DNA of 64,000 nt from Mitsuokella jalaludinii DSM 13811 (GTDB lineage: Bacteria; Bacillota; Negativicutes; Selenomonadales; Selenomonadaceae): positions 372,001 through 436,000 of the forward strand of contig NZ_JNKR01000001.1 of assembly GCF_000702905.1 (NCBI RefSeq), written 5' to 3'. Both the position numbers and the translations under genes were made by a program. The notes beneath the pieces were generated by a model, which had not been told where the DNA came from, did no database searches, and saw only the letters and a list, made by a program, of their open reading frames with translations. Below, piece by piece: positions 1-64,000 of this stretch (within the stretch, counting starts at the first letter, position 1; each line of letters begins with the position of its first letter).

Positions 1-907
<907 letters not shown>

Positions 908-965
908 TCAGGCGCTAATGGAACGCCTGCGTAAAATTCAGTATCCTTGCGAATCTGTTGTGTCT

Positions 966-971
966 ATTATA
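966..971 (-). promoter_or_regulatory. Likely -10 box of metG
   Basis: A perfect TATAAT on the minus strand lies 74 bp upstream of the metG start. No clear -35 is seen. No T-box or SAM-type leader fold is evident in the short untranslated region. Confidence 0.4.
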
Positions 972-1016
972 GAACAATTTCCCGCAAATGGAAATAAGCG
1001 TGAGAATCAGCGCGGC

Positions 1017-2306
1017 TCACTTGAGGCATGCTTCGAAGATGAACTGGTTGGCCAGCACGTTCATGTTCGCCGAATTGATATCGGCTGCCTCGCCGAGTGC
1101 CTGCCATGCCTTGGCGTAGTCCTTCTGCCGGATGTAGGCGACGGCCTGCGCGTTCTTGGCATCGGCCGTCTGCGGCGTCAGGCGCAGCGCCTCCTGGAAG
1201 TCGGCGAGCGCTTCTTTCTCTTTCTTCTGGTCCAGGGCGATGAGGCCGCGGTTATACCAGGCCTGCATGAACTCCGGGCTGAGCTTCAGCAATGCATCGT
1301 AGCTCTTGAGCGCTGCCTTGTGGTCGCCCTCGCGCTGCTGGGTGATGGCGAGGTTGTAGTGCGCCGCCATCGAGTCCGGCTTTAGGCCTGCTGCCTGCTT
1401 GAAATCTGCCTGAGCCTCCTTGTAGGCGGCGCGGTTGAAGTAGACGATGCCGCGGTAGATGTAGGAGCCCGCCTCGTCCGGCATCTGGCGCACCTTCTTC
1501 TCGGCGGCGGCCAGCGAGGCATCAGAGCCATCCGGAGCCTGTGCCTGCTGCCAGAGGTAGAGTATCTCCTGGCCGTAGCGCGTGCCCGGCACAGCCCAGA
1601 CGCCGTTGAGCCCCGTCCACTTCGTGATGTGGCCGTGGATGTCGGGGCGGTTGACGACGACATGCTTGTAGCGCGGGTCGACGATTGCACCGTGCGGCCG
1701 CTCCTGCGTGGCATAGGCCATAAGGTGCTGGATGTGGGCGCGCACGCCGAGCTGCGGCGTCGCAAAGCTCGCGCCCGGCTCGCGGTTGCCCGTCGCGCCA
1801 AGGCCGCAGAAGTTGTTCTGCTTCGGCGAGACGTCCCCGCCGTAGGCAAAGAAGCCCGTCTCCTTCAAGGCCTGGCACAGGGCGACGTCCGGCCGGATGC
1901 CCTCGCGGCCGGCCTCTTCGTAGTAGTAGCGGACAATGTCCTCGACCGAGCAGTTGAGCTTGGGCTGCGGGTTGCGCTTCTCGATGTAGTGGACCATCTG
2001 CTCCTCAGACGCCTCTGCCGCGCCCATGATCGTGATGGTATCGGCCGCGGCCTCCGCCTCGAGCATCGGTTCCTCGTAAGCCGGCGCCAAACGCCACTTG
2101 ACGCTGTCCATCGCGCGGCGGTTGACCTTGCCCGCCATCTTCTCGGGGAACTGGGGGCGCCCCGGTATCGTGCGCACCGCAGCATCGGCCGCCTTCGACG
2201 AGGCAGCCGGGGCGGCCTGGGCCATCACCGGCGCGATCAGGGCCGGGATGGGATAGAGCGAGGCCCCGCAGAGCGCGGCCGCCAGCATCACACGCGAAAT
2301 CTTCAT
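1017..2306 (-). CDS. Secreted glucosaminidase-domain protein with TPR repeats
   Basis: Predicted exported peptidoglycan hydrolase of 429 aa. Residues 1-34 form a signal peptide ending near AQA-AP. Residues about 120-250 match the glucosaminidase (endo-beta-N-acetylglucosaminidase) fold, with the likely catalytic Glu in LKETG and the NNFCGLGATGN segment. Residues about 265-410 are three to four tetratricopeptide repeats (AAHYNLAI, AWYNRGLIALD and similar), which usually bind partner proteins. ATG at 2304-2306 follows CTGGAGG. The fusion suggests a cell-wall enzyme held in a complex. The substrate bond is inferred from the family, not shown. Confidence 0.82.
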   Translation of the reverse strand: MKISRVMLAAALCGASLYPIPALIAPVMAQAAPAASSKAADAAVRTIPGRPQFPEKMAGKVNRRAMDSVKWRLAPAYEEPMLEAEAAADTITIMGAAEASEEQMVHYIEKRNPQPKLNCSVEDIVRYYYEEAGREGIRPDVALCQALKETGFFAYGGDVSPKQNNFCGLGATGNREPGASFATPQLGVRAHIQHLMAYATQERPHGAIVDPRYKHVVVNRPDIHGHITKWTGLNGVWAVPGTRYGQEILYLWQQAQAPDGSDASLAAAEKKVRQMPDEAGSYIYRGIVYFNRAAYKEAQADFKQAAGLKPDSMAAHYNLAITQQREGDHKAALKSYDALLKLSPEFMQAWYNRGLIALDQKKEKEALADFQEALRLTPQTADAKNAQAVAYIRQKDYAKAWQALGEAADINSANMNVLANQFIFEACLK

Positions 2307-2374
2307 AAAAACCTCCAGGATGTCAATCGAAATGTCAATGTCAATCGTGTCGAATGCTCAAGAGCATCCACCCC

Positions 2375-2383
2375 ATTATACCA
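2375..2383 (-). promoter_or_regulatory. Extended -10 promoter of the glucosaminidase gene
   Basis: Minus strand reads TGGTATAAT, an extended -10 element, 69 bp upstream of the start codon. The -35 is poor. Confidence 0.5.
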
Positions 2384-2432
2384 TATCAAGGCAGTGCCCT
2401 CATCCCCGTCGCTTCCCTCGATATTTGCGGAT

Positions 2433-2467
2433 AAAAAAGCTCCCCGCCGCTTATGCAGTGGAGAGCT
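2433..2467 (-). terminator. Terminator of the gal operon
   Basis: On the minus strand a G+C-rich stem (2438-2450 with 2455-2467, AGCTC ends, G-U pairs allowed) is followed by six T. It sits directly after the galR stop codon. Confidence 0.8.
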
Positions 2468-2471
2468 TCTG

Positions 2472-3503
2472 TCATGCTTCTGTTTTGCAGGGGCCTGTCG
2501 ACTCGCGCGTGATCAGGATGTTCTCGAGCGTGATGCGCTTGCTCTGGCCGCCGTGGATCATCTCGACGAGCACGGCGGCGGCGTTGCTGCCGAGCTGGAA
2601 CATGTTCTGGTCCATCGTCGTGATCTGCGGGTCTACGAGCTTCGAGAGCGTGATGTTGTCGAAGCCGACGACCGAAACGTCCTGCGGCACGCGGAGGCCG
2701 AGGCGCTTGCAGGCGCGGATGGCCCCCGTCGCCATGAGGTCATTGCAGCAGAATACTGCTGTCGGAGCGAGCTCCGGCATCACCTTCATGAGCTTGATGC
2801 GCGCAGACGTCACCGTATCGATGTTGTTGCCCTCACCGATGTCGACGATGTCTTTCTCATTGAAGAGGCCCTGCTCCGCCATGAAGGCGCGGTACGCCCG
2901 CTCCTTGACCGTGTAGGAATCGGAATTCTCACCGCGGACAAAGAGGATGTGCTTGTGGCCGAGCCCTGTCAAGTACTCGAGCGCCTGCCTCGTGCCGAGT
3001 GCCTCGTCGTTGGCGACGTACGAGACGTTCGGGATGCGGTGATAGCCATTGATGAAGACGAGCGGCACACGCTTGACGATGCGGCGGTAGAACTCCTCGC
3101 GCAGCCCCTCTGTGTTCGGGCTGATGACGATGATGCCGGAGACACTGCGCGAGACGAGCGCATTGATGCACTCCATCTCGAGCTCCGGATCGTTCTGCGC
3201 GCAGTTCAGGAGCAAGGAATACCCCTGGCGCCGCATGGACTTCTCGATGCCGTCGATGACCTCTGCGAAGAACATGTTGTAGAGGCCGGGCACCACGACG
3301 CCGATCGTCGAGGAATGGCGCGTGTTGAGCTCGCGAGCCTGCACATTCGGCACGTACTGCAGTGCGTTGATGGCAGACTGGACGCGCTCACGCGTCTCCG
3401 GCTTGACCGGATAATTCCCGTTGACGACGCGCGACACTGTCGCGACCGAGACGCCAGCCTCTTTGGCGACGTCCACGATGGTGGCTTTCTTCTTCATTTC
3501 CAT
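2472..3503 (-). CDS. galR: LacI/GalR-family repressor of the gal operon
   Basis: DNA-binding repressor, 343 aa. The N-terminal LacI helix-turn-helix is clear (TIVDVAKEAGVSVATVSRV, residues 6-24), followed by the periplasmic-binding-like effector domain (IGVVVPGLYNMFFAEV). It is the last gene of galK-galE-galT-galR, so galactose or a derivative is the likely inducer. The ATG at 3501-3503 with CAGGGA upstream is preferred; a TTG at 3540-3542 overlapping the galT stop would add 13 residues that lie outside the HTH family start. It probably binds the paired 12-bp sites near 7411 and 7531. The gene name is by context. Confidence 0.85.
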   Translation of the reverse strand: MEMKKKATIVDVAKEAGVSVATVSRVVNGNYPVKPETRERVQSAINALQYVPNVQARELNTRHSSTIGVVVPGLYNMFFAEVIDGIEKSMRRQGYSLLLNCAQNDPELEMECINALVSRSVSGIIVISPNTEGLREEFYRRIVKRVPLVFINGYHRIPNVSYVANDEALGTRQALEYLTGLGHKHILFVRGENSDSYTVKERAYRAFMAEQGLFNEKDIVDIGEGNNIDTVTSARIKLMKVMPELAPTAVFCCNDLMATGAIRACKRLGLRVPQDVSVVGFDNITLSKLVDPQITTMDQNMFQLGSNAAAVLVEMIHGGQSKRITLENILITRESTGPCKTEA

Positions 3504-3538
3504 GGTCGTTCCCTGCTTTCTTTGGATGATGAGAGTCC

Positions 3539-5044
3539 TCAATCCTTAGCAGCAGTTGCAACGAAGCGGTCAAATGCCTCCATGCCCTTCGCGTCGCGCT
3601 TGTAGACGCCGGCATGCGTGAGAACTGTCTCGAATACTTTGCCTATTTCCTCCTCGAGGATGCCCGTGACATCCTGCTCCGATACCGTCGGGTACTTCTC
3701 GCGGAGCATCTTGTACCAGTCAGCATGGCTGGCAATCTCCGTCATGCCCGAGATATCCGGCGTCCCCTTGACGAGCTCCTCGCCGACGCGAGCCATCTCC
3801 TTCTTGAGGCGGGCCGGCAGCACAGCGAGACCCATGACCTCGATGAGACCGATGTTCTCTTTCTTGATGTGATGCACTTCGGCATGCGGATGGAAGAGGC
3901 CGAGCGGATGCTCTTTCGTCGTGCGGTTGTTGCGCAGCACGAGGTCGAGCTCGTAGAGATTGCCGCGGCGGCGCGCGATCGGCGTGATCGTGTTGTGCGG
4001 CGTGCCATCCGTCTCAGCGAGGATCTCGACGCTCGGGTCGCTGTACTTGCGCCATGCATCGAGAATCTTCTCGGCGAGGTCCGCGAGCTCCTCGCGGTCT
4101 TCGCCCTGCAGGCGGATCGTCGACATCGGCCATTTGACGCGGCCTACCTTGATGTCCTCAAAGCCCGGGAAGGTATAGAACTTCTCGATTGGGGCCTTGG
4201 CCATCGCGAAGGTGTAGCGGCCACCCTGATAGTGGTCGTGCGAGAGGATGGAGCCGCCGACAATCGGCAGATCTGCATTGGAACCAAGGAAGTAGTGCGG
4301 GAAGATCGTCACGAAGTCCAGGAGATTCTCGAAGCTCTTGCGCGAGACTTTCATCGGCACGTGCTTGCGGTTCAGGACAATGCAATGCTCATTATAATAC
4401 GTATACGGGGAATATTGCAAGAACCAGCGGTGAGCCGAGAGGCGCAGCGGGATCAGGCGGTGCGTCTCGCGAGCCGGATGGCCCGGATGGCCGGCATAGC
4501 CTTCGTTCTCGCGGCAGAGCAGGCACTTCGGATAGCCCGAGGACGGTGCGAGCTTCGCCTTGGCGATGTCGCGCGGGTCCTTCTCCGGCTTCGAGAGGTT
4601 GATCGTGATGTCGAGATCACCGTACTCTGTCGCCGTCTTCCAGACGATGTTCTTGTCGATGCGGTCCTTGCGGATGTAGTTCGACGCGATGCTCATCTTG
4701 TAGAACTCGTCCGTCGCGGCCTTCGGACTGCGCGCGTAGTCATTCGTGAAGCGGCGCACGACTTCCGACGGGCGCGGCATGACACAGTCCATGATGCGCG
4801 TGTCGAAGAGGTCGCGATTCTCGGTCGTATTCTCGATCAGGCCCTTCTCGGCAGCGTAATCGAGCATGTTCTCGAGGATCGGCATGGCCGTCGGCAGCTT
4901 CTCGTCGACGAACTCCGGCTCAAAGGCATCGACTTTCAGGACGTCGAGCAGGCGGTTGGCCGCATAATAGTAGTCATCCTCGTTGATCAGCATGTTCTGC
5001 TTTGCAAAATTCAACAAGCGATTGATTTCCGTATTGATGGACAT
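3539..5044 (-). CDS. galT: Galactose-1-phosphate uridylyltransferase, class II
   Basis: Leloir-pathway enzyme that exchanges UMP between UDP-glucose and galactose 1-phosphate. The 501 aa length and motifs (CLLCRENEGY, LSHDHYQGG, GLFHPHAEVHHIK) are those of the Firmicutes class II enzyme, not the shorter E. coli class I enzyme. ATG at 5042-5044 is chosen because AAGGAAGG lies 7 bases upstream; an upstream GTG at 5060 would sit on that ribosome site. It is 45 bp downstream of galE and 35 bp upstream of galR, so it is part of one operon. Confidence 0.95.
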   Translation of the reverse strand: MSINTEINRLLNFAKQNMLINEDDYYYAANRLLDVLKVDAFEPEFVDEKLPTAMPILENMLDYAAEKGLIENTTENRDLFDTRIMDCVMPRPSEVVRRFTNDYARSPKAATDEFYKMSIASNYIRKDRIDKNIVWKTATEYGDLDITINLSKPEKDPRDIAKAKLAPSSGYPKCLLCRENEGYAGHPGHPARETHRLIPLRLSAHRWFLQYSPYTYYNEHCIVLNRKHVPMKVSRKSFENLLDFVTIFPHYFLGSNADLPIVGGSILSHDHYQGGRYTFAMAKAPIEKFYTFPGFEDIKVGRVKWPMSTIRLQGEDREELADLAEKILDAWRKYSDPSVEILAETDGTPHNTITPIARRRGNLYELDLVLRNNRTTKEHPLGLFHPHAEVHHIKKENIGLIEVMGLAVLPARLKKEMARVGEELVKGTPDISGMTEIASHADWYKMLREKYPTVSEQDVTGILEEEIGKVFETVLTHAGVYKRDAKGMEAFDRFVATAAKD

Positions 5045-5089
5045 GATTTTCCTTCCTTTCACCTTTCGGCTCTTGCAAGACTGCCTATC

Positions 5090-6079
5090 TTATTTCTCGT
5101 AGCCGTTCGGGTGTTTCTGGTGCCAGGTCCAGGCCGTGCCGATGACCTGCTCGACGTTCGTATAGCGCGGCTTCCAGCCGAGGATCTTCTTGGCCTTGTC
5201 CGAGGAAGCGATGAGCTGGGCCGGGTCGCCGGCGCGGCGTGCGCCCATCTCGACCTTGATGTCCTTGCCCGTCGCCTTCTTTGCTGCCTCGATCATCTCC
5301 TTGACCGAGAAGCCCTTGCCGTTGCCGAGGTTGAAGATATTGCTCTCGCCGCCCTTGCGCAGGTACTCGAGGGCCAGCACATGAGCGTCAGCGAGATCGA
5401 TGACGTGGATGTAGTCGCGCAGGCACGTGCCGTCCGGCGTCGGATAGTCATCGCCGAAGACCGTGATGTGATCGCGCTTGCCGAGCGGGACCTGCAGGAT
5501 CAGTGGGATGAGGTGCGTCTCCGGGTTGTGGTCCTCGCCGATGGAGCCATCGTCGAGTGCACCGGCTGCGTTGAAGTAGCGCAGCGAGACGTAGCGGATG
5601 CCGTTCGCGCGGCTGACCCACTTCATCATCTTCTCCATCGTGCGCTTCGACTCGCCGTACGGGTTCGTCGGCTCCGTCGGATCGTCTTCCATGATCGGCA
5701 CGCGCTTCGGCTCGCCGTAGACAGCAGCCGTCGACGAGAAGACGATCTTATCGACGTTGTTGCGTACCATCGCCTCGAGCAGCACCTGCATGCCGTAGAC
5801 GTTGTTGTTGAAGTACTTCAAGGGTTTCTGGACGCTCTCACCGACGAGGGAGTTCGCTGCGAAGTGGATGACCGCCTCGATGTTGTTCTCCGTGAAAATC
5901 TTGTCGAGAATGGCTGCGTCGCGGATGTCGCCCTCGTAGAACTTCGCCTTCGGATTCAGGGCATCGCGATGACCCGTCTGCAGATTGTCGACGATGACAA
6001 CGTCTTCGCCCTTCGCCACGAGCTGATGGACTGCATGAGAACCGATATAACCAGCGCCGCCACAAACCAGAATAGACAT
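5090..6079 (-). CDS. galE: UDP-glucose 4-epimerase
   Basis: Interconverts UDP-galactose and UDP-glucose with bound NAD. The 329-aa protein has the Rossmann motif GGAGYIGSH at residues 7-15, the catalytic Ser in FSSTAAVYGEP and the Tyr-x3-Lys pair in NPYGESKRTME. ATG at 6077-6079 is preferred over an upstream in-frame start because AGGAG lies 8-12 bases before it and the next residues start the Rossmann strand. It is the second gene of the gal operon. Confidence 0.96.
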   Translation of the reverse strand: MSILVCGGAGYIGSHAVHQLVAKGEDVVIVDNLQTGHRDALNPKAKFYEGDIRDAAILDKIFTENNIEAVIHFAANSLVGESVQKPLKYFNNNVYGMQVLLEAMVRNNVDKIVFSSTAAVYGEPKRVPIMEDDPTEPTNPYGESKRTMEKMMKWVSRANGIRYVSLRYFNAAGALDDGSIGEDHNPETHLIPLILQVPLGKRDHITVFGDDYPTPDGTCLRDYIHVIDLADAHVLALEYLRKGGESNIFNLGNGKGFSVKEMIEAAKKATGKDIKVEMGARRAGDPAQLIASSDKAKKILGWKPRYTNVEQVIGTAWTWHQKHPNGYEK

Positions 6080-6106
6080 ATGTGATCTTCTCCTTTTTTC
6101 TTTCAT

Positions 6107-6124
6107 GATACAACAGATTGTATC
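6107..6124 (-). repeat. Short hairpin between galK and galE
   Basis: A perfect 7-bp inverted repeat (GATACAA / TTGTATC) with a 4-base loop lies in the 80-bp gap between galK and galE. There is no T-tract, so it could be an mRNA-stability or processing hairpin, not a terminator. Confidence 0.4.
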
Positions 6125-6159
6125 CGGAAACCTTACCGACTTGTTAAGATTCTGTTATG

Positions 6160-7335
6160 TCAGCCCTCGATGCGGTGCGTGCCGTCCGAGATGCTGGCGA
6201 CGACGAAGCTCGGCGCGTAGCCAATCTTCTCCGTGTATGCTTCGCCGACATTCTTCTTGAATGCCTCGATGGCATCGTTCTTGACGAGGCTGACCGTGGA
6301 GCCGCCGAAGCCTGCACCCGTCATGCGCGAGCCGATGACACCTTCCTGCTGCCATGCGATCTCTGCGAGCGTGTCAAGCTCCTTGCCCGTCACTTCGTAG
6401 TCGTCGCGCAGCGAGAAGTGTGACTCGTTCATCAGGCGGCCGAACTCCGTGACATCATTGTTCTCGAGTGCCTTGACGGCGTCGAGCGTGCGGTTGTTCT
6501 CGTAGACGGCATGGCGTGCGCGATGACGCTCGAGGACTTCCTCGATGTGGCCGGCAATCTGATTGAATTCGTCATTGCCGAGCTCGCCGAGTGCCTTGAG
6601 CTCCGGCTTGACTTCCTTGAGCTCGTTGAGCGCATGCTCGCACTGTGCGCGGCGGACATTGTAGGCCGAGGAAGCGAGGCTGTGCGGCTTGTTGGTGTTC
6701 GTGATGACGATGCTCGCGTCCTCAAGCGCGATCTTGCTGTAGCGATACGAGAGCGTGTTGCAGTCGAGCAGGATAGCGCAGTCCTTCTTGCCCATGCCGA
6801 CAGCGAACTGGTCCATGATGCCGCAGTTGACGCCGACGAACTGGTTCTCTGCCTTCTGCGAGAGCTTGACCATCTCGATCATGTCGAGTCCGAAGCCGAA
6901 TGCCTCATTGAGGATGACCGACGTCAGCACCTCGAGCGAAGCCGAAGAAGAAAGGCCAGCGCCTGCCGGCAGTGTGCCGTAGATCAGGATGTCGAAGCCG
7001 TGCGTGGCCTTGTGGCCAGCCTTCTCGAATACATCGACGACGCCCATCGGGTAGTTTGCCCAATCCTTGGCAGTGTCATAAGAGAGGCCCGTCATCGGGA
7101 ACTCGATGATGCCCTTGTCTGCAAGGTTCATCGAGTAGATGCGCGTCGTCATGTCCTTGCGGTCTGCGACGACAGCGTACGTGCCGAGCGAGATGGCGCA
7201 CGGGAAGACATGACCGCCATTGTAGTCCGTATGCTCGCCAATCAGATTGACGCGGCCTGGGGAGAAGTAGCTGCGCTCCGCTTCCCCGCCGAACTGCTTT
7301 GCAAATTCCTGTTTCATCGTCGCTAAGATTTCCAT
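6160..7335 (-). CDS. galK: Galactokinase
   Basis: Phosphorylates galactose at C1 with ATP, the entry step of the Leloir pathway. The 391-aa protein is full length for the GHMP family: the galactokinase signature GRVNLIGEHTDYNGG near residue 30, the ATP-binding GLSSSASLEV motif near residue 120, and MTGAGFGGS near residue 345. ATG at 7333-7335 follows GGAGGG. It is the first gene of the operon and has a leader of about 150 nt that contains one of the two operators. Confidence 0.96.
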   Translation of the reverse strand: MEILATMKQEFAKQFGGEAERSYFSPGRVNLIGEHTDYNGGHVFPCAISLGTYAVVADRKDMTTRIYSMNLADKGIIEFPMTGLSYDTAKDWANYPMGVVDVFEKAGHKATHGFDILIYGTLPAGAGLSSSASLEVLTSVILNEAFGFGLDMIEMVKLSQKAENQFVGVNCGIMDQFAVGMGKKDCAILLDCNTLSYRYSKIALEDASIVITNTNKPHSLASSAYNVRRAQCEHALNELKEVKPELKALGELGNDEFNQIAGHIEEVLERHRARHAVYENNRTLDAVKALENNDVTEFGRLMNESHFSLRDDYEVTGKELDTLAEIAWQQEGVIGSRMTGAGFGGSTVSLVKNDAIEAFKKNVGEAYTEKIGYAPSFVVASISDGTHRIEG

Positions 7336-7410
7336 TTTTGTAACCCTCCATCGCCTTAGTTTGACTCTTCGTCTGCTTTGGCTCTGTGCGTCTCCGATCG
7401 ATATGATTCG

Positions 7411-7422
7411 GTAAACGTTTTC
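7411..7422. promoter_or_regulatory. GalR-type operator, leader site
   Basis: GTAAACGTTTTC is an imperfect palindrome with the central CG typical of LacI/GalR/CcpA operators. It is centred about 70 bp downstream of the predicted gal transcription start, and the identical 12-mer occurs exactly 120 bp away at 7531. Confidence 0.7.
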
Positions 7423-7493
7423 TTATAGCCCCTAAAAGATGGCGCAAACCTGATTACCCGCCGATTTGCACCTTCTTTTTTCTTGTTGTCTCT

Positions 7494-7522
7494 AGTTTAC
7501 CGCGTCTAAGCTGTATTGTCAA
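7494..7522 (-). promoter_or_regulatory. gal operon promoter
   Basis: Minus strand TTGACA (7517-7522), a 17-bp spacer and TAAACT (7494-7499). Predicted start of transcription is near 7487. Confidence 0.75.
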
Positions 7523-7530
7523 GTATTATT

Positions 7531-7542
7531 GTAAACGTTTTC
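7531..7542. promoter_or_regulatory. GalR-type operator, upstream site
   Basis: Second copy of GTAAACGTTTTC, centred about 50 bp upstream of the predicted gal start and just upstream of the -35. It could also be read as a catabolite-responsive (cre) element. Confidence 0.7.
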
Positions 7543-7555
7543 TGGAATTGTTTCT

Positions 7556-7590
7556 ATCAAAAAGAAAAGACCAGGTCGCAGCCTGGTCTT
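7556..7590 (-). terminator. Terminator of the holB-rsmI operon
   Basis: Stem AAGACCAGG / CCTGGTCTT (7567-7575 with 7582-7590) followed on the minus strand by a T-rich run, 20 bp after the rsmI stop. Confidence 0.85.
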
Positions 7591-7610
7591 CCGTACAGAT
7601 CCAATCGCTC

Positions 7611-8483
7611 TCACGAATCCGCCTGCAGCAAGGCGTTGTAGACATCGCGGCGCGCAATGCCAAGCGTCTTTGCCGCCTCGCGCATGGCGTCTTTCTTGCC
7701 GAGCCCTGCCGCCATGAGCTCGCGGCAGAGCGCGACGGGGTCCTTCTGCTGCGCCTCAGGTTCAGTCTCCTCGCCGGAGAAGCCCTCGACGATCAGGACG
7801 TACTCGCCGCGCGGCTCCTGCGCGTCGTAATAGTCTGCGAGTTCCTGCAGCGTGCCGCGGTGGAATTCCTCGAAGCGCTTCGTGAGCTCACGACCGAATG
7901 CAGCGCGGCGTGCGCCCCCGAGGACAGCTATGAGCTGGCGCAGTGTCGCGCGCAGGTGGTGTGGCGCCTCGTAGAAGATCAGCGTCTCACGGTGATCTTT
8001 GACCTCTGCTAGAACTTCCTTCTGCTTCTTAGCCGTCTTGGGCAGGAAGCCGACGAAAGTGAAACGCGTCGTGTCAAGCCCCGAGCAGATCAGGGCTGAA
8101 AGCCCCGCATTGCAGCCCGGAAGTGGCGAGACGCGGATGCCCGCCTCGATGGCGAGCATGGCGAGATGGCTCCCCGGGTCGCAGATGCCTGGCAGGCCCG
8201 CGTCGCTGACGCAGATCAGGTCGTGGCCCTGCAGTAGCCATTCCACGAGCTCCGGCCCCTTCGTGAACTTATTGTGCTCGTGATAGCTCGTGAGCTTCGT
8301 GTGGATGTCGAAATGCGTGAGAAGCTGGCGCGTGTGACGCGTGTCCTCCGCCGCAATGAGCTCGACCTCGCCGAGCATGCGCACAGCGCGGTACGTCATG
8401 TCCTCGAGATTGCCGATCGGCGTCGCGCAGAGGTAGAGGGTGCCTGCGGCAGCGCCCCGCTTCTCTTCCTGTTGTTCCTTCAT
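7611..8483 (-). CDS. rsmI: 16S rRNA 2'-O-ribose C1402 methyltransferase
   Basis: Methylates the ribose of C1402 in the decoding centre of 16S rRNA with SAM. The 290-aa protein has the tetrapyrrole-methylase-fold signatures CATPIGNLEDMT, AEDTRHTRQLL and SDAGLPGICDPG. Its ATG overlaps the stop of trmN6 by 4 bases (8480-8483), showing translational coupling. It is the last gene of the holB operon. Its partner base methylase RsmH is encoded separately at 14759-15850. Confidence 0.95.
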   Translation of the reverse strand: MKEQQEEKRGAAAGTLYLCATPIGNLEDMTYRAVRMLGEVELIAAEDTRHTRQLLTHFDIHTKLTSYHEHNKFTKGPELVEWLLQGHDLICVSDAGLPGICDPGSHLAMLAIEAGIRVSPLPGCNAGLSALICSGLDTTRFTFVGFLPKTAKKQKEVLAEVKDHRETLIFYEAPHHLRATLRQLIAVLGGARRAAFGRELTKRFEEFHRGTLQELADYYDAQEPRGEYVLIVEGFSGEETEPEAQQKDPVALCRELMAAGLGKKDAMREAAKTLGIARRDVYNALLQADS

Positions 8484-9238
8484 TTGTTTTCTCCTGCATC
8501 CTGCATGCCGTAGATGGCAAGGATCTCCTCCGTATAGCTGCCGTCTTCCCGATGCACGATGAGCGGCGGCATGACCTTGAGCCCTCCAGGGGCCGCGCCG
8601 ACAACGGCTTCGATGAGCATCATGTTCGGCGCCCGGCCCTCCTTCGGCTGCACCATGCGCAGCCGCTTGGGCTCCATCTGATTCTCGTGCATGGCCACGA
8701 TGATCTCGCCGAGGCGCTCTGGCAAATGGACCATCGCGAAGCGGCCGCCGAACTTCAGCGCGTAGCGCGCAGCCCGCACGACGTCCACAAGCCGCGCCGT
8801 GAACTCATGGCGTGCGCGCGCGACGCCGCTCATCTTGTTGACCTGCCCGTGCGCCACGGGGCGGTACGGCGGATTGGCCAGCACGGTGTCGAAGGATTCG
8901 GCGGGATAGAGCGTGCGGATCTCGCGGTAGTCGCCCTGCCGGACCGAGATGCGCGCCTCGAGCTCATTCATGTAGACATTGCGCGCCGCGAGCTCCGCCA
9001 TGACGGGGCTGATCTCCACGGCTTCGACGTGTGCAACCTCATCGGCGATGAGGAGCGGGATGACGCCCGTGCCCGTGCCGAGCTCCAGCACGCGCTGGCG
9101 TGAGCGGTAGTGCGGGAAATGCGCAAGGAGGACCGCGTCGAGCGAGAAACAGAATTCCCGCGTGTCCTGGATGATCTTGCGGCCACTCCTCATGAGGTCA
9201 TCGAGCCGCTCGTGCTCGCGAAGCACTGCCTCTCTCAT
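8480..9238 (-). CDS. trmN6: tRNA1(Val) A37 N6-methyltransferase (YfiC/YabB family)
   Basis: Class I SAM-dependent methyltransferase of 252 aa, probably acting on adenine in tRNA. Seen are the SAM-binding ELGTGTGVIPLLI motif near residue 55 and the N6-adenine catalytic motif NPPY near residue 125. The start ATG overlaps the ricT stop and its own stop overlaps the rsmI start, both as ATGA. The position between ricT and rsmI is the same as yabB of Bacillus. The exact tRNA target is from the family. Confidence 0.85.
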   Translation of the reverse strand: MREAVLREHERLDDLMRSGRKIIQDTREFCFSLDAVLLAHFPHYRSRQRVLELGTGTGVIPLLIADEVAHVEAVEISPVMAELAARNVYMNELEARISVRQGDYREIRTLYPAESFDTVLANPPYRPVAHGQVNKMSGVARARHEFTARLVDVVRAARYALKFGGRFAMVHLPERLGEIIVAMHENQMEPKRLRMVQPKEGRAPNMMLIEAVVGAAPGGLKVMPPLIVHREDGSYTEEILAIYGMQDAGENK

Positions 9239-10410
9239 GACTTCGCATCCTGACGGGCCTGCTCCTTCGGCTGCCCGCTCTCCTGCTTCTCGCGCGGCGC
9301 TCTCGGACGGCGCGCATTGTGCGGCCGACTCTGGCGCTCAGCGCTACGGTTCTCGCGCGGGCGACGGCTGCGGCGGCTGCGCGAGCTGTGCTCTCTTGCC
9401 TGCTCGCTGCTTCCGTTGCTGCCATTACCATTGCTGCCGTTACCATTGCTGCCGTTGCGGCCGCTGCGGCTGCCGTGCTCGCGTCCCTCGCGGGGGCGGC
9501 GGCTGCCCGTGCGCTCGCGTTTCGATGGGCGGCGTTCTTCGCGCGGCTCCCGCTTGACCTCAGGCGTCTTTTGCTCCGCGCTCTCGACTTCGACTTCCTG
9601 CTCGATGACATCTTCCCACGCGGCGACAACCGTGCGGCTATTGTCGAGCAGGATGGTCGCCGTGCGCCGCTGCTGGTTGAGGGAGATGACCTTGCCTTCC
9701 CCATCCACCGTGACGACGCGGCCGCCCTGCTGCGGCGGTTGGATTTTCTTCACCTGCTTCGGGCACTGGCCGCAGTAGCAGTCGCTTTCGTATTTGAGGC
9801 AGCACATGAGGCGGCCGCAGATGCCCGAGATCTTCGTCGGGTTCAGTGAGAGATTCTGCTCCTTAGCCATGCGGATGGACACAGGCTCGAAATCCCCTAG
9901 GAAAGTCGCGCAGCAGAGCGGCCGCCCGCAGCAGCCGATGCCGCCCATCATCTTGGCCTCATCGCGCACGCCGATCTGGCGCAGCTCGATGCGCGTGCGG
10001 AAGACAGAGGCAAGGTCCTTGACGAGGTCGCGGAAGTCAATGCGACCGTCCGCCGTGAAGTAAAAGATAATCTTGTTGAGGTCGAACGTGTACTCAACCG
10101 AGACGAGTTTCATGGGAAGGCCGTGCTCGCGGATCTTCTTCTTGCAGATGACGCGCGCCTCTTTCTCATGCTTGCGGTTGTCCTCGACGCGCTGCAGGTC
10201 GTGCGCATTCGCGATGCGCTGGATGACCTTGAGCGGCGGGGCATCCGGTGCCGGCTCGATTTCCTCGGGACCCGTAACGACGCGCCCGCACTCCATGCCC
10301 CTCGCCGTCTCGACGATGACATGCTGTCCCTTGGCAATCGTGAGCTGCCCGGGGCTGAAATGATAGATCTTGCCCGCTGTCCTGAAGCGGACTCCGATGA
10401 TTGTCTCCAA
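9235..10410 (-). CDS. ricT: RicT/YaaT-type PSP1 iron-sulfur protein with a low-complexity basic tail
   Basis: Homologue of RicT, part of the Y-complex that affects RNA processing and development in Bacillus. The 391-aa protein has the PSP1 core (residues 1-275) with clustered cysteines (GCCGRPLCC, ICGRLMCC, CYCGQC) that in the family hold iron-sulfur clusters. Residues about 290-391 are Arg/Ser/Gly/Asn-rich with SNGNG repeats. The start is taken as TTG at 10408-10410 because AGGAGG lies 7 bases upstream; the only earlier start lies inside holB without a ribosome site. Confidence 0.9.
   Translation of the reverse strand: METIIGVRFRTAGKIYHFSPGQLTIAKGQHVIVETARGMECGRVVTGPEEIEPAPDAPPLKVIQRIANAHDLQRVEDNRKHEKEARVICKKKIREHGLPMKLVSVEYTFDLNKIIFYFTADGRIDFRDLVKDLASVFRTRIELRQIGVRDEAKMMGGIGCCGRPLCCATFLGDFEPVSIRMAKEQNLSLNPTKISGICGRLMCCLKYESDCYCGQCPKQVKKIQPPQQGGRVVTVDGEGKVISLNQQRRTATILLDNSRTVVAAWEDVIEQEVEVESAEQKTPEVKREPREERRPSKRERTGSRRPREGREHGSRSGRNGSNGNGSNGNGSNGSSEQAREHSSRSRRSRRPRENRSAERQSRPHNARRPRAPREKQESGQPKEQARQDAKS
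9421..9456. repeat. 15-bp in-frame tandem repeat in ricT
   Basis: The unit GCCRTTACCATTGCT occurs at 9421-9435 and 9436-9450 with partial copies on both sides. On the minus strand it encodes SNGNG repeats, so copy-number change would alter length without a frameshift. Confidence 0.7.
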
Positions 10411-10429
10411 TATGTTCCTCCTAAATATA

Positions 10430-11440
10430 TCAAAGCGTGCGCAACGCGATATCGCGCGCACGGATCAAGAAGCCTTCCATCAGAAGGCGCAGATTGACAT
10501 TGGCCTGCAGGCGCTTCTGCACCTCGCGCAGCTCTCCGAGCAGCGCGAAGACAATGTCCTCCGGATAGCGCGGCAGGAGCTCCAGGAGCTTCGCGCGGAT
10601 ATCCGCATGGTACAAGAGCGCGCTGCCTCCGTCCTCAGCCAGGACGAGAAGATCGCGCAGCATCATGTTGAGATACAGGAACCATTCCCGCAGCGCCTCG
10701 CGGTCGCGCGCGCCCATATCGCTGGCGAGCGACCAGACGCGCTCCATGTCGAAGGACGGCAGCTGCGTCAAGAATTCCAGCACCTCGCCGCGCAGGTGCA
10801 GGCCTTCGTGCTCGTGAAGCATCAGGGCTCGCCCGGGGCTGCCATCCGACAGAGCGGCGAGTTCCGCGGCCTCCTGCTCTGGCACGCCGCGGTCCAGCAG
10901 CACCGGCTTCATCTCCTGCGGCGTGAGCATGCCGAAGGCCATGGGCATGCAGCGCGAGAGGATTGTGTCGAGCAGGGCACTGCGCGCACTCGTGACCAAG
11001 ATGAAAGTCACGGGGCCTTCCGGCTCCTCGATCGTCTTCAGCAGACTATTCTGCGCCGCTTCATTCATGCGGTCCGCCTCATCGATGAGGACGACGCGCT
11101 GCTTGGCGAGCACGGGATAGCGTGAAACCTGCGTCTGCATGGAGCGGATGGCCTCGATGCGGATCTGGGCCGCCGATTTGCCATTCTGCTCTGGCACGAC
11201 TTCGAGGTAGTCGGGATGCGAGCCGAGCTGCATCGCCCGGCAGGACTCACAGTGGCCGCAGGGGCCTTCCTGCGAGTCGCAGAGTATGGCCGCAGCGAGC
11301 ACATGGCCGAGCATGCGCTTGCCGATGCCGTCAGGGCCCGCAAAGAGCAGGGCATGCGGCAGGCGCCCCTCGCGCAGCATCGTGCGCAGAGATGCCTTCT
11401 GCCCCGCATGACCCGAAATCGCATCCCATCGCAGTCCCAT
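10430..11440 (-). CDS. holB: DNA polymerase III delta' subunit
   Basis: Clamp-loader subunit, 336 aa. It has the AAA+ P-loop-like GPDGIGKR near residue 35, a four-cysteine zinc module (C-x8-C-x2-C-x2-C pattern near residues 55-70), and the LIDEADRM and TSARSALLDTILSRC segments for ATPase and sensor regions. The ATG at 11438-11440 follows AAGGAGG by about 10 bases; an upstream GTG would sit on this ribosome site. It begins the conserved holB-ricT-trmN6-rsmI operon. No tmk gene is found immediately upstream. Confidence 0.93.
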   Translation of the reverse strand: MGLRWDAISGHAGQKASLRTMLREGRLPHALLFAGPDGIGKRMLGHVLAAAILCDSQEGPCGHCESCRAMQLGSHPDYLEVVPEQNGKSAAQIRIEAIRSMQTQVSRYPVLAKQRVVLIDEADRMNEAAQNSLLKTIEEPEGPVTFILVTSARSALLDTILSRCMPMAFGMLTPQEMKPVLLDRGVPEQEAAELAALSDGSPGRALMLHEHEGLHLRGEVLEFLTQLPSFDMERVWSLASDMGARDREALREWFLYLNMMLRDLLVLAEDGGSALLYHADIRAKLLELLPRYPEDIVFALLGELREVQKRLQANVNLRLLMEGFLIRARDIALRTL

Positions 11441-11499
11441 CTCGATTGCCTCCTTCACACGCTTCTCGGCCTTCTGGTCAAGGTAGAGTCATTCTTCTC

Positions 11500-11528
11500 A
11501 TTATATCGTCGCCACGTTTTTTTCGCAA
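11500..11528 (-). promoter_or_regulatory. Promoter of the holB operon
   Basis: TTGCGA (11523-11528), a 17-bp spacer and TATAAT (11500-11505) on the minus strand, about 60 bp upstream of holB. Confidence 0.65.
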
Positions 11529-11563
11529 TGGCGGAGTTCAAAAGCACATGGCTTTACGCGGCT

Positions 11564-12856
11564 TCAATGACCGGTGGCAGCCTCACTGCTGTGCAGCTTC
11601 TCGTGCACCCTGCCGACGTAGCCGCCTGGCAGGATGTGCATGTCGACGAGGATCTCCTGTACGCGCAAGGCCGCATAGAGATTGAAGCGCACATCGGGGT
11701 CACGGAGGTCGAGCATGAGCAGCTGCTCGATCTTCTCGCAGCGGTAGCGCACCGTGTTGGCGTGGATGAAGAGGTCGGCTGCCGTTGCTGAGTAGTTGAA
11801 GTTCGTCTCCAAGAGCAGTTTGAGCGTCACTAAGAGATCCGCGTCATTCTCGCCGTCGTAGTCGAGCAGACGCCCGAGCGCCGAGCGGCAGAAGGCAAAA
11901 GCTGACTCCACGCCGCCCGAGAAGATATTGCTGATGATGCCGCAGTCCTCGTAGCAGCGGAAAAAGCCGTGCTCATGCTTCGTCCGGCCGTAGGACAGCG
12001 CCAGGCGCGCCTCCTGATAGCTCTTCTGGATCTCCGGCAGCACGTGCGGATCGCCGAGCCCGCAGTCGAGCCGGACCTGATGGCGCTTCGAGAAATCCTG
12101 CTGCCAGTCATGCAGGAGATCCTGCATGACCTTCGCATGCTCGCAGAGCGCCTGGTCGGCGATGCGGTCGACGTCCGGCATGATGACGAGGCCCCTGCCG
12201 TTCCAGGTCAAGGGGCAGAGGATGACATCTGTGTAGCGGTGCGCGAGCTGCGCGAGGCTCCCCTTGAAGTCCACCTCCATCTCCGAGACGGAGCGGTCCT
12301 CGAACTCGACGAGCATCACGCGGTACGCCTGGCTCTCATCGAGATGGATGCCGTTCCGACGCAGCAGATTCTCGAGGCGGTACTGTATGCCAGAGAACGC
12401 ATCCGTCAGTATCCCCTCAATGGCACGCTGTATCTCGTTCCCGAGGTCAATCTGGCTGCGCAGGAAATACGCCAGCGCCAGGCGTGCCGGCCTGACCTTC
12501 TGAACGAGCTCATCGATGTCCTCTGCCGCCGTGCGGCTGATGAAGAGGAAGAGGCGCAACTCCTCCTGCGGCAGGCTTTCCTGCAACACGAGCAGGCGCC
12601 TGTCATGTATGTAATAATACTGTTCGTCTTGAAAAGATGGCATATGGCAGAGGATCTTGCGGATGGATTCCGCCACGGGAATCCGCTCCGGATAGAACTC
12701 CCTGCCATTCCCCGTGACCAGCAGGATTGGCTTGCTCAGAATCTTCTTTAAATATTGGCCGAGTCCGTCCGCGCCCTGAACGATACTCGTCTGCAACAGC
12801 TCATATGACTTTTGATCCAAAGTATGTTCACCCTTTTCCAAAACCTTTCCTTTCAT
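11564..12856 (-). CDS. CdaR/PucR-family transcriptional regulator
   Basis: Probable DNA-binding regulator of up to 430 aa. The C-terminus (about residues 365-420) has the PucR helix-turn-helix (FNYSATAADLFIHANTVRYR), preceded by a GGDEF-like CdaR middle domain and an N-terminal putative sugar-diacid recognition domain. In relatives this controls sugar acid use; no such genes adjoin it, so its target is unknown. The ATG at 12854-12856 overlaps a near-perfect -10 box. A TTG at 12818-12820 preceded by AAGGGTG is a good alternative start and gives a protein starting at DQKSYELLQ, as in relatives. Confidence 0.8.
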   Translation of the reverse strand: MKGKVLEKGEHTLDQKSYELLQTSIVQGADGLGQYLKKILSKPILLVTGNGREFYPERIPVAESIRKILCHMPSFQDEQYYYIHDRRLLVLQESLPQEELRLFLFISRTAAEDIDELVQKVRPARLALAYFLRSQIDLGNEIQRAIEGILTDAFSGIQYRLENLLRRNGIHLDESQAYRVMLVEFEDRSVSEMEVDFKGSLAQLAHRYTDVILCPLTWNGRGLVIMPDVDRIADQALCEHAKVMQDLLHDWQQDFSKRHQVRLDCGLGDPHVLPEIQKSYQEARLALSYGRTKHEHGFFRCYEDCGIISNIFSGGVESAFAFCRSALGRLLDYDGENDADLLVTLKLLLETNFNYSATAADLFIHANTVRYRCEKIEQLLMLDLRDPDVRFNLYAALRVQEILVDMHILPGGYVGRVHEKLHSSEAATGH

Positions 12857-12863
12857 TATAGCA
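12855..12863 (-). promoter_or_regulatory. Extended -10 at the cdaR-type gene
   Basis: Minus strand TGCTATAAT runs into the conventional ATG of the gene. If used, the transcript starts inside the annotated frame and the true start is a later codon. Confidence 0.5.
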
Positions 12864-12896
12864 CAGGATTTCCTCTGAGCAGAATAGGTATCCAGC

Positions 12897-12930
12897 AAAA
12901 AAGCAGTGCAGCCTCGTGGACTGCACTGCT
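12897..12930 (-). terminator. Terminator of the PAP2 gene
   Basis: Perfect 10-bp stem AGCAGTGCAG / CTGCACTGCT (12902-12911 with 12921-12930) followed by six T on the minus strand, 12 bp after the stop. Confidence 0.85.
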
Positions 12931-12941
12931 GAAAACAAGAT

Positions 12942-13667
12942 TCATTTTTTCGTTTTGGCCTTGTCCTGATGCGGCAGATAGCGGTCAAACAGCGCAATGA
13001 TGCGGTCCGATGCCGGTGTCAGGAGCATCCAGCTCAGGACGATGCTGCAGATGGAGCCGGAGCCGACGACGACATCCGTCAGCCAGTGTGCCCCCGACAT
13101 GATGCGCGGCATCGAGAAGACGATGACGACGAACAGGCTCGCCGCGAAGGCCTTCTTGCCGAAATAGCGCAGCATGTAAAAGGTGAAGATCAAGAGCATC
13201 ATGCCGTGGTCGCCTGGAAAGCTCGTGCTCGACCAGTCCTTGGCCGGCCAGCCCGTGAGCTCGGAGACACGCAGCACGGGCACCCCCTGCAGGGTGAAGA
13301 ACTTCGTCGCGCTCGGCCGCTCAAAGCCGAGCATCATGTCGAACTGCTTCGCGATCACAGCCGTCACGAGCATCGTCAGGCCGATGCAGAGCATCCAGCG
13401 CCTGCCCTTGGCATCCTGCTGGCGGTAGTAGTGGTAGAAGATTCCCAGCATGAAGAGGAAGGCCACTGCATCGAACGGGCGCAGATTCGTGAAGGCCACC
13501 AGATAGAGCAGGGCCTGGCTCTGCCCGATCAAATGATTGAAGAAGAAAAAGACCGAGCTGTCGAGTCCATACCAGAAGCCCGTCTGCCCCGGAAGCAGCC
13601 AGCTCGCGAAGAGCAGGATACCGAAAATCGTGAAGCCCAGGACACCGAGCCATCGTTTTGTCGTCAA
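12942..13667 (-). CDS. PAP2-family membrane phosphatase
   Basis: Integral membrane lipid phosphatase of 241 aa with about six hydrophobic segments. The three PAP2 motifs are visible: a K-x(n)-RPS form (KQFDMMLGFERPS) near residue 115, SFPGDHG near residue 150 with the catalytic His, and RIMSGAHWLTDV near residue 188. Likely substrates are polyprenyl or phosphatidic acid (pyro)phosphates at the outer face of the membrane; the sequence does not decide which. The start is a TTG at 13665-13667 with AAGGATG upstream. Confidence 0.82.
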   Translation of the reverse strand: MTTKRWLGVLGFTIFGILLFASWLLPGQTGFWYGLDSSVFFFFNHLIGQSQALLYLVAFTNLRPFDAVAFLFMLGIFYHYYRQQDAKGRRWMLCIGLTMLVTAVIAKQFDMMLGFERPSATKFFTLQGVPVLRVSELTGWPAKDWSSTSFPGDHGMMLLIFTFYMLRYFGKKAFAASLFVVIVFSMPRIMSGAHWLTDVVVGSGSICSIVLSWMLLTPASDRIIALFDRYLPHQDKAKTKK

Positions 13668-13713
13668 GAAATCATCCTTCTTTCTCGTAAAACCATCGTA
13701 TCATCATGTGCCA

Positions 13714-14610
13714 TCACTTGGCATTGCGCTTGCTGCGCACATAGCGCAGCGCGGAGAGACCGGCCTCGGCCCCCTCATGAACGGCCTTGGCCACCTGCAG
13801 CAGACCGCCCGTGCAGTCACCTGCCGCAAAGAGGCCCGGCACATTCGTCGCCTGATGCACGTCCACCTTGACATCGGCACCGTCGAGCATGGCACCGATC
13901 TTGCGCGCCAGCTCCGAGCTGCCCGCCGTGCCGATGGCGAGGAAGAGCCCGTCGAGCGGCAGCACTTCGCCGTCTGCAAAGCGCACGCGCTCGACGCGCC
14001 CCGCGCCTTCCGCGGCTGCGATCTTGCCATCGCATACTGCCACATCATCGGGCACCTCCGCCGTCAGCGGCTCGCCGTTCGTCAGCAGCGTAACCATCTC
14101 GGCATGCGGCAGCAAGACCTGTGCTTCATGCACGGCATACTCGCCCGAACCGATGACGGCGACTTTCTTGCCGCGGTAAAAAAAGGCATCGCAGATGGCG
14201 CAGTAGCTCACACCCTTGCCCTCGAATTCTGCTATCCCCGGTATCGGCAGCGTGCGGCGCGAAGCACCGGCAGCGAGAACGACGGCCGATGCCTCCCACT
14301 CGTGCTGACGGGAGGCAGCCTTGAAGCCGTCGAACGTATCGTTGAAGGAGAGCGCCAAGAGCTCCTCCTCGACGATCTCCACGCCGAGGCGTCTGGCACC
14401 TGCCGCGCCGCGGCGCAGGAGCTCCTTGCCGGAGATAGGCTCAGCAAAGCCGTAGTAATTCTCGATTTTCTCCGCCTTAGAGAGGCCGCCCGTCTCAATG
14501 CCCTTTGTCACGACCGTCACAGAGAGGCCGCCGCGCCTCGCATAGAGCGCTGCTGAGATGCCCGCAGGGCCTGCGCCAATCACCAAAAGATCTGTCTTCT
14601 CCATCGTCAT
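13714..14610 (-). CDS. Thioredoxin-reductase-like FAD-dependent oxidoreductase
   Basis: Flavoprotein of 298 aa with the layout of low-Mr thioredoxin reductases: GAGPAGISAAL near residue 11, redox-active CAIC near residue 135, a second nucleotide fold VIGSGEYAVHEA, and the FAD-binding AAGDCTGG near residue 270. The usual HRRxxxR motif for the NADPH 2'-phosphate is absent (TLLTNGEPL instead), so NADH or another donor is more likely; this is inference. No thioredoxin gene adjoins it. ATG at 14608-14610 follows AAGGAAG. Confidence 0.8.
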   Translation of the reverse strand: MTMEKTDLLVIGAGPAGISAALYARRGGLSVTVVTKGIETGGLSKAEKIENYYGFAEPISGKELLRRGAAGARRLGVEIVEEELLALSFNDTFDGFKAASRQHEWEASAVVLAAGASRRTLPIPGIAEFEGKGVSYCAICDAFFYRGKKVAVIGSGEYAVHEAQVLLPHAEMVTLLTNGEPLTAEVPDDVAVCDGKIAAAEGAGRVERVRFADGEVLPLDGLFLAIGTAGSSELARKIGAMLDGADVKVDVHQATNVPGLFAAGDCTGGLLQVAKAVHEGAEAGLSALRYVRSKRNAK

Positions 14611-14708
14611 CCAGGAACTTCCTTTCTTGCTTTCTTTCTTGCTTTTCTCAATCTCATTTTTCGGTTCCATCATAGTCCATCGTCCGCCATGCGGACGTTT
14701 ATCCGTCC

Positions 14709-14717
14709 AGTATAGCA
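14709..14717 (-). promoter_or_regulatory. Extended -10 of the thioredoxin-reductase-like gene
   Basis: Minus strand TGCTATACT, the same extended -10 form as at rsmH. The -35 is weak. Confidence 0.45.
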
Positions 14718-14758
14718 AGTGTCAGGCGCGAAGTCCGTGAGCCAGTCACAAGCGCGGC

Positions 14759-15850
14759 TCACTCGGCGCGGATGGCCCAGCGCAACTTCGTCGAGTGCGC
14801 GCGGCTGTTGTTGTAGCACTCCTCGCGGCTTGGCCGGATGACATCGCGCGCGATGTCCTGGTAGATGCCCTGCTGGTGGAACGCCTTGAACGCCTTCTTG
14901 ACGATGCGGTCCTCGCCCGAGTGGAACGTCAGGATGGCGGCGCGCCCGCCCGGTGCCAGCGCGAACGGCAGCTTCTCCATGAACTCGTAGAGGACTTCGT
15001 ACTCGTGGTTGACATCGATGCGCAGGGCCTGGAAGACGCGGGCACTGCTCTTGCGGATGACGTCGCGTCGATCAGGCTGCCTGCCGTCCGCGCCGCGCTG
15101 CAGGCGCACCTTCTCGAGAGCCGCCTCGATCACCGCGTAGAGCTCCCGCGTCGTGCGGATGGGCCGACGCTTCTCTGCGCGGACAATCTGGCGCGCGATC
15201 TCCTCGGCATACGGCTCATCGGCGTTCTCCTGCATCATGCCGACGAGCTCAGCCTGCGTCATCTCGCGCAGGCGGTCCGCTGCCGAGATGCCCGCCTGCT
15301 GGTTGAGGCGCAGGTCGAGCGGGCCGTCCGACTTGTAGGTGAAGCCGCGCTCCGGATTGTCGATCTGCATGGAGGAGACGCCGAGGTCGGCTAGCACGAA
15401 GTCAAAAGGGCCGGCCTCCTCTACTAGCTTGTCGATCTCGCAGAAGTTCATCAGGCGGCGTTCCCAGATCTCAGGTCCATAGCCCTTCGCGCGGATGCGC
15501 GCCTCCGTCTTGGCCGACTCGATCGGATCGACATCGCCGCCGTAGAGGTGCCCTCTGCCCTCGAGCTTCTCGAGCATCGCCATCGTGTGGCCGCCGTAGC
15601 CGAGCGTCGCGTCAAAGCCGCGCTCACCCGGCTTTATCGCGAGAATCGCGAGGATCTCCTCGACCATGATGGGGATGTGCGTGCCAGCCGGCGTATTCCC
15701 CTTGGCGCGCACGTGAGCGATCTCCTCCCCGTACTTCTCCGGGTTGAGCTCCTTGTATTTCTCCGCGAAGTGGCGCGGATAGCGCCCGCTGTAGTGGATG
15801 CGCCGCTTGTGCACTTTCTCCTGCTGCTTGTTTTCGTCCTGTCCTTCCAT
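14759..15850 (-). CDS. rsmH: 16S rRNA C1402 N4-methyltransferase, solitary
   Basis: Methylates the N4 of C1402 in 16S rRNA. The 363-aa protein has the SAM site DATLGYGGHTMAM near residue 75, the LADLGVSSMQ motif near residue 145, and the C-terminal LTFHSGEDRIVKKAF and AHSTKLRWA segments. It carries about 50 extra residues at the N-terminus, Lys/Arg-rich, before the usual HIPIMVEEIL start. It is not beside mraZ, ftsL or pbp genes, unlike the usual dcw-cluster rsmH. The ATG at 15848-15850 follows AGGCGG. Confidence 0.9.
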   Translation of the reverse strand: MEGQDENKQQEKVHKRRIHYSGRYPRHFAEKYKELNPEKYGEEIAHVRAKGNTPAGTHIPIMVEEILAILAIKPGERGFDATLGYGGHTMAMLEKLEGRGHLYGGDVDPIESAKTEARIRAKGYGPEIWERRLMNFCEIDKLVEEAGPFDFVLADLGVSSMQIDNPERGFTYKSDGPLDLRLNQQAGISAADRLREMTQAELVGMMQENADEPYAEEIARQIVRAEKRRPIRTTRELYAVIEAALEKVRLQRGADGRQPDRRDVIRKSSARVFQALRIDVNHEYEVLYEFMEKLPFALAPGGRAAILTFHSGEDRIVKKAFKAFHQQGIYQDIARDVIRPSREECYNNSRAHSTKLRWAIRAE

Positions 15851-15906
15851 ATCATCCGCCTCTCTTTCTATCTTTCTCTTTTCTCTGTCATGTGATACTA
15901 TGGTCC

Positions 15907-15936
15907 AGTATAGCAATGACATTTCCACTCTGTCAA
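15907..15936 (-). promoter_or_regulatory. rsmH promoter
   Basis: TTGACA (15931-15936), an 18-bp spacer and extended -10 TGCTATACT (TATACT at 15907-15912) on the minus strand. Confidence 0.75.
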
Positions 15937-15968
15937 AGGCACGATTGCCAAAATGGTGATTTTCACTC

Positions 15969-15997
15969 TTGACAGGCCGCCGCAATCCATCTATAAT
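15969..15997 (+). promoter_or_regulatory. Consensus promoter of the symporter gene
   Basis: TTGACA (15969-15974), 17 bp, TATAAT (15992-15997): a perfect sigma-A promoter, 77 bp upstream of the start codon. Confidence 0.85.
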
Positions 15998-16074
15998 GTA
16001 TCACATATTAATCATATATGCTTTACAAGCACTTAGCCATCATCCACGATTGAATCAACGAAAGAAGGTATATC

Positions 16075-17382
16075 ATGGCAAATCCCAATAAAGATTCCGT
16101 CGACCTCGCAAAGGACGAGGCCCTGCGCCAGCGCAAGGGTGGGCAGGCCAAGCAGATGGTCCTCTGGTTCGCCGCTCTGATCGTCGGCGCCATCCTCGGT
16201 TGGCTGCAGGTACCTGCGCTCAACGAGCTCTTCAACTTCGTAGCCACGGTCTTCACGCGCCTGTTCCAGTTCATCGCCGTGCCGACCATCGCGCTTGCCG
16301 TCATCACGACGCTCTCGGCGCTCGGCGCCAAGAAGGACACGGGCCGCATCTTCGCGCACGCCGTCACCTACACGCTGCTGACGACGATTGCCGCCGCTTC
16401 CATCGGCCTCATCCTCTACCTCTGGATTGCACCGGGTAATCTGCCGGCTGACCTCATCGGCGCCGGTACCTCGGACGTCCCGATGCAGAAGCTCGGCTCC
16501 CTCTCCTACTACGACCACTTCCTCTCGGTCATCCCGAACAACATGCTGCAGCCGTTCCTCGCCGGCAATGTCCTGTCCGTCATGCTGATTGCCGCGGCCG
16601 TCGGCCTCGCGCTCGCCTTCATGCCGAAGACGGAGAACCGCGCCGTGCTCCTCAAAGGCATCCACGGCCTGCAGGAACTCCTCTTCACGCTGATCCGCGC
16701 CCTGCTCTGGGCTCTTCCGGCTGGCATCCTCGCCTTTGCCGCACAGCTCTCCTCGCAGATTGAAGCAGGCGTCATCGTCGGTGCACTCGGCAAGTACACG
16801 CTCGTCGTACTCGGCGGCAACTTCATCCAGTTCTTCCTCGTCATCCCGCTCTTCCTGCTGGCGCGCGGCCTCAACCCGCTCTACGTCTTCCGCAAGATGG
16901 CACCCGCTATCGCGGTCGCCCTCTTCACGAAGAGCTCGGCTGGCACGCTGCCGGTCACGCTCGCTTCCGCAGAAGCGCACCTCAAAGTCAATCCGCGCGT
17001 CTCGCGCTTCGTCCTGCCGATCTGCACGACGATCAACATGAACGGCTGCGCAGCCTTCATCCTCGTCACGTCGCTGTTCGTCATGCAGAACGCCGGCTTT
17101 GACCTCTCGATCGGCACCATGATCACGTGGCTCTTCGTCGCCGTCCTCGCCGCCATCGGCAACGCCGGCGTCCCGATGGGCTGCTACTTCCTGACGCTCT
17201 CGCTCATGAGCTCCCTCGGCGCACCGCTCGGCCTCATGGGTGTCATCTTGCCGATCTACACGATCATCGACATGATCGAGACGGCCGAGAACGTCTGGTC
17301 CGACTCCGCCGTCTGCGCGATGACCGACCACGACCTCCAGGGCAAGATCGAAGATTCCCGCGGCGAAGCCGTCGAGGCCTGA
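16075..17382 (+). CDS. Dicarboxylate/amino acid:cation symporter (DAACS family)
   Basis: Membrane carrier of 435 aa with the glutamate-transporter fold, importing a dicarboxylate or amino acid with Na+ or H+. Seen are the serine-rich hairpin loop variant KSSAGTLPV near residue 285 and the TINMNGCA segment near residue 323, the equivalent of the NMDGT motif. The change from NMDGT to NMNGC affects a cation-site region, so the ion coupling may differ. It is a single-gene unit between a consensus promoter and a strong bidirectional terminator. ATG follows AGAAGG. Substrate cannot be read from sequence alone. Confidence 0.85.
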   Translation: MANPNKDSVDLAKDEALRQRKGGQAKQMVLWFAALIVGAILGWLQVPALNELFNFVATVFTRLFQFIAVPTIALAVITTLSALGAKKDTGRIFAHAVTYTLLTTIAAASIGLILYLWIAPGNLPADLIGAGTSDVPMQKLGSLSYYDHFLSVIPNNMLQPFLAGNVLSVMLIAAAVGLALAFMPKTENRAVLLKGIHGLQELLFTLIRALLWALPAGILAFAAQLSSQIEAGVIVGALGKYTLVVLGGNFIQFFLVIPLFLLARGLNPLYVFRKMAPAIAVALFTKSSAGTLPVTLASAEAHLKVNPRVSRFVLPICTTINMNGCAAFILVTSLFVMQNAGFDLSIGTMITWLFVAVLAAIGNAGVPMGCYFLTLSLMSSLGAPLGLMGVILPIYTIIDMIETAENVWSDSAVCAMTDHDLQGKIEDSRGEAVEA

Positions 17383-17388
17383 GCCCGT

Positions 17389-17438
17389 AAAAAAAGTCCC
17401 ATCCATCAGATACTGCTATCTGATGGATGGGATTTTTT
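17389..17438. terminator. Bidirectional terminator between convergent genes
   Basis: Perfect 16-bp stem (17397-17412 with 17417-17432), loop CTGC, with A-run on the left and T6 on the right. It serves the symporter and the RsiV-like gene. Confidence 0.92.
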
Positions 17439-17457
17439 CATTTTTCATGCACGCATA

Positions 17458-18297
17458 TCAGCGCGCCTTGAAGAGCCCCGGATTTCCCTCGGGCATCAGC
17501 GTCAGGATGAAGTCGCCGGCAGCGTACGGTGCGAGCTCGTAGGCGCTGTAGTAGACGCGGATACCGCCTCCGGGCAACATGATCCAGACCGTGGACTGAT
17601 CCCAGTCGAGGTACGGGTAGATGGACTCAAGTTGCGCGTCGATCGTGCGCCGGAATGTCTCATCTTCGCGCCCCGGATACTGCGCGCGAAACGCCGCCGC
17701 CACAGCCGTCAGGAAGGCCCTTCGGCTCGTGACGATATCGCGAAGCGCGATGGGCTCGCCCGTCCGGAGATCCAAATTCCAGCTCTGATAGGCGTGATTC
17801 GGATGCGCGCCGCCCGTATAGGACTCCGTGCGCGTGCAGAAACTCAGCACCGCATCGTCGACGCGTCCCCAGCCCGCGATGGCATGGCCCATGTAATACG
17901 GCGCATACATCTGGATGCCGTTCTCCTCGGTGAAGTGCACGGCATTCCTGAGCATCTTCTCGTCGCCTGCCCAGCGCGTGCGCTCCGCATCATTCCAGCG
18001 CGCTAGCGACCGGCGCAGCGCATGGCTTGCCCCAGGCTTTGCGGCCAGTTCAAGGTATTTGCCTGTGTGGAGCTCCCTGCCCTGATAGTCCCTGAGTGCC
18101 ACATTGTGCTGGCGCACTGTCACGAGAGCATTCCCAGCAACCTCTTGGATATGCTCCTGCCTCTCGGCCGCTGCCGATGCTGCCTCAGCGGCCTGCAAGC
18201 AATCTGGCACAGCGCTGACCGCCGAGATCACGCTGCCCGCACCGACAAGCAAGGCGATGGCCAGCGTGCGACCAAGTTTTTCCCCCATATCTTTCAT
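17458..18297 (-). CDS. Exported RsiV-like protein (DUF3298/DUF4163)
   Basis: Predicted secreted or lipid-anchored-free periplasmic protein of 279 aa with an N-terminal hydrophobic export segment (residues 10-30). The C-terminal half carries the DUF3298 pattern: TESYTGGAHPNH followed by WNLDLRTGEPIALRDI and a terminal LAPYAAGD motif. This domain occurs in the lysozyme-binding RsiV anti-sigma factor and in the deacetylase PdaC, but no sigma factor or catalytic domain is encoded here. Start ATG 18295-18297 is chosen for the GAGGTGA just upstream. Confidence 0.7.
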   Translation of the reverse strand: MKDMGEKLGRTLAIALLVGAGSVISAVSAVPDCLQAAEAASAAAERQEHIQEVAGNALVTVRQHNVALRDYQGRELHTGKYLELAAKPGASHALRRSLARWNDAERTRWAGDEKMLRNAVHFTEENGIQMYAPYYMGHAIAGWGRVDDAVLSFCTRTESYTGGAHPNHAYQSWNLDLRTGEPIALRDIVTSRRAFLTAVAAAFRAQYPGREDETFRRTIDAQLESIYPYLDWDQSTVWIMLPGGGIRVYYSAYELAPYAAGDFILTLMPEGNPGLFKAR

Positions 18298-18343
18298 GAT
18301 AATCACCTCTTCTCAACATACATACTTCCTTACTGAGTAATTC

Positions 18344-18412
18344 GCGCTACTGACAAAAAACTCCTGCCGGCCCCGCAAATGCGGAGCGGCAGGAGTTTTT
18401 TGTCAGTAGCGC
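18344..18412. terminator. Very long perfect inverted repeat at the smpB end
   Basis: A perfect 26-bp inverted repeat (18344-18369 with 18387-18412) around a 17-base loop. It contains a terminator core with T6/A6 on both sides and includes the smpB stop codon at 18403-18405. On the minus strand it ends the secG-smpB operon. Confidence 0.9.
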
Positions 18413-18876
18413 TGGCGATCCTTGAGCGCGCGCTCGATCTCGCGCTTGGCGGCCTTCTCGTGGAGGTCCTGGCGCTTGTCGTAGTTGTGCTTACCGGAGG
18501 CCAGTGCAATCTCCATCTTGGCCCGGCCGTGCTTGAAGTAAATCTTGAGCGGCACGAGCGTGAAGCCCTTCTCGCGGGTCTTAGCGAAGAGCTTCACGAT
18601 CTCGGCCTTGTGCATCAGGAGCTTCCTGCGGCGCAGGGGATCGTGGTTGAAGATATTGCCCTGGTCGTACGGGCTGATGTGGAGATTCTCGACGAAGAGC
18701 TCGCCATCCTGGATGCTCGCATAGCTGTCCTTGAGGTTGGCGCGGCCTGCGCGCAGGGACTTCACTTCTGTTCCCTGCAGCGCGATGCCGGCTTCGTATG
18801 TCTCGTGTATGAAGTAATCATGGCGTGCCTTGCGGTTCTCGCAGACCGTCTTGATACCTGCATTCTTTCTTCCCAT
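18403..18876 (-). CDS. smpB: SsrA-binding protein
   Basis: Binds tmRNA and brings it to stalled ribosomes for trans-translation. The 157-aa length and motifs are standard: [10 protein letters not shown] near residue 14, [16 protein letters not shown] near residue 30, and the basic C-terminal tail ([20 protein letters not shown]). It is the last gene of the operon, 28 bp after rnr, as in many Firmicutes. No tmRNA gene was found in this window. Confidence 0.96.
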
Positions 18877-18904
18877 TTATCTCACCTGAGTGGTTTCATT
18901 GGTC

Positions 18905-21604
18905 TTATTTATTGGACGTCGTGCCGCCCTCTGTCTTGCGGTGCGGGCGCGGGCGGTGCTTCGGGGCGGCCTTCGCCTTCTCGGCGCGCGCCTCCTCGCG
19001 CAGCTTGCGCTCATGGTATCCCGGCGGGTCCGGCCAGACGGCGCTGTTGAGGCCCGTCACCGTGACGCGATGGTAGTCGCGCTCCCCGCGGCCGTTCTCG
19101 CGGTCACGGCGCTCCTGGCGGTTACCGGAACGCTCCCTGCCCTTGCCGTGATCGCGCTCGCGTTTCTCACGCTTCTCGCGCGGGGCGCGGCCATGGTCCG
19201 GGCGCGAGAGCTTCTCGCCCGAGGCGCCGCGGTTCTTCTTGCCGTGGCTGCGCTTCTTCTTCGGCTTCTCCTCGCCCTCTGCTGCTGGCAAATCCGCGAT
19301 GATGTCGTCGACGGGACGGCGTGCCGGACGCTTCTTGACCTCCTGGCGGCCGCCCTTGTCCGCCTTGCCGTTCTTGTCGTTCTTATCGACCTTGTCGGTC
19401 TTCGCCGGCTTCGGCCCCTTATTGCGGCCGCCGCGCACGGCATTCCTCATCGCGAGCGGGTCATAGGCGCCGTTGTCCTTGAGCACGAAGTCGAGATTGC
19501 GCTCTTCGACATTCGCGCGCACGAGCAGGACTTCGACCTCATCGCCGAGGCGGTACGCCTTATTCGTGCGCTCGCCGACCATCGCGAACTGCTCTTCGCG
19601 GTACTCGTAGTAATCGTTGACCATCGTCGAGACGTGGACGAGTCCCTCGACGCCATTGTCGAGCTCGACAAAGATGCCGAAAGCCGTGACACCGCTGATG
19701 ATGCCGGTGAACTCCTCGCCGACGAACTGCGCCATGTACTCGATCTTCTTCATGTCCGTCGTCTCGCGCTCCGCTTCGATCGCGATGCGCTCGCGCTCCG
19801 AAGCGTGATCGGCGATCTCCGGCAGCATCGTGCGAAGCTTCGCCTGGCGCTCAGCCGGGATGCTGCCCGTCGCGAACGTCTCGCGCAGCAGGCGGTGCAC
19901 GATGAGATCCGGATAGCGGCGAATCGGCGAGGTGAAGTGCGTGTAGTAACGCGCGGCCAAGCCGAAGTGGCCGAGGCTCATGTCGCTGTAGCGCGCCTGC
20001 TGCATCGAGCGCAGGGCCACCGTGCTGATGATGCGCTCCTCCGGCTTGCCCTTGACCTTCTCGAGCACCTGCTGGACGTCCATCGGCTTGATGTCACCCG
20101 TCTCCGACTGGTGGACGAAGAGGCCGAAGGCGCCGAGCAGGCTGTTGAGGCGCTCGATCTTCTCATCCGACGGCTGCTCGTGCACGCGGTACATGAACGG
20201 CTGCTGCTTCGTGTCCATGTGACGCGCCACCGTCTCATTGGCGATCAGCATGCACTCCTCGATGATGGACTCCGCCAGCGAGCCCTCGCGCTTGATGAGC
20301 GCGACGGGATGGCCCTTGTCGTCGAGCTTGACCTTGACCTCCGGCACATCGAAATCAATGGAGCCGCGGCGATGCCGCTTGGCCTTGAGAACATGGCGCA
20401 GTGCTTCAAGCGTCTCGAGCATCTCGCGGATGTCCTGGTTGTCCGAGAGGAACGGCTCTGCCTTGTCGACGAGGACCTTGTTGACAATGTTGTAGGTCAG
20501 ACGGCGGTAGACGTGGATGACAGTCGGCACGATCTCGTAGCTCGTGACCTCGCCCTCCGGCGAGATCTGCATCTCACAGGCCATCGCGAGGCGGTCGACG
20601 CCGGCGTTGAGGCTGCAGATGCCATTGCTGAGCTCCTTCGGCAGCATCGGGATGACGCGGTCGACGAGATAGACACTCGTGCCGCGCTCGCGTGCCTCGC
20701 GGTCGAGCGGCTGATTCTCACGCACATACCAGCTGACATCGGCGATGTAGACGCCGAGGAAGAAGGAACCGTCCGGATTGCGGCGCGCAAAGACGCCGTC
20801 ATCGAGGTCCTTCGAATCCTCGCCATCGACCGTGACGATCGGCAGGTCGCGGCGGTCGCGGCGGCCTCTGTACTCCTCCGGCGAGGGCTCCTGCTCCACG
20901 TTATCGGCTGCCTCCTGCACGTCCTCGGGGAACGTCTCCGAGAGGTCGTACTGGCGCATGACCGAAAGAACGTCGACGCCCGGGTCGCCGACCTTGCCGA
21001 GCACCTCGATGACCTTGCCCTCCGCATTGCGGCGGCGGTCCGGCCACTTCGTGATCTCGACGACGACCTTGCTGCCCGTCTTCGCGCCGCGGAAGGCCTT
21101 CTTGGGCACGAAAATATCCTGGCTGAGCTTCGTGTTGTCCGGCGTCACGAAGCCGAACGTCTTGCTGCTCTCGAAGGTGCCGACGATCTTCTCGTTCGCG
21201 CGCTCGAGGATGCGGATGATCTCGCCCTCGCGCGAGCGCCCTTCCTCCTGAGCTGGTGTCACGCGGGCGACGACGCGGTCGCCGTGCATGGCTGTATTGA
21301 GGTCTGCGCCCGGCACGAAGACATCCGTCTCCTCTTCGGAATCGCGCACATCCGGGATGATGAAGCCAAAGCCCTTGGCCGTCATCGAGAGGCGGCCGAC
21401 GACGAGGTGCATGCGGCTCGGGATGCCGTAGAGGTCGCTGCGATTCTTGATGATCGCGCCCTCTTTTTCCAATTCTTCAAGCGCTGCATCGAACTGTACG
21501 AGGTCCTCCGGCGTCAGCTGCATCCCGTCGGCCAGCTCCTCGGCCGGCAGCGGGCGGTACGCCTCTTCATGCATGTACGCTAAAATTCGTTCTTTTAAAT
21601 CCAT
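18905..21604 (-). CDS. rnr: Ribonuclease R
   Basis: Processive 3'-5' exoribonuclease of 899 aa that degrades structured RNA. Domains in order: winged-helix start (1-70), two cold-shock folds (about 80-230), RNB catalytic domain with the metal-binding acidic cluster DGEDSKDLDD near residue 270, and an S1 domain (FTGIISGVTAFGIFVEL near residue 640). The last about 180 residues form a Lys/Arg/Gly-rich low-complexity tail with two blocks, longer than in Bacillus. It lies between est and smpB. Confidence 0.95.
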   Translation of the reverse strand: MDLKERILAYMHEEAYRPLPAEELADGMQLTPEDLVQFDAALEELEKEGAIIKNRSDLYGIPSRMHLVVGRLSMTAKGFGFIIPDVRDSEEETDVFVPGADLNTAMHGDRVVARVTPAQEEGRSREGEIIRILERANEKIVGTFESSKTFGFVTPDNTKLSQDIFVPKKAFRGAKTGSKVVVEITKWPDRRRNAEGKVIEVLGKVGDPGVDVLSVMRQYDLSETFPEDVQEAADNVEQEPSPEEYRGRRDRRDLPIVTVDGEDSKDLDDGVFARRNPDGSFFLGVYIADVSWYVRENQPLDREARERGTSVYLVDRVIPMLPKELSNGICSLNAGVDRLAMACEMQISPEGEVTSYEIVPTVIHVYRRLTYNIVNKVLVDKAEPFLSDNQDIREMLETLEALRHVLKAKRHRRGSIDFDVPEVKVKLDDKGHPVALIKREGSLAESIIEECMLIANETVARHMDTKQQPFMYRVHEQPSDEKIERLNSLLGAFGLFVHQSETGDIKPMDVQQVLEKVKGKPEERIISTVALRSMQQARYSDMSLGHFGLAARYYTHFTSPIRRYPDLIVHRLLRETFATGSIPAERQAKLRTMLPEIADHASERERIAIEAERETTDMKKIEYMAQFVGEEFTGIISGVTAFGIFVELDNGVEGLVHVSTMVNDYYEYREEQFAMVGERTNKAYRLGDEVEVLLVRANVEERNLDFVLKDNGAYDPLAMRNAVRGGRNKGPKPAKTDKVDKNDKNGKADKGGRQEVKKRPARRPVDDIIADLPAAEGEEKPKKKRSHGKKNRGASGEKLSRPDHGRAPREKREKRERDHGKGRERSGNRQERRDRENGRGERDYHRVTVTGLNSAVWPDPPGYHERKLREEARAEKAKAAPKHRPRPHRKTEGGTTSNK

Positions 21605-21660
21605 ACTCTTTTCTCCAACAATCTGTCTATCCGTTTCTTCTCATCAGGTCTTTGCCTGTT

Positions 21661-22443
21661 CTATCGATCCGCTTCTGCCCCGCCGCCGGCAAGCGCCCCG
21701 ATAAAAGCGGCCGACTCCGAGAATACGATATCCCTCTCTTCGCCGAGCGGTATCAGGTGGCCCGACGATTTGAGCCAGACGAGCCTCTTCTGCGCGCTGC
21801 CCAGATTCTCCCGGATGTAGATGGCGCTCTCCGCATCCGCCGTCCTGTCGTTGAGGCTGTGCAGGATGAGCGCCGGGAGCTTGAGGCCCGGCAGGGCCGC
21901 CTTCGTGCGCTCGATGAGCGCGAGCATCTCGTAGACGCCCTCGAGGGGCATGAAGCGGTACGTGTGGTTGACGGCAGGCGGCACATCCCTGAGGCGCCGT
22001 CTCGCCTTGGGGACGAACTTGCCGCGGCAGAGCTCGCGCGGCGGCAGCTGTGCGATGCCGCGCTCTTCTGCGATGTAGATGGGCGCCGCCATCGAGATGA
22101 CGCCGGCGAGGCCCGTATCCCTGCCAGATTTCTCGGCTGCCAGCAGCAGGGCGAGCAGGCCGCCCATCGAATGACCAGCCACGACGATGCGCTCGCACGA
22201 GCCCCTGAGCATGGCATAGCCGTCGCGGACTGAATCGAGCCAGTCCTCCGCCGTCATGCGGCTCATGTCCTCGACTGTCGTACCGTGGCCAGCCAGCCGC
22301 ACGCCGAGGACGGTGCAACCCCGCTGCTGCAAGTACTCCCCCATCATCGAGAGCTCCGCTGGCAGCCCCGTAAAGCCATGGACGAGCAGGACTCCCGTGC
22401 TGCCTCCCGGGAGGAAAAAGGGCTCTGCCCCTTCCATGATCAT
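21661..22443 (-). CDS. est: Alpha/beta hydrolase, carboxylesterase of the secG-rnr operon
   Basis: Cytosolic serine esterase of 260 aa. The oxyanion motif LLVHGFTGLP lies near residue 20, the nucleophile elbow GHSMGG near residue 92, the acid in SLNDRT and the catalytic His in SSGHLIPL near residue 235. The position between secG and rnr is that of the Est30-type carboxylesterase. ATG 22441-22443 is chosen for the AGGGGGTG upstream. Natural substrate is unknown. Confidence 0.88.
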   Translation of the reverse strand: MIMEGAEPFFLPGGSTGVLLVHGFTGLPAELSMMGEYLQQRGCTVLGVRLAGHGTTVEDMSRMTAEDWLDSVRDGYAMLRGSCERIVVAGHSMGGLLALLLAAEKSGRDTGLAGVISMAAPIYIAEERGIAQLPPRELCRGKFVPKARRRLRDVPPAVNHTYRFMPLEGVYEMLALIERTKAALPGLKLPALILHSLNDRTADAESAIYIRENLGSAQKRLVWLKSSGHLIPLGEERDIVFSESAAFIGALAGGGAEADR

Positions 22444-22471
22444 GGCAAGCACCCCCTATGCAAGAAAATTT

Positions 22472-22491
22472 CCCCTGCCGGAGAGCAGGGG
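22472..22491 (-). terminator. Weak terminator or attenuator after secG
   Basis: Stem CCCCTGC / GCAGGGG with a 6-base loop, followed on the minus strand by AAATTTTCTT. It lies between secG and est, so it may trim, not end, the operon transcript. Confidence 0.55.
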
Positions 22492-22506
22492 ATGATCATC
22501 ATCATA

Positions 22507-22734
22507 TCAGTTCGTCATACGTGCAATCACGATGGTGATGACCGCAAACAGAATGGCGAAGACGACCGTCACGCGAGCGAGCAACGCGTCCATGCCGCGC
22601 GCCTTGCTCGAGAAGACGGTATCCGCACCGCCGCCCATGCCGCCCATGCCGGCGGATTTGGCTTCCTGTCCGAGGATCGATGCAATCAGGATGATGCAGA
22701 CAATCGCATCGAGTATCATTAAAATGGTAAGCAA
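22507..22734 (-). CDS. secG: Preprotein translocase subunit SecG
   Basis: Small subunit of the SecYEG channel, 75 aa. Two hydrophobic segments (residues 3-22 and 52-72) flank a Gly-rich loop (GMGGMGGGADTVF) typical of SecG. The start is a TTG at 22732-22734, supported by AAGGGGG 8 bases upstream and by family alignment at MLTILM. It is the first gene of secG-est-rnr-smpB. Confidence 0.92.
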   Translation of the reverse strand: MLTILMILDAIVCIILIASILGQEAKSAGMGGMGGGADTVFSSKARGMDALLARVTVVFAILFAVITIVIARMTN

Positions 22735-22775
22735 AAGATTGGCCCCCTTAAAAATGCGGAATAAATTACTCCTTT

Positions 22776-22805
22776 ATCATACCATACAATGCATTCCCTC
22801 CGCAA
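22776..22805 (-). promoter_or_regulatory. secG operon promoter
   Basis: TTGCGG (22800-22805), 18 bp, and extended -10 TGGTATGAT (TATGAT at 22776-22781) on the minus strand. Confidence 0.65.
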
Positions 22806-22847
22806 TAAAAATGGCTGAAACCTTTGCTACACAGAGGTTCCAGCCAT
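22806..22847 (-). terminator. Terminator of the small unknown gene
   Basis: Stem ATGGCTGNAACCT-type (22811-22823 with 22835-22847, one mismatch) followed by TTTTATT on the minus strand. Confidence 0.75.
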
Positions 22848-22910
22848 CTTCATGCTTGTCGTTGTGCGTCCGTTACTGCATCGTATGCCTCATTCCCTTC
22901 CCCGCAGCGT

Positions 22911-23120
22911 TCAGTTGCCCCGCATCTCTGACGAGTTCTCGCTTTTCTGGCGGGAGAGAGGAATGCCATTATAGCACTTACTTGAATATTTTGCGGAAAA
23001 ATAAACGGTCTTGTCATCTGCTTCAGCCACGACATACGCGCCATGTACCATGTACATGTAATCATCGCTGCAATGGCGACTGCCACCTGGCTTCGGCGTC
23101 ATCGTATCCAGCCAACCCAT
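22911..23120 (-). CDS. Small protein of unknown function, 69 aa
   Basis: Not recognised. The frame is supported by an excellent ribosome site (AAAGGAGG, 6 bases before ATG 23118-23120), its own promoter and its own terminator. The protein starts MGWLDTMTPKPGGSRHCSDD, has two Cys (residues 17 and 49), a hydrophobic-aromatic middle (YMYMVHGAYVV) and a polar tail. No signal peptide or membrane segment is seen. It is monocistronic between secG and pyk. Confidence 0.65.
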   Translation of the reverse strand: MGWLDTMTPKPGGSRHCSDDYMYMVHGAYVVAEADDKTVYFSAKYSSKCYNGIPLSRQKSENSSEMRGN

Positions 23121-23157
23121 AGATACTCCTCCTTTTATTTATTCCAATTCTTTCTTT

Positions 23158-23186
23158 ATTGTATCACATTGTAACAGTATTCTCAA
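23158..23186 (-). promoter_or_regulatory. Promoter of the small unknown gene
   Basis: TTGAGA (23181-23186), 17 bp, TACAAT (23158-23163) on the minus strand, 38 bp upstream of the start codon. Confidence 0.7.
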
Positions 23187-23239
23187 TCGTTTTGTAGAAT
23201 TTTTTTAAGCTGTACAGCCTATCTCTCCGTAGCGGACAC

Positions 23240-23267
23240 AAAAGGCCACCGGCTCTGCCGGTGGCCT
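23240..23267 (-). terminator. pyk terminator
   Basis: Perfect 10-bp stem AGGCCACCGG / CCGGTGGCCT (23243-23252 with 23258-23267), then TTTT on the minus strand. Confidence 0.85.
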
Positions 23268-23311
23268 CTTCTCGGTCAACGAGATAGACCAGGATATGCG
23301 CTATCCTGCAA

Positions 23312-24739
23312 TCAGATCTTGTAGACGCGGATCATGTTCGTGTTGTTGCCGACGCTCGTCTTGCTCTGGAGCTTGATGCCGGACGTGATGATCGTCGTGT
23401 CGCCGCGCTTCACGAAGCCGTCCTTGACAGCTGCGGAAACAGCGTTCGCAATCATCTCGTCGACGTCCTTCCACTGCGTGCCGAGGATCGGGTATACGCC
23501 CCAACGGAGGTTGAGCTGGCGGACGACCTTCTCATGCGGCGTGTAGGCAACGATAGCTGCTTTCGGACGGTAACGGGATACGATCTTCGTCGTGTAGCCG
23601 CTGTCGGTCGGCGTGATGATAGCCGGGACATCGAGCTCGTAAGCCATCTGTACCGTAGCATGTGCGACGGCGCGCGTGCGGCTCTGGCTGTGCTCGAAGC
23701 CGCGCTCAACGAAGAGATTCTTGTACTCGAGGGATTCCTCGATGCGGCAAGCGATGCGGTTCATCGTGGAAACAGCCTCGACCGGGTAATCGCCGGAAGC
23801 CGTCTCGCCGGAGAGCATGATGGCATCCGTACCATCGAGGATAGCGTTGCCGACATCGGAGACCTCAGCGCGCGTCGGGCGCGGGTTGCGCTCCATGGAG
23901 TCGAGCATCTGCGTAGCGACGATGACCGGCTTGCCAGCCTTGTTGCACTTGCGGATGATCTCTTTCTGGATCAGCGGAACGTCCTCGGCCGGAACCTCAA
24001 CGCCGAGGTCACCGCGAGCGACCATGATGCCGTCGGAGACTTCGAGAATCGCATCGAAGTTCTTGACGCCTTCGAGGTTCTCGATCTTCGGCATGATCTC
24101 CATGTGGCCATTGTGCTCCTCGATGAGCTTGCGGATGGCCAGGACGTCCTCCGGACGCTGGATAAAGGAAGCAGCGACGAAATCGAGGTCCTGCTCGCAG
24201 CCGAAGATGATGTCCTTCGCATCCTGCTCCGAGATCGGCGGCAGGCCGAGGGATACGCCCGGAGCAGCGACGCGCTTCTTCGTGCTCATCTTGCCGCTGT
24301 TCTGGATCGTCGTGATGATGTCCTTGCCGCGGATCTCATCGACCTTGAGTGCTACGAGGCCATCAGAGAGGAGCAGCGTGTCACCCGGCTTGACTTCCGT
24401 GTAGAGTCCTTTGTGGTTGACGGAGACATGCGTCTCATCGCCCGGGATGTCCTCATACGTCAGCGTGAACTGATTGCCCTTCTCGAGCATGACCTTGCCG
24501 TCCTTGAACTCGCCGAGGCGCATCTCCGGTCCCTTCGTATCGAGAATCAGGGAAATGACCTTGCCGGCCTTCTTGGCAGCCTCGCGCACCATGTTGATGC
24601 GGTTGAGGTGCTCTGCGTGGTCACCATGGGAGAAGTTAAAGCGTGCACAGTTCATGCCGTTTGCAATCAGTGCATCGACTACGCCCGGTCTCTCCGTAGC
24701 AGGACCCTGCGTGCAGATAATTTTCGTCTTCTTTAACAT
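23312..24739 (-). CDS. pyk: Pyruvate kinase
   Basis: Makes pyruvate and ATP from phosphoenolpyruvate and ADP. The 475-aa protein has the family landmarks: NFSHGDHAEH near residue 35, KGPEMRLGEF near residue 68, MVARGDLGVEVP near residue 243 and GTDAIMLSGETASGDYP near residue 320. The C-terminal regulatory domain ends at residue 475 with no extra PEP-utiliser domain, unlike many Bacillales enzymes. ATG 24737-24739 follows GGTGGGG. Single-gene unit with promoter and terminator. Confidence 0.96.
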   Translation of the reverse strand: MLKKTKIICTQGPATERPGVVDALIANGMNCARFNFSHGDHAEHLNRINMVREAAKKAGKVISLILDTKGPEMRLGEFKDGKVMLEKGNQFTLTYEDIPGDETHVSVNHKGLYTEVKPGDTLLLSDGLVALKVDEIRGKDIITTIQNSGKMSTKKRVAAPGVSLGLPPISEQDAKDIIFGCEQDLDFVAASFIQRPEDVLAIRKLIEEHNGHMEIMPKIENLEGVKNFDAILEVSDGIMVARGDLGVEVPAEDVPLIQKEIIRKCNKAGKPVIVATQMLDSMERNPRPTRAEVSDVGNAILDGTDAIMLSGETASGDYPVEAVSTMNRIACRIEESLEYKNLFVERGFEHSQSRTRAVAHATVQMAYELDVPAIITPTDSGYTTKIVSRYRPKAAIVAYTPHEKVVRQLNLRWGVYPILGTQWKDVDEMIANAVSAAVKDGFVKRGDTTIITSGIKLQSKTSVGNNTNMIRVYKI

Positions 24740-25041
24740 GTGATAATCCCCACCTATTCTTTTAGTACCCTACTATCTATTCAGACAGATGCCGCCGCGC
24801 ACCGAACCGCTGCAGCATCATGTCTCGGCCTGTTTCAAAGGGGTTTTCTTGCCCCTGTCTATCCTTATTCTACACTGTTTAACGGCATAAGTAAAACCAT
24901 TTCCCTCAAAAACTCCTAAAATAAATTTATTCTGAAAAGTCTCTGTCATAATCAAAATTTATTGCTTGTGTTTGCCGCCCTTTGCGCCGACTTCCGTATC
25001 AATCCGAAAGAAAAGCGAAGCTGGCCCGCGCGTCCTCACAC
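24740..25041. other. Gene-free spacer upstream of pyk
   Basis: About 300 bp between pyk and the next terminator. It holds the pyk promoter (24867-24895) and a leader of about 120 nt. No open frame with a ribosome site, repeat or riboswitch-like fold was recognised in the rest. Confidence 0.5.
24867..24895 (-). promoter_or_regulatory. pyk promoter
   Basis: TTTACT (24890-24895), 17 bp, TAGAAT (24867-24872) on the minus strand. Confidence 0.6.
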
Positions 25042-25068
25042 AAAAAACTGCCGCAGGATGCGGCAGTT
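25042..25068 (-). terminator. Terminator of the cytidylate-kinase-like gene
   Basis: Stem AACTGCCGC / GCGGCAGTT (25046-25054 with 25060-25068) followed by six T on the minus strand. Confidence 0.85.
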
Positions 25069-25085
25069 CTGAGAGAAGAGACTAC

Positions 25086-25682
25086 TCAGCCTCTCGGGTT
25101 CTTCTTGATGTAGTCGAGGATGAAATCTGCTACATCCTCGAGCGCCATGTTCGAGGTGTTGATCATGAGGTCGTAGTGCTCTGGAGCACCCCAGGTCTGG
25201 CCCGTGTAGAACTCATAATACTGCTTGCGGCGTTTCTCTTCCTTGTTGAGCTGGTCAAGCGTCGCCCCATTGTAGTCCGTCTTGGCGCGCTGTGCGCGGA
25301 AGTCATCATCTGCATAGATGAAGAACGAATAGCAATTCGGCTTGTCCTTGAGGATGTAATCTGCACAGCGGCCGAGGAAGACAGCGCTCTCCTTCTCCGC
25401 CACGCCGAGGATGACCTTGGCCTGCTCGATGTACATGCGGTTATGGCGCGCTACGCGCTCATAGCCGTAATCGCCGAGGTTGCCGAGGCAGTTCGACGGC
25501 GTGTTGTACGAAAGTTCGACGGCTTCCTTCGGGTCCATGCCCTCCTCGATGTTGTCGGCAGCCATCTCGACGATCTTCTTGTCGTAACGGCGCACGCCGA
25601 GTTTCTTGGCCAGGATTTTCGAGACCTCACGGCCGCCGCTGCCGAACTGGCGCGAAATCGTGATCAGCATATGTTTTTCCAT
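25086..25682 (-). CDS. Cytidylate-kinase-like family protein
   Basis: P-loop nucleotide kinase relative of 198 aa. The N-terminus ITISRQFGSGGREVSKILAKKLG is a variant P-loop, and the VFLGRCADYIL segment near residue 102 is the family Arg region. Members of this cytidylate kinase-like family occur widely in Firmicutes beside the true cmk; the substrate is not known and no activity is claimed. ATG 25680-25682 follows GAGGAA. Monocistronic with a likely TATACT -10 at 25750-25755. Confidence 0.78.
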   Translation of the reverse strand: MEKHMLITISRQFGSGGREVSKILAKKLGVRRYDKKIVEMAADNIEEGMDPKEAVELSYNTPSNCLGNLGDYGYERVARHNRMYIEQAKVILGVAEKESAVFLGRCADYILKDKPNCYSFFIYADDDFRAQRAKTDYNGATLDQLNKEEKRRKQYYEFYTGQTWGAPEHYDLMINTSNMALEDVADFILDYIKKNPRG

Positions 25683-25792
25683 GTTTCAATTCCTCCATAA
25701 ATCGTTATTCAAAAGTAAACATAAGGATTTCCATTGATTTCTCACTTGCAGTATACTACAACCGCACTAAAATTTCCACTGACTTCTGTCCA

Positions 25793-25829
25793 AAAGAAAA
25801 GGCCCGCCAGCCCTCACGGGCGACGGACC
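25793..25829 (-). terminator. Terminator of iolI-iolG
   Basis: G+C-rich stem with G-U pairs (25801-25813 with 25818-25829) followed by a T-rich run on the minus strand. Confidence 0.75.
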
Positions 25830-25915
25830 AAAGAAACGATTCTTGGAACAGAGAACAACAGTACAAGTAAAAGGGGAAATGAATTTTCAAGGAGTGGGAA
25901 AGAGTAGTCGGGAAA

Positions 25916-26926
25916 TCAGGCGTAGAATGCCGGTTTCTCCTTGGCCGGAGTGATCGTCTCGACCTTGCCGCTCGTCTGAGCGCGTACCAGGGCATCTGCC
26001 GTGATAGCTGCGAGATAGCCGTCCCAAGCGTTCGGGCCGCCGATGACGCCTTCAGCTGCCTCGTTGACCCAGTTCTGGACCTCTTCGTCATAGGCGCCGT
26101 AGAAGCGGACGAAGCAGTCCGTATCGATCGTCTGCGAGATCTGTGCGTTCTTGCGGTACGTCGGATAGAGCGGCTGCGGCATCTCGATGACGCCATCTTC
26201 GCAGACGACCTGGCAGTTGATGTCATAACCGAACTTGCAGTTGACGAAGACTTCGTCCTCGACGACAATGCCGCTCTTCGTCTGCAGGATCATGAGCTGC
26301 GGATCAGCGAGTTCCGTGTGCGCATACTTCGTGACCTTCGGCATGATGACCTGTGCCGAGACGAAATCGTCGTTGACGAGCCAATGCGTTACATCGATCT
26401 CATGGATGGCCGTATCATGGACAGCCATGGCCGTCGTATAGCTGTCCGGTACTTCCGGATTGCGGTGCGTGCAGTGCAGCAGCAGCGGCGAGCCGTACTC
26501 ACCGGAATCGAGGGCAGCCTTGACCTCGTTGTAGCCCTTGTCGTAGCGGCGCATGAAGCCGAGCTGGATCAGGTGTTTGCCGGATTTGACTTCTGCATCG
26601 ATGACTTCGAGGCAATCCTCAGCCGTCGTGCAAAGCGGTTTCTCGCAGAAGATGCGCTTGCCAGCCTTGATGGCCATGAGCAGTGCTTCTTTGTGGGCAA
26701 AGCCCGGCGTGACGATGAAGACGGCATCGACGGCCGGATCGTTGATGAGGTCGGCTTCGCTCTTGTACTTCTTGCAGTTCGGGCCGGCGATAGCAGCACC
26801 CTTCTCGACGAGTGCGTCCACCATATCCGCAACGGCGACAACCTCTGCACCCTGCGTGCGATTCGTCAGACGATCAATGTGGCTTCTGCCCATACCACCG
26901 CAACCAATGACACCTACATGTAACAT
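25916..26926 (-). CDS. iolG: Inositol 2-dehydrogenase (Gfo/Idh/MocA family)
   Basis: NAD-dependent oxidation of myo-inositol (or a related cyclitol) to 2-keto-myo-inositol. The 336-aa protein starts with the Rossmann motif VGVIGCGGMGRSHIDR, has the EKPLC motif near residue 96, and the catalytic segment HDTAIHEIDVTHWL near residue 172 with the Asp-His pair. The stretches HRNP, YTTAMAV and WDGYLAA recall Bacillus IolG closely. It lies 66 bp after iolI, probably one transcript. Other cyclitols as substrate cannot be excluded. Confidence 0.87.
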   Translation of the reverse strand: MLHVGVIGCGGMGRSHIDRLTNRTQGAEVVAVADMVDALVEKGAAIAGPNCKKYKSEADLINDPAVDAVFIVTPGFAHKEALLMAIKAGKRIFCEKPLCTTAEDCLEVIDAEVKSGKHLIQLGFMRRYDKGYNEVKAALDSGEYGSPLLLHCTHRNPEVPDSYTTAMAVHDTAIHEIDVTHWLVNDDFVSAQVIMPKVTKYAHTELADPQLMILQTKSGIVVEDEVFVNCKFGYDINCQVVCEDGVIEMPQPLYPTYRKNAQISQTIDTDCFVRFYGAYDEEVQNWVNEAAEGVIGGPNAWDGYLAAITADALVRAQTSGKVETITPAKEKPAFYA

Positions 26927-26992
26927 GATGATTCCTCCTCATATATCTTAAAAATGATACTTCTGAATGACTCAGTGACTCAACGACACAGC

Positions 26993-27826
26993 TCAGAAAT
27001 TGCGCTTGATGACCGCTTCGGACTTCTCCTTGCCGATGCGATAGACATCTTCCGGGTCCATCTTGTAGTATTCCGGACGGAAGAGCTCGAGCGAGACGAC
27101 ATCTTCCTGCCAGCCGATCTTCTTGAGCGTCTGGAAGATAGCGTCGAGGTCGATGCAGCCATCGCCAGGCCAGACGCGGTCCTCATCGAGCAGCGAGCCG
27201 ATCGGGAAGTCCTCCGTATCGTTGAGGTGAACGATGAAGATCTTCTTGCCATCTGCCTTGGCGAGGTCTTCGAGCTTCGAGCCCATGCCATGGAAGTGGA
27301 AGCAGTCGAGCGTGATGCCGACGTTGTCCATGTCGACGTCCTCGATGACCGACCAAGCTTCACCGAACGTGTTGATGGAAGCAGCCGGATGGCCGATGAA
27401 CTCGACCGAGATGCGCATGCCGTATTCTGCGGCGATCTCGCCCATCTCCTTGAGGCACTTGACAGCCGACTTGTGGATTTCCTGGCGCGTGACCTTCTTG
27501 AGGTCGACCGTCGGCACCGTGATGATCGTCTTGCAGCCAATCTTCTTGCCCCACTCGCACATCTGGCGCAACTCCTGCAGGACTTTCTGGTAATCCTCCG
27601 GCGTGCGGTTGTTGAAGAAGCAGAGCGTATTGAAGGCCAGCGGCTTTACCTTGTGGCTCTTGAACCAAGCGGCGAGTTCATCGATCGTGTGGTTCTTGAG
27701 GTAGTTCGGGATGCCGTCCATCGTGCGCGGCTCGATCATGTCGTAGCCGTATTTCTCGCAAAGCTCGAGATCCTTTTCAAGACTGGATTTTTCCAGGCAG
27801 GTTGCCTGATTCATGCTGAGTTTCAT
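26993..27826 (-). CDS. iolI: 2-keto-myo-inositol isomerase (IolI family)
   Basis: TIM-barrel isomerase that interconverts 2-keto-myo-inositol and 1-keto-D-chiro-inositol. The 277-aa protein matches the Bacillus IolI pattern throughout: LELCEKYGYDMIE near residue 20, RTMDGIPNYL, the metal-site regions EFIGHPAASINTF and LDCFHFHGMGSK, and DTEDFPIGSLLDEDRVWPG. ATG 27824-27826 (MKLSMNQAT) is preferred over an ATG three codons earlier that lies one base after the ribosome site. First gene of iolI-iolG. Confidence 0.88.
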   Translation of the reverse strand: MKLSMNQATCLEKSSLEKDLELCEKYGYDMIEPRTMDGIPNYLKNHTIDELAAWFKSHKVKPLAFNTLCFFNNRTPEDYQKVLQELRQMCEWGKKIGCKTIITVPTVDLKKVTRQEIHKSAVKCLKEMGEIAAEYGMRISVEFIGHPAASINTFGEAWSVIEDVDMDNVGITLDCFHFHGMGSKLEDLAKADGKKIFIVHLNDTEDFPIGSLLDEDRVWPGDGCIDLDAIFQTLKKIGWQEDVVSLELFRPEYYKMDPEDVYRIGKEKSEAVIKRNF

Positions 27827-27884
27827 CGCATTCATGCTCCTTTTCTTTATTCTTCAGGATGTTTTCCTCTCACTTGATGGTTTT

Positions 27885-27890
27885 AGTATA
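27885..27890 (-). promoter_or_regulatory. -10 box of iolI-iolG
   Basis: TATACT on the minus strand about 60 bp upstream of iolI, with no recognisable -35, as expected for an activator-dependent promoter (AraC gene next door). Confidence 0.45.
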
Positions 27891-27936
27891 CCTCTGTTTT
27901 CAGAATATTACTTTCTCGTTCCTGCTCCCTTTCGCC

Positions 27937-27972
27937 AAAAAAATAACGTGCAAGTCCGATGACTTGCACGTT
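27937..27972 (-). terminator. Terminator of the first AraC gene
   Basis: Perfect 12-bp stem (27945-27956 with 27961-27972) followed by A then T7 on the minus strand. Confidence 0.88.
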
Positions 27973-27994
27973 TCTGCAAAAACGCTCCTGAAGA

Positions 27995-28900
27995 CTAGCT
28001 GTTGAGGTGCGGAACCAGTTTATTGAGGTTCTTGAACTGGCGCTCTCCAACTTTGTATTTGCGGTAACTCTGTGGCGACATTCCTGCAAAGCGCTTGAAC
28101 TGATTGTTGAAGTAGCTGATGTTGTCGTAGCCCACGCGCACGCTGACCTCCGTGATGGAGAGGTCCGTCGTGATCAGCAAGGTCTGTGCCTGGCCGATGC
28201 GCCGCCGGATGATGTACTGGATGGGCGGGAATCCGAAGATCTTCTTGAACTGATGCGCAAAGCCCGAGACACTCATATGCGAGCGCTCTGCCAGCTTCTC
28301 CACCGTCAGCTCTTCCGTGAAATGACAGTCGATGTAGTCCTTGCAGTCAATCAGCAGACGTTCCTTCTCCTTGGACGGCGGCTGCTTTTCCCGCGGCAGC
28401 TGGTAGAGGATGATCTCGACGAGTGCGCGCAGGACTGCCTGCGTGATCTCATCATTCTTCGGCAGATTGCGATCCACTTCTATATAAAGGAGACGGAACA
28501 GAGACTCGATCTCCTCCGACAACTCGCCCGCATGAAGGCGCGGCGAGATGCCCCGCTCGATGAGCACGCCTTCGCTCTGTCCGGGCAGGGAGATCCCCGT
28601 CACGCCGCAGTTGTAGAACCACAGGCCCTCCTGCGGGTCCGCGCTCTCATCGTGGAATTTTCCCTGATTGTAGACGAGGATATCCCCCTTCTGCACCTCG
28701 TAGAGGCGCCGTCCGATCCGGATGTTGCCGCGTCCGCCGCATATATACTGGAGCTCGAGATTGTTCTCATGACAGTGGACCGCCGTCGGGGTCAAGGTCT
28801 CCTTGCTGTCGTTGAAGCTCACGTAGACGAGGCGCATGCCCTCCCACGAGAGATGCGGCTCGAGGATATTCTTATTCTGCTTGTAGTAAACGACACCCAT
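27995..28900 (-). CDS. AraC-family regulator beside iolT/iolI
   Basis: Cytoplasmic transcription regulator of 301 aa. Residues about 20-140 form a cupin-type sugar-sensing domain (HCHENNLELQYI with the paired His, and GDILVYNQGKFHDES). Residues about 195-290 carry two helix-turn-helix motifs ending in the AraC signature VSVRVGYDNISYFNNQFKRFAGMSPQSYR. It lies between iolT and iolI, so activation of these in response to a cyclitol is the likely role. ATG 28898-28900 is chosen because the upstream GTG overlaps AGGTGG. Confidence 0.88.
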   Translation of the reverse strand: MGVVYYKQNKNILEPHLSWEGMRLVYVSFNDSKETLTPTAVHCHENNLELQYICGGRGNIRIGRRLYEVQKGDILVYNQGKFHDESADPQEGLWFYNCGVTGISLPGQSEGVLIERGISPRLHAGELSEEIESLFRLLYIEVDRNLPKNDEITQAVLRALVEIILYQLPREKQPPSKEKERLLIDCKDYIDCHFTEELTVEKLAERSHMSVSGFAHQFKKIFGFPPIQYIIRRRIGQAQTLLITTDLSITEVSVRVGYDNISYFNNQFKRFAGMSPQSYRKYKVGERQFKNLNKLVPHLNS

Positions 28901-28984
28901 TTTTCCCACCTGCTGTCACGTATCTTAATCTTTATTTATATCTTACCATAGTATTTCTCGATTCGACTTGACATATCCTGCAAT

Positions 28985-29030
28985 AAAAAGCACCCCCTAC
29001 CCGCCGCCGGAGCGGGGAAAGGGGGGTGCT
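28985..29030 (-). terminator. Terminator of iolT
   Basis: Stem AGCACCCC / GGGGTGCT (28989-28996 with 29023-29030) enclosing a G+C-rich inner hairpin, followed by TTTTTATT on the minus strand. Confidence 0.8.
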
Positions 29031-29058
29031 GTACACGCAATGGATTCAGATGGAACGA

Positions 29059-30465
29059 TCAAGCTTTCTCTTCGCAGTGAACGCTCTTCTCACCGTGATG
29101 GCGGAAGTCATGCTCGATCTGCTCGAGCGTGCGGCCACGCGTCTCCGGCACGAACTTGTAGACGAAGGCGAGGCCGAGAAGGCCGATGGCCGCAAAGATG
29201 AAGAACGTAGCCGAGAGGCCGAACGAGTAGAGCAGCGACGGGAAGGCCGAGCCGATGCAGAAGTTCGTCAGCCAGAGGCAGAGGACGGCGCAGCCCATGC
29301 CCATACCGCGGATGCGCAGCGGGAAGAGCTCCGAGAGCAGCAGCCAGGTGACCGGGGAAAGGAAACCCTGCTGGAAGAACAGGAAGGTGACGGTCAGCGA
29401 AAGGACGACGAACGGCAGGATCTCGGTGCCGGCGAGCAGATTCGAGAGAACGCCGATCGCGCAGAGGCAGGCCATCGTGCCGATCTGGCCCGTCATGATG
29501 AGCGGACGACGGCCGTGACGCGTCATGAGCCACATGCCAAAGATCGTGGCAGCAACGGAGATCGTGCCGTTGGCGATGTTGCCGATCAGTGCGGCTTCCG
29601 TCGAGAAGCCGGCCTGCGTCAAGATCTGCGTGCCGTAATACATGATGGAGTTGACGCCAGAAATCTGCTGGCAGATGGAGACGCCCATGCCGATGAAGAC
29701 GATGCGGCGGATCCAAGGCGTTGCCAGGTCTTTGTAACCAGCCTTGTCGAGATGCTTCTCCGAATCGATGCTGTCCTGGATCTCGTTGAGCTCTGCGATG
29801 GCCATGCGCTCATCGCGGATCTTCTTGAGTACCTGCATCGCATCGCTGACACGGCCCTGCAGCAGCAGCCAGCGCGGGCTCTCCGGCATCACGAGCATGC
29901 CGAACCAGAGCACGACAGCCGGGATGGATGCGAGTGCGAGCATGTAGCGCCAGATGTGGCCGACCTCGCCGAACGTGACGCCGAGGATAGCGTTGAGGAT
30001 GAAGGCGAGCAGCTGGCCCGTGACGATCATGAGCTCATTCTGGGTGACCATGCGGCCGCGCCTGTCGGCCGGTGCCATCTCTGCCAGGTAGGCAGGTACC
30101 GTGACCGAAGCACCACCGACTGCCAGGCCGAGGACGAAGCGGCAGGCGATGAGGATGCCAGCCGTCGGTGACAGCGAGCAGCCGATGGCTGCGAAGAAGA
30201 AGATGACTGCCAGGCAAAGCAGCATCTTGCGGCGTCCCTCAGCATCCGAAAGACGGCCGCCGAAGAACGAACCGATGGCCGCACCGAAGAGCAGGCCACT
30301 GGCCACGAAGCCCTCCACTGCCGGAGTCAGGTTCAACTGATCCGGACGGGCCATGAAGGCAAGGGCGCCGTTGATGACGCCGGTGTCATAACCGAAGAGC
30401 AAGCCACCGAACGTCGAGACGACTGTGACACGCTTGAGGTATTTGCGATGAGATGATTCCGCCAT
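29059..30465 (-). CDS. iolT: MFS sugar/inositol:H+ symporter (IolT-like)
   Basis: Twelve-helix major facilitator carrier of 468 aa, sugar porter subfamily. Landmarks are STFGGLLFGYDTGVINGAL near residue 18, GGRLSDAEGRRK near residue 72, PESPRWLLLQGR near residue 200 and PETRGRTLEQIE near residue 442. Similarity to Bacillus IolT runs through the whole length (for example RGRMVTQNELMIV and QQISGVNSIMYYG), so inositol import with protons is likely. It is monocistronic; its promoter region is shared with a divergent AraC gene. Confidence 0.88.
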   Translation of the reverse strand: MAESSHRKYLKRVTVVSTFGGLLFGYDTGVINGALAFMARPDQLNLTPAVEGFVASGLLFGAAIGSFFGGRLSDAEGRRKMLLCLAVIFFFAAIGCSLSPTAGILIACRFVLGLAVGGASVTVPAYLAEMAPADRRGRMVTQNELMIVTGQLLAFILNAILGVTFGEVGHIWRYMLALASIPAVVLWFGMLVMPESPRWLLLQGRVSDAMQVLKKIRDERMAIAELNEIQDSIDSEKHLDKAGYKDLATPWIRRIVFIGMGVSICQQISGVNSIMYYGTQILTQAGFSTEAALIGNIANGTISVAATIFGMWLMTRHGRRPLIMTGQIGTMACLCAIGVLSNLLAGTEILPFVVLSLTVTFLFFQQGFLSPVTWLLLSELFPLRIRGMGMGCAVLCLWLTNFCIGSAFPSLLYSFGLSATFFIFAAIGLLGLAFVYKFVPETRGRTLEQIEHDFRHHGEKSVHCEEKA

Positions 30466-30540
30466 GTTACATTTCTCCTCTCAAATTATGTTAGCCGTTC
30501 CCACCTCGCAGGAACATCGCTCTTTTTCTTGACAAGTCAT

Positions 30541-30546
30541 ATTATA
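30541..30546 (-). promoter_or_regulatory. -10 box of iolT
   Basis: TATAAT on the minus strand 76 bp upstream of iolT, without a good -35; probably activator dependent. Confidence 0.5.
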
Positions 30547-30595
30547 AATGAATTATCAGAAAAATACTTCATTGTTTCTGTCTCGTTTCGTCTTA

Positions 30596-30607
30596 GAAAA
30601 CGTTATC
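30596..30607. promoter_or_regulatory. cre/GalR-like palindrome in the iolT-araC divergent region
   Basis: GAAAACGTTATC differs from the reverse complement of the gal operator by two bases and has the same central CG. It is centred about 67 bp upstream of the predicted iolT start. Confidence 0.45.
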
Positions 30608-30672
30608 TTTCATTGCCTTTTGTATTATTCTGCACGGATATCTGCTGGAATCAAGCGGCCAGTCGATTCTCC

Positions 30673-30701
30673 TTCAAAAATACACAAAAGCTTGCTAGAC
30701 T
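30673..30701 (+). promoter_or_regulatory. Promoter of the second AraC gene
   Basis: TTCAAA (30673-30678), 17 bp, extended -10 TGCTAGACT (TAGACT at 30696-30701), 34 bp upstream of the ATG. Confidence 0.5.
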
Positions 30702-30734
30702 ATAGAAAAGACATTGCAGAAAGAAGGTTGTTCC

Positions 30735-31580
30735 ATGGCATTCATCTCGACAAAGTACCGCCCCGTCTTCACAGGCGAGGCCATGCCCCGGCTCACGACG
30801 CTCTACCGCGCAGAGACGCTGTACACCTCGATGCCGCGCACGATGCACCGCCATGAGGATGTCGCGGAATTCATCCTGATCACAGAGGGCAGCGGCATCC
30901 ATATCATCGACGGGCAGCGCTACTACACGCAGAAGGGCGACCTGCTGCTGATCGGTCAGGGCGTCGTGCACGATGAGTCCTCCCCCGCGAATCGCAATCT
31001 CTCCATCTACTCTGGAGCCATCCGCAATCTGAGACTGCCTGAGCTGCCCGCCGGGCAGTTCTTGGCGCAGGACGTGCTTCCCGTCCAGAAGACCGAGGAG
31101 CTCTTTCCCGCCTTCTGCCATCTGCTCGAGCTCATGTACCGCGGCGCACAGGGCAAGGGCTGCCACCCCGAAGAGAGCATCAATCACCTGCTCTGTGCCC
31201 TGCTGCTCCTGACCATGGAAGTGACGAGCCGCAGCATCGTGCTGCCGCCCGAGGAACACAATCTCATGGACGCCGTGCGCAGCCGCCTCGATGCATCGTA
31301 CGACGAGACCATCACGCTTGCAGCACTCGCCGGAGAATTCCACATCAGCAGCTTCCACCTCGCCCATGCCTTCAAGGCCGCCTACGGCTATGCGCCGCTC
31401 CAGTACATCACGCGCCGCCGCATCGGTGAAGCACAGACCCTACTCATCGACACGGCACTGCCCATCACGGAGATCGCCATCCGCACGGGCTACAACAGCT
31501 CCAGCTATTTCAACAAGGCCTTCCACAAGATCACCGGCATGTCTCCGCGCGACTACCGCAAGGCATATCGCAAGATATGA
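30735..31580 (+). CDS. AraC-family regulator, divergent from iolT
   Basis: Transcription regulator of 281 aa with an N-terminal cupin (MHRHEDVAEFILITEG near residue 37, GDLLLIGQGVVHDES) and C-terminal AraC double helix-turn-helix ending in IAIRTGYNSSSYFNKAFHKITGMSPRDYR. The C-terminal half is clearly related to the AraC proteins at 27995 and 36629, so these look like local paralogues. ATG 30735 with AGAAGG upstream is preferred over an in-frame start seven codons earlier. Likely targets are iolT or the dehydrogenase genes nearby. Confidence 0.88.
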   Translation: MAFISTKYRPVFTGEAMPRLTTLYRAETLYTSMPRTMHRHEDVAEFILITEGSGIHIIDGQRYYTQKGDLLLIGQGVVHDESSPANRNLSIYSGAIRNLRLPELPAGQFLAQDVLPVQKTEELFPAFCHLLELMYRGAQGKGCHPEESINHLLCALLLLTMEVTSRSIVLPPEEHNLMDAVRSRLDASYDETITLAALAGEFHISSFHLAHAFKAAYGYAPLQYITRRRIGEAQTLLIDTALPITEIAIRTGYNSSSYFNKAFHKITGMSPRDYRKAYRKI

Positions 31581-31589
31581 GGGCATGCA

Positions 31590-31621
31590 CAAAAAAACCG
31601 CTCGAATGAGCGGTTCTTTTT
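31590..31621. terminator. Bidirectional terminator between convergent genes
   Basis: Stem AACCGCTC / GAGCGGTT (31596-31603 with 31608-31615), A7 on the left and CTTTTT on the right. Confidence 0.88.
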
Positions 31622-31642
31622 GTTGGGGATATGGCACTTTTA

Positions 31643-32806
31643 TCAGTATTTGACCCAGACAGCACCCTTCTTGGCCGATTCCACGCACTTCTCGACCCAC
31701 TTGACGCCTTCGGCACCAGCATGGACATCCGGATACCAGAAGTCAGCCTTCTCACCTTTATTGGCCTTCTCCATGGCGATGGCAAAGCGGCGGTAGAGGT
31801 TCGACCACGCATCGAAGAGGCCTTCCGTGTGGCCGCCGCTGATGCGGTCCTCCGCACGAGCCGAAGGATAGAGGTAAGCGCCGCCGCGCTCGAGGATGCG
31901 GACCGGCTCGCCCTCGATCTCGTACGTCAGCTGGTTTGGGCGCTCGTCGTACCACTCGACAGAAGCCTTCGAGCCGACGATGCGGACTTTCTGGCCGTGC
32001 AGGGCGCCGCAGTTGATGGCCGAAGCCCAGCACGTCGCCTGCGCGCCGCCCTTGAGGTTCATGATGACAAACGCGTTGTCTTCAAGCTTGCGCGTCGGGA
32101 TGAAGGACTTCGTCGTGCACATGAGGCTCTCGATCTCGAAATCAGGAACCATCGTCTCAGCGAGGAAGAGAGGATGCGTGCCGACATCGCCGAGCACGAA
32201 GGACGGGCCAGCCTTAGCGGGGTCCATGCGCCAGCGCGCCGCAGCATTCGTCTCTTCGACTGCCGTATTGTAGGCACCGAACGGGAACTGCATCTTGATG
32301 AGGCGGATCTCGCCGAGGTCGCCGTGCAGGACCATCTGGCGGGCCTGCTCGATGAGCTGATGGCCGGAATAGCCGTACGTCACACCGACGACGAGCCCTT
32401 TGCTGTCAGCCAGATGGACGAGTTCCTCTGCCTGCTCCGTCGTGAAGCAGAGCGGCTTCTCACAGACGGCATGAAAACCGGCTTCGAGCACAGCCTTGCA
32501 GACCGCATAATGAAGGCCATTCGGCACGGCAATCGTCACAGCTTCAATGCGGTCCTCAGGGCTGCGCTTTGCCTCTTCCATGAGCATCGTCTTGTAATCC
32601 GGGTAGCAGCGTTCCGGCGCTACGCCGAGCTGAATGCCGAAGTCCTTGCCGCGCTCCGGATTGATATCGAAAGCGCCTGCCACGAGTTCAAACGAACGAT
32701 CGCGCAGGGCGGCGCTCCTGTGGATATAGCCGATCTGGCTGCCGCGGCCGCCGCCGACCATAGCCCAGCGAATCGGGTGATCGAGTACTTTTTCACCATT
32801 GATCAT
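31643..32806 (-). CDS. Gfo/Idh/MocA-family oxidoreductase
   Basis: NAD(P)-dependent sugar or cyclitol dehydrogenase of 387 aa, longer than IolG. The Rossmann motif is IRWAMVGGGRGSQIGYIH near residue 12, the EKPLC motif near residue 120, and a GDVGTHPLFLAE catalytic segment near residue 218. It lies 120 bp downstream of an IolE-like gene in the same direction. The substrate is not known; family members act on scyllo-inositol, gluconate-like or keto sugars. ATG 32804-32806 is chosen because AAAGGAG sits 8 bases upstream. Confidence 0.8.
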   Translation of the reverse strand: MINGEKVLDHPIRWAMVGGGRGSQIGYIHRSAALRDRSFELVAGAFDINPERGKDFGIQLGVAPERCYPDYKTMLMEEAKRSPEDRIEAVTIAVPNGLHYAVCKAVLEAGFHAVCEKPLCFTTEQAEELVHLADSKGLVVGVTYGYSGHQLIEQARQMVLHGDLGEIRLIKMQFPFGAYNTAVEETNAAARWRMDPAKAGPSFVLGDVGTHPLFLAETMVPDFEIESLMCTTKSFIPTRKLEDNAFVIMNLKGGAQATCWASAINCGALHGQKVRIVGSKASVEWYDERPNQLTYEIEGEPVRILERGGAYLYPSARAEDRISGGHTEGLFDAWSNLYRRFAIAMEKANKGEKADFWYPDVHAGAEGVKWVEKCVESAKKGAVWVKY

Positions 32807-32926
32807 GATAAACGCTCCTTTGTCTGAATAAACTCTTGAAATCCATCCCAAAATTCATGATGCCGGCCAGTATCTATAGTTGTCAGGATCATGCGCAGGC
32901 CGGCCTGCGTCATCCATCCGATTGGC

Positions 32927-33853
32927 TCATTCAAAGCCAAGACTGTGCAGGTAGTCGCAGCTGGCCTTGACATCGCGCAGGCTCGTCGCGACGTTGCGCG
33001 GATCGCGCTCCTGCTCGACGGTGATGTAGCCATTGTAGTGAATCTCTTCGGTCAACACTTTGTAGATGGCAGGATAGTCGAGCATGCCCGTGCCAATCGG
33101 GCACATCGAACCCTTGCCGCAGCCCTCGAAGAAGCGGATGTGCTCCGAAAGGACCTCGTTGTAGACCTTCTCGTCGATATCCTTGAAGTGGATGTAGTCG
33201 AGACGGTCTGCGTACTTGCGCAGCCAGGTGACCGGATCCATGCCAGAATACCGCAGATGGCCCGTATCGAGGCAGAGACCTGCAATTTCCTTCGGGATAT
33301 CGCGTGCGAGCTTGTCGATCTCATCGGCAAATTCGATGTAACCGCCAGCATGCGGATGAACGACGGCCCGGACGCCCCACGAAGCCGCCTTTTCGGCGAT
33401 GCCCTTGATGTGGCTCATCATGCGGTTCCAGTCTTCATCGCTGAGGCGCGGCGCCCTGTCGCTGTGTCCAGCATTGTAGTCGCGCTCATCGTGGCCCCAG
33501 TCCATGACTGTCAGATATGGCGCCGGATAACGCTGCCCCGGCTCCGTCGGCAGCTTGGGCAGTTTCGTGATGATGCCGCAGATATCGTCGACCTGATGAA
33601 GGACGTTCTCGTAGTTTCCTTCATCCAACAGGTCATCGAAGATCGTGCCCGCCACGATGCCGATGTTGTTCTTCGCGAGCTCTTCGCTCACGACGTCGAT
33701 GTCGAGCGGCAGATAGCCGTACGGGCCAAGCTCGATGGCCTTGTAGCCTGCCTGCCCTGCTTCGTAGAGCACCTTCTGCCAAGGTGGCAGATACGGATTC
33801 TTGACATCGTCGACGCCCCAGCAGCACGGTGCGCCTGTGATATGGATTGCCAT
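32927..33853 (-). CDS. Sugar isomerase/epimerase-type TIM barrel, IolE-like
   Basis: Xylose-isomerase-like TIM barrel of 308 aa. The start GAPCCWGVDDV and the segments VVHPHAGGYIE, LCLDTGHLRYSG and YIHFKDID with the metal-binding Glu, Asp and His positions resemble IolE (2-keto-myo-inositol dehydratase), but the overall match is weaker than for IolI. It may be a dehydratase or an epimerase acting with the dehydrogenase encoded just downstream. ATG 33851-33853 follows GGGAGG. Promoter -10 at 33916-33921. Confidence 0.75.
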   Translation of the reverse strand: MAIHITGAPCCWGVDDVKNPYLPPWQKVLYEAGQAGYKAIELGPYGYLPLDIDVVSEELAKNNIGIVAGTIFDDLLDEGNYENVLHQVDDICGIITKLPKLPTEPGQRYPAPYLTVMDWGHDERDYNAGHSDRAPRLSDEDWNRMMSHIKGIAEKAASWGVRAVVHPHAGGYIEFADEIDKLARDIPKEIAGLCLDTGHLRYSGMDPVTWLRKYADRLDYIHFKDIDEKVYNEVLSEHIRFFEGCGKGSMCPIGTGMLDYPAIYKVLTEEIHYNGYITVEQERDPRNVATSLRDVKASCDYLHSLGFE

Positions 33854-33915
33854 GGATAAATCCTCCCTTTCTTTCCCTGTCGTGTCCCCGGTCGTCTGTT
33901 TGACCTTGCACTGTC

Positions 33916-33934
33916 ATTATACGGCGAAACGCCG
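33916..33934 (-). promoter_or_regulatory. Promoter of the IolE-like gene with a small palindrome
   Basis: TATAAT (33916-33921) on the minus strand; directly upstream lies the palindrome CGGCG-AAA-CGCCG (33922-33934), where a repressor could sit over the spacer. The -35 is poor. Confidence 0.45.
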
Positions 33935-33994
33935 CCAAATAATTCCACCATGTTGCCTTTGTTGTGGGCAAAAAACTGCCGACTCAGCGCCAAA

Positions 33995-34152
33995 ATAGCA
34001 CAATCTTGTCTTCTCTCTTATTATCTATCGCTATTGTTTTGACGCGAAAATTTCTTTCAAAAAAATTTTCAAGGTGAAACTTGCACAATCCTGCTGTAGA
34101 ACTCCGCCTTGTCGAGCGCTCCCCTCCCATAGTTGTACAATCCTGCTAAAAC
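33995..34152 (+). repeat. Direct repeats upstream of iolH, probable regulator sites
   Basis: TTGCACAATCCTGCT (34081-34095) and TTGTACAATCCTGCT (34133-34147) differ in one base and are 52 bp apart, close to five helical turns. A weaker copy, AGCACAATCTTGTC, starts near 33997. They lie 45-110 bp upstream of the iolH -35, the usual place for AraC-type activators. Confidence 0.6.
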
Positions 34153-34190
34153 CGCGCCATTACTAGCGTTACGGTGTAGTCGGAACATTC

Positions 34191-34219
34191 TTGACAACTC
34201 GTTTCAGCCATGGTATTTT
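34191..34219 (+). promoter_or_regulatory. iolH-EIIA promoter
   Basis: TTGACA (34191-34196), 17 bp, extended -10 TGGTATTTT (TATTTT at 34214-34219). Confidence 0.7.
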
Positions 34220-34312
34220 GTAAGCACAGCAAGAAAACAGCGCAGACCTCCCGCGAGGCTGTGCGGGTCATCCATATTACTTTATCGTGTTTGATGAACT
34301 GGAGGGTTTACC

Positions 34313-35233
34313 ATGAAAATCGCATTCGATGTTGATGTACTGTCCAAACAGATGAGCATCAATGACCTCGTCCACCAGGTTGCTGACTGGGGTTACAAAT
34401 ACATTGAGCAGTCCCCGCATCCGCGGATCAATCCCTTCTACAAGCATCCGCTCTTCTCCAAAGAATGTGAAGAGGAATACCGCAAGGCTCTCAAGGAGAC
34501 GGGCGTCGAGATCTCATCCTTTATCTGCGTCTACCGCTGGTCCGGCCCGACTGAGGAGCAGCGCAAGATGGCCGTCGCCAACTGGAAAAAGATGATTGAG
34601 ATTGCCGTCAACATGGGTGTCCCCGTCATCAACACGGAGCTCTCCGGCGATCCGAACCAGCAGGAGATCTGCAACGGCATGTGGTTCCGCTCCATGGAAG
34701 AGCTGCTGCCGATCATCGAGCGCGAGGGCCTGCGCGTCGAGATCCAGTCGCATCCGTACGATTTCTGCGAACTCAACGATGAGGCCTGCGACATGGTCAA
34801 GTCCTTCCGCTCCAAGAACCTCGGCTACGTCTACTCCTCCCCGCACGGCTTCTTCTACGATCAGGGCAAGGGCGATGTACGCCATATGCTCAAGTACGCC
34901 GGCGACGAACTCACGCACGTCCTGTTCGCCGATACGTTCAACCAGACGCTCGACTGCCGCTACATCCTCAACCCGCCTTCTCTGAATCAGCGCGGACGCG
35001 AGGACGTCAGTGTCCACCAGCACCTCAACCTCGGCATGGGCGATGTCGACTTCGACGGCATCTTCGAGACACTGCGCGAGATGGATTTCGCCAACAAGCA
35101 GCTCAAGCCGGACGCTCCGAAAGTCGGCGGCGACAACATCGCCTGCGTCTCCATCTTCGGCTTCCCCGAGAAGATGAACGAGTGGGCTCCAGCAGCACGC
35201 GAGCGCATCGAGAATGAACTGCTGAAGAAGTAA
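34313..35233 (+). CDS. iolH: IolH-family sugar isomerase/epimerase
   Basis: TIM-barrel protein of 306 aa that follows the IolH pattern: MKIAFDVDVL start, DWGYKYIEQSPHP with NPFYKHP near residue 38, the VEIQSHPYDFCE metal region near residue 142, and VHQHLNLGMGDVDFDGIF near residue 240. IolH is part of inositol gene clusters but its reaction is not settled. ATG 34313 follows CTGGAGGG. It is followed 16 bp later by an orphan PTS EIIA, probably cotranscribed. Confidence 0.72.
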   Translation: MKIAFDVDVLSKQMSINDLVHQVADWGYKYIEQSPHPRINPFYKHPLFSKECEEEYRKALKETGVEISSFICVYRWSGPTEEQRKMAVANWKKMIEIAVNMGVPVINTELSGDPNQQEICNGMWFRSMEELLPIIEREGLRVEIQSHPYDFCELNDEACDMVKSFRSKNLGYVYSSPHGFFYDQGKGDVRHMLKYAGDELTHVLFADTFNQTLDCRYILNPPSLNQRGREDVSVHQHLNLGMGDVDFDGIFETLREMDFANKQLKPDAPKVGGDNIACVSIFGFPEKMNEWAPAARERIENELLKK

Positions 35234-35249
35234 TAAGGAGGAATTATAA

Positions 35250-35570
35250 ATGGCAAAGACAGAAGATGTGGCATTCGCAATCATCTCGGCGGCCGGTGAC
35301 GGTCGCGCGAAGGTCGCAGAAGCACTCAAGCAGGCCCGCCGCGGGAACTTCGGTGAGGCAGAGGAATGCCTCAAGGATGCCGACGAGCATCTCCTGAAGG
35401 CGCACAAACTCCAGACAGAGGAATTGCTGCAAAAAGAAGCCAGCGGCGAACTCCAGGGTCCGTTCAACGTCCTGATCTCTCATGCACAGGATTACGTCAT
35501 GACGGGCATGGCCATGAAAGAGATGGCTGTGGAGATCGTCAACCTCTACACGCAGCTGCGCGCCAAGTAA
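35250..35570 (+). CDS. Orphan PTS lactose/cellobiose-type EIIA protein
   Basis: Soluble phosphocarrier of 106 aa, PTS IIA Lac/Chb type. The three-helix pattern is full length, with the phosphorylatable His at residue 78 (LISHAQDYVM) and the metal-binding Asp at residue 81, the same numbers as in lactococcal IIA-Lac. No EIIB or EIIC gene is nearby, so it cannot complete a transport system from this locus. A regulatory phosphoprotein or a shared subunit are the alternatives. The ribosome site is a strong AAGGAGG; cotranscribed with iolH. Confidence 0.88.
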   Translation: MAKTEDVAFAIISAAGDGRAKVAEALKQARRGNFGEAEECLKDADEHLLKAHKLQTEELLQKEASGELQGPFNVLISHAQDYVMTGMAMKEMAVEIVNLYTQLRAK

Positions 35571-35617
35571 TCCCATCTCAGATCTCAGTACAGCGGCATA
35601 TTCACCCCCGAGAACAA

Positions 35618-35648
35618 AGCGGACAGGAATTCATCCTGTCCGCTTTTT
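35618..35648 (+). terminator. Terminator of iolH-EIIA
   Basis: Perfect 11-bp stem AGCGGACAGGA / TCCTGTCCGCT (35618-35628 with 35634-35644), then a T-run to 35648. Confidence 0.9.
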
Positions 35649-35733
35649 CTGTACCTCCCCGCCAGAAAGCAGGAATGTCCAGTTTTTACAGCGAATCATT
35701 TCAAAGAACACGATAAGACAAGGCTTTGCGGGT

Positions 35734-35784
35734 TTCACATTTTGCTAGATTGTGAAGGAATTTCTCCAGAAAAACAGGTATGAT
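35734..35784 (+). promoter_or_regulatory. Possible regulated promoter of the YczE-like gene
   Basis: TATGAT (35779-35784) with no -35; upstream is the inverted repeat TTCACA-N11-TGTGAA (35734-35756), a candidate operator. Confidence 0.35.
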
Positions 35785-35835
35785 AGAGTCATCGTTGAGA
35801 CGTAATCTTTTCTGTGCACCCAGAAGGAGTGTAGC

Positions 35836-36537
35836 ATGATGACATCCCCGCTCATTCTCTATCAGAAGCTCATTGCCGAGGTAAAAAGCAACAGCCAGAC
35901 CGGTCTTTCCTCCTCTCTGCTGAAGCGTGGTGCGTTCTTTTCCGCAGCAATCAGCTGCATGGCCTGCTCGACCAGTCTGCTGCGCCTGAGCCTTTTCGGC
36001 AACGATCCATATTCCTGCATGAACCTCGGCTACAGCCTGCTGACAGGGCTGAGCTTCGGCAGCTGCGTATCGATCTTCAACGTCCTGCTGCTCATCCCGA
36101 TGCTGACCTGTGGCCGTCGCTACCTGCGCATCGGCACATTCTTATACCTCATCCTGCTGGGGTCCGTATCCGACTTCAGCTACAGCATCTTTGCCCCTGT
36201 CCTCGCAGTCCCGGCCAGTGATCTCGCTGCCCGCATCATCCTGTTGCTGAGCGGCATGGCCGTCTCCTGCTTCGGTGTCTCGCTCTACATGTGCCTGAAC
36301 TTCGGCATGGGACCATACGACGCCTTCAGCTGCATCATCGACGATATGACGCACGGACGCCTGCCCTTCCGCTATGCGCGCATCCTGCTCGACAGCACAG
36401 CCGTCATCATCGGCTTCCTGCTCGGCAGTCTCGTGGGCATCGGCACTGTCGTCATGGCACTGGGCATGGGACCTTTGATCAATTTCTTCAACAAGCACAT
36501 CAACATCCCCATCCTGCGCCGCAACGGCCTCTATTAA
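35836..36537 (+). CDS. YczE/YitT-like integral membrane protein
   Basis: Membrane protein of 233 aa with five to six hydrophobic helices and the repeated NLGYSLLTGLSFGSC and LNFGMGPYDAFSC segments seen in YczE/YyaS/YitT-like proteins. The family is thought to be transporters, but no substrate is known. The position between the EIIA gene and an AraC gene suggests a link to the sugar region. ATG 35836 follows AGAAGGAG. A 30-residue cytoplasmic N-terminus precedes the first helix. Confidence 0.72.
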   Translation: MMTSPLILYQKLIAEVKSNSQTGLSSSLLKRGAFFSAAISCMACSTSLLRLSLFGNDPYSCMNLGYSLLTGLSFGSCVSIFNVLLLIPMLTCGRRYLRIGTFLYLILLGSVSDFSYSIFAPVLAVPASDLAARIILLLSGMAVSCFGVSLYMCLNFGMGPYDAFSCIIDDMTHGRLPFRYARILLDSTAVIIGFLLGSLVGIGTVVMALGMGPLINFFNKHINIPILRRNGLY

Positions 36538-36550
36538 GCCCGCCCCCTCC

Positions 36551-36589
36551 GCTCCCTTGCCCTTTCATGTTTGCATGGGAGCTTTTTTT
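36551..36589 (+). terminator. Likely terminator of the YczE-like gene
   Basis: Outer stem GCTCCC / GGGAGC (36551-36556 with 36577-36582) with an inner CATG pairing, followed by seven T. Confidence 0.6.
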
Positions 36590-36628
36590 GCAAGATCAAG
36601 ACTCTGACAGACCAGAAAGGAGGAAAAC

Positions 36629-37495
36629 ATGCCCGTCTCCATCGACATCGATCAGCAGGAAGCATCCCCCTTCCAGCAGGAACCACGCCTCATCGGCTTC
36701 TATCATTGGAACCGCAGCGTCCGCACGATGCATCAGCACGAGAACTGCATTGAACTCAACTTCATGCTTTCCGGCAACGGCACGCACATCGTCGGCAACG
36801 AGATATGCCATACGCAGCCCGGCGATATCATCGTCTACGACAGTAAAATCATGCACGATGAAAGTCTGATGCTTGATTCACTCACGGATGCCTGCTGCAT
36901 CGCCGTCACAGGACTCCAGCGCCCCGGCGCGCGCCCCAATGCGCTGCTTCCGCCCGGCACCCATCCCTGCATTCCCTGCCAGTCCATCGCCGAAGAACTC
37001 CGCACCCTCTATCACATCATTGAACACAGCCTCGCCAAGCCGCACGGATATCCCGCAGCAAATGCAGCAGCCCAGACCATCGTCCATCTTGTATGGCAAC
37101 AGATCTCGAAGCGGGCCGTCAAAGCTGCTGAGCCAGAAAACCTCTTGGTTGAACACGCCCGCTCGTACATCGAAGAGCATTATGCCGAAGACCTCTCCAT
37201 CCGCGACATTGCCCAGCATTTCCACGCCAGCCGCGACTACATCTCCCATGCGTTCAAGCACACGACCAACTACGCCCCGCTTCAATACCTGCGCCGCTGG
37301 CGCATCGGCAAAGCCCAGACCCTGCTCATCGATACTGACCTGCCCCTGACCGAGATTGCCCTGCGCGTCGGCTTCGATGACCCCAACTACTTCAGCCGCG
37401 TCTTCCGCCAGATCATCGGCATGCCGCCAGGCACATTCCGCCGCGCCTGGCGAGCCGCCCAACAGGGCAGGCCAGCAGATTCGCGCGCCAAATAA
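36629..37495 (+). CDS. AraC-family regulator, third paralogue
   Basis: Transcription regulator of 288 aa. The N-terminal cupin is marked by MHQHENCIELNFMLSG near residue 36 and GDIIVYDSKIMHDES; the C-terminal double helix-turn-helix ends in IALRVGFDDPNYFSRVFRQIIGMPPGTFR. It shares the RIGKAQTLLIDTDLP core with the AraC proteins at 27995 and 30735. Start ATG 36629 follows AAAGGAGG. The target is unknown; nearest candidates are the YczE-like gene and iolH-EIIA. Confidence 0.87.
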   Translation: MPVSIDIDQQEASPFQQEPRLIGFYHWNRSVRTMHQHENCIELNFMLSGNGTHIVGNEICHTQPGDIIVYDSKIMHDESLMLDSLTDACCIAVTGLQRPGARPNALLPPGTHPCIPCQSIAEELRTLYHIIEHSLAKPHGYPAANAAAQTIVHLVWQQISKRAVKAAEPENLLVEHARSYIEEHYAEDLSIRDIAQHFHASRDYISHAFKHTTNYAPLQYLRRWRIGKAQTLLIDTDLPLTEIALRVGFDDPNYFSRVFRQIIGMPPGTFRRAWRAAQQGRPADSRAK

Positions 37496-37530
37496 AAAAG
37501 ACTGCTTCATGCGAAGCAGTCTTTTTTTGA
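37491..37530. terminator. Bidirectional terminator
   Basis: Stem AAGACTGCTTC / GAAGCAGTCTT (37498-37508 with 37513-37523), A-run left and T-run right, between convergent araC and permease genes. Confidence 0.9.
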
Positions 37531-37546
37531 CATCATGTTGCAGCGG

Positions 37547-38896
37547 TCAAATCCTATGCCGCTTGTACTGGCAGTAGCCGATCCAGAGCACGAGCAGCCA
37601 GATTGGCAGGAACAGCACGGCGAGCTGCATGTCGGGGATCTGGGCCATGAAGAAGATGACGCCGGCCAGGAAAATCAGTGCGAGATAGTTCGCCCACGGG
37701 TAGAGGATGGCGTGAAATTTCGTCTCCTTATGGTGCAGGCTGCAGTAACGGCGGAACTTCAGGTGTGTGACACAGATGACCACCCAACTGATGACAGCGG
37801 CGCACGTCGCAATCATCATGAGGTACATGAAGACATGGCCCTGCAGGAAGTAGTTGAGCGCGACGACGATGAGCGTGATGCCCGACGAGACGAGAATGCC
37901 GCGCACGGGCACGCCGCGCGGCGAGAGCTTGCGGAAGAACGAAGGGGCCTCGCCCGTGCCCGCCAAGCCGTAGAGCATGCGGCTGTTGCTGTAGATGGCC
38001 GAGTTGTAGACTGAGATGGCTGCCGTCAGCACGACAAAGTTCAGGATGTGCGCGGCGGCCGGGATGCCGACGTTGTTGAAGATCTGGACGAACGGACTCG
38101 CCTCCATGCCGACCTTGTTCCACGGCCAGAGGGCCATGAGAACGATCATCGTGCCGACATAGAAGATCAGGATGCGCCAGATGACCTGATTGATGGCACG
38201 CGGGATCGTGTGGTCCGGATCTTCGGCCTCACCGGCCGTGATGCCGATGAGCTCGATGCCGCCGAATGAGAACATGACGACAGCAATCGAGAGCGCGAGC
38301 CCCCAGAGGCCGTTCGGCAGGAAGCCACCGTTTTCCCAGATATTGCTGAAGTTATCGGGGAACGGCTGGCCGTTCGTGAAGATCAGGCCGAGACCCAAGA
38401 GGATCATGCTGACGATGGCCGCGATCTTGATGAGTGCCATCCAGAACTCTGCCTCGCCGTATGCCTTGACATTGACGAGGTTCAGCGCTGTGATGGCCAC
38501 GAGACAGACGAGTGAAGAAATCCACTGCGGCAGGTCGGGAAACCAGAAGTTCATGTAGATGCCGACAGCCGTGAGCTCTGCCATCGAGACGAGCACGTAG
38601 TTAAACCAATAATTCCACCCCGAGAGGAAGCCCGGGAAGCGTCCCCAGTACTTCGTCGCGTAGTGGCTGAAGGAGCCCGACACCGGCTCATCGACGGCCA
38701 TCTCGCCGAGCATGCGCATGATCAGGAAAATCACGATGCCGCCGATCAGGTACGAGAGCATCACCGCAGGCCCCGCGAGCGCGATGGTCGAGGCAGAGCC
38801 GTAAAAGAGACCTGTGCCAATCGCGCCGCCGAGCGCGATCATCTGCAGATGGCGGTTCTTGAGCCCCCGCTTCATCTCTGTATTCTCATGTTCCAT
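37547..38896 (-). CDS. Amino acid permease (AAT family of APC superfamily)
   Basis: Twelve-helix amino acid:H+ symporter of 449 aa. The signature MKRGLKNRHLQMIALGGAIGTGLFYGS is near the start (key GAIGTGLF), followed by SYLIGG and the GEMAVDEPVSGSF segment. Family members carry proline, aromatic amino acids, GABA or lysine; the sequence here does not single out one. ATG 38894-38896 with AGGAG 8 bases upstream is chosen. Monocistronic. Confidence 0.88.
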   Translation of the reverse strand: MEHENTEMKRGLKNRHLQMIALGGAIGTGLFYGSASTIALAGPAVMLSYLIGGIVIFLIMRMLGEMAVDEPVSGSFSHYATKYWGRFPGFLSGWNYWFNYVLVSMAELTAVGIYMNFWFPDLPQWISSLVCLVAITALNLVNVKAYGEAEFWMALIKIAAIVSMILLGLGLIFTNGQPFPDNFSNIWENGGFLPNGLWGLALSIAVVMFSFGGIELIGITAGEAEDPDHTIPRAINQVIWRILIFYVGTMIVLMALWPWNKVGMEASPFVQIFNNVGIPAAAHILNFVVLTAAISVYNSAIYSNSRMLYGLAGTGEAPSFFRKLSPRGVPVRGILVSSGITLIVVALNYFLQGHVFMYLMMIATCAAVISWVVICVTHLKFRRYCSLHHKETKFHAILYPWANYLALIFLAGVIFFMAQIPDMQLAVLFLPIWLLVLWIGYCQYKRHRI

Positions 38897-38926
38897 ATAT
38901 TCATCTCCTAACAAAAATATGCCTTC

Positions 38927-38935
38927 ATTATACCA
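38927..38935 (-). promoter_or_regulatory. Extended -10 of the permease gene
   Basis: TGGTATAAT on the minus strand, 31 bp upstream of the start codon; short leader. Confidence 0.55.
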
Positions 38936-38974
38936 TCATGCAGGCCAGATGCACAGGTTTACACCGAGAAAAGC

Positions 38975-39006
38975 GAAAAGCGAAGCCCGGCTGGACTTCG
39001 CTTTTC
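38975..39006 (-). terminator. Terminator of narGHJI
   Basis: Stem GAAAAGCGAAG / CTTCGCTTTTC (38975-38985 with 38996-39006); the minus-strand 3' side is CTTTTC-rich, a modest T-run. Confidence 0.7.
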
Positions 39007-39020
39007 ATCTGCAAGAAAAA

Positions 39021-39686
39021 TCACTTGCGGCGGTAGACGATATTGCTGCGCATGAGGTACTCGAACGGCAGGCTCAGGCAGTGCACGAGACGCGTGAACG
39101 GGAAGAGGATGGCCGTCATCATCCACATGAACATGTGGAACTGGAAGATGGCGGGGACATCCTTCATGAGGCTGACGTCCGGCGAGAGCATGAGCACGGA
39201 GCGGAACCACGGCGAGATGCTCTCGCGGTAATCAAAGCCGGCCGAGATGTTTGAGAGTGTGCCCGCGGTGCCCGAGAGGATGGTCAGGAGCAGTACGAGA
39301 TAGAGCAGCTTGTCCATCGAGCTCGTGTTGACCTTCATGCGGCTCGTGCCGAAGAAGCGGCGCTTCATGAGCCAGAGGAAACCGCCGAGGAACAGGACGG
39401 CAGCCGGGATGCCGCCCGCGAGCGAAATCATGTGATATGTCGCTTCATCCGTCCCCGCTGCCTCCGTGACGAACTTCGGCACGAGGATGCCGATGAAATG
39501 GCCGCCAAAGGCCATCAGGAGGCCGAGGTGGAAGACGGGGTTCGCCCACTTGAGGCTCTTCTTGGCGAGAAACTCACTGGACTTCGTCGTCCAGCCCCGC
39601 TCAAAGACGGTGTAGCGGACGATCGTGCCGCCGACGAAGATCGTCAGGGCAATGTACGGCAGGACGCCGTAGAAGAATGTATTCAT
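39021..39686 (-). CDS. narI: Respiratory nitrate reductase gamma subunit (cytochrome b)
   Basis: Membrane anchor of the NarGHI complex, 221 aa, five helices. It oxidises quinol and passes electrons through two b haems to NarH. Candidate haem ligands are the two His in FHLGLLMAFGGHFIG (about residues 53 and 63) and the two in FQFHMFMW and RLVHCLS near residues 187 and 205, matching E. coli NarI. The ATG overlaps the narJ stop as ATGA and has GGAGG 7 bases upstream. Confidence 0.95.
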   Translation of the reverse strand: MNTFFYGVLPYIALTIFVGGTIVRYTVFERGWTTKSSEFLAKKSLKWANPVFHLGLLMAFGGHFIGILVPKFVTEAAGTDEATYHMISLAGGIPAAVLFLGGFLWLMKRRFFGTSRMKVNTSSMDKLLYLVLLLTILSGTAGTLSNISAGFDYRESISPWFRSVLMLSPDVSLMKDVPAIFQFHMFMWMMTAILFPFTRLVHCLSLPFEYLMRSNIVYRRK

Positions 39687-40222
39687 GGCTTAACCTCCAA
39701 TCCTGCCGTTTCTGTCAAGACGATGTCGAGCAAGAAGGCATGCGGCAGCTTTGCTTCGATGAAGCGCGTGCGCAGGAGCTCGACGCGCGGGCGGATAGAT
39801 CCGAGGACCTTGCCCGCCTGCTCTGGCGGCAGGGCGGCCGAGAGCTCCAGAAGAGCCGGCAGGTAATCCGGCAGCTGGTTTGGCATGTCGAGGCCGTTTG
39901 CGAGGAAGAGCTCCTTGTAGTGGTGCATCTCCTGCGACTGCTTGCCGAAATCCGTGCGCTCCTGCGTCGTCAGATAAAGATTCGTGTTCTGCGAGAAGTC
40001 GAAGGACCGCACGTAGAGGTCCTCGTACTCCTTCGCCCCCGTCTCTTCGACGAAATCGAGGAAATCGCCGAAGACTGAAGAGGCCTGAGCATTCTCGATC
40101 TCGCGCTGGGCCTTGCGGCAATCCTCTAGGTCTGCCCACCAGGCAGCATCGGGATACTCGAAGAGATGGGCTGCGAGCAGCAGTACTTTCTGGTAATCCT
40201 TCATTTCAGCTGCATCAGCCAT
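39683..40222 (-). CDS. narJ: Nitrate reductase assembly chaperone
   Basis: Cytoplasmic chaperone for molybdenum cofactor insertion into NarG and membrane docking; not part of the final enzyme. The 179-aa protein is all-helical with the NarJ/DmsD-type pattern LAAHLFEYPDAAWW near the start and YLPALLELSA near residue 125. ATG 40220-40222 with GGGGGGTG just upstream follows the narH stop by one base. An internal ATG six codons on is a weaker choice. Confidence 0.93.
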   Translation of the reverse strand: MADAAEMKDYQKVLLLAAHLFEYPDAAWWADLEDCRKAQREIENAQASSVFGDFLDFVEETGAKEYEDLYVRSFDFSQNTNLYLTTQERTDFGKQSQEMHHYKELFLANGLDMPNQLPDYLPALLELSAALPPEQAGKVLGSIRPRVELLRTRFIEAKLPHAFLLDIVLTETAGLEVKP

Positions 40223-40223
40223 A

Positions 40224-41648
40224 TCAGCACCCCCCACCCGGGCAGGTGTAGAGGCCGCCGCCCTGCTCCTTGCGCATCTCGGCGTGGCTCTTTCCCTGTA
40301 TGCCCGCCGGGATGTTGAAGCGGTCCTTGTACTTGGCGATGCCGAGCAGGCGGAACATCTTCTCGTAGACCTCCGGCGCGAACTCGAGGCGAGAAGGCAG
40401 GTCGTCGCCCGTCGTCTTGGCGCGCATGACGGCGCGCATGTCCAAGAGGCGCTGCAGGGTGCGCGTCATGACAGACGTGTTGCCCGCAGCGAGGATCTCA
40501 GCGAGGTACGCAATGGGGATGCGCATCTCATCGGCTTCCGGCAGGTAGCAGTTTGCCTCCATGCGGCGCGTGATTGGCGAGAGAGGCGGCACGTACCAGA
40601 CCATCGGCAGCGTGCGGAACTCCGGATGGAGCGGCAGGCCGAGCTGCCATTCCTTGACGATCTTGTAGACGGGCGACTCCTGAGCCGCCTTAATCCACGC
40701 TTCCGAGATGCCCTCTCTGCGCGCAGCCTCGATGACCTCGGGGTCATTGGGGTCGGCGATGACATCGAGCACCTGGTGGTAGATCTCGCCCTTATCGCGC
40801 GTCGAAGCGGCGGCGACGACCTTGTCCATGTCATAGAGCAGGACGCCCATGTAGCGCAGGCGTCCGACGCACGTGTCGGAGCAGACGGTCGGCAGGCCGT
40901 TCTCAAGGCGCGGGAAGCAGAAGATGCACTTCTCGGCCTTGTTCGTCTTCCAATTGAAGTAGACCTTCTTGTAGGGGCAGGCCGGCACGCAGTGGCGCCA
41001 GCCGCGGCAGCCATCCTGCGAGACGAGTACGACGCCGTCCTCCTCGCGCTTGTAGATGGCACCCGACGGGCACGCGGCGACACAGGCCGGATTCAGGCAG
41101 TGGTTGCAGACGCGCGGCAGGTACTTCATGAAGAGGTCGTGGAACTCGAGCGTGATGTCCTCCGAGATCTTCTTGAGGTTGACGTCCTGGCGGGCCGACT
41201 CGCCGTTGGCGAGGTCGTCCTCCCAGTTCGGGCCCCACTTGATCTCCATGCGCTCACCCGTGATGAGCGAGCGCGGGCGGGCAATCGGCTGATGGTTGCG
41301 GCGCTTGGAGTGGATGAGCGTCTCGTAGTCGTACGTCCACGGCTCGTAGTAATCGTCCATCTCCGGCTGGTCCGGATGATAGAAGAGCTTCAGCAGGCGC
41401 TCCGGCTTCGAGCCGGTGCGCAGCGAGAGCTTGCCATCCTTGCCGAGCTTCCAGCCGCCCTTCCACTTCTCCTGGTCTTCCCAGTTCTTCGGATAGCCGA
41501 TGCCCGGCTTCGTCTCGACATTGTTGAAATACATGTATTCCGCGCCTTCGCGGTTGGTCCAGACATTCTTGCAAGTGATGGAGCACGTATGGCAGCCAAT
41601 GCACTTATCAAGATTCATGACCATGGAAATCTGTGCTTTAATCTTCAA
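40224..41648 (-). CDS. narH: Respiratory nitrate reductase beta subunit
   Basis: Iron-sulfur electron carrier between NarI and NarG, 474 aa. It has four cysteine groups: CIGCHTCSITC near residue 16, CNHCLNPACVAACP near residue 185, CRGWRHCVPACP near residue 215 where Trp replaces one Cys (the 3Fe-4S site, as in E. coli), and the CIFC...CSDTC group near residue 245. The start is a TTG at 41646-41648 (MKIKAQISMV) that overlaps the narG stop by 11 bases; GGAGG lies 9 bases upstream. Confidence 0.94.
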   Translation of the reverse strand: MKIKAQISMVMNLDKCIGCHTCSITCKNVWTNREGAEYMYFNNVETKPGIGYPKNWEDQEKWKGGWKLGKDGKLSLRTGSKPERLLKLFYHPDQPEMDDYYEPWTYDYETLIHSKRRNHQPIARPRSLITGERMEIKWGPNWEDDLANGESARQDVNLKKISEDITLEFHDLFMKYLPRVCNHCLNPACVAACPSGAIYKREEDGVVLVSQDGCRGWRHCVPACPYKKVYFNWKTNKAEKCIFCFPRLENGLPTVCSDTCVGRLRYMGVLLYDMDKVVAAASTRDKGEIYHQVLDVIADPNDPEVIEAARREGISEAWIKAAQESPVYKIVKEWQLGLPLHPEFRTLPMVWYVPPLSPITRRMEANCYLPEADEMRIPIAYLAEILAAGNTSVMTRTLQRLLDMRAVMRAKTTGDDLPSRLEFAPEVYEKMFRLLGIAKYKDRFNIPAGIQGKSHAEMRKEQGGGLYTCPGGGC

Positions 41649-44600
41649 GCCAGTCAACCTCCCCCTGCATCTTGCGCGCGACAACGTACATGTCGCGCTG
41701 GTTGCCCGTCGGGCCGTAGTAGTTGAAGCCATAGCTGAGCTGGCCATAGCCGCCGATCATGTGCGTCGGCTTCATGTGGATGCGCGTCGGCGTGTTGTGC
41801 GTGCCGCTGCGCGTGCCCGTGATCTTCGAGGCCGGCACATTGATGTGGCGGTCCTGGGCATGGTGCATGAATACCGTGCCCTGCGGGATGCGCGGCGAGA
41901 CGGCCACGCGGGACGTCACGACGCCGTTGTGGTTGTAGAGCTCGATCCAGTCGTTGTCGCGCACGCCGATCTCCTTGGCATCCTTCTCACTCATCCAGAC
42001 CGTCTGGCCGCCGCGGAACAGCGTCAAGAGCTGCTGGCTGTCGAAGTACATCGAATGCGTCGACCACTTGTTGTGCGGCGTCAGGTACTTGAGCGTGATC
42101 TCCTTCGTGCCGCCCAAGAGATTCTTGATGGGGCGGTAGTCGAGGATCGGCTTGAAGGTCGCCATGGCCTCGCCGTACTCGCGCATCATCTCGTGGTCGA
42201 GATAGAAGGACTGGCGGCCCGTGACGGTGCGGAACGGCACGAGCTCCTCGATGTTCGTCGTGAATGGCGTGTAGCGGCGCCCCTGGTTGCTGCCCGTGAA
42301 CGTCGGCGATGTGATCGTCTCCTTCGGCTGCGCAGCGATCTCATCGAACGTGAAGCGCTCGTTCTCGCGGTCCTTGGCCAGATGCTCGAGGCCCTTGAGG
42401 CCCGTCTTCTCGTTGAGGCTCTTGAAGGCCTTGACGGCCACCTTGCCGTTCGTCGTCGTCGAGAGGCCCATGACGGCCTCGACGGCCTGGCGTGCGTCGT
42501 AGATGGACGGCATGCCGTACGAGACAAAGTCCTTGTTCTCGATGACGCCATTGCGCGTGCGAATCTCCTCGTACTCATCGGAGGAATCCCACGTCATCGT
42601 CAGCGATCCCATCTTCTTGGAGACATTCGGTCCGAGCGCGATCCACTTCTCATACGTCTTCGTGTAGTCGCGCTTGACCGGCACGAGATTCGGCATCGTC
42701 TTGCCCGGGATGGGCTCGCACTCGCCCTTGCTCCAGTCGCGCACGAGGCCCTCAGGCTGAGCCGTCTCGCCCTCGCTGTCGTGGCCGATCGGCACGGCGA
42801 CGAGGTCTTCATACGGCTTGAGCTCGGCTTCCTTGGCGACCTTCGAGACGGCCTCTGCGAGCGTGCGGAAGACATCCCAGTCGCTCTTAGCTTCCCAGAG
42901 CGGATCGACAGCGGCCTGGAACGGATGGACAAACGGATGCATGTCCGTCGAAGAGATATCGTCCTTCTCGTACCACGTGGCCGTCGGCAGCACGACATCG
43001 GAGTAGAGTGCCGTGCCCGCCATGCGGAAGTCGATGTCGATGAGCAGGTCGAGCTTGCCCTCGGCAGCGCCGCCCGGCTTCTGGAGCTCCTCCTGCTCGC
43101 GCCACTTGATCTCCGTCGGGCGCGTCGGGCCCTCTTCCTCGGCAAAGACCGTGTGCTCCGTGCCGAGCAGGTACTTGTTGAAGAAGTCGTTGCCCTTGGC
43201 AGACGAGCCGAGCAGGTTCGCCGTCCAGACGAAGAGGTTGCGCGGGAAGTTCTCCGGAGCATCCGGGTCCTCTGCCGCGAACTGCAGGCTCTTGTCCTTG
43301 AGGGAACGCACGACGTACTTCTTGAGGTCCTCGCCCTTCGCCTTCGCTTCGTCCGTCAGCTGCTGGCCGCCCTTGTTGAACGTCGGGTAAGACGGCAGCC
43401 AGCCGAGGCGAGCGGCCATGACGTTGTAGTCGGCCGCATGGCGGTAGCGCGGGCTCGTCAGTGGCGAGACGAGATCCTTCATGTCGACCTCGTCGCTGCG
43501 CCACTGGTCCGTCGCGAAGTAGTAGAACGACGTCGAGTTCTGCAGGCGCGGCGGTGCCTGCCAGTCCGTGGCCGTCATGATGCGCGCCCAGCCCTCTGCC
43601 GGACGCAGCTTCTCCTGGCCGACGTAATGAGCCCAGCCGCCGCCATTGCGGCCCTCCGAGCCCGTGAAGAGCAGGAGATTGAGGATCGTGCGGTAGACGA
43701 CGTCGGCGTGGAACCAGTGGTTGATGCCGCCGCCCATGATGACCATCGTCTTGCCCTGCGTCTTGATGGCATTGTCGGCGAATTCGCGGGCCGTGTGGAT
43801 GCAAGTCTCAGCCGGGACGCCCGTGTACTTCTCCTGCCATTTCGGCGTGTACGGCACATCCTCGTCGTACGAGGAAGCGCACGCGCCGCCGAGGCCGCGG
43901 TCGACGGCGTAGTTGGCGAGCGTCAGGTCGTAGACCGTCGTGACGAGGATCTCGCCCGCCTTCGTCTTGACGCGCTTGGCCGGCACCATGCGGCGGATGA
44001 CGCGCTCCTCGCGCTCATTGCCGAAGTACGGGAACTCGACCTCGACGACCTCGTCGAACTGGCCGAAGACCGAGAGCTGCGGCACGATCTTCGCGCCCGT
44101 ATCGCGGTCTTCCTCGCGCAGGTTCCACTTCTTCTCGTTGTCCCAGCGGTCGCCCATCGTGCCGTTCGGCACGACGAGCTTGCCCGTGAGCTCGTCGATG
44201 ACATAGTGCTTGAACTCCGCGTGCTTGTCCGTGCGACCCATGTCCTTGCCGTTGAGGAAACGGCCCGACTCGTAGCTGCCATCGGCACGCTTCTGAAGCT
44301 GCACGAGGAACGGGAAGTCCGTGTAATGGCGCGTGTATTCCGTGAAGAACTCGGCCGGCTCACCCCAGTAGTACTCGTTGAGGATAACATGGCCCATCGC
44401 CATGGCAAAGGCCGCATCGCTGCCGACCTTCAGCGAGATCCACGTGTCTGCTACAGCCGTCGACTCCGCGTAGTCCGGCGCAATCGAGACGACCTTCGTG
44501 CCCTTGTAGCGCGCTTCTACCAAGAAGTGGGCATCCGGCGTGCGCGTCAGCGGCACGTTCGAGCCCCAGGTCATGATGTAGCCGGCATTGAACCAGTCCG

Positions 44601-45321
44601 AGGACTCCGGCACATCCGTCTGGTCGCCCCAGACCTGCGGGCTTGCAGGCGGCAGGTCGGCATACCAGTCGTAGAACGACAGCGAAGCGCCGCCCATGAG
44701 CTGCATGAAGCGCGCGCCGGCCGCGTACGACAGCATGGACTTCGCCGGGATGACGGCGAAGGCGAAGTTGCGGTCCGGGCCGTACTTCATCGCCGTGTGC
44801 AGAAGCGACGAGGCGACGAGTTCCGATACTTCATCCCAGCTCGAGCGCACGAAGCCACCCTTGCCGCGCGCTTCCTTATAGCGCTTCGTCTTGGCGGGAT
44901 CATTGGCGATGCTCTGCCAGGCTTCAAGAGCCGTCTTGTGCTCCTTGCGCGCCTCGCGCCAGAGCGCAGCGAGCTCGCCGCGCAGATACGGATACTTGAT
45001 GCGGTGCGGATTGTAGAGATACCACGAGAACGTCGCTCCGCGCGGGCAGCCGCGCGGCTCGAAGTCCGGCATGTCCGGGCTCGTCTCCGGATAATTGTGC
45101 TCCTGGTTCTCCCAGGCCACGAGCCCGTTCTTGACATAGATGTTCCAGCAGCACGAGCCCGTGCAGTTGACACCGTGCGTCGAGTGAACGCACTTGTCAA
45201 AAGACCAACGGTCGCGATAGGTGTCTTCCCATTCACGGCCGCCTTCAAAGAGCTGCTGATGTCCCGTCGCCGATTTCTCAACCGGGATGAGATGCTTCCA
45301 TTTTGTAAAGATATTGCTCAC
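41638..45321 (-). CDS. narG: Respiratory nitrate reductase alpha subunit
   Basis: Catalytic molybdo-bis-MGD subunit, 1227 aa, reducing nitrate to nitrite on the cytoplasmic face. The FS0 cluster motif HGVNCTGSC with His as first ligand lies near residue 49, followed by the RGCPRGA Cys. The YDWYADLPPASP segment near residue 220 contains the Asp that binds molybdenum in E. coli NarG. The C-terminal segment KPTHMIGGYGQLSYGFNYYG is also conserved. The start is GTG at 45319-45321 with AGGAGGGTG upstream. First gene of narGHJI; an Fnr box lies at -41.5. Confidence 0.97.
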   Translation of the reverse strand: MSNIFTKWKHLIPVEKSATGHQQLFEGGREWEDTYRDRWSFDKCVHSTHGVNCTGSCCWNIYVKNGLVAWENQEHNYPETSPDMPDFEPRGCPRGATFSWYLYNPHRIKYPYLRGELAALWREARKEHKTALEAWQSIANDPAKTKRYKEARGKGGFVRSSWDEVSELVASSLLHTAMKYGPDRNFAFAVIPAKSMLSYAAGARFMQLMGGASLSFYDWYADLPPASPQVWGDQTDVPESSDWFNAGYIMTWGSNVPLTRTPDAHFLVEARYKGTKVVSIAPDYAESTAVADTWISLKVGSDAAFAMAMGHVILNEYYWGEPAEFFTEYTRHYTDFPFLVQLQKRADGSYESGRFLNGKDMGRTDKHAEFKHYVIDELTGKLVVPNGTMGDRWDNEKKWNLREEDRDTGAKIVPQLSVFGQFDEVVEVEFPYFGNEREERVIRRMVPAKRVKTKAGEILVTTVYDLTLANYAVDRGLGGACASSYDEDVPYTPKWQEKYTGVPAETCIHTAREFADNAIKTQGKTMVIMGGGINHWFHADVVYRTILNLLLFTGSEGRNGGGWAHYVGQEKLRPAEGWARIMTATDWQAPPRLQNSTSFYYFATDQWRSDEVDMKDLVSPLTSPRYRHAADYNVMAARLGWLPSYPTFNKGGQQLTDEAKAKGEDLKKYVVRSLKDKSLQFAAEDPDAPENFPRNLFVWTANLLGSSAKGNDFFNKYLLGTEHTVFAEEEGPTRPTEIKWREQEELQKPGGAAEGKLDLLIDIDFRMAGTALYSDVVLPTATWYEKDDISSTDMHPFVHPFQAAVDPLWEAKSDWDVFRTLAEAVSKVAKEAELKPYEDLVAVPIGHDSEGETAQPEGLVRDWSKGECEPIPGKTMPNLVPVKRDYTKTYEKWIALGPNVSKKMGSLTMTWDSSDEYEEIRTRNGVIENKDFVSYGMPSIYDARQAVEAVMGLSTTTNGKVAVKAFKSLNEKTGLKGLEHLAKDRENERFTFDEIAAQPKETITSPTFTGSNQGRRYTPFTTNIEELVPFRTVTGRQSFYLDHEMMREYGEAMATFKPILDYRPIKNLLGGTKEITLKYLTPHNKWSTHSMYFDSQQLLTLFRGGQTVWMSEKDAKEIGVRDNDWIELYNHNGVVTSRVAVSPRIPQGTVFMHHAQDRHINVPASKITGTRSGTHNTPTRIHMKPTHMIGGYGQLSYGFNYYGPTGNQRDMYVVARKMQGEVDWLED

Positions 45322-45345
45322 GTCATCACCCTCCTGTTGTATCTC

Positions 45346-45388
45346 ATTTTATCCGATTTTATCTCCCACTCATGTGATAAACATCACG
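45346..45388 (-). promoter_or_regulatory. narG promoter with an Fnr box at -41.5
   Basis: TGTGA-N6-TCACG (45373-45388) is centred 41.5 bp upstream of the start predicted from TAAAAT (45346-45351) on the minus strand. There is no -35, the class II activator layout. The leader is only about 18 nt. Confidence 0.8.
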
Positions 45389-45404
45389 GCCGCCGTCTTT
45401 TGCG

Positions 45405-45443
45405 CAAAAAAAATCTGCCGAGGCGCATTTCGCGTCTCAGCAG
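45405..45443 (-). terminator. fnr terminator
   Basis: Stem CTGCCGAGGCGC-type (45415-45426 with 45432-45443, one mismatch and one G-U) followed by A then T-run on the minus strand. Confidence 0.8.
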
Positions 45444-45455
45444 TATGGATTCAGC

Positions 45456-46163
45456 TCATTCAATGTTGCAGATTTCCCTGCCACAATTCTCACACTGGAT
45501 GGCTTCTTTGAGGTAGTCGATGTCCTTGATGAAGATCAGATGGCCGCGGTACTCGATGATGTCGCTCTTGCGAAGCTCGCTGAGCATGCGGTTGAGGCTC
45601 TCGCGCGCCGTCGCCGAGTAGTTGGCCAGCTCTTGGTTCGTCAGCGGCACCGATATGAGGATGCCGCCATCCATCTCCTTGCCGTAGCTGTTGGCCAGGC
45701 GGATGAGCGTCGAGTAGAGCGCGCCCTTCTTGCCGTAGAGCAGGAGGTCGCGGAACTTCGAGTGCTGCTTGCGCATGTGTGCGCCCATGATCTTGAGCAG
45801 GCTGACGGCAAGTGCCGGCTTCTTCTCGAGGTAGCTCTGCAGCACGGGGAACTCGATCGCGTAGACCTCCGCGGCGCTCTGCGCCACGGCGTTGAAGATG
45901 TAGACCGGCTCCTTCTCGTAAAGCGGCAGCTCGCCGATGATGCTGCCGCGCGAGGCGAGGCGCAGCGAGAGCACGCGCCCCGACATCGCGTACTTCGTGA
46001 TGAAGATCTGGCCCGAGCGCACGATGTAGAAGTAGCGCGCCATATCCCCTTCGTGGAAGAGATATTCGCCGTCGTGCAGCATGACGACCTTGCCCGGTAT
46101 CTCATAGAAATGGCGCACGAGCGACTCCATCTGGTCCTGCTGCTTCGTCTTCCGTTCTTCCAT
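45456..46163 (-). CDS. fnr: Fnr-type oxygen sensor with C-terminal iron-sulfur motif
   Basis: Crp/Fnr-family activator of anaerobic genes, 235 aa. Residues 20-130 are the cyclic-nucleotide-like fold, residues about 150-215 the winged helix with recognition segment TNQELANYSATARESLNRML. The cysteines are at the C-terminus, C224-x2-C227-x4-C232, the spacing of Bacillus subtilis Fnr, with Asp139 placed like the Asp141 ligand there; the N-terminal Cys of E. coli FNR are absent. It lies between narG and narK and probably controls both. Confidence 0.9.
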   Translation of the reverse strand: MEERKTKQQDQMESLVRHFYEIPGKVVMLHDGEYLFHEGDMARYFYIVRSGQIFITKYAMSGRVLSLRLASRGSIIGELPLYEKEPVYIFNAVAQSAAEVYAIEFPVLQSYLEKKPALAVSLLKIMGAHMRKQHSKFRDLLLYGKKGALYSTLIRLANSYGKEMDGGILISVPLTNQELANYSATARESLNRMLSELRKSDIIEYRGHLIFIKDIDYLKEAIQCENCGREICNIE

Positions 46164-46240
46164 AGATCGATTCCCCTTTTCTATCTCAGATAAATCCCTT
46201 ATCGTTATTGATTCGCGACACGGATGGTGTATTCCTGTTC

Positions 46241-46330
46241 AGGATACGGGAAAGTTTTTACCTGCGCCGTGATATTTGTTACATATAGCGTGATTTTTTT
46301 ACAGATTATTTGAGGTATCTCCTCTATAAT
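46241..46330. promoter_or_regulatory. Divergent fnr/narK promoter region with Fnr-like box
   Basis: CGTGA-TATTTG-TTACA (46268-46283) is 41.5 bp upstream of the fnr start predicted from TATCCT (46241-46246, minus) and 61.5 bp upstream of the narK start predicted from TATAAT (46325-46330, plus). A weaker GTGA-N5-TTAC element lies at 46290-46302, near -41 of narK. Confidence 0.6.
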
Positions 46331-46404
46331 GTGACAAAGAGTTTATCGTTCCTTATTGCTTAGCAAGGTTTCATACCAAATTCAACGAAAAGGAGAGTCA
46401 ACGT

Positions 46405-47745
46405 ATGGCAGAATCAGCTGTGACAAAAAAATTGGGGGCAAATCCCACGCGCAAGGAGATCCTAGCGAACTGGACCCCGGAGGATCCCGTCTTCTGGAAG
46501 AAGTTCGGCGAGAGGATCGCGAAGCAGAACCTCTACACCTCGACATGGGCCCTCGTGCTCTCCTTCGTCGTCTGGACGCTCTGGGCGACGATTGCCGCCA
46601 AGCTCAACATGGCCGGCTTCCACTTCTCCGATGAACAGCTCTTCACGCTCGCTGCACTGCCGGGTCTCGTCGGCGCGACGGGCCGCCTCTTCTACACGTA
46701 CCTGCCGGGCCTCATCGGCGGCCGCAATTCGGCCTTCATCACGACGGCCCTGCTGCTCTTCCCGCTCTTCGGCCTCGGGCGCGCGCTGCAGGATCCGACG
46801 ACGTCTTACGACACGTTCGTCCTGCTCGTCTCCTTCATCGGCATCGCCGGCGCAAACTTCTCCGCCTCGATGGCCAACATCGGCTTCTTCTTCCCGAAGG
46901 CGCATAAAGGCCTTGCGCTCGGCATCAACGCCGGCATCGGCAACCTCGGCGTCTCGCTGATCTACCTGACGGCGCCTCTGCTGCTCGGCTGGAACCTCTC
47001 TTCGTTCTTCGGCCCCGGCGTCGAGACGCCAAGCGGCATGATGTACGTGCAGAACGTCTGCTACTTCTGGACGGTGCCGACAGCCCTGACGCTCGTGCTC
47101 ATCTGGATGTTCATGGACAATCTGCCGCTGCCGAAGCAGAGCCCGAAGAGCATGCTCTCGATCTTCGGCAATAAGCACACCTGGCTCATGTGCTGGATCT
47201 ACACCTGCGGCTTCGGCTCCTTCATCGGCTTCTCCGCCGCACTCGGCCTGCTCGTCTCGAAGGAATTCCCGGAAGTCTCCTTCTCGATGGCCGCCTTCCT
47301 CGGACCGTTCATCGGCGCCGGCATCCGCCCGGTCGGCGGCTGGCTCGCCGACCGCCTCAACAGCGGCTCCAAAGTCACGCTCGTCTCGCTCTTCATCATG
47401 CTCGCTGCGAGCATCGTCGTGCTCTTCGGCATCCAGACGCACGCCTTCGCGCTGTTCTTCGGCGCGTTCCTGCTGCTCTTCCTGACGACGGGCTTCATCA
47501 ACGGCGCTTCGTTCCGCATGATCCCCTACATCTTCGACAACCCGTTCCACGCCTCGCTCGTCACGGGCTTCACGGCAGCGATTGCCGCCTACGGCGCTTT
47601 CCTGATCCCGAAGATCTTCGGCTGGTCGTACACCAACTTCCAGAGCGTCACACCGGCCTTCTACATCATCATCGCCTTCACGGTGCTGACGATCCTCATC
47701 ACGTACGTCTTCTACGCGAGAAAGGGCTCCGGCATCAAGTGCTGA
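46405..47745 (+). CDS. narK: Nitrate/nitrite transporter (NarK type, MFS)
   Basis: Twelve-helix carrier of 446 aa that imports nitrate and/or exports nitrite for the cytoplasmic-facing NarG. The two nitrate-porter signatures are seen: INAGIGNLGVSLIYL near residue 170 and the FINGASFRMIP region near residue 365; GGWLADRL near residue 312 is the MFS loop motif. A 45-residue cytoplasmic start precedes the first helix. ATG 46405 follows AAGGAGAG. It is divergent from fnr. Confidence 0.93.
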   Translation: MAESAVTKKLGANPTRKEILANWTPEDPVFWKKFGERIAKQNLYTSTWALVLSFVVWTLWATIAAKLNMAGFHFSDEQLFTLAALPGLVGATGRLFYTYLPGLIGGRNSAFITTALLLFPLFGLGRALQDPTTSYDTFVLLVSFIGIAGANFSASMANIGFFFPKAHKGLALGINAGIGNLGVSLIYLTAPLLLGWNLSSFFGPGVETPSGMMYVQNVCYFWTVPTALTLVLIWMFMDNLPLPKQSPKSMLSIFGNKHTWLMCWIYTCGFGSFIGFSAALGLLVSKEFPEVSFSMAAFLGPFIGAGIRPVGGWLADRLNSGSKVTLVSLFIMLAASIVVLFGIQTHAFALFFGAFLLLFLTTGFINGASFRMIPYIFDNPFHASLVTGFTAAIAAYGAFLIPKIFGWSYTNFQSVTPAFYIIIAFTVLTILITYVFYARKGSGIKC

Positions 47746-47764
47746 TACACGGATATCGCGATAA

Positions 47765-47810
47765 AAGTCAGGCTGTCTGCTGATAACGGATAGCCTGACT
47801 TCTGCATTTT
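47765..47810 (+). terminator. Likely narK terminator
   Basis: Stem AAGTCAGGCT / AGCCTGACTT (47765-47774 with 47792-47801) followed by CTGCATTTT, a weak T-run. Confidence 0.65.
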
Positions 47811-47811
47811 A

Positions 47812-47820
47812 TGGTAAAAT
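47812..47820 (+). promoter_or_regulatory. Extended -10 of moaC
   Basis: TGGTAAAAT 40 bp upstream of the moaC ATG. Confidence 0.5.
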
Positions 47821-47859
47821 TCTAGACAGCGAATACGCAATGAGAAAGGATGATCTTTT

Positions 47860-48360
47860 ATGGCATACGAGAACGGACTCACACATTTTGACGAGAGCGG
47901 ACAGGCCATCATGGTCGACGTCAGCGAGAAGAAGGAGACAAGCCGCACGGCCATCGCCTCGGGGCGCATCCGCGTGAACAAGGCGGTCTACGAGGCCATC
48001 GAGCAGGGCACGGCCAAGAAGGGCGATGTACTCGGCACGGCCCGCATCGCCGGCATCATGGCGGCCAAGAACACGAGCTCTGTCATCCCGCTCTGCCACC
48101 CGCTGCCGATTGCGAAGTGCAGCGTCGACTTCACGATGCTGCCCGAAGAATGCGCCGTCGAGGCGCGCGCCACGGTCAAGGTCACGGGACAGACGGGTGT
48201 CGAGATGGAAGCGCTGCACTCCGTCAGCGTCGCACTCCTGACCATCTACGACATGTGCAAGGCGCTCGACAAGGGCATGGAGATTGAGTCCATCCACCTC
48301 GACAAGAAGACGGGCGGCAAGAGCGGCACCTACCTGCGCAAAAATATCACAGAGAAGTGA
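47860..48360 (+). CDS. moaC: Cyclic pyranopterin monophosphate synthase
   Basis: Second step of molybdenum cofactor synthesis, making cPMP with MoaA. The 166-aa protein has the full MoaC pattern: [16 protein letters not shown] start, IPLCHPLPI near residue 76 with the active-site His, [25 protein letters not shown] near residue 110, and KTGGKSG near residue 152. It supports the Mo-dependent NarG. Other moa/moe genes are not in this window. The ribosome site AAAGGATG is moderate. Confidence 0.95.
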
Positions 48361-48440
48361 CCAACCCAACAAATGGGGGGATTCTTCCAACAAGATTGGC
48401 TTGCCCTTTCATTCGAAACGTACTACCATATAAAGCAGAT

Positions 48441-48541
48441 GGATTGAATGAGCTGTAAGGTCAGCTCCCCCCTCATCCATCTCCCCTTATATTTTTCCCT
48501 CATTCGAGTCAGCATGCGATGTGCAGGCTCTTTTTTTTTGC
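48441..48541 (+). other. Structured region after moaC
   Basis: An imperfect long inverted repeat (AGATGGAT..GAGCTG with CAGCTC..ATCCATCT, 48441-48482) is followed by a small hairpin and nine T (to about 48540). The end may terminate moaC; the first repeat is unexplained. Confidence 0.4.
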
Positions 48542-48552
48542 GTTTTACAATT

Positions 48553-49413
48553 TTATTTTTTATTTTTTGCCGCGCGCCGCTTCTCCTGCTGGCTTGCCAG
48601 AAAGAGCTTGCGATAATCGGCCGGGCCGATGCCGTACATGCGGCGAAAGATCCGACTCAGCGACTCGCCCTTCTCGTAGCCGCAGGACTCCGCGATGCTC
48701 GCGACTGAGAGATGCGTGCTCTCGAGCAGGTACTTGGCCCGCGTCATGCGACAGGTCTGGATGTACTTCTGCAGCGTCATGCCCGTCTTGCTGCGGAACA
48801 GGCTGCTGAGGTAGCTGCGGTTGAGGCCCATCGTCGCGGCGATGTCCGCCGTGCTCATGTGTTCGTGCAGGTGATGGCGCACATACGTCATGGCATCTGC
48901 AGCGTACGAATTGCCGCGCTCTATCGACCGGTGGTCCTGACGCTCTTCACTGAGGATGGCGATAAAGCGGTAGAGTGTGCTCATGCGATAGTAATGGTCC
49001 GTCAAAGTCAGCTGGCGGTGCTCCAGCATGTCGTGGAGGCAGCGGATGAGCCGCTCCCCCTGATGGCACGAGAAGATGGGGTTCGCCTGATTGAGCCCGA
49101 TGTCATGCATGAGATGCTTCATCTCCTCACCAGATGCACCGACCCAGATGTACCTCCAGGGCTCATCACCATCCGTCTCATAGCGCGTCTCGTAGTCAGG
49201 CGCGATGAAGAAGCCCTGCCCCGCCTGCAGGTGGTATGCCATGCCGTTGACAAAGAATCTGCCGCATCCCTTCGTGACGTAGTGCAGCACATAATACGGC
49301 CGCACCTTGGGGCCGCAGCTCCCGCCCGGCAGCATCTCCTCTTCGCCGATGGTCGTCAGGTAGAGACGGGCCTCGTGTTCCGTCGGCATCTCCGTGAATT
49401 TTATCTTGTCCAT
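48553..49413 (-). CDS. AraC-family regulator between moaC and nrfA
   Basis: Transcription regulator of 286 aa with an N-terminal AraC ligand-binding cupin (YYVLHYVTKGCGRFFVNG, HLQAGQGFFIAPDYE) and a C-terminal double helix-turn-helix (MSTADIAATMGLNRSYLSSLFRSKTGMTLQKY, then SVASIAESCGYEKGESLSRIFRRMYG). Its cupin type and ligand segment differ from the three AraC proteins of the sugar region. Whether it acts on nitrate genes or on sugars is unknown. Start ATG 49411-49413. Confidence 0.85.
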   Translation of the reverse strand: MDKIKFTEMPTEHEARLYLTTIGEEEMLPGGSCGPKVRPYYVLHYVTKGCGRFFVNGMAYHLQAGQGFFIAPDYETRYETDGDEPWRYIWVGASGEEMKHLMHDIGLNQANPIFSCHQGERLIRCLHDMLEHRQLTLTDHYYRMSTLYRFIAILSEERQDHRSIERGNSYAADAMTYVRHHLHEHMSTADIAATMGLNRSYLSSLFRSKTGMTLQKYIQTCRMTRAKYLLESTHLSVASIAESCGYEKGESLSRIFRRMYGIGPADYRKLFLASQQEKRRAAKNKK

Positions 49414-49481
49414 TTCCTATCATCTCTAACGTACTTACATTCGATACTTTCTTTTTATTCTATCATAACCAGTCAAATATG

Positions 49482-49520
49482 CAAAAATAAGAAAGCCAGC
49501 TCGCTTCCGAGCTGGCTTTC
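49482..49520 (-). terminator. nrfHA terminator
   Basis: Perfect 13-bp stem (49491-49503 with 49508-49520) with TTATTTTTG on the minus strand. Confidence 0.88.
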
Positions 49521-49562
49521 CCATATGTGATAGGAGTTGTATCCGAGGTATCGCCGTAAGGA

Positions 49563-50855
49563 TCAGAGGCTGCCCTTCATGATGGCGTTCGTCTTCTCGA
49601 TGCACTGATGTGCCTTGTCGATGGAGAGGCCGAGCGTGCGCATGATCTTGTCCGGATTGTGGAAGCCCATGCCATTTTCAGCGGCGACCCAATCCCAGTA
49701 CCACTGCGCTTCGCGGACGAGCTGACGCGGCTCTTCGAGCTGTTCATCCGTCGCACCGGCATCCATGGCGGCCTTGATGGTCTTGTGGGCCTGTGCAACC
49801 GTCTTGCCAGCGATGCGCTGGAGCTTGAAGGTGTTGTCGCCGATCGTCTGGACGCGCGCCTTGAGCGTCTCAGCGCTCTCGTCGTGGCACTTGAGGCACG
49901 ACTCTTCCGTCGTCTTCAGCGGGTTCGTCATCCAATGCGAGGTGTACTTCTGGCCGTTCTCTCTCATGTACGGCATATGGCAGTCGACACAGGTGACACC
50001 GGCGTCAGCGTGGACGCTCGTCGCCCAAGTCTCGAAGTCCGGATGCTGTGCCTTGAGCATCGGGGCCTTGGAATCTGCATGGATCCAGTCCTGCTTGAAG
50101 GCACCAGCCTGACCGGACTGATAGAACTCATACTCCGACTCCGCATCGAGCCCGTTGTCAAACGGATGGTTGACGCGGCCGTCTTCCTTCGTGAAGTAGT
50201 ACTCATTGTGGCACTGTGCGCAGACGTAAGCGCGCTTGTCGTTGTGCGAAGCGTTGTTGACATCGATGCCGCGGCGGGCCATCGAGTCGATGAAGCCCTG
50301 CTGGTAGACGCGCAACTCCATCGTCTCCGGATCGTGGCACGTCGAGCAGCCAAACCACTGGTCGTCCTCAATGGGTGCCATGACTTCGTCGATCGGCTTC
50401 GAGGCGTAATCCCAGCCGCTCTGCTTGTAGTAGACATCGTACATGTACGAGCTCTTGCAGGTGATGCAGTTGCCCTTCTGGCCGGGCAGGCGCTTCGTGT
50501 TCTTGAAGTCCTCGCCTGCGTACGTGTGACCGCGGTCATCATCATACTGGAGCGCAAACTTGTAGCCCTTGAAGTTCTCGACCATCTCCGGCTGTTCCGT
50601 CAGGTGCGAGTTCTCCGCCTGGGCACCGCCGTACCCCGTCGGCGACGGCGAAGTGTCATTGTTCTTCATGAACGAATTGTACTCGAGCGGATAAGCTTCC
50701 TTATAGGCTTCCTTGCCGAGCTGTTTGTCCTGGGGAATCTTAGCGAGCTTGACACTCGTGTCGTTCGGTGCCGCGACGATGCGGACGACGACAAAGCCAA
50801 AGAATACAACGCAGACAGCTATGATTCCCGCCAATATCTTCTGTAGCTTACTCAA
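49563..50855 (-). CDS. nrfA: Pentahaem cytochrome c nitrite reductase
   Basis: Reduces nitrite to ammonium with six electrons, outside the cytoplasmic membrane. The 430-aa protein has an uncleaved or signal-type hydrophobic start (residues 7-28) and five haem motifs in the correct order: CITCK (the active-site haem with Lys), CSTCH, CAQCH, CVDCH and CLKCH. The start is TTG at 50853-50855 with AAGGGGGG upstream; it overlaps the nrfH stop by 8 bases. It matures through the Ccm system encoded upstream. Confidence 0.96.
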   Translation of the reverse strand: MSKLQKILAGIIAVCVVFFGFVVVRIVAAPNDTSVKLAKIPQDKQLGKEAYKEAYPLEYNSFMKNNDTSPSPTGYGGAQAENSHLTEQPEMVENFKGYKFALQYDDDRGHTYAGEDFKNTKRLPGQKGNCITCKSSYMYDVYYKQSGWDYASKPIDEVMAPIEDDQWFGCSTCHDPETMELRVYQQGFIDSMARRGIDVNNASHNDKRAYVCAQCHNEYYFTKEDGRVNHPFDNGLDAESEYEFYQSGQAGAFKQDWIHADSKAPMLKAQHPDFETWATSVHADAGVTCVDCHMPYMRENGQKYTSHWMTNPLKTTEESCLKCHDESAETLKARVQTIGDNTFKLQRIAGKTVAQAHKTIKAAMDAGATDEQLEEPRQLVREAQWYWDWVAAENGMGFHNPDKIMRTLGLSIDKAHQCIEKTNAIMKGSL

Positions 50856-51336
50856 CTTTTATCCCCCCTTCGAGATGGTTCGAGCCATGTGCGATACTGC
50901 TGTGGCATTTGAGGCAGTCGCCGCCAGTATCCATACTGACACCGACGTCAGCGTGGACACTCCCCATCGTCGTCTGATGGCAGCGCAGGCAGTTGTCGTT
51001 AACCGTCTGTCTGCCCTCAGACGAGATCTTTATGTTCGCCGGATAGTCGCGCAGCACTTCATGATACGTGTCGATCATGCCCGTGCGCCCCTTCTCGAAC
51101 ATGTAGTGCACAGCATTGTCGTGTGGCAGGTGGCAGTCCGTGCATTCCAGCGCACGATGCGAAGACATCGCAAAGGTTGCCGCCTCTCCTTTCATCGCAT
51201 GGCACGACCCGCAGAAGGCCGGCGATCCCGAGAAGGCCATGGCCGCTGAGCCGATGCCGCAGACCGCCACGCCGATGACGAAGCCGCCCGCCAGGCAGGC
51301 CAGCGTGTGTTTCTGAAACAATTCCTTGAACTCCAC
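50848..51336 (-). CDS. nrfH: NrfH, tetrahaem quinol dehydrogenase of nitrite reductase
   Basis: Membrane-anchored NapC/NirT-type cytochrome of 162 aa that passes electrons from menaquinol to NrfA. One helix (residues 12-34) is followed by CGSCHAM, whose Met is the usual ligand of haem 1, and three more CxxCH motifs (CTDCH, CLRCH, CLKCH). The start is GTG at 51334-51336 with GGAGGGG upstream. First gene of nrfHA; its promoter overlaps the terminator of the ccm operon. Confidence 0.95.
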   Translation of the reverse strand: MEFKELFQKHTLACLAGGFVIGVAVCGIGSAAMAFSGSPAFCGSCHAMKGEAATFAMSSHRALECTDCHLPHDNAVHYMFEKGRTGMIDTYHEVLRDYPANIKISSEGRQTVNDNCLRCHQTTMGSVHADVGVSMDTGGDCLKCHSSIAHGSNHLEGGIKVE

Positions 51337-51387
51337 TCTGCTCCCCCTCCTCTCTTCCTGCTTTCTTACTCTGCCTTATTTGCACTC

Positions 51388-51437
51388 ATTATATCATGAT
51401 GAGAAAAAGCAAGGCGTTGCCCGAGCAACGCCTTGCT
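51388..51437 (-). promoter_or_regulatory. nrfHA promoter with palindrome at -41.5
   Basis: Extended -10 TGATATAAT (TATAAT at 51388-51393, minus) with no -35. The palindrome GTTGC-N4-GCAAC at the heart of the hairpin 51408-51437 is centred at 51422.5, 41.5 bp upstream of the predicted start. Confidence 0.7.
51403..51437 (-). terminator. Terminator of crp-ccmABCEF
   Basis: Perfect 13-bp stem (51408-51420 with 51425-51437), loop CCGA, followed by five T on the minus strand. It doubles as the putative regulator site of nrfHA. Confidence 0.88.
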
Positions 51438-51461
51438 AAATATTGTTTATTTTTCTATAAC

Positions 51462-53594
51462 TCACTTTGATGAATGCATGGCGCGCATGGCCAAGAAGCA
51501 ACCGAGCGAGGCGGCGATGGCACCGATCCAGAGCAGGTAGATGAAGGGCTTCGTGCTGACGGAGGCCGTCACGGCAATCTGCGCTTCTTCCTCAGCCGAC
51601 GGCAGGATCTCGAGGCGCGCCTGCGAGTCGTTGCCGGAGATGCCCGTCAGGCGGATGCGCTTCTGGCCGCCGAAGACGGGAACAGGCGTCGAGGTGCCGC
51701 CGTCGCGTGTCGCGATGATGGTCGGCTGTGCGTGCTCGACCGTCTCACCGTCCGTCACGGCAATCGTGGCCGTCACGAGCATCGTGCCGTCCGGCTGGTT
51801 CTCCATCGTGACGTCGTCATAGCGGTAGGCGAAGATGTCGCCCATCTCCATGCGGCCGCGCTTGAGGAGGAGCTCCATGCGGCCCGTGTCCTTCGGCGGT
51901 GTCGGCGCGATGTAGATATCGCCCGTGAGCGTGTGGGCGATGGCCGGTTCGCGCGCGGCATCCTCGCCATTCTTGTGGAGCTTCGTCATGGCGCGCGCCT
52001 CGCTGCCGTCGACGCGGTAGCAGTAGTACTTCATCGTGCCATCCTCGGCGAAGGCCTGGCCCTCATACGTGACCGTGTGGTCGGCGATCTCTGCGCTCGC
52101 GCCGGTCTTGAACTCCTGCGAGAGCGACTGGCTGGCACCGCCAGAGAGCACCATCGCGAAGAGCGCGAGTGCCACGCCGCCGTGCGCAATCACCGCGCCA
52201 AAGCGCAGCAGATGGCTGCGCCAGCTGATGAGCGTCTCGCCGAGGAGCAGAATGGAGACAGCTGCGAGCACAAGCAGCCCCGGGGAGCGCACGCCTGCGA
52301 GAAACGCAAGTGCAAAGCCCAGCACGGCCAGTACGGCAGGCACGACCTTGCCCTGCGGCTCCGCCGGCTTCCCGTAGCGCAGGCAGGAGCCGACGGCCAT
52401 GACGAGGCACATAGCGATGGCCAGCGGCATGGTCGTACGCACATAGAAGTCCGTATCGACGGCGGCCGGCTTGCCGATGAGCTGCGTGAAGAGCGGCATC
52501 GACATGCCGATGAAGATGATGGCGGCGATGAAGACGAGCACGAGAGCGCCCAGGAGCAGGCAGAACTCACGGCTCGCATAGTCTTCGTAGACCTTGCCCT
52601 GCGGCAGCTTGCCCGCCTTGAGCGCGAGCAGCACGAGGCCGCCGATGAGCACGATGGCATTGACGACGGCCAGCGTCATGCCGATGCTCGTGCCGCTGAA
52701 CGAGTGGACCGAGAAATCGCCGAGGATGCCGCTGCGCGTCAGGAACGTGCCGTAGATGACGAGCGCGAACGTGAAGATGACAGAAAGGTGCAGAACGGAC
52801 AGCGCCGCAGGCCGCCTTTTGGCGACGTGCAGTACGTGGACAAACGCCCCCGCGAGCAGCCACGGCACGAGCGAGGAGTTCTCGACGGGGTCCCAGCCCC
52901 AGTAGCCGCCCCAGCCGAGCACCTTGTAGGCCCAGTAGCCGCCGATGAAGACGCCGGCGCCGAGGAAGCCCCAGGCGAGCAGCGCCCAGCGGCGCGCCGA
53001 TTCCAACCAATTTCCCTTTGCCTCATCCTTGAGCAGAGCGCCCATCGCATAGGCAAACGGCACGGCCAAGAGCGCGTAGCCGATGAAGATGATCGGCGGG
53101 TGCACGGCCATCCACGGGTCCTGCAGCAGAGGATTGAGGCCGACGCCGTCCTGCACGGCCGTCGCCGAGGCCACGAAGGGGCTCTTGGCCAGCACGAGGA
53201 TGACGAGCAGCGACTCGAGGGCGGAGTAGACCGTGAGCCCCGCCGCCGTCATGCGCTCCCTGCCGCAGAGGTACAGCGAGGCCAGCGCGTGGATGAGCAG
53301 CCAAAGGAGCAGCGACCCCTGCTGCCCGGCCCAGAAGGCCGAGATCTTGTACATGAGCGGCAGTTCTCTCGACGAGTAGCTCGCCACATAGGCGATCTCG
53401 AAGTGGTCGCCGAGGATCATCGCCCAGAGATAGATAGAGGCGACGACAGCTGCCAGGCACGCGCCCAAGAGCGACCACCGGCCCCAGCGCCGAGCCCTGT
53501 CCTGCTCCTCCTCGACCTTCATTGCATAGCCGTAGGCCATCGCGGCCAACAAGGCGAAAAACAGAGATGTTGCCAGAGATATTGTTCCAATCAT
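51462..53594 (-). CDS. ccmF: Cytochrome c haem lyase CcmF
   Basis: Membrane protein of 710 aa that joins haem from CcmE to apocytochromes. It has about 15 helices, the tryptophan-rich WWD haem-handling motif GGYWGWDPVENSS near residue 240, and conserved His positions (HPPIIFIGYA near residue 165). A large soluble domain of about 170 residues precedes the last helix. It is longer than E. coli CcmF (about 650). No ccmH gene is nearby. ATG 53592-53594 follows GGGGGAT. Confidence 0.93.
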   Translation of the reverse strand: MIGTISLATSLFFALLAAMAYGYAMKVEEEQDRARRWGRWSLLGACLAAVVASIYLWAMILGDHFEIAYVASYSSRELPLMYKISAFWAGQQGSLLLWLLIHALASLYLCGRERMTAAGLTVYSALESLLVILVLAKSPFVASATAVQDGVGLNPLLQDPWMAVHPPIIFIGYALLAVPFAYAMGALLKDEAKGNWLESARRWALLAWGFLGAGVFIGGYWAYKVLGWGGYWGWDPVENSSLVPWLLAGAFVHVLHVAKRRPAALSVLHLSVIFTFALVIYGTFLTRSGILGDFSVHSFSGTSIGMTLAVVNAIVLIGGLVLLALKAGKLPQGKVYEDYASREFCLLLGALVLVFIAAIIFIGMSMPLFTQLIGKPAAVDTDFYVRTTMPLAIAMCLVMAVGSCLRYGKPAEPQGKVVPAVLAVLGFALAFLAGVRSPGLLVLAAVSILLLGETLISWRSHLLRFGAVIAHGGVALALFAMVLSGGASQSLSQEFKTGASAEIADHTVTYEGQAFAEDGTMKYYCYRVDGSEARAMTKLHKNGEDAAREPAIAHTLTGDIYIAPTPPKDTGRMELLLKRGRMEMGDIFAYRYDDVTMENQPDGTMLVTATIAVTDGETVEHAQPTIIATRDGGTSTPVPVFGGQKRIRLTGISGNDSQARLEILPSAEEEAQIAVTASVSTKPFIYLLWIGAIAASLGCFLAMRAMHSSK

Positions 53595-53651
53595 ACGATA
53601 AATCCCCCATGGATTGCATTCAGGTTGCATCGAAATTGCCTGCAGGCCGCT

Positions 53652-54020
53652 TCACTTCTGCTGCTCGTACTTCGACGGGCACTTGATGAGGAGCTTGTCC
53701 GAGGAGAATGCCTCGCCCTGCATCTTGCCGATGGCGACGATGTGATGCGCCTCGTCGAACTGGTCGGGCTTCGTGCCGTGGTAGTGCACGAGCAGTTCCT
53801 CGCCCGTCTCCTCGTCCTGCAGTGTGAAGACGAAGTCGTTGCCCTCCATGTGCGGAGCCGGTGCATCCTTGGCCAGCAATCCCTTGACCTGGACACTCGA
53901 AGATGTAGCCGCCTTCGCCTCCTTGATGCCGACGTACGGCGTGACCGAATCGGCAAAGCTCCAGCCGGCGTAGCCGACGAATGCCAGCAATAGCGCGACG
54001 AGCAGGATCTTGCGTTTCAT
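53652..54020 (-). CDS. ccmE: Haem chaperone CcmE of the CxxxY type
   Basis: Membrane-anchored periplasmic haem carrier of 122 aa with one N-terminal helix (residues 5-24) and an OB-fold core (VQVKGLLAKD to LIKCPSKY). The usual haem-binding His of the HxxxY motif is replaced: the sequence is C114-P-S-K-Y118, the CxxxY form known from archaea and some sulfate reducers. The region before the motif (VHYHGTKPDQFDE) is standard. Start ATG overlaps the ccmC stop by 4 bases. Confidence 0.9.
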   Translation of the reverse strand: MKRKILLVALLLAFVGYAGWSFADSVTPYVGIKEAKAATSSSVQVKGLLAKDAPAPHMEGNDFVFTLQDEETGEELLVHYHGTKPDQFDEAHHIVAIGKMQGEAFSSDKLLIKCPSKYEQQK

Positions 54021-54667
54021 GATGATGCACCTCTTTCAGATTTCACGCGATGACAGAGCAGGGCTATGTAGATGAGCGTCATATCCAGCAATGACGCCAG
54101 CAGCACGCGCAGCATGACGGGGTCCATGTCGATGGAGCCGCTGCCGTTGAGGACGGGAGCGGGATGCAGCGAGAAGTAGAACCGCGGGATGATGAAGACG
54201 AGGAACGGGACGGTCAGGAACGAGAACAGCGCGTAGATGGCCGAGACGCGCGCGCGGCGCCGCTCGTCCGCGATCACCGAGCGCAGCGTCAGGTATGCCG
54301 CGTAGATGAGCAACAGCACGAAGATCGTCGTCTGCCGCGGGTCCCAGTTCCAGTACGCGCCCCAGGTCAGCTTCGAGAAGACGGCGCCGCTGAGCGTCGC
54401 GAATACGACGAAGATAATCCCGAGACGCGCGGACACCGCGCTGATGGCGTCGAAGCGCTCTGCCGGCCGCCGCAGGTAGCGCAGAGCATACCAAGCGCTG
54501 ACGAGAAAGGCGAGCACCGCAACCCAAGCCACGGGGATGTGAAAGAACGCGATGCGCACGAGGTTGCCGAGCCCTTCGGCCGGCGGCACGAGGAAGAACA
54601 CGGCATACAGAAGGCCTGCCGTCAGCAGCAGGATGAGGGCCCAGAGCCCCTTCTCACACGACTTCAT
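54017..54667 (-). CDS. ccmC: Haem exporter/handling protein CcmC
   Basis: Six-helix membrane protein of 216 aa that loads haem onto CcmE. The WWD motif WGAYWNWDPRQTT lies near residue 103 and the two conserved His are in FFHIPVAW near residue 43 and SLHPAPV near residue 167. It overlaps ccmE and lies 30 bp after ccmB. There is no room for a ccmD frame before ccmE. Confidence 0.94.
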   Translation of the reverse strand: MKSCEKGLWALILLLTAGLLYAVFFLVPPAEGLGNLVRIAFFHIPVAWVAVLAFLVSAWYALRYLRRPAERFDAISAVSARLGIIFVVFATLSGAVFSKLTWGAYWNWDPRQTTIFVLLLIYAAYLTLRSVIADERRRARVSAIYALFSFLTVPFLVFIIPRFYFSLHPAPVLNGSGSIDMDPVMLRVLLASLLDMTLIYIALLCHRVKSERGASS

Positions 54668-54697
54668 CCAATCAACTCCTTATCGTATATCCGCATG

Positions 54698-55366
54698 TCA
54701 GTCCTCATACCAGAGGAAGTCAAAAAGCAAAGATGCGGCAATCGTCATAATCGCGTCATAGAGGAACATGCCGACGAGGTACGAGCCATTCACATCGCCC
54801 GTGAAGCAGCCCGCCGTCAGCACGATGGCCGGCAGCAGGATTGGCAGCAGCACCGGCAGCATCAGGATGGAGAGCAGGCCGTTCTGCGCCCTGGCACCGG
54901 CCATCAGCGCCGAGAGCAGCGTGCCCGCCATCGCCATGCCGTACGTCCCGGACAGCAGTGTCAGGAGGAGCAGGCCCCAGGCAAAGACCGCGACATCCAT
55001 AAGCACGAGGTAGACGGGCACGATGAGCAGCGAGAGCGCAAACAGCAGGACTGCCATGAAGAGCCCCTTGCCGAAGAGGACAGCCTGCGAGCTGCCGTAG
55101 ACCGAAAGCGCCATCAGCGTCCCCGCCTGCTCCTCATCGGCAAAGCCGCGGCCCGCGCCTGAGAGCAGCGAGAAGAACAGGATGACCCAGAGCATGGCGG
55201 CCGCAAGGCGCGGCGAGAGCACATCGCCCTGCATCAGCAGGCTCACGCACGAGAGCGTCGTCAGCGCGAACATCAGGACGACGAGCCACGACGAGCGCGA
55301 GCGCAGAGAGATGCGCGCCTCCTTGCGGAAGACCGCCTCAACGGCCCGATAGAGAGATGCATGCAT
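54698..55366 (-). CDS. ccmB: Haem ABC transporter permease CcmB
   Basis: Membrane subunit of the CcmAB complex that releases holo-CcmE using ATP. The 222-aa protein has six hydrophobic helices and the family segment FFSLLSGAGRGFADEEQAGTL near residue 65 followed by LPVLLPILLPAIV near residue 165. ATG 55364-55366 lies inside the ccmA frame, an overlap of 29 bases; a longer frame upstream is without a ribosome site and is not homologous. Confidence 0.9.
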   Translation of the reverse strand: MHASLYRAVEAVFRKEARISLRSRSSWLVVLMFALTTLSCVSLLMQGDVLSPRLAAAMLWVILFFSLLSGAGRGFADEEQAGTLMALSVYGSSQAVLFGKGLFMAVLLFALSLLIVPVYLVLMDVAVFAWGLLLLTLLSGTYGMAMAGTLLSALMAGARAQNGLLSILMLPVLLPILLPAIVLTAGCFTGDVNGSYLVGMFLYDAIMTIAASLLFDFLWYED

Positions 55367-55970
55367 CGGCCTCCGCCTCCTCTTCTCTGTCATTCGTCGC
55401 GAGCAGCACGAGCTTGCCCCCATCAGCTGCGAGGCGTGCCTCCCGGCGCACCATCGAGCGGCCCACAGCATCGAGATTGGCACCAGGCTCATCGAGTAGC
55501 CAGACATCCGCCTCGGACGCCAGGAGGATCGCGAAATGCAGCCGCTTCTTCATACCCGTCGAGAACTGCTCGACCATCTTGCCATCCACCGCCCCCGGCG
55601 CGAGCCCCACGCGCTCCAAGAGCTGCTCGTAGAGCGCGTCCGAGAGGGCCTCTGCGCGGCGAAAGCTCAGGAAGAAATCGAGGTTCTCTCGCGCCGTGAG
55701 CTTCGGGTAGGCGTGGAATTCCGGCGTGACGATAGCGAGCCTCGACCGGTACGACGCCTTGCATAGTTCCTGCTCACCGTCCCGGGCCACGATTTTCCCC
55801 GCGTCCGGCAGCAAGAGCTTCGCCGCCATCTTCAGGAGCGTCGACTTGCCGCTGCCGTTCGCCCCCGTCACCGCCGTGACCGTGCCGCCCGCAAGCGTGG
55901 CCGAAAGGCCTTCGATGACCGTCCGGCCGCCGAAGCGCTTCGTCACATCCGAGAATGTCAGGCTGACCAT
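55338..55970 (-). CDS. ccmA: Haem ABC transporter ATPase CcmA
   Basis: ATPase of the CcmAB complex, 210 aa. The Walker A GANGSGKST is near residue 36, the signature loop is FSTGMKKRL near residue 135 in place of LSGGQ, and the Walker B WLLDEPGANLD follows near residue 155. The usual switch His is not obvious (LLATNDRE). ATG 55968-55970 is 4 bp after the regulator stop, showing one operon. Confidence 0.92.
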   Translation of the reverse strand: MVSLTFSDVTKRFGGRTVIEGLSATLAGGTVTAVTGANGSGKSTLLKMAAKLLLPDAGKIVARDGEQELCKASYRSRLAIVTPEFHAYPKLTARENLDFFLSFRRAEALSDALYEQLLERVGLAPGAVDGKMVEQFSTGMKKRLHFAILLASEADVWLLDEPGANLDAVGRSMVRREARLAADGGKLVLLATNDREEEAEADACISLSGR

Positions 55971-55974
55971 ACAC

Positions 55975-56655
55975 TCACCTCTCCTCGCGAAGCCGCGCCT
56001 CGTCGAGCTTCATCCAGTCCGGGCCGCATTCAAGGAGCCCCTTCTCCTTCATCAGGCCGATCTCGCGCGTCAGGGCGCTCCTGTTGCACTCGAGCTCCTT
56101 GGCGAGCTGCACGCGGCCCGGCACCTTGACGCAGTCTGCCTGCTGGCGGCTCATCTGCTGCAGCAGGTAGAGGATCAGCCGCTCGCGCAGCGTCTTCTGC
56201 GAGAGCACCTCGAGCTTCTGCATCATCAGCACGTTCTTGCGGCAGAAGGCCACGAGCAGGTTGCGCATGACGATGCCGTGGATGCGGCCGAGCCTCGGCC
56301 CGGCCACGATGAGCGCCGTGTAGGGCACCCAGAGCACGAGGACATCCGAGACGGCCTCGATGGCCGTCGGGTTCGCGTACTCGGGCAGGATGGCCGTCGT
56401 CGAGCCGAACAGCGCCCCGCGGCCCAACCGGTGCCCGACCGACTCATTGCCGAAGCGGTCCTCCGCAATGACGAGCGCTTCGCCCTCCGCGATGATGCCG
56501 ATGCGGCTGTTCGCCTCGTACGCCTTGAGGATGCGCATCTCCTTGCCGTAGCGCTTGACCTTGGCCCCCGTCGCCTGGATGAACTGGTCCACCTCGTCGG
56601 CCTTGAGCCCCTCGAAGAGAGGCAACTCCTGCAAGTCCAGATCGTAGATTCCCAT
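55975..56655 (-). CDS. Crp/Fnr-family regulator heading the ccm operon (HcpR-like)
   Basis: DNA-binding activator of 226 aa. Residues 10-125 are the cyclic-nucleotide-like sensor fold, residues about 150-215 the winged helix with KELECNRSALTREIGLMKEKG as recognition part. No cysteine cluster is seen, so it is not an Fnr; haem or another NO-responsive ligand is possible but not shown. It is first in crp-ccmABCEF. Palindromes at its own, nrfHA and hcp promoters suggest control of nitrite/NO genes, like HcpR or NnrR proteins. ATG 56653-56655 follows CAGGAGGG. Confidence 0.85.
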   Translation of the reverse strand: MGIYDLDLQELPLFEGLKADEVDQFIQATGAKVKRYGKEMRILKAYEANSRIGIIAEGEALVIAEDRFGNESVGHRLGRGALFGSTTAILPEYANPTAIEAVSDVLVLWVPYTALIVAGPRLGRIHGIVMRNLLVAFCRKNVLMMQKLEVLSQKTLRERLILYLLQQMSRQQADCVKVPGRVQLAKELECNRSALTREIGLMKEKGLLECGPDWMKLDEARLREER

Positions 56656-56717
56656 CCCTCTCCCTCCTGAATGTTCTTGATTCCCTCTAAATTATATAAA
56701 TCATTTCATTTATCTGT

Positions 56718-56768
56718 ATTATAGCAATGAGAAGCGCATAGTGATGTTGCAAGAGCAACATCACTATG
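56718..56768 (-). promoter_or_regulatory. crp-ccm promoter with 14-bp palindrome at -41.5
   Basis: Extended -10 TGCTATAAT (TATAAT at 56718-56723, minus). A perfect inverted repeat, 14 bp per arm with loop AAGA (56737-56768), is centred at 56752.5, 41.5 bp upstream of the predicted start. Its core is TGTTGC-N4-GCAACA. No T-run follows, so it is not a terminator. Confidence 0.75.
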
Positions 56769-56813
56769 TCAAAAACAATACAATGCCGAAAAAAATCAGC
56801 AACATCGATACGC

Positions 56814-56839
56814 AAAAAGAGCTGCCGTATGGCAGCTCT
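56814..56839 (-). terminator. hcp terminator
   Basis: Stem AGAGCTGCC / GGCAGCTCT (56818-56826 with 56831-56839), then five T on the minus strand. Confidence 0.88.
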
Positions 56840-56897
56840 CTGCAGGTGTATGGTGTATATGGATTTGAGAGAATGCTAGGAAATGTCGGGGTGGCTA

Positions 56898-58532
56898 TCA
56901 GCCGATCATCGTCTTGATGTCGTCCTCGACCGTCGTGATGCCGCCGATGCCGAAGTTCTCGACGAGAACCTTGGCGACATTCGGGGAGAGGAAAGCCGGC
57001 AGCGTCGGTCCAAGGTGGATGTTCTTGACGCCGAGGTGCAGCAGGGCCAGCAGGACGATGACGGCCTTTTGCTCGTACCAAGCGATGTTGAAGACGAGCG
57101 GCAGCTTGTTGATATCATCGAGGCCGAAGACTTCCTTGAGCTTGAGCGCGATGAGGGCGAGACTGTAGGAGTCGTTGCACTGGCCGGCATCGAGGACGCG
57201 CGGGATGCCGCCGATGTCGCCGAGGTCCATCTTGATGTACTTGTACTTCGCGCAGCCAGCCGTCAGGATGACCGTATCCTTCGGCAGAGCCTTGGCGAAC
57301 TCTGCGTAGTACTCGCGGCTCTTCATGCGGCCATCGCAGCCAGCCATGACGACGAACTTCTTGATGGCACCGCTCTTGACGGCCTCGACAACCTTGTCGG
57401 CCACGGCGAAGACCTGCTCGTGTGCGAAACCGCCGACAATCTGGCCCTTCTCGAGCTCCTTCGGAGCCTGGCACTTCTTGGCCATCTCAATGACAGCGCT
57501 GAAGTCCTTCGTGCCGTCAGCCTTTGCCTCGATGTGCGGGCAGCCCGGGAAGCCGACAGCGCCCGTCGTGAAGATGCGGTCCTTGTAGGAATCCTTCGGC
57601 GGAACGAGGCAGTTCGTCGTCAGGACGACAGGGCCGTTGAACGCTTCGAACTCTTCCTTCTGCTTCCACCAAGCATTGCCGTAGTTGCCGACGAAGTGCT
57701 TGTAGTGCTTGAACTTCGGATAGTAGTGAGCCGGCAGCATCTCGCCGTGCGTGTAGACGTCGACGCCCGTGCCTTCCGTCTGCTCAAGCAGCATCTCGAG
57801 GTCGCGCAGATCATGGCCCGAGATCAGGATGCCCGGGTTCTGGCGCACGCCGAGGTCAACCTTCGTGACTTCTGGATTACCGTAAGCCTGCGTGTTCGCC
57901 GTATCGAGCAGAGCCATGCCGTCGACGCCGAACTTGCCCGTCTCGAGTGCGAGAGCCGTCAGCTGCTCAGCCGTCTGGCCGTCGTCGAGCAGGCGCGCGA
58001 GTGCCGACTGGATGAATGCATCGATGGCCTCGTTCTCCTGATTGAGGACGTTGGCGTGCTTGACATAGGCAGCGAGGCCCTTGAGGCCGTACGTCGTGAG
58101 CTCGCGCAGGCTGCGGACATCCTCGTTCTCCGTGGCGAGGACGCCGACCTTCTTGGCCTTCTCGTCAAAGCCGTCGCGGCCGTCGCTGTAGAGCGCTGCT
58201 TCCGGCAGGTTCTCACGGCTCGTGAGCGCTGCGAGGCACTCAGCCTTGACCTTCAGCGTCGTCTCGATGGCCTCGATGATGGCCTCGCGGTCGAAGTTCG
58301 CGTTCGTGATCGTGATGAAGAGGTTCTTCGTCACGAGGTGGTTGACCTCGCGAGCAACCTGCTTGCCCTCAGCGCGCAGGCGCGTCGTGACAGCGGAGAG
58401 GCCTTTCGTCACGTAGATGAGCAGGTCCTGCATCGCTGCGACTTCCGGCTTCTTGCCGCAGACGCCTACCTGCGTGCAGCCCTTGCAGCCAGCCGTTTCC
58501 TGACACTGAAAGCAAAACATCTTATTTTCCAT
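56898..58532 (-). CDS. hcp: Hybrid cluster protein (hydroxylamine / NO reductase)
   Basis: Cytoplasmic iron-sulfur enzyme of 544 aa linked to removal of NO and hydroxylamine formed in nitrite reduction. The N-terminal cubane ligands are C-x2-C-x8-C-x5-C with an extra Cys between ([13 protein letters not shown]). The hybrid cluster ligands are in [21 protein letters not shown] and DAGQCNDSY, in order. ATG 58530-58532 follows AAGGAGAG by 6 bases. Monocistronic; no hcr reductase gene adjoins it. Confidence 0.96.
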
Positions 58533-58584
58533 GATCAACTCTCCTTATATCAAACACACATTGGTTTTTCGTTTCATTGACCTT

Positions 58585-58628
58585 ATCATAGCAGAAGTCC
58601 TGCGCCCTTTTCTGTAACGATTGTTACA
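58585..58628 (-). promoter_or_regulatory. hcp promoter with TGTAAC-N4-GTTACA
   Basis: Extended -10 TGCTATGAT (TATGAT at 58585-58590, minus) and a perfect palindrome TGTAACGATTGTTACA (58613-58628) centred 42.5 bp upstream of the predicted start. No -35. Confidence 0.75.
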
Positions 58629-58632
58629 ATAC

Positions 58633-58666
58633 AAAAATCCCATCCCACTTGTGAGCAGGATGGGAT
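58633..58666 (-). terminator. Terminator of tRNA-Arg
   Basis: Stem ATCCCATCC / GGATGGGAT (58637-58645 with 58658-58666) followed by TTTTTG on the minus strand. Confidence 0.85.
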
Positions 58667-58679
58667 ATCGATGACAGGA

Positions 58680-58756
58680 TGGTGCGATTGGTGAGAGTCG
58701 AACTCACGACCTGCCGCTTAGGAGGCGGATGCTCTATCCAACTGAGCTACAACCGC
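58680..58756 (-). tRNA. tRNA-Arg, anticodon CCU
   Basis: A 77-nt cloverleaf with encoded CCA. Acceptor GCGGTTG pairs with CAATCGC, D-arm GCTC/GAGC, anticodon loop CTCCTAA, T-arm GTGAG-TTCGACT-CTCAC. It decodes AGG. Pair 27-43 is a mismatch. Confidence 0.95.
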
Positions 58757-58767
58757 ATAGTACCTTT

Positions 58768-58796
58768 ATTGTAGCAGAGGTGCCGGAATTATGCAA
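58768..58796 (-). promoter_or_regulatory. tRNA-Arg promoter
   Basis: TTGCAT (58791-58796), 17 bp, TACAAT (58768-58773) on the minus strand, inside the gap after the decarboxylase gene. Confidence 0.65.
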
Positions 58797-58807
58797 GACA
58801 TGCCGCC

Positions 58808-59581
58808 TCAGTCGCCGCCGCCCTGCTCGACCTTGTGGATGTCCTCCTTCGAGGCGTTCGCGAGGTCGGCGTACTGGAAGGCCTGATTGCTCGGCAGGTC
58901 GAGGATGAAGCGGTCTGTCTTGTTGAGCGTCGCCGTGCCGCGCACCATGTCGACATCGAAGACGTGGCCGCCCAAGGTGCGCGCCGCATTGATGAAGTGG
59001 AAGTGCCAGCCCGGCGTGTTGACGCCGTCCATGAACGGCGGGAAGTAGAAGCAGACGAGCGAGCCCTCGATGTTCTCGAAGGCAAAGCGGCGCTCATCCG
59101 TCTCGAGCACTTTGGCAAACGGCTTGTAGGGCTCGTGCTGATAGAGCTCCGTGCGCGCCGCCACGCGGTTGAAATAGCCGTCGATGCGCACGACGTACAT
59201 GCTGTTCGGGCCGAGCAGCTCGATGCTGTCATCGAGCGCCTCGCGCAGGGCCTCGGCCGTCGTCATCGCGCCGAACTTGATCGTATGGCCTTCCTCAAGG
59301 TAGGCGATACTCGCAAAAGGCGTCGTGTCGAGCGGCTGCGCCTCAAGGACCGAGCCGTCCGCGAGGATGCGGTAGCAGTGACCATCGATGACGATGAGCT
59401 CGCCCGCAACGGCGTGAAACGTGCCGATGCCCGTGTCACCGTGCTTCAGCAGGTCTTCGATGTAGAGGCAGCCGTAGTAGTTGCCGAGGATCAGCGATTG
59501 CAGTGTCGAGATCTGGTAGACGGGCTCGCGCTTTTCCTTGATGCCGCTGACATCGCGCGGGCGCAGAGAATGTTGTGTCAT
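58808..59581 (-). CDS. budA: Alpha-acetolactate decarboxylase
   Basis: Converts acetolactate to acetoin. The 257-aa protein has the family core GTFHAVAGELIVIDG near residue 53 with a Glu of the active site and the zinc-binding PGWHFHFINAARTLGGHV near residue 192. No export signal is seen. No acetolactate synthase (alsS/budB) or butanediol dehydrogenase is next to it, so it may also serve to balance branched-chain amino acid synthesis. ATG 59579-59581 follows GAGGAA. No terminator separates it from the tRNA. Confidence 0.93.
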   Translation of the reverse strand: MTQHSLRPRDVSGIKEKREPVYQISTLQSLILGNYYGCLYIEDLLKHGDTGIGTFHAVAGELIVIDGHCYRILADGSVLEAQPLDTTPFASIAYLEEGHTIKFGAMTTAEALREALDDSIELLGPNSMYVVRIDGYFNRVAARTELYQHEPYKPFAKVLETDERRFAFENIEGSLVCFYFPPFMDGVNTPGWHFHFINAARTLGGHVFDVDMVRGTATLNKTDRFILDLPSNQAFQYADLANASKEDIHKVEQGGGD

Positions 59582-59671
59582 AAAGATTCCTCACAATACA
59601 GAAGTCCAATCAAATGGCAGGATTGGGTATAATTTTTTTTGATTCAGTAAAATTGTTTGCAATTTGTTTTC

Positions 59672-59680
59672 ATTATAGCA
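59672..59680 (-). promoter_or_regulatory. Extended -10 of the decarboxylase gene
   Basis: TGCTATAAT on the minus strand about 91 bp upstream of the ATG. A short palindrome AAATTG-N4-CAATTT lies in the leader near 59650. Confidence 0.5.
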
Positions 59681-59732
59681 CAACCTGGCACAGACATGCT
59701 ATGCGTCGCGTCCACAGGATAAAGATTCCATC

Positions 59733-59760
59733 AAAAAAGGCTCACAGTCGCCTGTGAGCC
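59733..59760 (-). terminator. Terminator of the coiled-coil protein gene
   Basis: Perfect 9-bp stem GGCTCACAG / CTGTGAGCC (59739-59747 with 59752-59760) followed by six T on the minus strand. Confidence 0.88.
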
Positions 59761-59776
59761 GCAAAGGTCCCAATAA

Positions 59777-59980
59777 TCAGCCCTTGATGGCACCGAGGAC
59801 ATCCTCTGCCGTCAGGTTATTCTGTTCCATGTACTCGACAAGCACCTTGTAGTCCTGCTGCGCTTTCTTTGCCTTTACTTCTTCAAGCTGAGCCTTCAGG
59901 CCTTTGAGCTCTTCCTGCTTCTTCGCAATCTTTTCCTGCAGGGTTGCAATCTTTTCCTCATAATTTGCTTTTCTTGCCAT
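59777..59980 (-). CDS. Small coiled-coil protein, 67 aa
   Basis: Not assigned. Residues 5-42 are a strong coiled coil (heptads of Ile/Leu in KIATLQEKIAKKQEELKGLKAQ, shown here by pattern only), Lys/Glu-rich, followed by a short helical C-terminal part with LVEYMEQNNLTAEDVLGAI. It resembles in layout the small DUF4315-type proteins, without a firm match. ATG 59978-59980 has AAGGAGAG 9 bases upstream; a longer frame upstream lacks a ribosome site. Cytosolic by composition. Confidence 0.72.
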   Translation of the reverse strand: MARKANYEEKIATLQEKIAKKQEELKGLKAQLEEVKAKKAQQDYKVLVEYMEQNNLTAEDVLGAIKG

Positions 59981-60064
59981 AATAGAAGCTCTCCTTCCGA
60001 AAAATAAGTGAAAATTCCTTTTCTTATTATACGTCAAAGATATGCATTTTCTCAAGAAAAAATT

Positions 60065-60310
60065 TTATTCCTTTTTCCGCTTCCAGATATTCTGCTTGAT
60101 GTCGGGAATATCTTCGTTTTTGACTTCATTCCATTTCTGCGCCTGCCGCAGGCAGAACCAGGCTCCACCGAAGCCGATGAGCAGCAGGATTGCCCCTGCG
60201 ATGAAGTTTCCCTTCGTCAGCAGATAGAAGCCGCCGAAAGCCAGGAAGCCAAAGAAAATCGTATTCCACGACTGGATCATGACATTGAACCACTTCGTGA
60301 TTCCCCGCAT
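60065..60310 (-). CDS. Small membrane protein, 81 aa
   Basis: Not recognised. Two adjacent hydrophobic helices (about residues 13-32 and 35-54: TIFFGFLAFGGFYLL and FIAGAILLLIGFGGAWF) are followed by a charged C-terminal tail rich in Lys and Glu. ATG 60308-60310 follows AGGAGGGG by 5 bases, which supports expression and sets the start; the longer frame upstream has no ribosome site. No clear terminator. Confidence 0.7.
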   Translation of the reverse strand: MRGITKWFNVMIQSWNTIFFGFLAFGGFYLLTKGNFIAGAILLLIGFGGAWFCLRQAQKWNEVKNEDIPDIKQNIWKRKKE

Positions 60311-60417
60311 ATGAACCCCTCCTATTCCACGAAAAACTCTCTTTATATTATAGCGGATTTCCTTTATTCCTGCACGTAAATCTGCAACGGAATCTCGATA
60401 GAACCGCCTTGAGACGA

Positions 60418-60447
60418 TTGCCAAGAAAGCACTTCCTGCTGTAAAAT
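60418..60447 (+). promoter_or_regulatory. Promoter of the secreted protein gene
   Basis: TTGCCA (60418-60423), 18 bp, TAAAAT (60442-60447). A TATAAT at 60475-60480 is too close to the ribosome site to be useful. Confidence 0.45.
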
Positions 60448-60495
60448 AAATAAAAGATACATCATCGGATTCGATATAATGGAGGAATCATTACC

Positions 60496-61095
60496 ATGAA
60501 GAAAATAAAGCGTTCTTATCTCGCTCTGGCCATCGGATTTGCCCTGGCATTCACAGCGCCACAGGCAGCATCTGCTGCTGGCGCCGCCTGCGGGACGGTC
60601 ACGGGCGCAGTCTACACGCACGGCTCTGAGCGCGGCATGAAGATTGCGTCCTCTCCTGATGCATCGGCCGGTGGCATCAGCTGGGACCTCGCAGCCCCCA
60701 AGAACAAGTTCCACGACAAGCAGGCCGATATCTGGCTGATCGGCAAGGATTTCAACTACGATGCGCTCAGCTCGCAGGAAATCGATGACTGGTACCGCTT
60801 CGGCAAGATTCCCAAGGATGCGCCGGTCTATCACACGGAGACGGATAAGAAGACCGGCAAGTACAAGTTCGAAGGCATCCCCGAGGGCCAGTACTTCCTC
60901 GTCATCCTCGACAGCTACGGCCGTGACGCCGCGCAGAACCTCACGGAGCTCGACGACAAGCAGCAGCTCCAGAAGAAGCTGCCCAACTGGGATGCCTTCG
61001 AGCTCTTCAACGTCGGACCGCGCAGCTGCCTCGTGCAGATGGTCACCGTCAAGCGCGGCGAGACCGTCAACATCAAGCCCGGCACCATCGGCTAA
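60496..61095 (+). CDS. Secreted protein with a carboxypeptidase-regulatory-like fold
   Basis: Exported protein of 199 aa with a clear Sec signal peptide (residues 1-28, AASAAGA). The segment TETDKKTGKYKFEGIPEG and YFLVILDS near residue 118 is typical of the beta-sandwich carboxypeptidase-regulatory or Cna-B-type repeat. Two Cys are seen in the mature part (near residues 32 and 176). No sortase signal or catalytic site is present. Function unknown. ATG 60496 follows GGAGG by 9-10 bases. Confidence 0.75.
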   Translation: MKKIKRSYLALAIGFALAFTAPQAASAAGAACGTVTGAVYTHGSERGMKIASSPDASAGGISWDLAAPKNKFHDKQADIWLIGKDFNYDALSSQEIDDWYRFGKIPKDAPVYHTETDKKTGKYKFEGIPEGQYFLVILDSYGRDAAQNLTELDDKQQLQKKLPNWDAFELFNVGPRSCLVQMVTVKRGETVNIKPGTIG

Positions 61096-61144
61096 AATTT
61101 CCCGGCGATTGTATACATTTTTGCTATGTTTTCCGCAATTGATA

Positions 61145-61153
61145 TGGTATAAT
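61145..61153 (+). promoter_or_regulatory. Extended -10 of the EAL gene
   Basis: TGGTATAAT (TATAAT at 61148-61153), 64 bp upstream of the start. Confidence 0.55.
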
Positions 61154-61216
61154 AGCCCTGCGCTCTTCAAAGCGCAATAATCTAGAACAGAACAATCGTG
61201 GAGGAATACGAATACA

Positions 61217-63880
61217 TTGAAGAAAAGATTGTTTCGTTTCTTTGCATCTTTCATCTCCATCCCATTCCTCGTTTGCGGCCTCAGCCTGCAGTTCACAGTA
61301 TCAAGTGTGCAGGCGAGGCCGCTCCTGCGCGTGGGGATACACCATGTCGGCACGGACATCACACAGGATGCAACCGGCAATTTCTACGGCATGGAGACGG
61401 ACTTCATGCAGGCGCTCGGCAGCTATGCAGGGCGCGAGGTCGTCTTCGTGCCGGGCACCTGGGAGGAGTGCCAGGATCGCCTGGAGCGCGGCGAGATCGA
61501 TGTCATCTCCGGCATCGTCAAGACGCCGCAGCGCGAGCAGACCATGCGCTTCTCGCGCCTGATGATGGGGCGCGCCAATGACAGCAGAGACGTCCATGGC
61601 ACGCTGCTGCCGCACCGCGTCAACCAGCTCTATTTCGCCGTGCGGCGGGATGATGAGGCGCTGATGCAGGAACTCGACCTCGCGGCCGACCAGCTCATCG
61701 GCAACCGACCGTACTTCGTCAGCCATCTCTACCAGCTCTACTACGGCCAGCGCGGCTCCGCAGAGCTCCGGCTGACCGAGAGGGAACAGCGCTTCCTCAA
61801 GAGCCACCCCGTCATCTCAGCCGTCGTCGTCGCGCGCGAAGCTCCCTTCGCCTACGTCGACAAAGAGGGCAATCTGCAGGGCACGATGAAGAAGCTCGCC
61901 GACCGGCTCGAGAGGGATCTCGGCATCAAGCTCGCGCTCGTCATCGAGCAGGATTATGCAGCCGCACAGGAAGACCTCGACAAGGGCCGGGCACAGATCC
62001 TTCTCAATGCCGAATGGGACGCCAGCTGGGCCGCCGCCCACAACACGGACCTCTCTGCCGCCTACCTGACATCCTATTACACGACCGTCACGCGGCGCAA
62101 CGGTGCGCCAAGGGCCCCGCGCATCGCCTGTCTCCAAAAGCGCCTGACAGACCGCGTCCTACTGGAGCGCTACGAGGCGAACCAGATCCATTACTACGCC
62201 ACGGCAGAGGAGTGCCTGCGTGCCGTCAGCAACGGTCAGGCAGACATCGCCTTCCTGCGGCAGGAGTCCGCGCAGTACAACATCTGGCAGGGAGATTTCC
62301 CGGATCTCGTCACAGACGGCATCGTCACCTCCTCGCAGGACATCGCCATCGGCATCTCCGACCAGATGGAGCCGGAGCTGCTCTCCATCCTCGACAAGGA
62401 GATCCGCTTCATCGGGCCGAACGGCATTTTCGACTATGCGTCCTTCTACGACCAGGGCCTCGACAAGCGCCGGAGCATCCAGTCTCTCTTCTATGCCTAC
62501 CCGCAGTACTTCATCACAGGCCTGCTGCTCCTGTTCTTCATCCTGCTGCTGCTGACCTGGCGCCAGTCCCAGATGCGCCGCAGCCACCTGAAGCAGATGC
62601 AGCACATCATCGACACGGACCGCTACACGGGACTGTACAACCGGAGCTGGTTCAAGTACGAAGCCAGCAAATACCTCAAAGGACACGAAGCTCAGGGCCA
62701 TTTCGCCATCGTCGAGATCGGCATCAGCCGCCGCGACATCCTCGTCGAGACGTACGGGCAGGATGTCATCGTGGAACTGTTGCGCCGCATGGAGGCGACG
62801 CTTCAGAAGACAGAATGGGCTAAGCTGCCTGCCGTGCACACGAGCACCGGCAGAGTCTTCTTCCTGCTTCACATGGACGCGTTCGACGACAGGACGCAGC
62901 TCACGACAGCCCTTACACACCTGATGCATCTGAATGAATACATCAGCATCGGCCATCTGGTCGTACACATCGCGTTCCACATCGGCATCTGCCCGCTCAA
63001 ACCGGGCCTCTCTGTCGCCGACGCCATGAACCACGCCAACCTCGCCCTGCACGAAGCGAATCCCATCTGCTTCTACAACGCGGAAATGCAGCAGAAAGCC
63101 GAGTTCCAGAGCCGCATCGAGAGCCTGCAGCAGGGCGCTCTTTCCCGCAAGGAGTTCGAGGTCTGGTACCAGCCGAAATACGACCTCGCGACGAGAAAGT
63201 GCATCGGCGCCGAGGCGCTCGTGCGCTGGCGCAGCCGCGAGCTCGGCTTCCTGATGCCGGGCCAGTTCATCCCGCGCTTCGAGAGCAACGGCTTCATCAC
63301 ACAGCTCGACTTCTATATGCTGACCCACGTCATGGAGACGGTGAAAGAGCGCCGCACCACCGGCCTGCCCATCGTGCCCGTATCCGTCAACCAGTCGCGC
63401 CTGCACATGCAGGAGAAGAATTACCTCGCCTACATGCAGCGCCTCAAGACGTACTACGGCGCAGAGGACATCGAGCTCGAACTCACCGAGACAGCCTTTG
63501 ACTTCGACACGCCTGAGATGCGCGAGCACGCGCTCCACGTCATGCACGAGTTGCACGAGATGGGCTTCCGCCTGTCCATCGATGACTTCGGCAGCGGCTA
63601 CTCCGATCTCACGATCCTCAATGCCATCCCGCTCGATGTCATGAAAATCGACCGCTCGCTGCTGCTCGCCGCGAACGGTGCCAAGCGCATGCAGGCCGTC
63701 CTCGCGCGCATGATCGACCTCGGCCACGCACTCGGCATGACCGTCATCTGTGAGGGAATCGAGACCCGCGAGCAGGAAGAGATGCTGCGCAGCTACGGCT
63801 GCGATCACGGCCAGGGCTACCTCTACGGCAAGCCCATGCCCGAGGCAGAATTCAGCAGCTTCTTGGAGCAGCACATCTGA
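61217..63880 (+). CDS. Membrane c-di-GMP phosphodiesterase with periplasmic binding domains (SBP-SBP-GGDEF-EAL)
   Basis: Signalling protein of 887 aa. After a signal segment (1-33) come two solute-binding folds: a short one (about 36-175) and a full one (about 185-415) joined by LTEREQRFLKSHPVI. A membrane helix lies at about 428-450. The following GGDEF domain (about 465-640) has lost its motif (TGRVFFLL in that place). The EAL domain keeps EALVRW near residue 665, DDFGSGYS, KIDRSLL, EGIET and QGYLYGKP, so it should be active. Start is TTG 61217 with GGAGG upstream at long spacing. Confidence 0.9.
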   Translation: MKKRLFRFFASFISIPFLVCGLSLQFTVSSVQARPLLRVGIHHVGTDITQDATGNFYGMETDFMQALGSYAGREVVFVPGTWEECQDRLERGEIDVISGIVKTPQREQTMRFSRLMMGRANDSRDVHGTLLPHRVNQLYFAVRRDDEALMQELDLAADQLIGNRPYFVSHLYQLYYGQRGSAELRLTEREQRFLKSHPVISAVVVAREAPFAYVDKEGNLQGTMKKLADRLERDLGIKLALVIEQDYAAAQEDLDKGRAQILLNAEWDASWAAAHNTDLSAAYLTSYYTTVTRRNGAPRAPRIACLQKRLTDRVLLERYEANQIHYYATAEECLRAVSNGQADIAFLRQESAQYNIWQGDFPDLVTDGIVTSSQDIAIGISDQMEPELLSILDKEIRFIGPNGIFDYASFYDQGLDKRRSIQSLFYAYPQYFITGLLLLFFILLLLTWRQSQMRRSHLKQMQHIIDTDRYTGLYNRSWFKYEASKYLKGHEAQGHFAIVEIGISRRDILVETYGQDVIVELLRRMEATLQKTEWAKLPAVHTSTGRVFFLLHMDAFDDRTQLTTALTHLMHLNEYISIGHLVVHIAFHIGICPLKPGLSVADAMNHANLALHEANPICFYNAEMQQKAEFQSRIESLQQGALSRKEFEVWYQPKYDLATRKCIGAEALVRWRSRELGFLMPGQFIPRFESNGFITQLDFYMLTHVMETVKERRTTGLPIVPVSVNQSRLHMQEKNYLAYMQRLKTYYGAEDIELELTETAFDFDTPEMREHALHVMHELHEMGFRLSIDDFGSGYSDLTILNAIPLDVMKIDRSLLLAANGAKRMQAVLARMIDLGHALGMTVICEGIETREQEEMLRSYGCDHGQGYLYGKPMPEAEFSSFLEQHI

Positions 63881-63899
63881 AGCGCGCAGCAGGCTACAC

Positions 63900-63940
63900 A
63901 AAAAAAGACCTGAGACAGCGATGTCCCAGGTCTTTTTATT
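63900..63940. terminator. Bidirectional terminator after the EAL gene
   Basis: Stem AAGACCTG / CAGGTCTT (63905-63912 with 63927-63934) with an inner GAC/GTC pairing; A-run on the left and TTTTATT on the right. Confidence 0.85.
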
Positions 63941-63964
63941 CGCTTGTATCCAACAGAGATCGAT

Positions 63965-64000
63965 TCAGTCTTCTGCGGCCCCCGCTGCCTGCCGCATGGC
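63965..64000 (-). CDS. Possible C-terminal end of a gene that continues beyond the window
   Basis: Eleven codons reading AMRQAAGAAED and a TGA at 63965-63967 on the minus strand, placed after a bidirectional terminator. Too short to identify. Confidence 0.3.
   Translation of the reverse strand, partial: AMRQAAGAAED

Follow-up and report, generated by a model that had tools for sequence, protein, structure and literature searches.

What can a palindrome be when it lies at the end of one operon and at the start of the next: an RNA terminator for the first, a DNA operator for the second, or both? We addressed this question in a 64-kb window (the whole stretch of DNA analyzed) of the Mitsuokella jalaludinii DSM 13811 genome (G000). 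On its minus strand, the window carries hcp, a CRP/FNR-family regulator gene, ccmA-B-C, a small ORF, ccmF, nrfH, and nrfA, in that order, and a hairpin lies between ccmF and nrfHA. A preliminary description of this DNA had proposed that the hairpin is at once the end of the ccm operon and the site of the nrfHA activator. The features discussed below are listed in Table 1.

Table 1. Positions in the window of the nrfHA and crp-ccm features
Feature	Position	Strand	Comment
nrfH, cytochrome c nitrite reductase small subunit	about 50848–51336	-	
nrfA, ammonia-forming cytochrome c nitrite reductase	49563–50855	-	
ccmF/nrfE-type heme lyase	51462–53630	-	final ccm operon gene; the predicted hairpin terminator lies behind it
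CRP/FNR-family regulator	55975–56655	-	recognition helix NRSALTRE; predicted to bind GTTGC-N4-GCAAC
nrfHA operator core (putative), GTTGC-N4-GCAAC	51416–51429	-	center at −41.5 of the inferred start; 47 nrfH promoters retain it
Terminator hairpin (predicted)	51408–51437	-	13-bp stem around the operator core; folding energy z = −6.9 against shuffles; arms covary in relatives
T tract (minus strand TTTTT) 3' of the stem	51403–51407	-	
Extended −10 box of nrfHA, TGATATAAT	51388–51396	-	TG-N-TATAAT nearly invariant in relatives
crp-ccm promoter operator core (putative)	56746–56759	-	22 nt 5' of TATAAT at 56718–56723

The hairpin behind ccmF has the form of an intrinsic terminator

All 13 of the 13 stem pairs are perfect, and they enclose a loop of 4 nt. 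On the minus strand the hairpin reads AGCAAGGCGTTGC-TCGG-GCAACGCCTTGCT, followed by TTTTTC if the last T of the stem is counted. The minimum free energy of its RNA is −23.7 kcal/mol, compared with −8.5 ± 2.2 kcal/mol for shuffled sequences, and 0/200 shuffles were as good. The ccmF stop codon lies about 24 nt 5' of the stem. The element thus has a stable G+C-rich stem, an immediate U tract, and a same-strand gene upstream, which is the form of an intrinsic (Rho-independent) terminator. Stem, loop, minus-strand tail, and the position of ccmF all agree with the earlier claim that a 13-bp perfect stem followed by T5 ends the ccm operon. From the stem, the T tract, and the absence of another terminator, we predict that the nrfHA operator functions as a terminator, with RNA 3' ends predicted at −26 to −22 of nrfHA, beside the −10 box.

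The stem core is spaced as in a class II promoter

GTTGC-N4-GCAAC, the core of the stem, occurs twice in the 64-kb window (0.1 expected). Both copies lie exactly 22 nt 5' of a minus-strand TATAAT, that of nrfHA at 51388–51393, and their centers are at −41.5 of starts at 51381 and 56711, which are inferred from the −10 boxes. With the start inferred in this way, the N22 spacing from core to TATAAT is that of class II CRP/FNR promoters, and it is found at both window promoters and in almost all relatives. The GTG codon of nrfH is ~86 bp from the operator center. The preliminary description had equated the core of the hairpin with that of the palindrome at the crp-ccm promoter and had centered the hairpin DNA 41.5 bp upstream of the nrfHA start. 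The first point is borne out by the identical core and spacing, and the second agrees with the start inferred from TATAAT.

The shared core by itself is weak evidence for a common function because it also occurs in a plain terminator elsewhere in the genome. Genome-wide, the core is found at five places, and TATAAT follows at N22 in 2/5, both in the window. Two of the remaining three copies are ordinary terminators with GTTGCAGATGCAAC that lack a promoter at the right distance, and one is within an ORF. In a 456-kb sample of the M. jalaludinii genome, from which we took terminator base rates, 2/21 perfect terminators with a loop of 4 nt carry the GTTGC core; one of the two clearly does not lie at a promoter. 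Because any terminator is palindromic to begin with, a shared palindromic core is not very improbable.

We considered a GTAAC or GTTGC core in a terminator as a general mark of an operator and rejected it: one such case is a tRNA-Asn terminator, which carries GTAAC, the core of the HcpR2 motif, and two are plain terminators. The plain terminators with GTTGCAGATGCAAC, at L001 near 5001 and L003 near 5001, could be decoy sites for the regulator.

The predicted operator is conserved across Selenomonadaceae, mostly without arms

The pattern GTTGCN4GCAACN20-24TATAAT was found in 92/189 genomes of the family and its reversed control in 0. We examined 59 nrfH loci and found the core in 47 (44 exact, 3 with one mismatch). 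In those 47 promoters the −10 box stands 22 nt from the core and reads TATAAT, or TATACT in Mitsuokella sp. oral taxon 131. At the loci that lack the site, nrfH is operon-internal, directly behind ccmF or crp, with one exception at a contig edge. Every one of the ten core bases carries at least 1.75 bits in the nrfH promoters, and TG-N-TATAAT is nearly invariant; the left flank is variable, and in the right flank a C is conserved at the third base past the core. Pairing arms are absent from most of the 47 core-bearing promoters. Stems that keep their pairing while the core varies freely, which the preliminary description had named as evidence against it, were seen in none of them.

The arrangement of core and TATAAT also precedes the regulator gene in most loci, and nearly all regulator orthologues examined retain the NRSALTRE recognition helix. 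In g9, g43, and g19, genera that have nrfH and lack a regulator match, the site-plus-TATAAT pattern gave no match. Comparison among genomes strongly supports the predicted position and conservation of the operator.

Seven loci combine a fixed core with covarying arms

Terminator-grade arms with a T-rich tail are present at seven loci: those of the window, Mitsuokella multacida (G002), Mitsuokella sp. oral taxon 131 (G018), Selenomonas montiformis (G167), G199, G023, and G203. Their operator hairpins range from −15.4 to −23.2 kcal/mol. When left and right flanks were joined across loci as a flank-swap control, a comparable hairpin formed in 0.8%. Within the seven loci, the ten core bases and their pairs are invariant, and at four arm pairs both partners have changed without loss of pairing; because pairing was the criterion by which these loci were chosen, the percentage paired is biased and part of the covariation stems from the choice itself. 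The comparison of relatives that had been suggested for this hairpin therefore gives, for the seven hairpin loci, a fixed core and arms that vary with compensatory changes. This combination supports the central proposal that the end-of-operon RNA hairpin and the DNA operator are the same sequence.

We compared hairpin loci with core-only loci using a relaxed scan of all loci that also covers bulged hairpins. A separate upstream terminator was found at 29/40 core-only loci versus 1/7 hairpin loci (Fisher p 0.006, uncorrected for relatedness and inflated because the seven hairpin loci reduce to 2–3 independent origins). Parsimony on the NrfHA tree gives three state changes, at least two of which are forced by strongly supported branches; the terminator form appears to have been gained at least twice. 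The element is best read as primarily an operator and secondarily a terminator, its flanks having been extended into a terminator in some lineages, because the core is kept in 47 promoters, mostly armless, at a fixed distance from TATAAT.

The element accompanies nrfHA in relatives

The ccmF and nrfH genes of M. multacida lie on either side of a 5-kb insertion, and the hairpin remains with nrfH, behind a transporter gene; DNA similarity to the window picks up again at 51454, past the insertion. The insert (L063 6842–12001, ~5 kb) encodes a LysR-type regulator, a lyase-like enzyme, and a DASS-type transporter, according to translations read by eye. By the same kind of reading, the hairpin follows a peptidase gene in G018 and an MFS-type transporter gene in G203. 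The element is thus tied to nrfHA and not to ccm, since it ends other genes in these three genomes. DNA similarity of the nrfHA block starts within the hairpin (window 51434) for G167 and G199 and at 51450 for G018. NrfH identity is 97–98% among G000, G002, G167, and G199, compared with only 71% for the regulator in G167, which points to transfer of the nrfHA module between lineages. An independent gain of the hairpin in Selenomonas G167 and in G199 was rejected, as their NrfH is 98% identical to that of the window and transfer is likelier.

The preliminary description had placed ccm readthrough and nrf initiation under one element. That proposal stands for this genome and fails as a general rule: a general ccm-nrf device does not fit the relatives, where most operators are armless, a separate terminator is present, and the upstream gene differs.

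A model for nrfHA as a self-insulated module

It is very probable that a single stretch of DNA serves as a CRP/FNR-family class II operator and also as an intrinsic terminator. We consider it likely that the palindrome serves a class II activator as DNA and acts as an intrinsic terminator in its RNA copy, which would make nrfHA a self-insulated module. In this model, the regulator would bind GTTGC-N4-GCAAC at −41.5 and, together with the extended −10 box, start nrfHA transcription; from an identically spaced site, it would also activate its own crp-ccm operon. The operator flanks of this lineage would have turned complementary, with a T tract beyond. As RNA polymerase moves out of ccmF, the operator sequence in the transcript would fold as an intrinsic terminator a short way upstream of the nrf −10 box, and the RNA 3' ends would fall between operator and −10 box, in an interval not used by the promoter. 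With one sequence serving as activator site in DNA and as upstream stop in RNA, nrfHA could sit behind any gene. We infer the protein-DNA contact at the operator and the efficiency of termination from sequence and, by analogy with HcpR, suppose that the signal of the regulator would be nitrite or NO.

Active coupling would be an addition to this model and not an alternative to it. The bound activator could block or modify elongation out of ccm, or released polymerase could pass to the nrf promoter. The predicted RNA 3' ends beside the −10 box would suit such coupling, as would the presence of the same operator on the ccm and nrfHA operons, but relatives tolerate a separate terminator farther upstream and the upstream gene changes freely; we regard coupling as unlikely. 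Polymerase that remains on the DNA once termination has occurred, and that can slide along it, has been seen in vitro (PMC6978322, PMC6978380). A regulated terminator-promoter relay, in which the operator-bound activator alters upstream termination and the nrf promoter reuses polymerase released at the T tract, is likewise doubtful. If such a relay operated, one palindrome would set the ratio of maturation machinery to enzyme.

The crp-ccm operator bears on whether the nrfHA element is an operator only. Its core lies within a 14-bp perfect palindrome (56737–56768) without a T tract. The arms add 9 pairs beyond the core in G000, 12 in M. multacida, and about 12 in G199, with unrelated sequences and with a separate terminator upstream; a T-rich tail is present only in M. 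multacida. The M. multacida crp orthologue (L063 1700–2376) matches in two pieces in different frames, reflecting a frameshift or an assembly error, and its operator is intact. These arms could come from a palindrome-perfecting mutational tendency or from some use of the structure, and they weaken the inference that the nrf arms serve termination alone. The nrf arms might be a by-product, for example of palindrome-perfecting template switching at an inverted repeat, with termination weak or absent; the crp operators of G000 and G199 have long (near-)perfect unrelated arms, no T tract, and a separate terminator. At nrfHA, however, the arms are accompanied by a T-rich tail in 7/7 loci, usually with no other terminator, and swapped arms were rarely as stable, so that we judge this explanation quite improbable. 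Finally, the element could be a terminator only, its common core a coincidence of palindromes. The base rate of 2 in 21 given above, with one case clearly not at a promoter, speaks for this reading, which is very hard to reconcile with 47 promoters that retain the core, most of them armless, at a constant distance from TATAAT.

Under the dual-function model, this locus would be a natural example of a DNA site for a protein that was converted into an RNA terminator with the site retained, a change that appears to have occurred at least twice. The un-rebuilt form persists in relatives, which offers a clean system for studying the evolution of overlapping DNA and RNA codes. The analysis also predicts a regulon (nrfHA, ccm, and autoregulation) under a CRP/FNR regulator in Selenomonadaceae of the rumen and gut. 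The reduction of nitrite to ammonium by these bacteria matters for nitrogen turnover.

Comparison with known CRP/FNR systems and overlapping terminators

A cNMP-binding-like domain and a Crp-type HTH place the regulator in the CRP/FNR superfamily. Its matches to Pfam PF00027 (E 1e-4) and PF13545 (E 3e-4) are under the curated cut-offs, and it matches PDB 4ev0 over nearly its full length (E 5e-7). The window contains a second CRP-family regulator gene (L170, 45456–46163) with a different recognition helix.

HcpR2, a CRP/FNR-family regulator, recognizes GTAAC-N4-GTTAC and has Pro at CRP position 181, with Ser or Gln in some members, and in Geobacter/Desulfuromonas nrfHA is among the predicted targets of HcpR (Rodionov et al. 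2005, PMC1274295). The regulon described here resembles that of HcpR2 in having a CRP/FNR-family regulator, anaerobic hosts, a 5-N4-5 palindrome, and nitrogen-oxide gene targets. Unlike HcpR2, the regulator has the predicted motif GTTGC-N4-GCAAC in place of GTAACnnnnGTTAC; a hand alignment of NRSALTRE puts Ser at CRP position 181. We read it as related in type to HcpR2, with a regulon that is probably not the same. The HcpR2 motif GTAAC-N4-GTTAC is present at 58614–58627, upstream of hcp, and a separate protein, L171 (G000:C21), has a Pro-181 helix that fits the GTAAC motif. This suggests that hcp may be under a CRP/FNR protein (candidate L171) other than the one proposed for ccm and nrfHA. 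We found no description of the GTTGC-N4-GCAAC motif or its regulon in the literature searched.

Class II CRP/FNR-dependent promoters have an activator at −41.5, no good −35, and an extended −10. The nrfHA promoter shares all three features and differs in that its operator DNA would double as the stem of the terminator of the upstream gene. Our literature searches on terminator/operator overlap yielded nothing directly comparable. DNA uptake sequences are reported to occur in intrinsic terminators (PMC1852404), and to that extent the two cases are alike: the stem is made from sequence conserved for another reason. At nrfHA this reason would be the activator operator of the next promoter.
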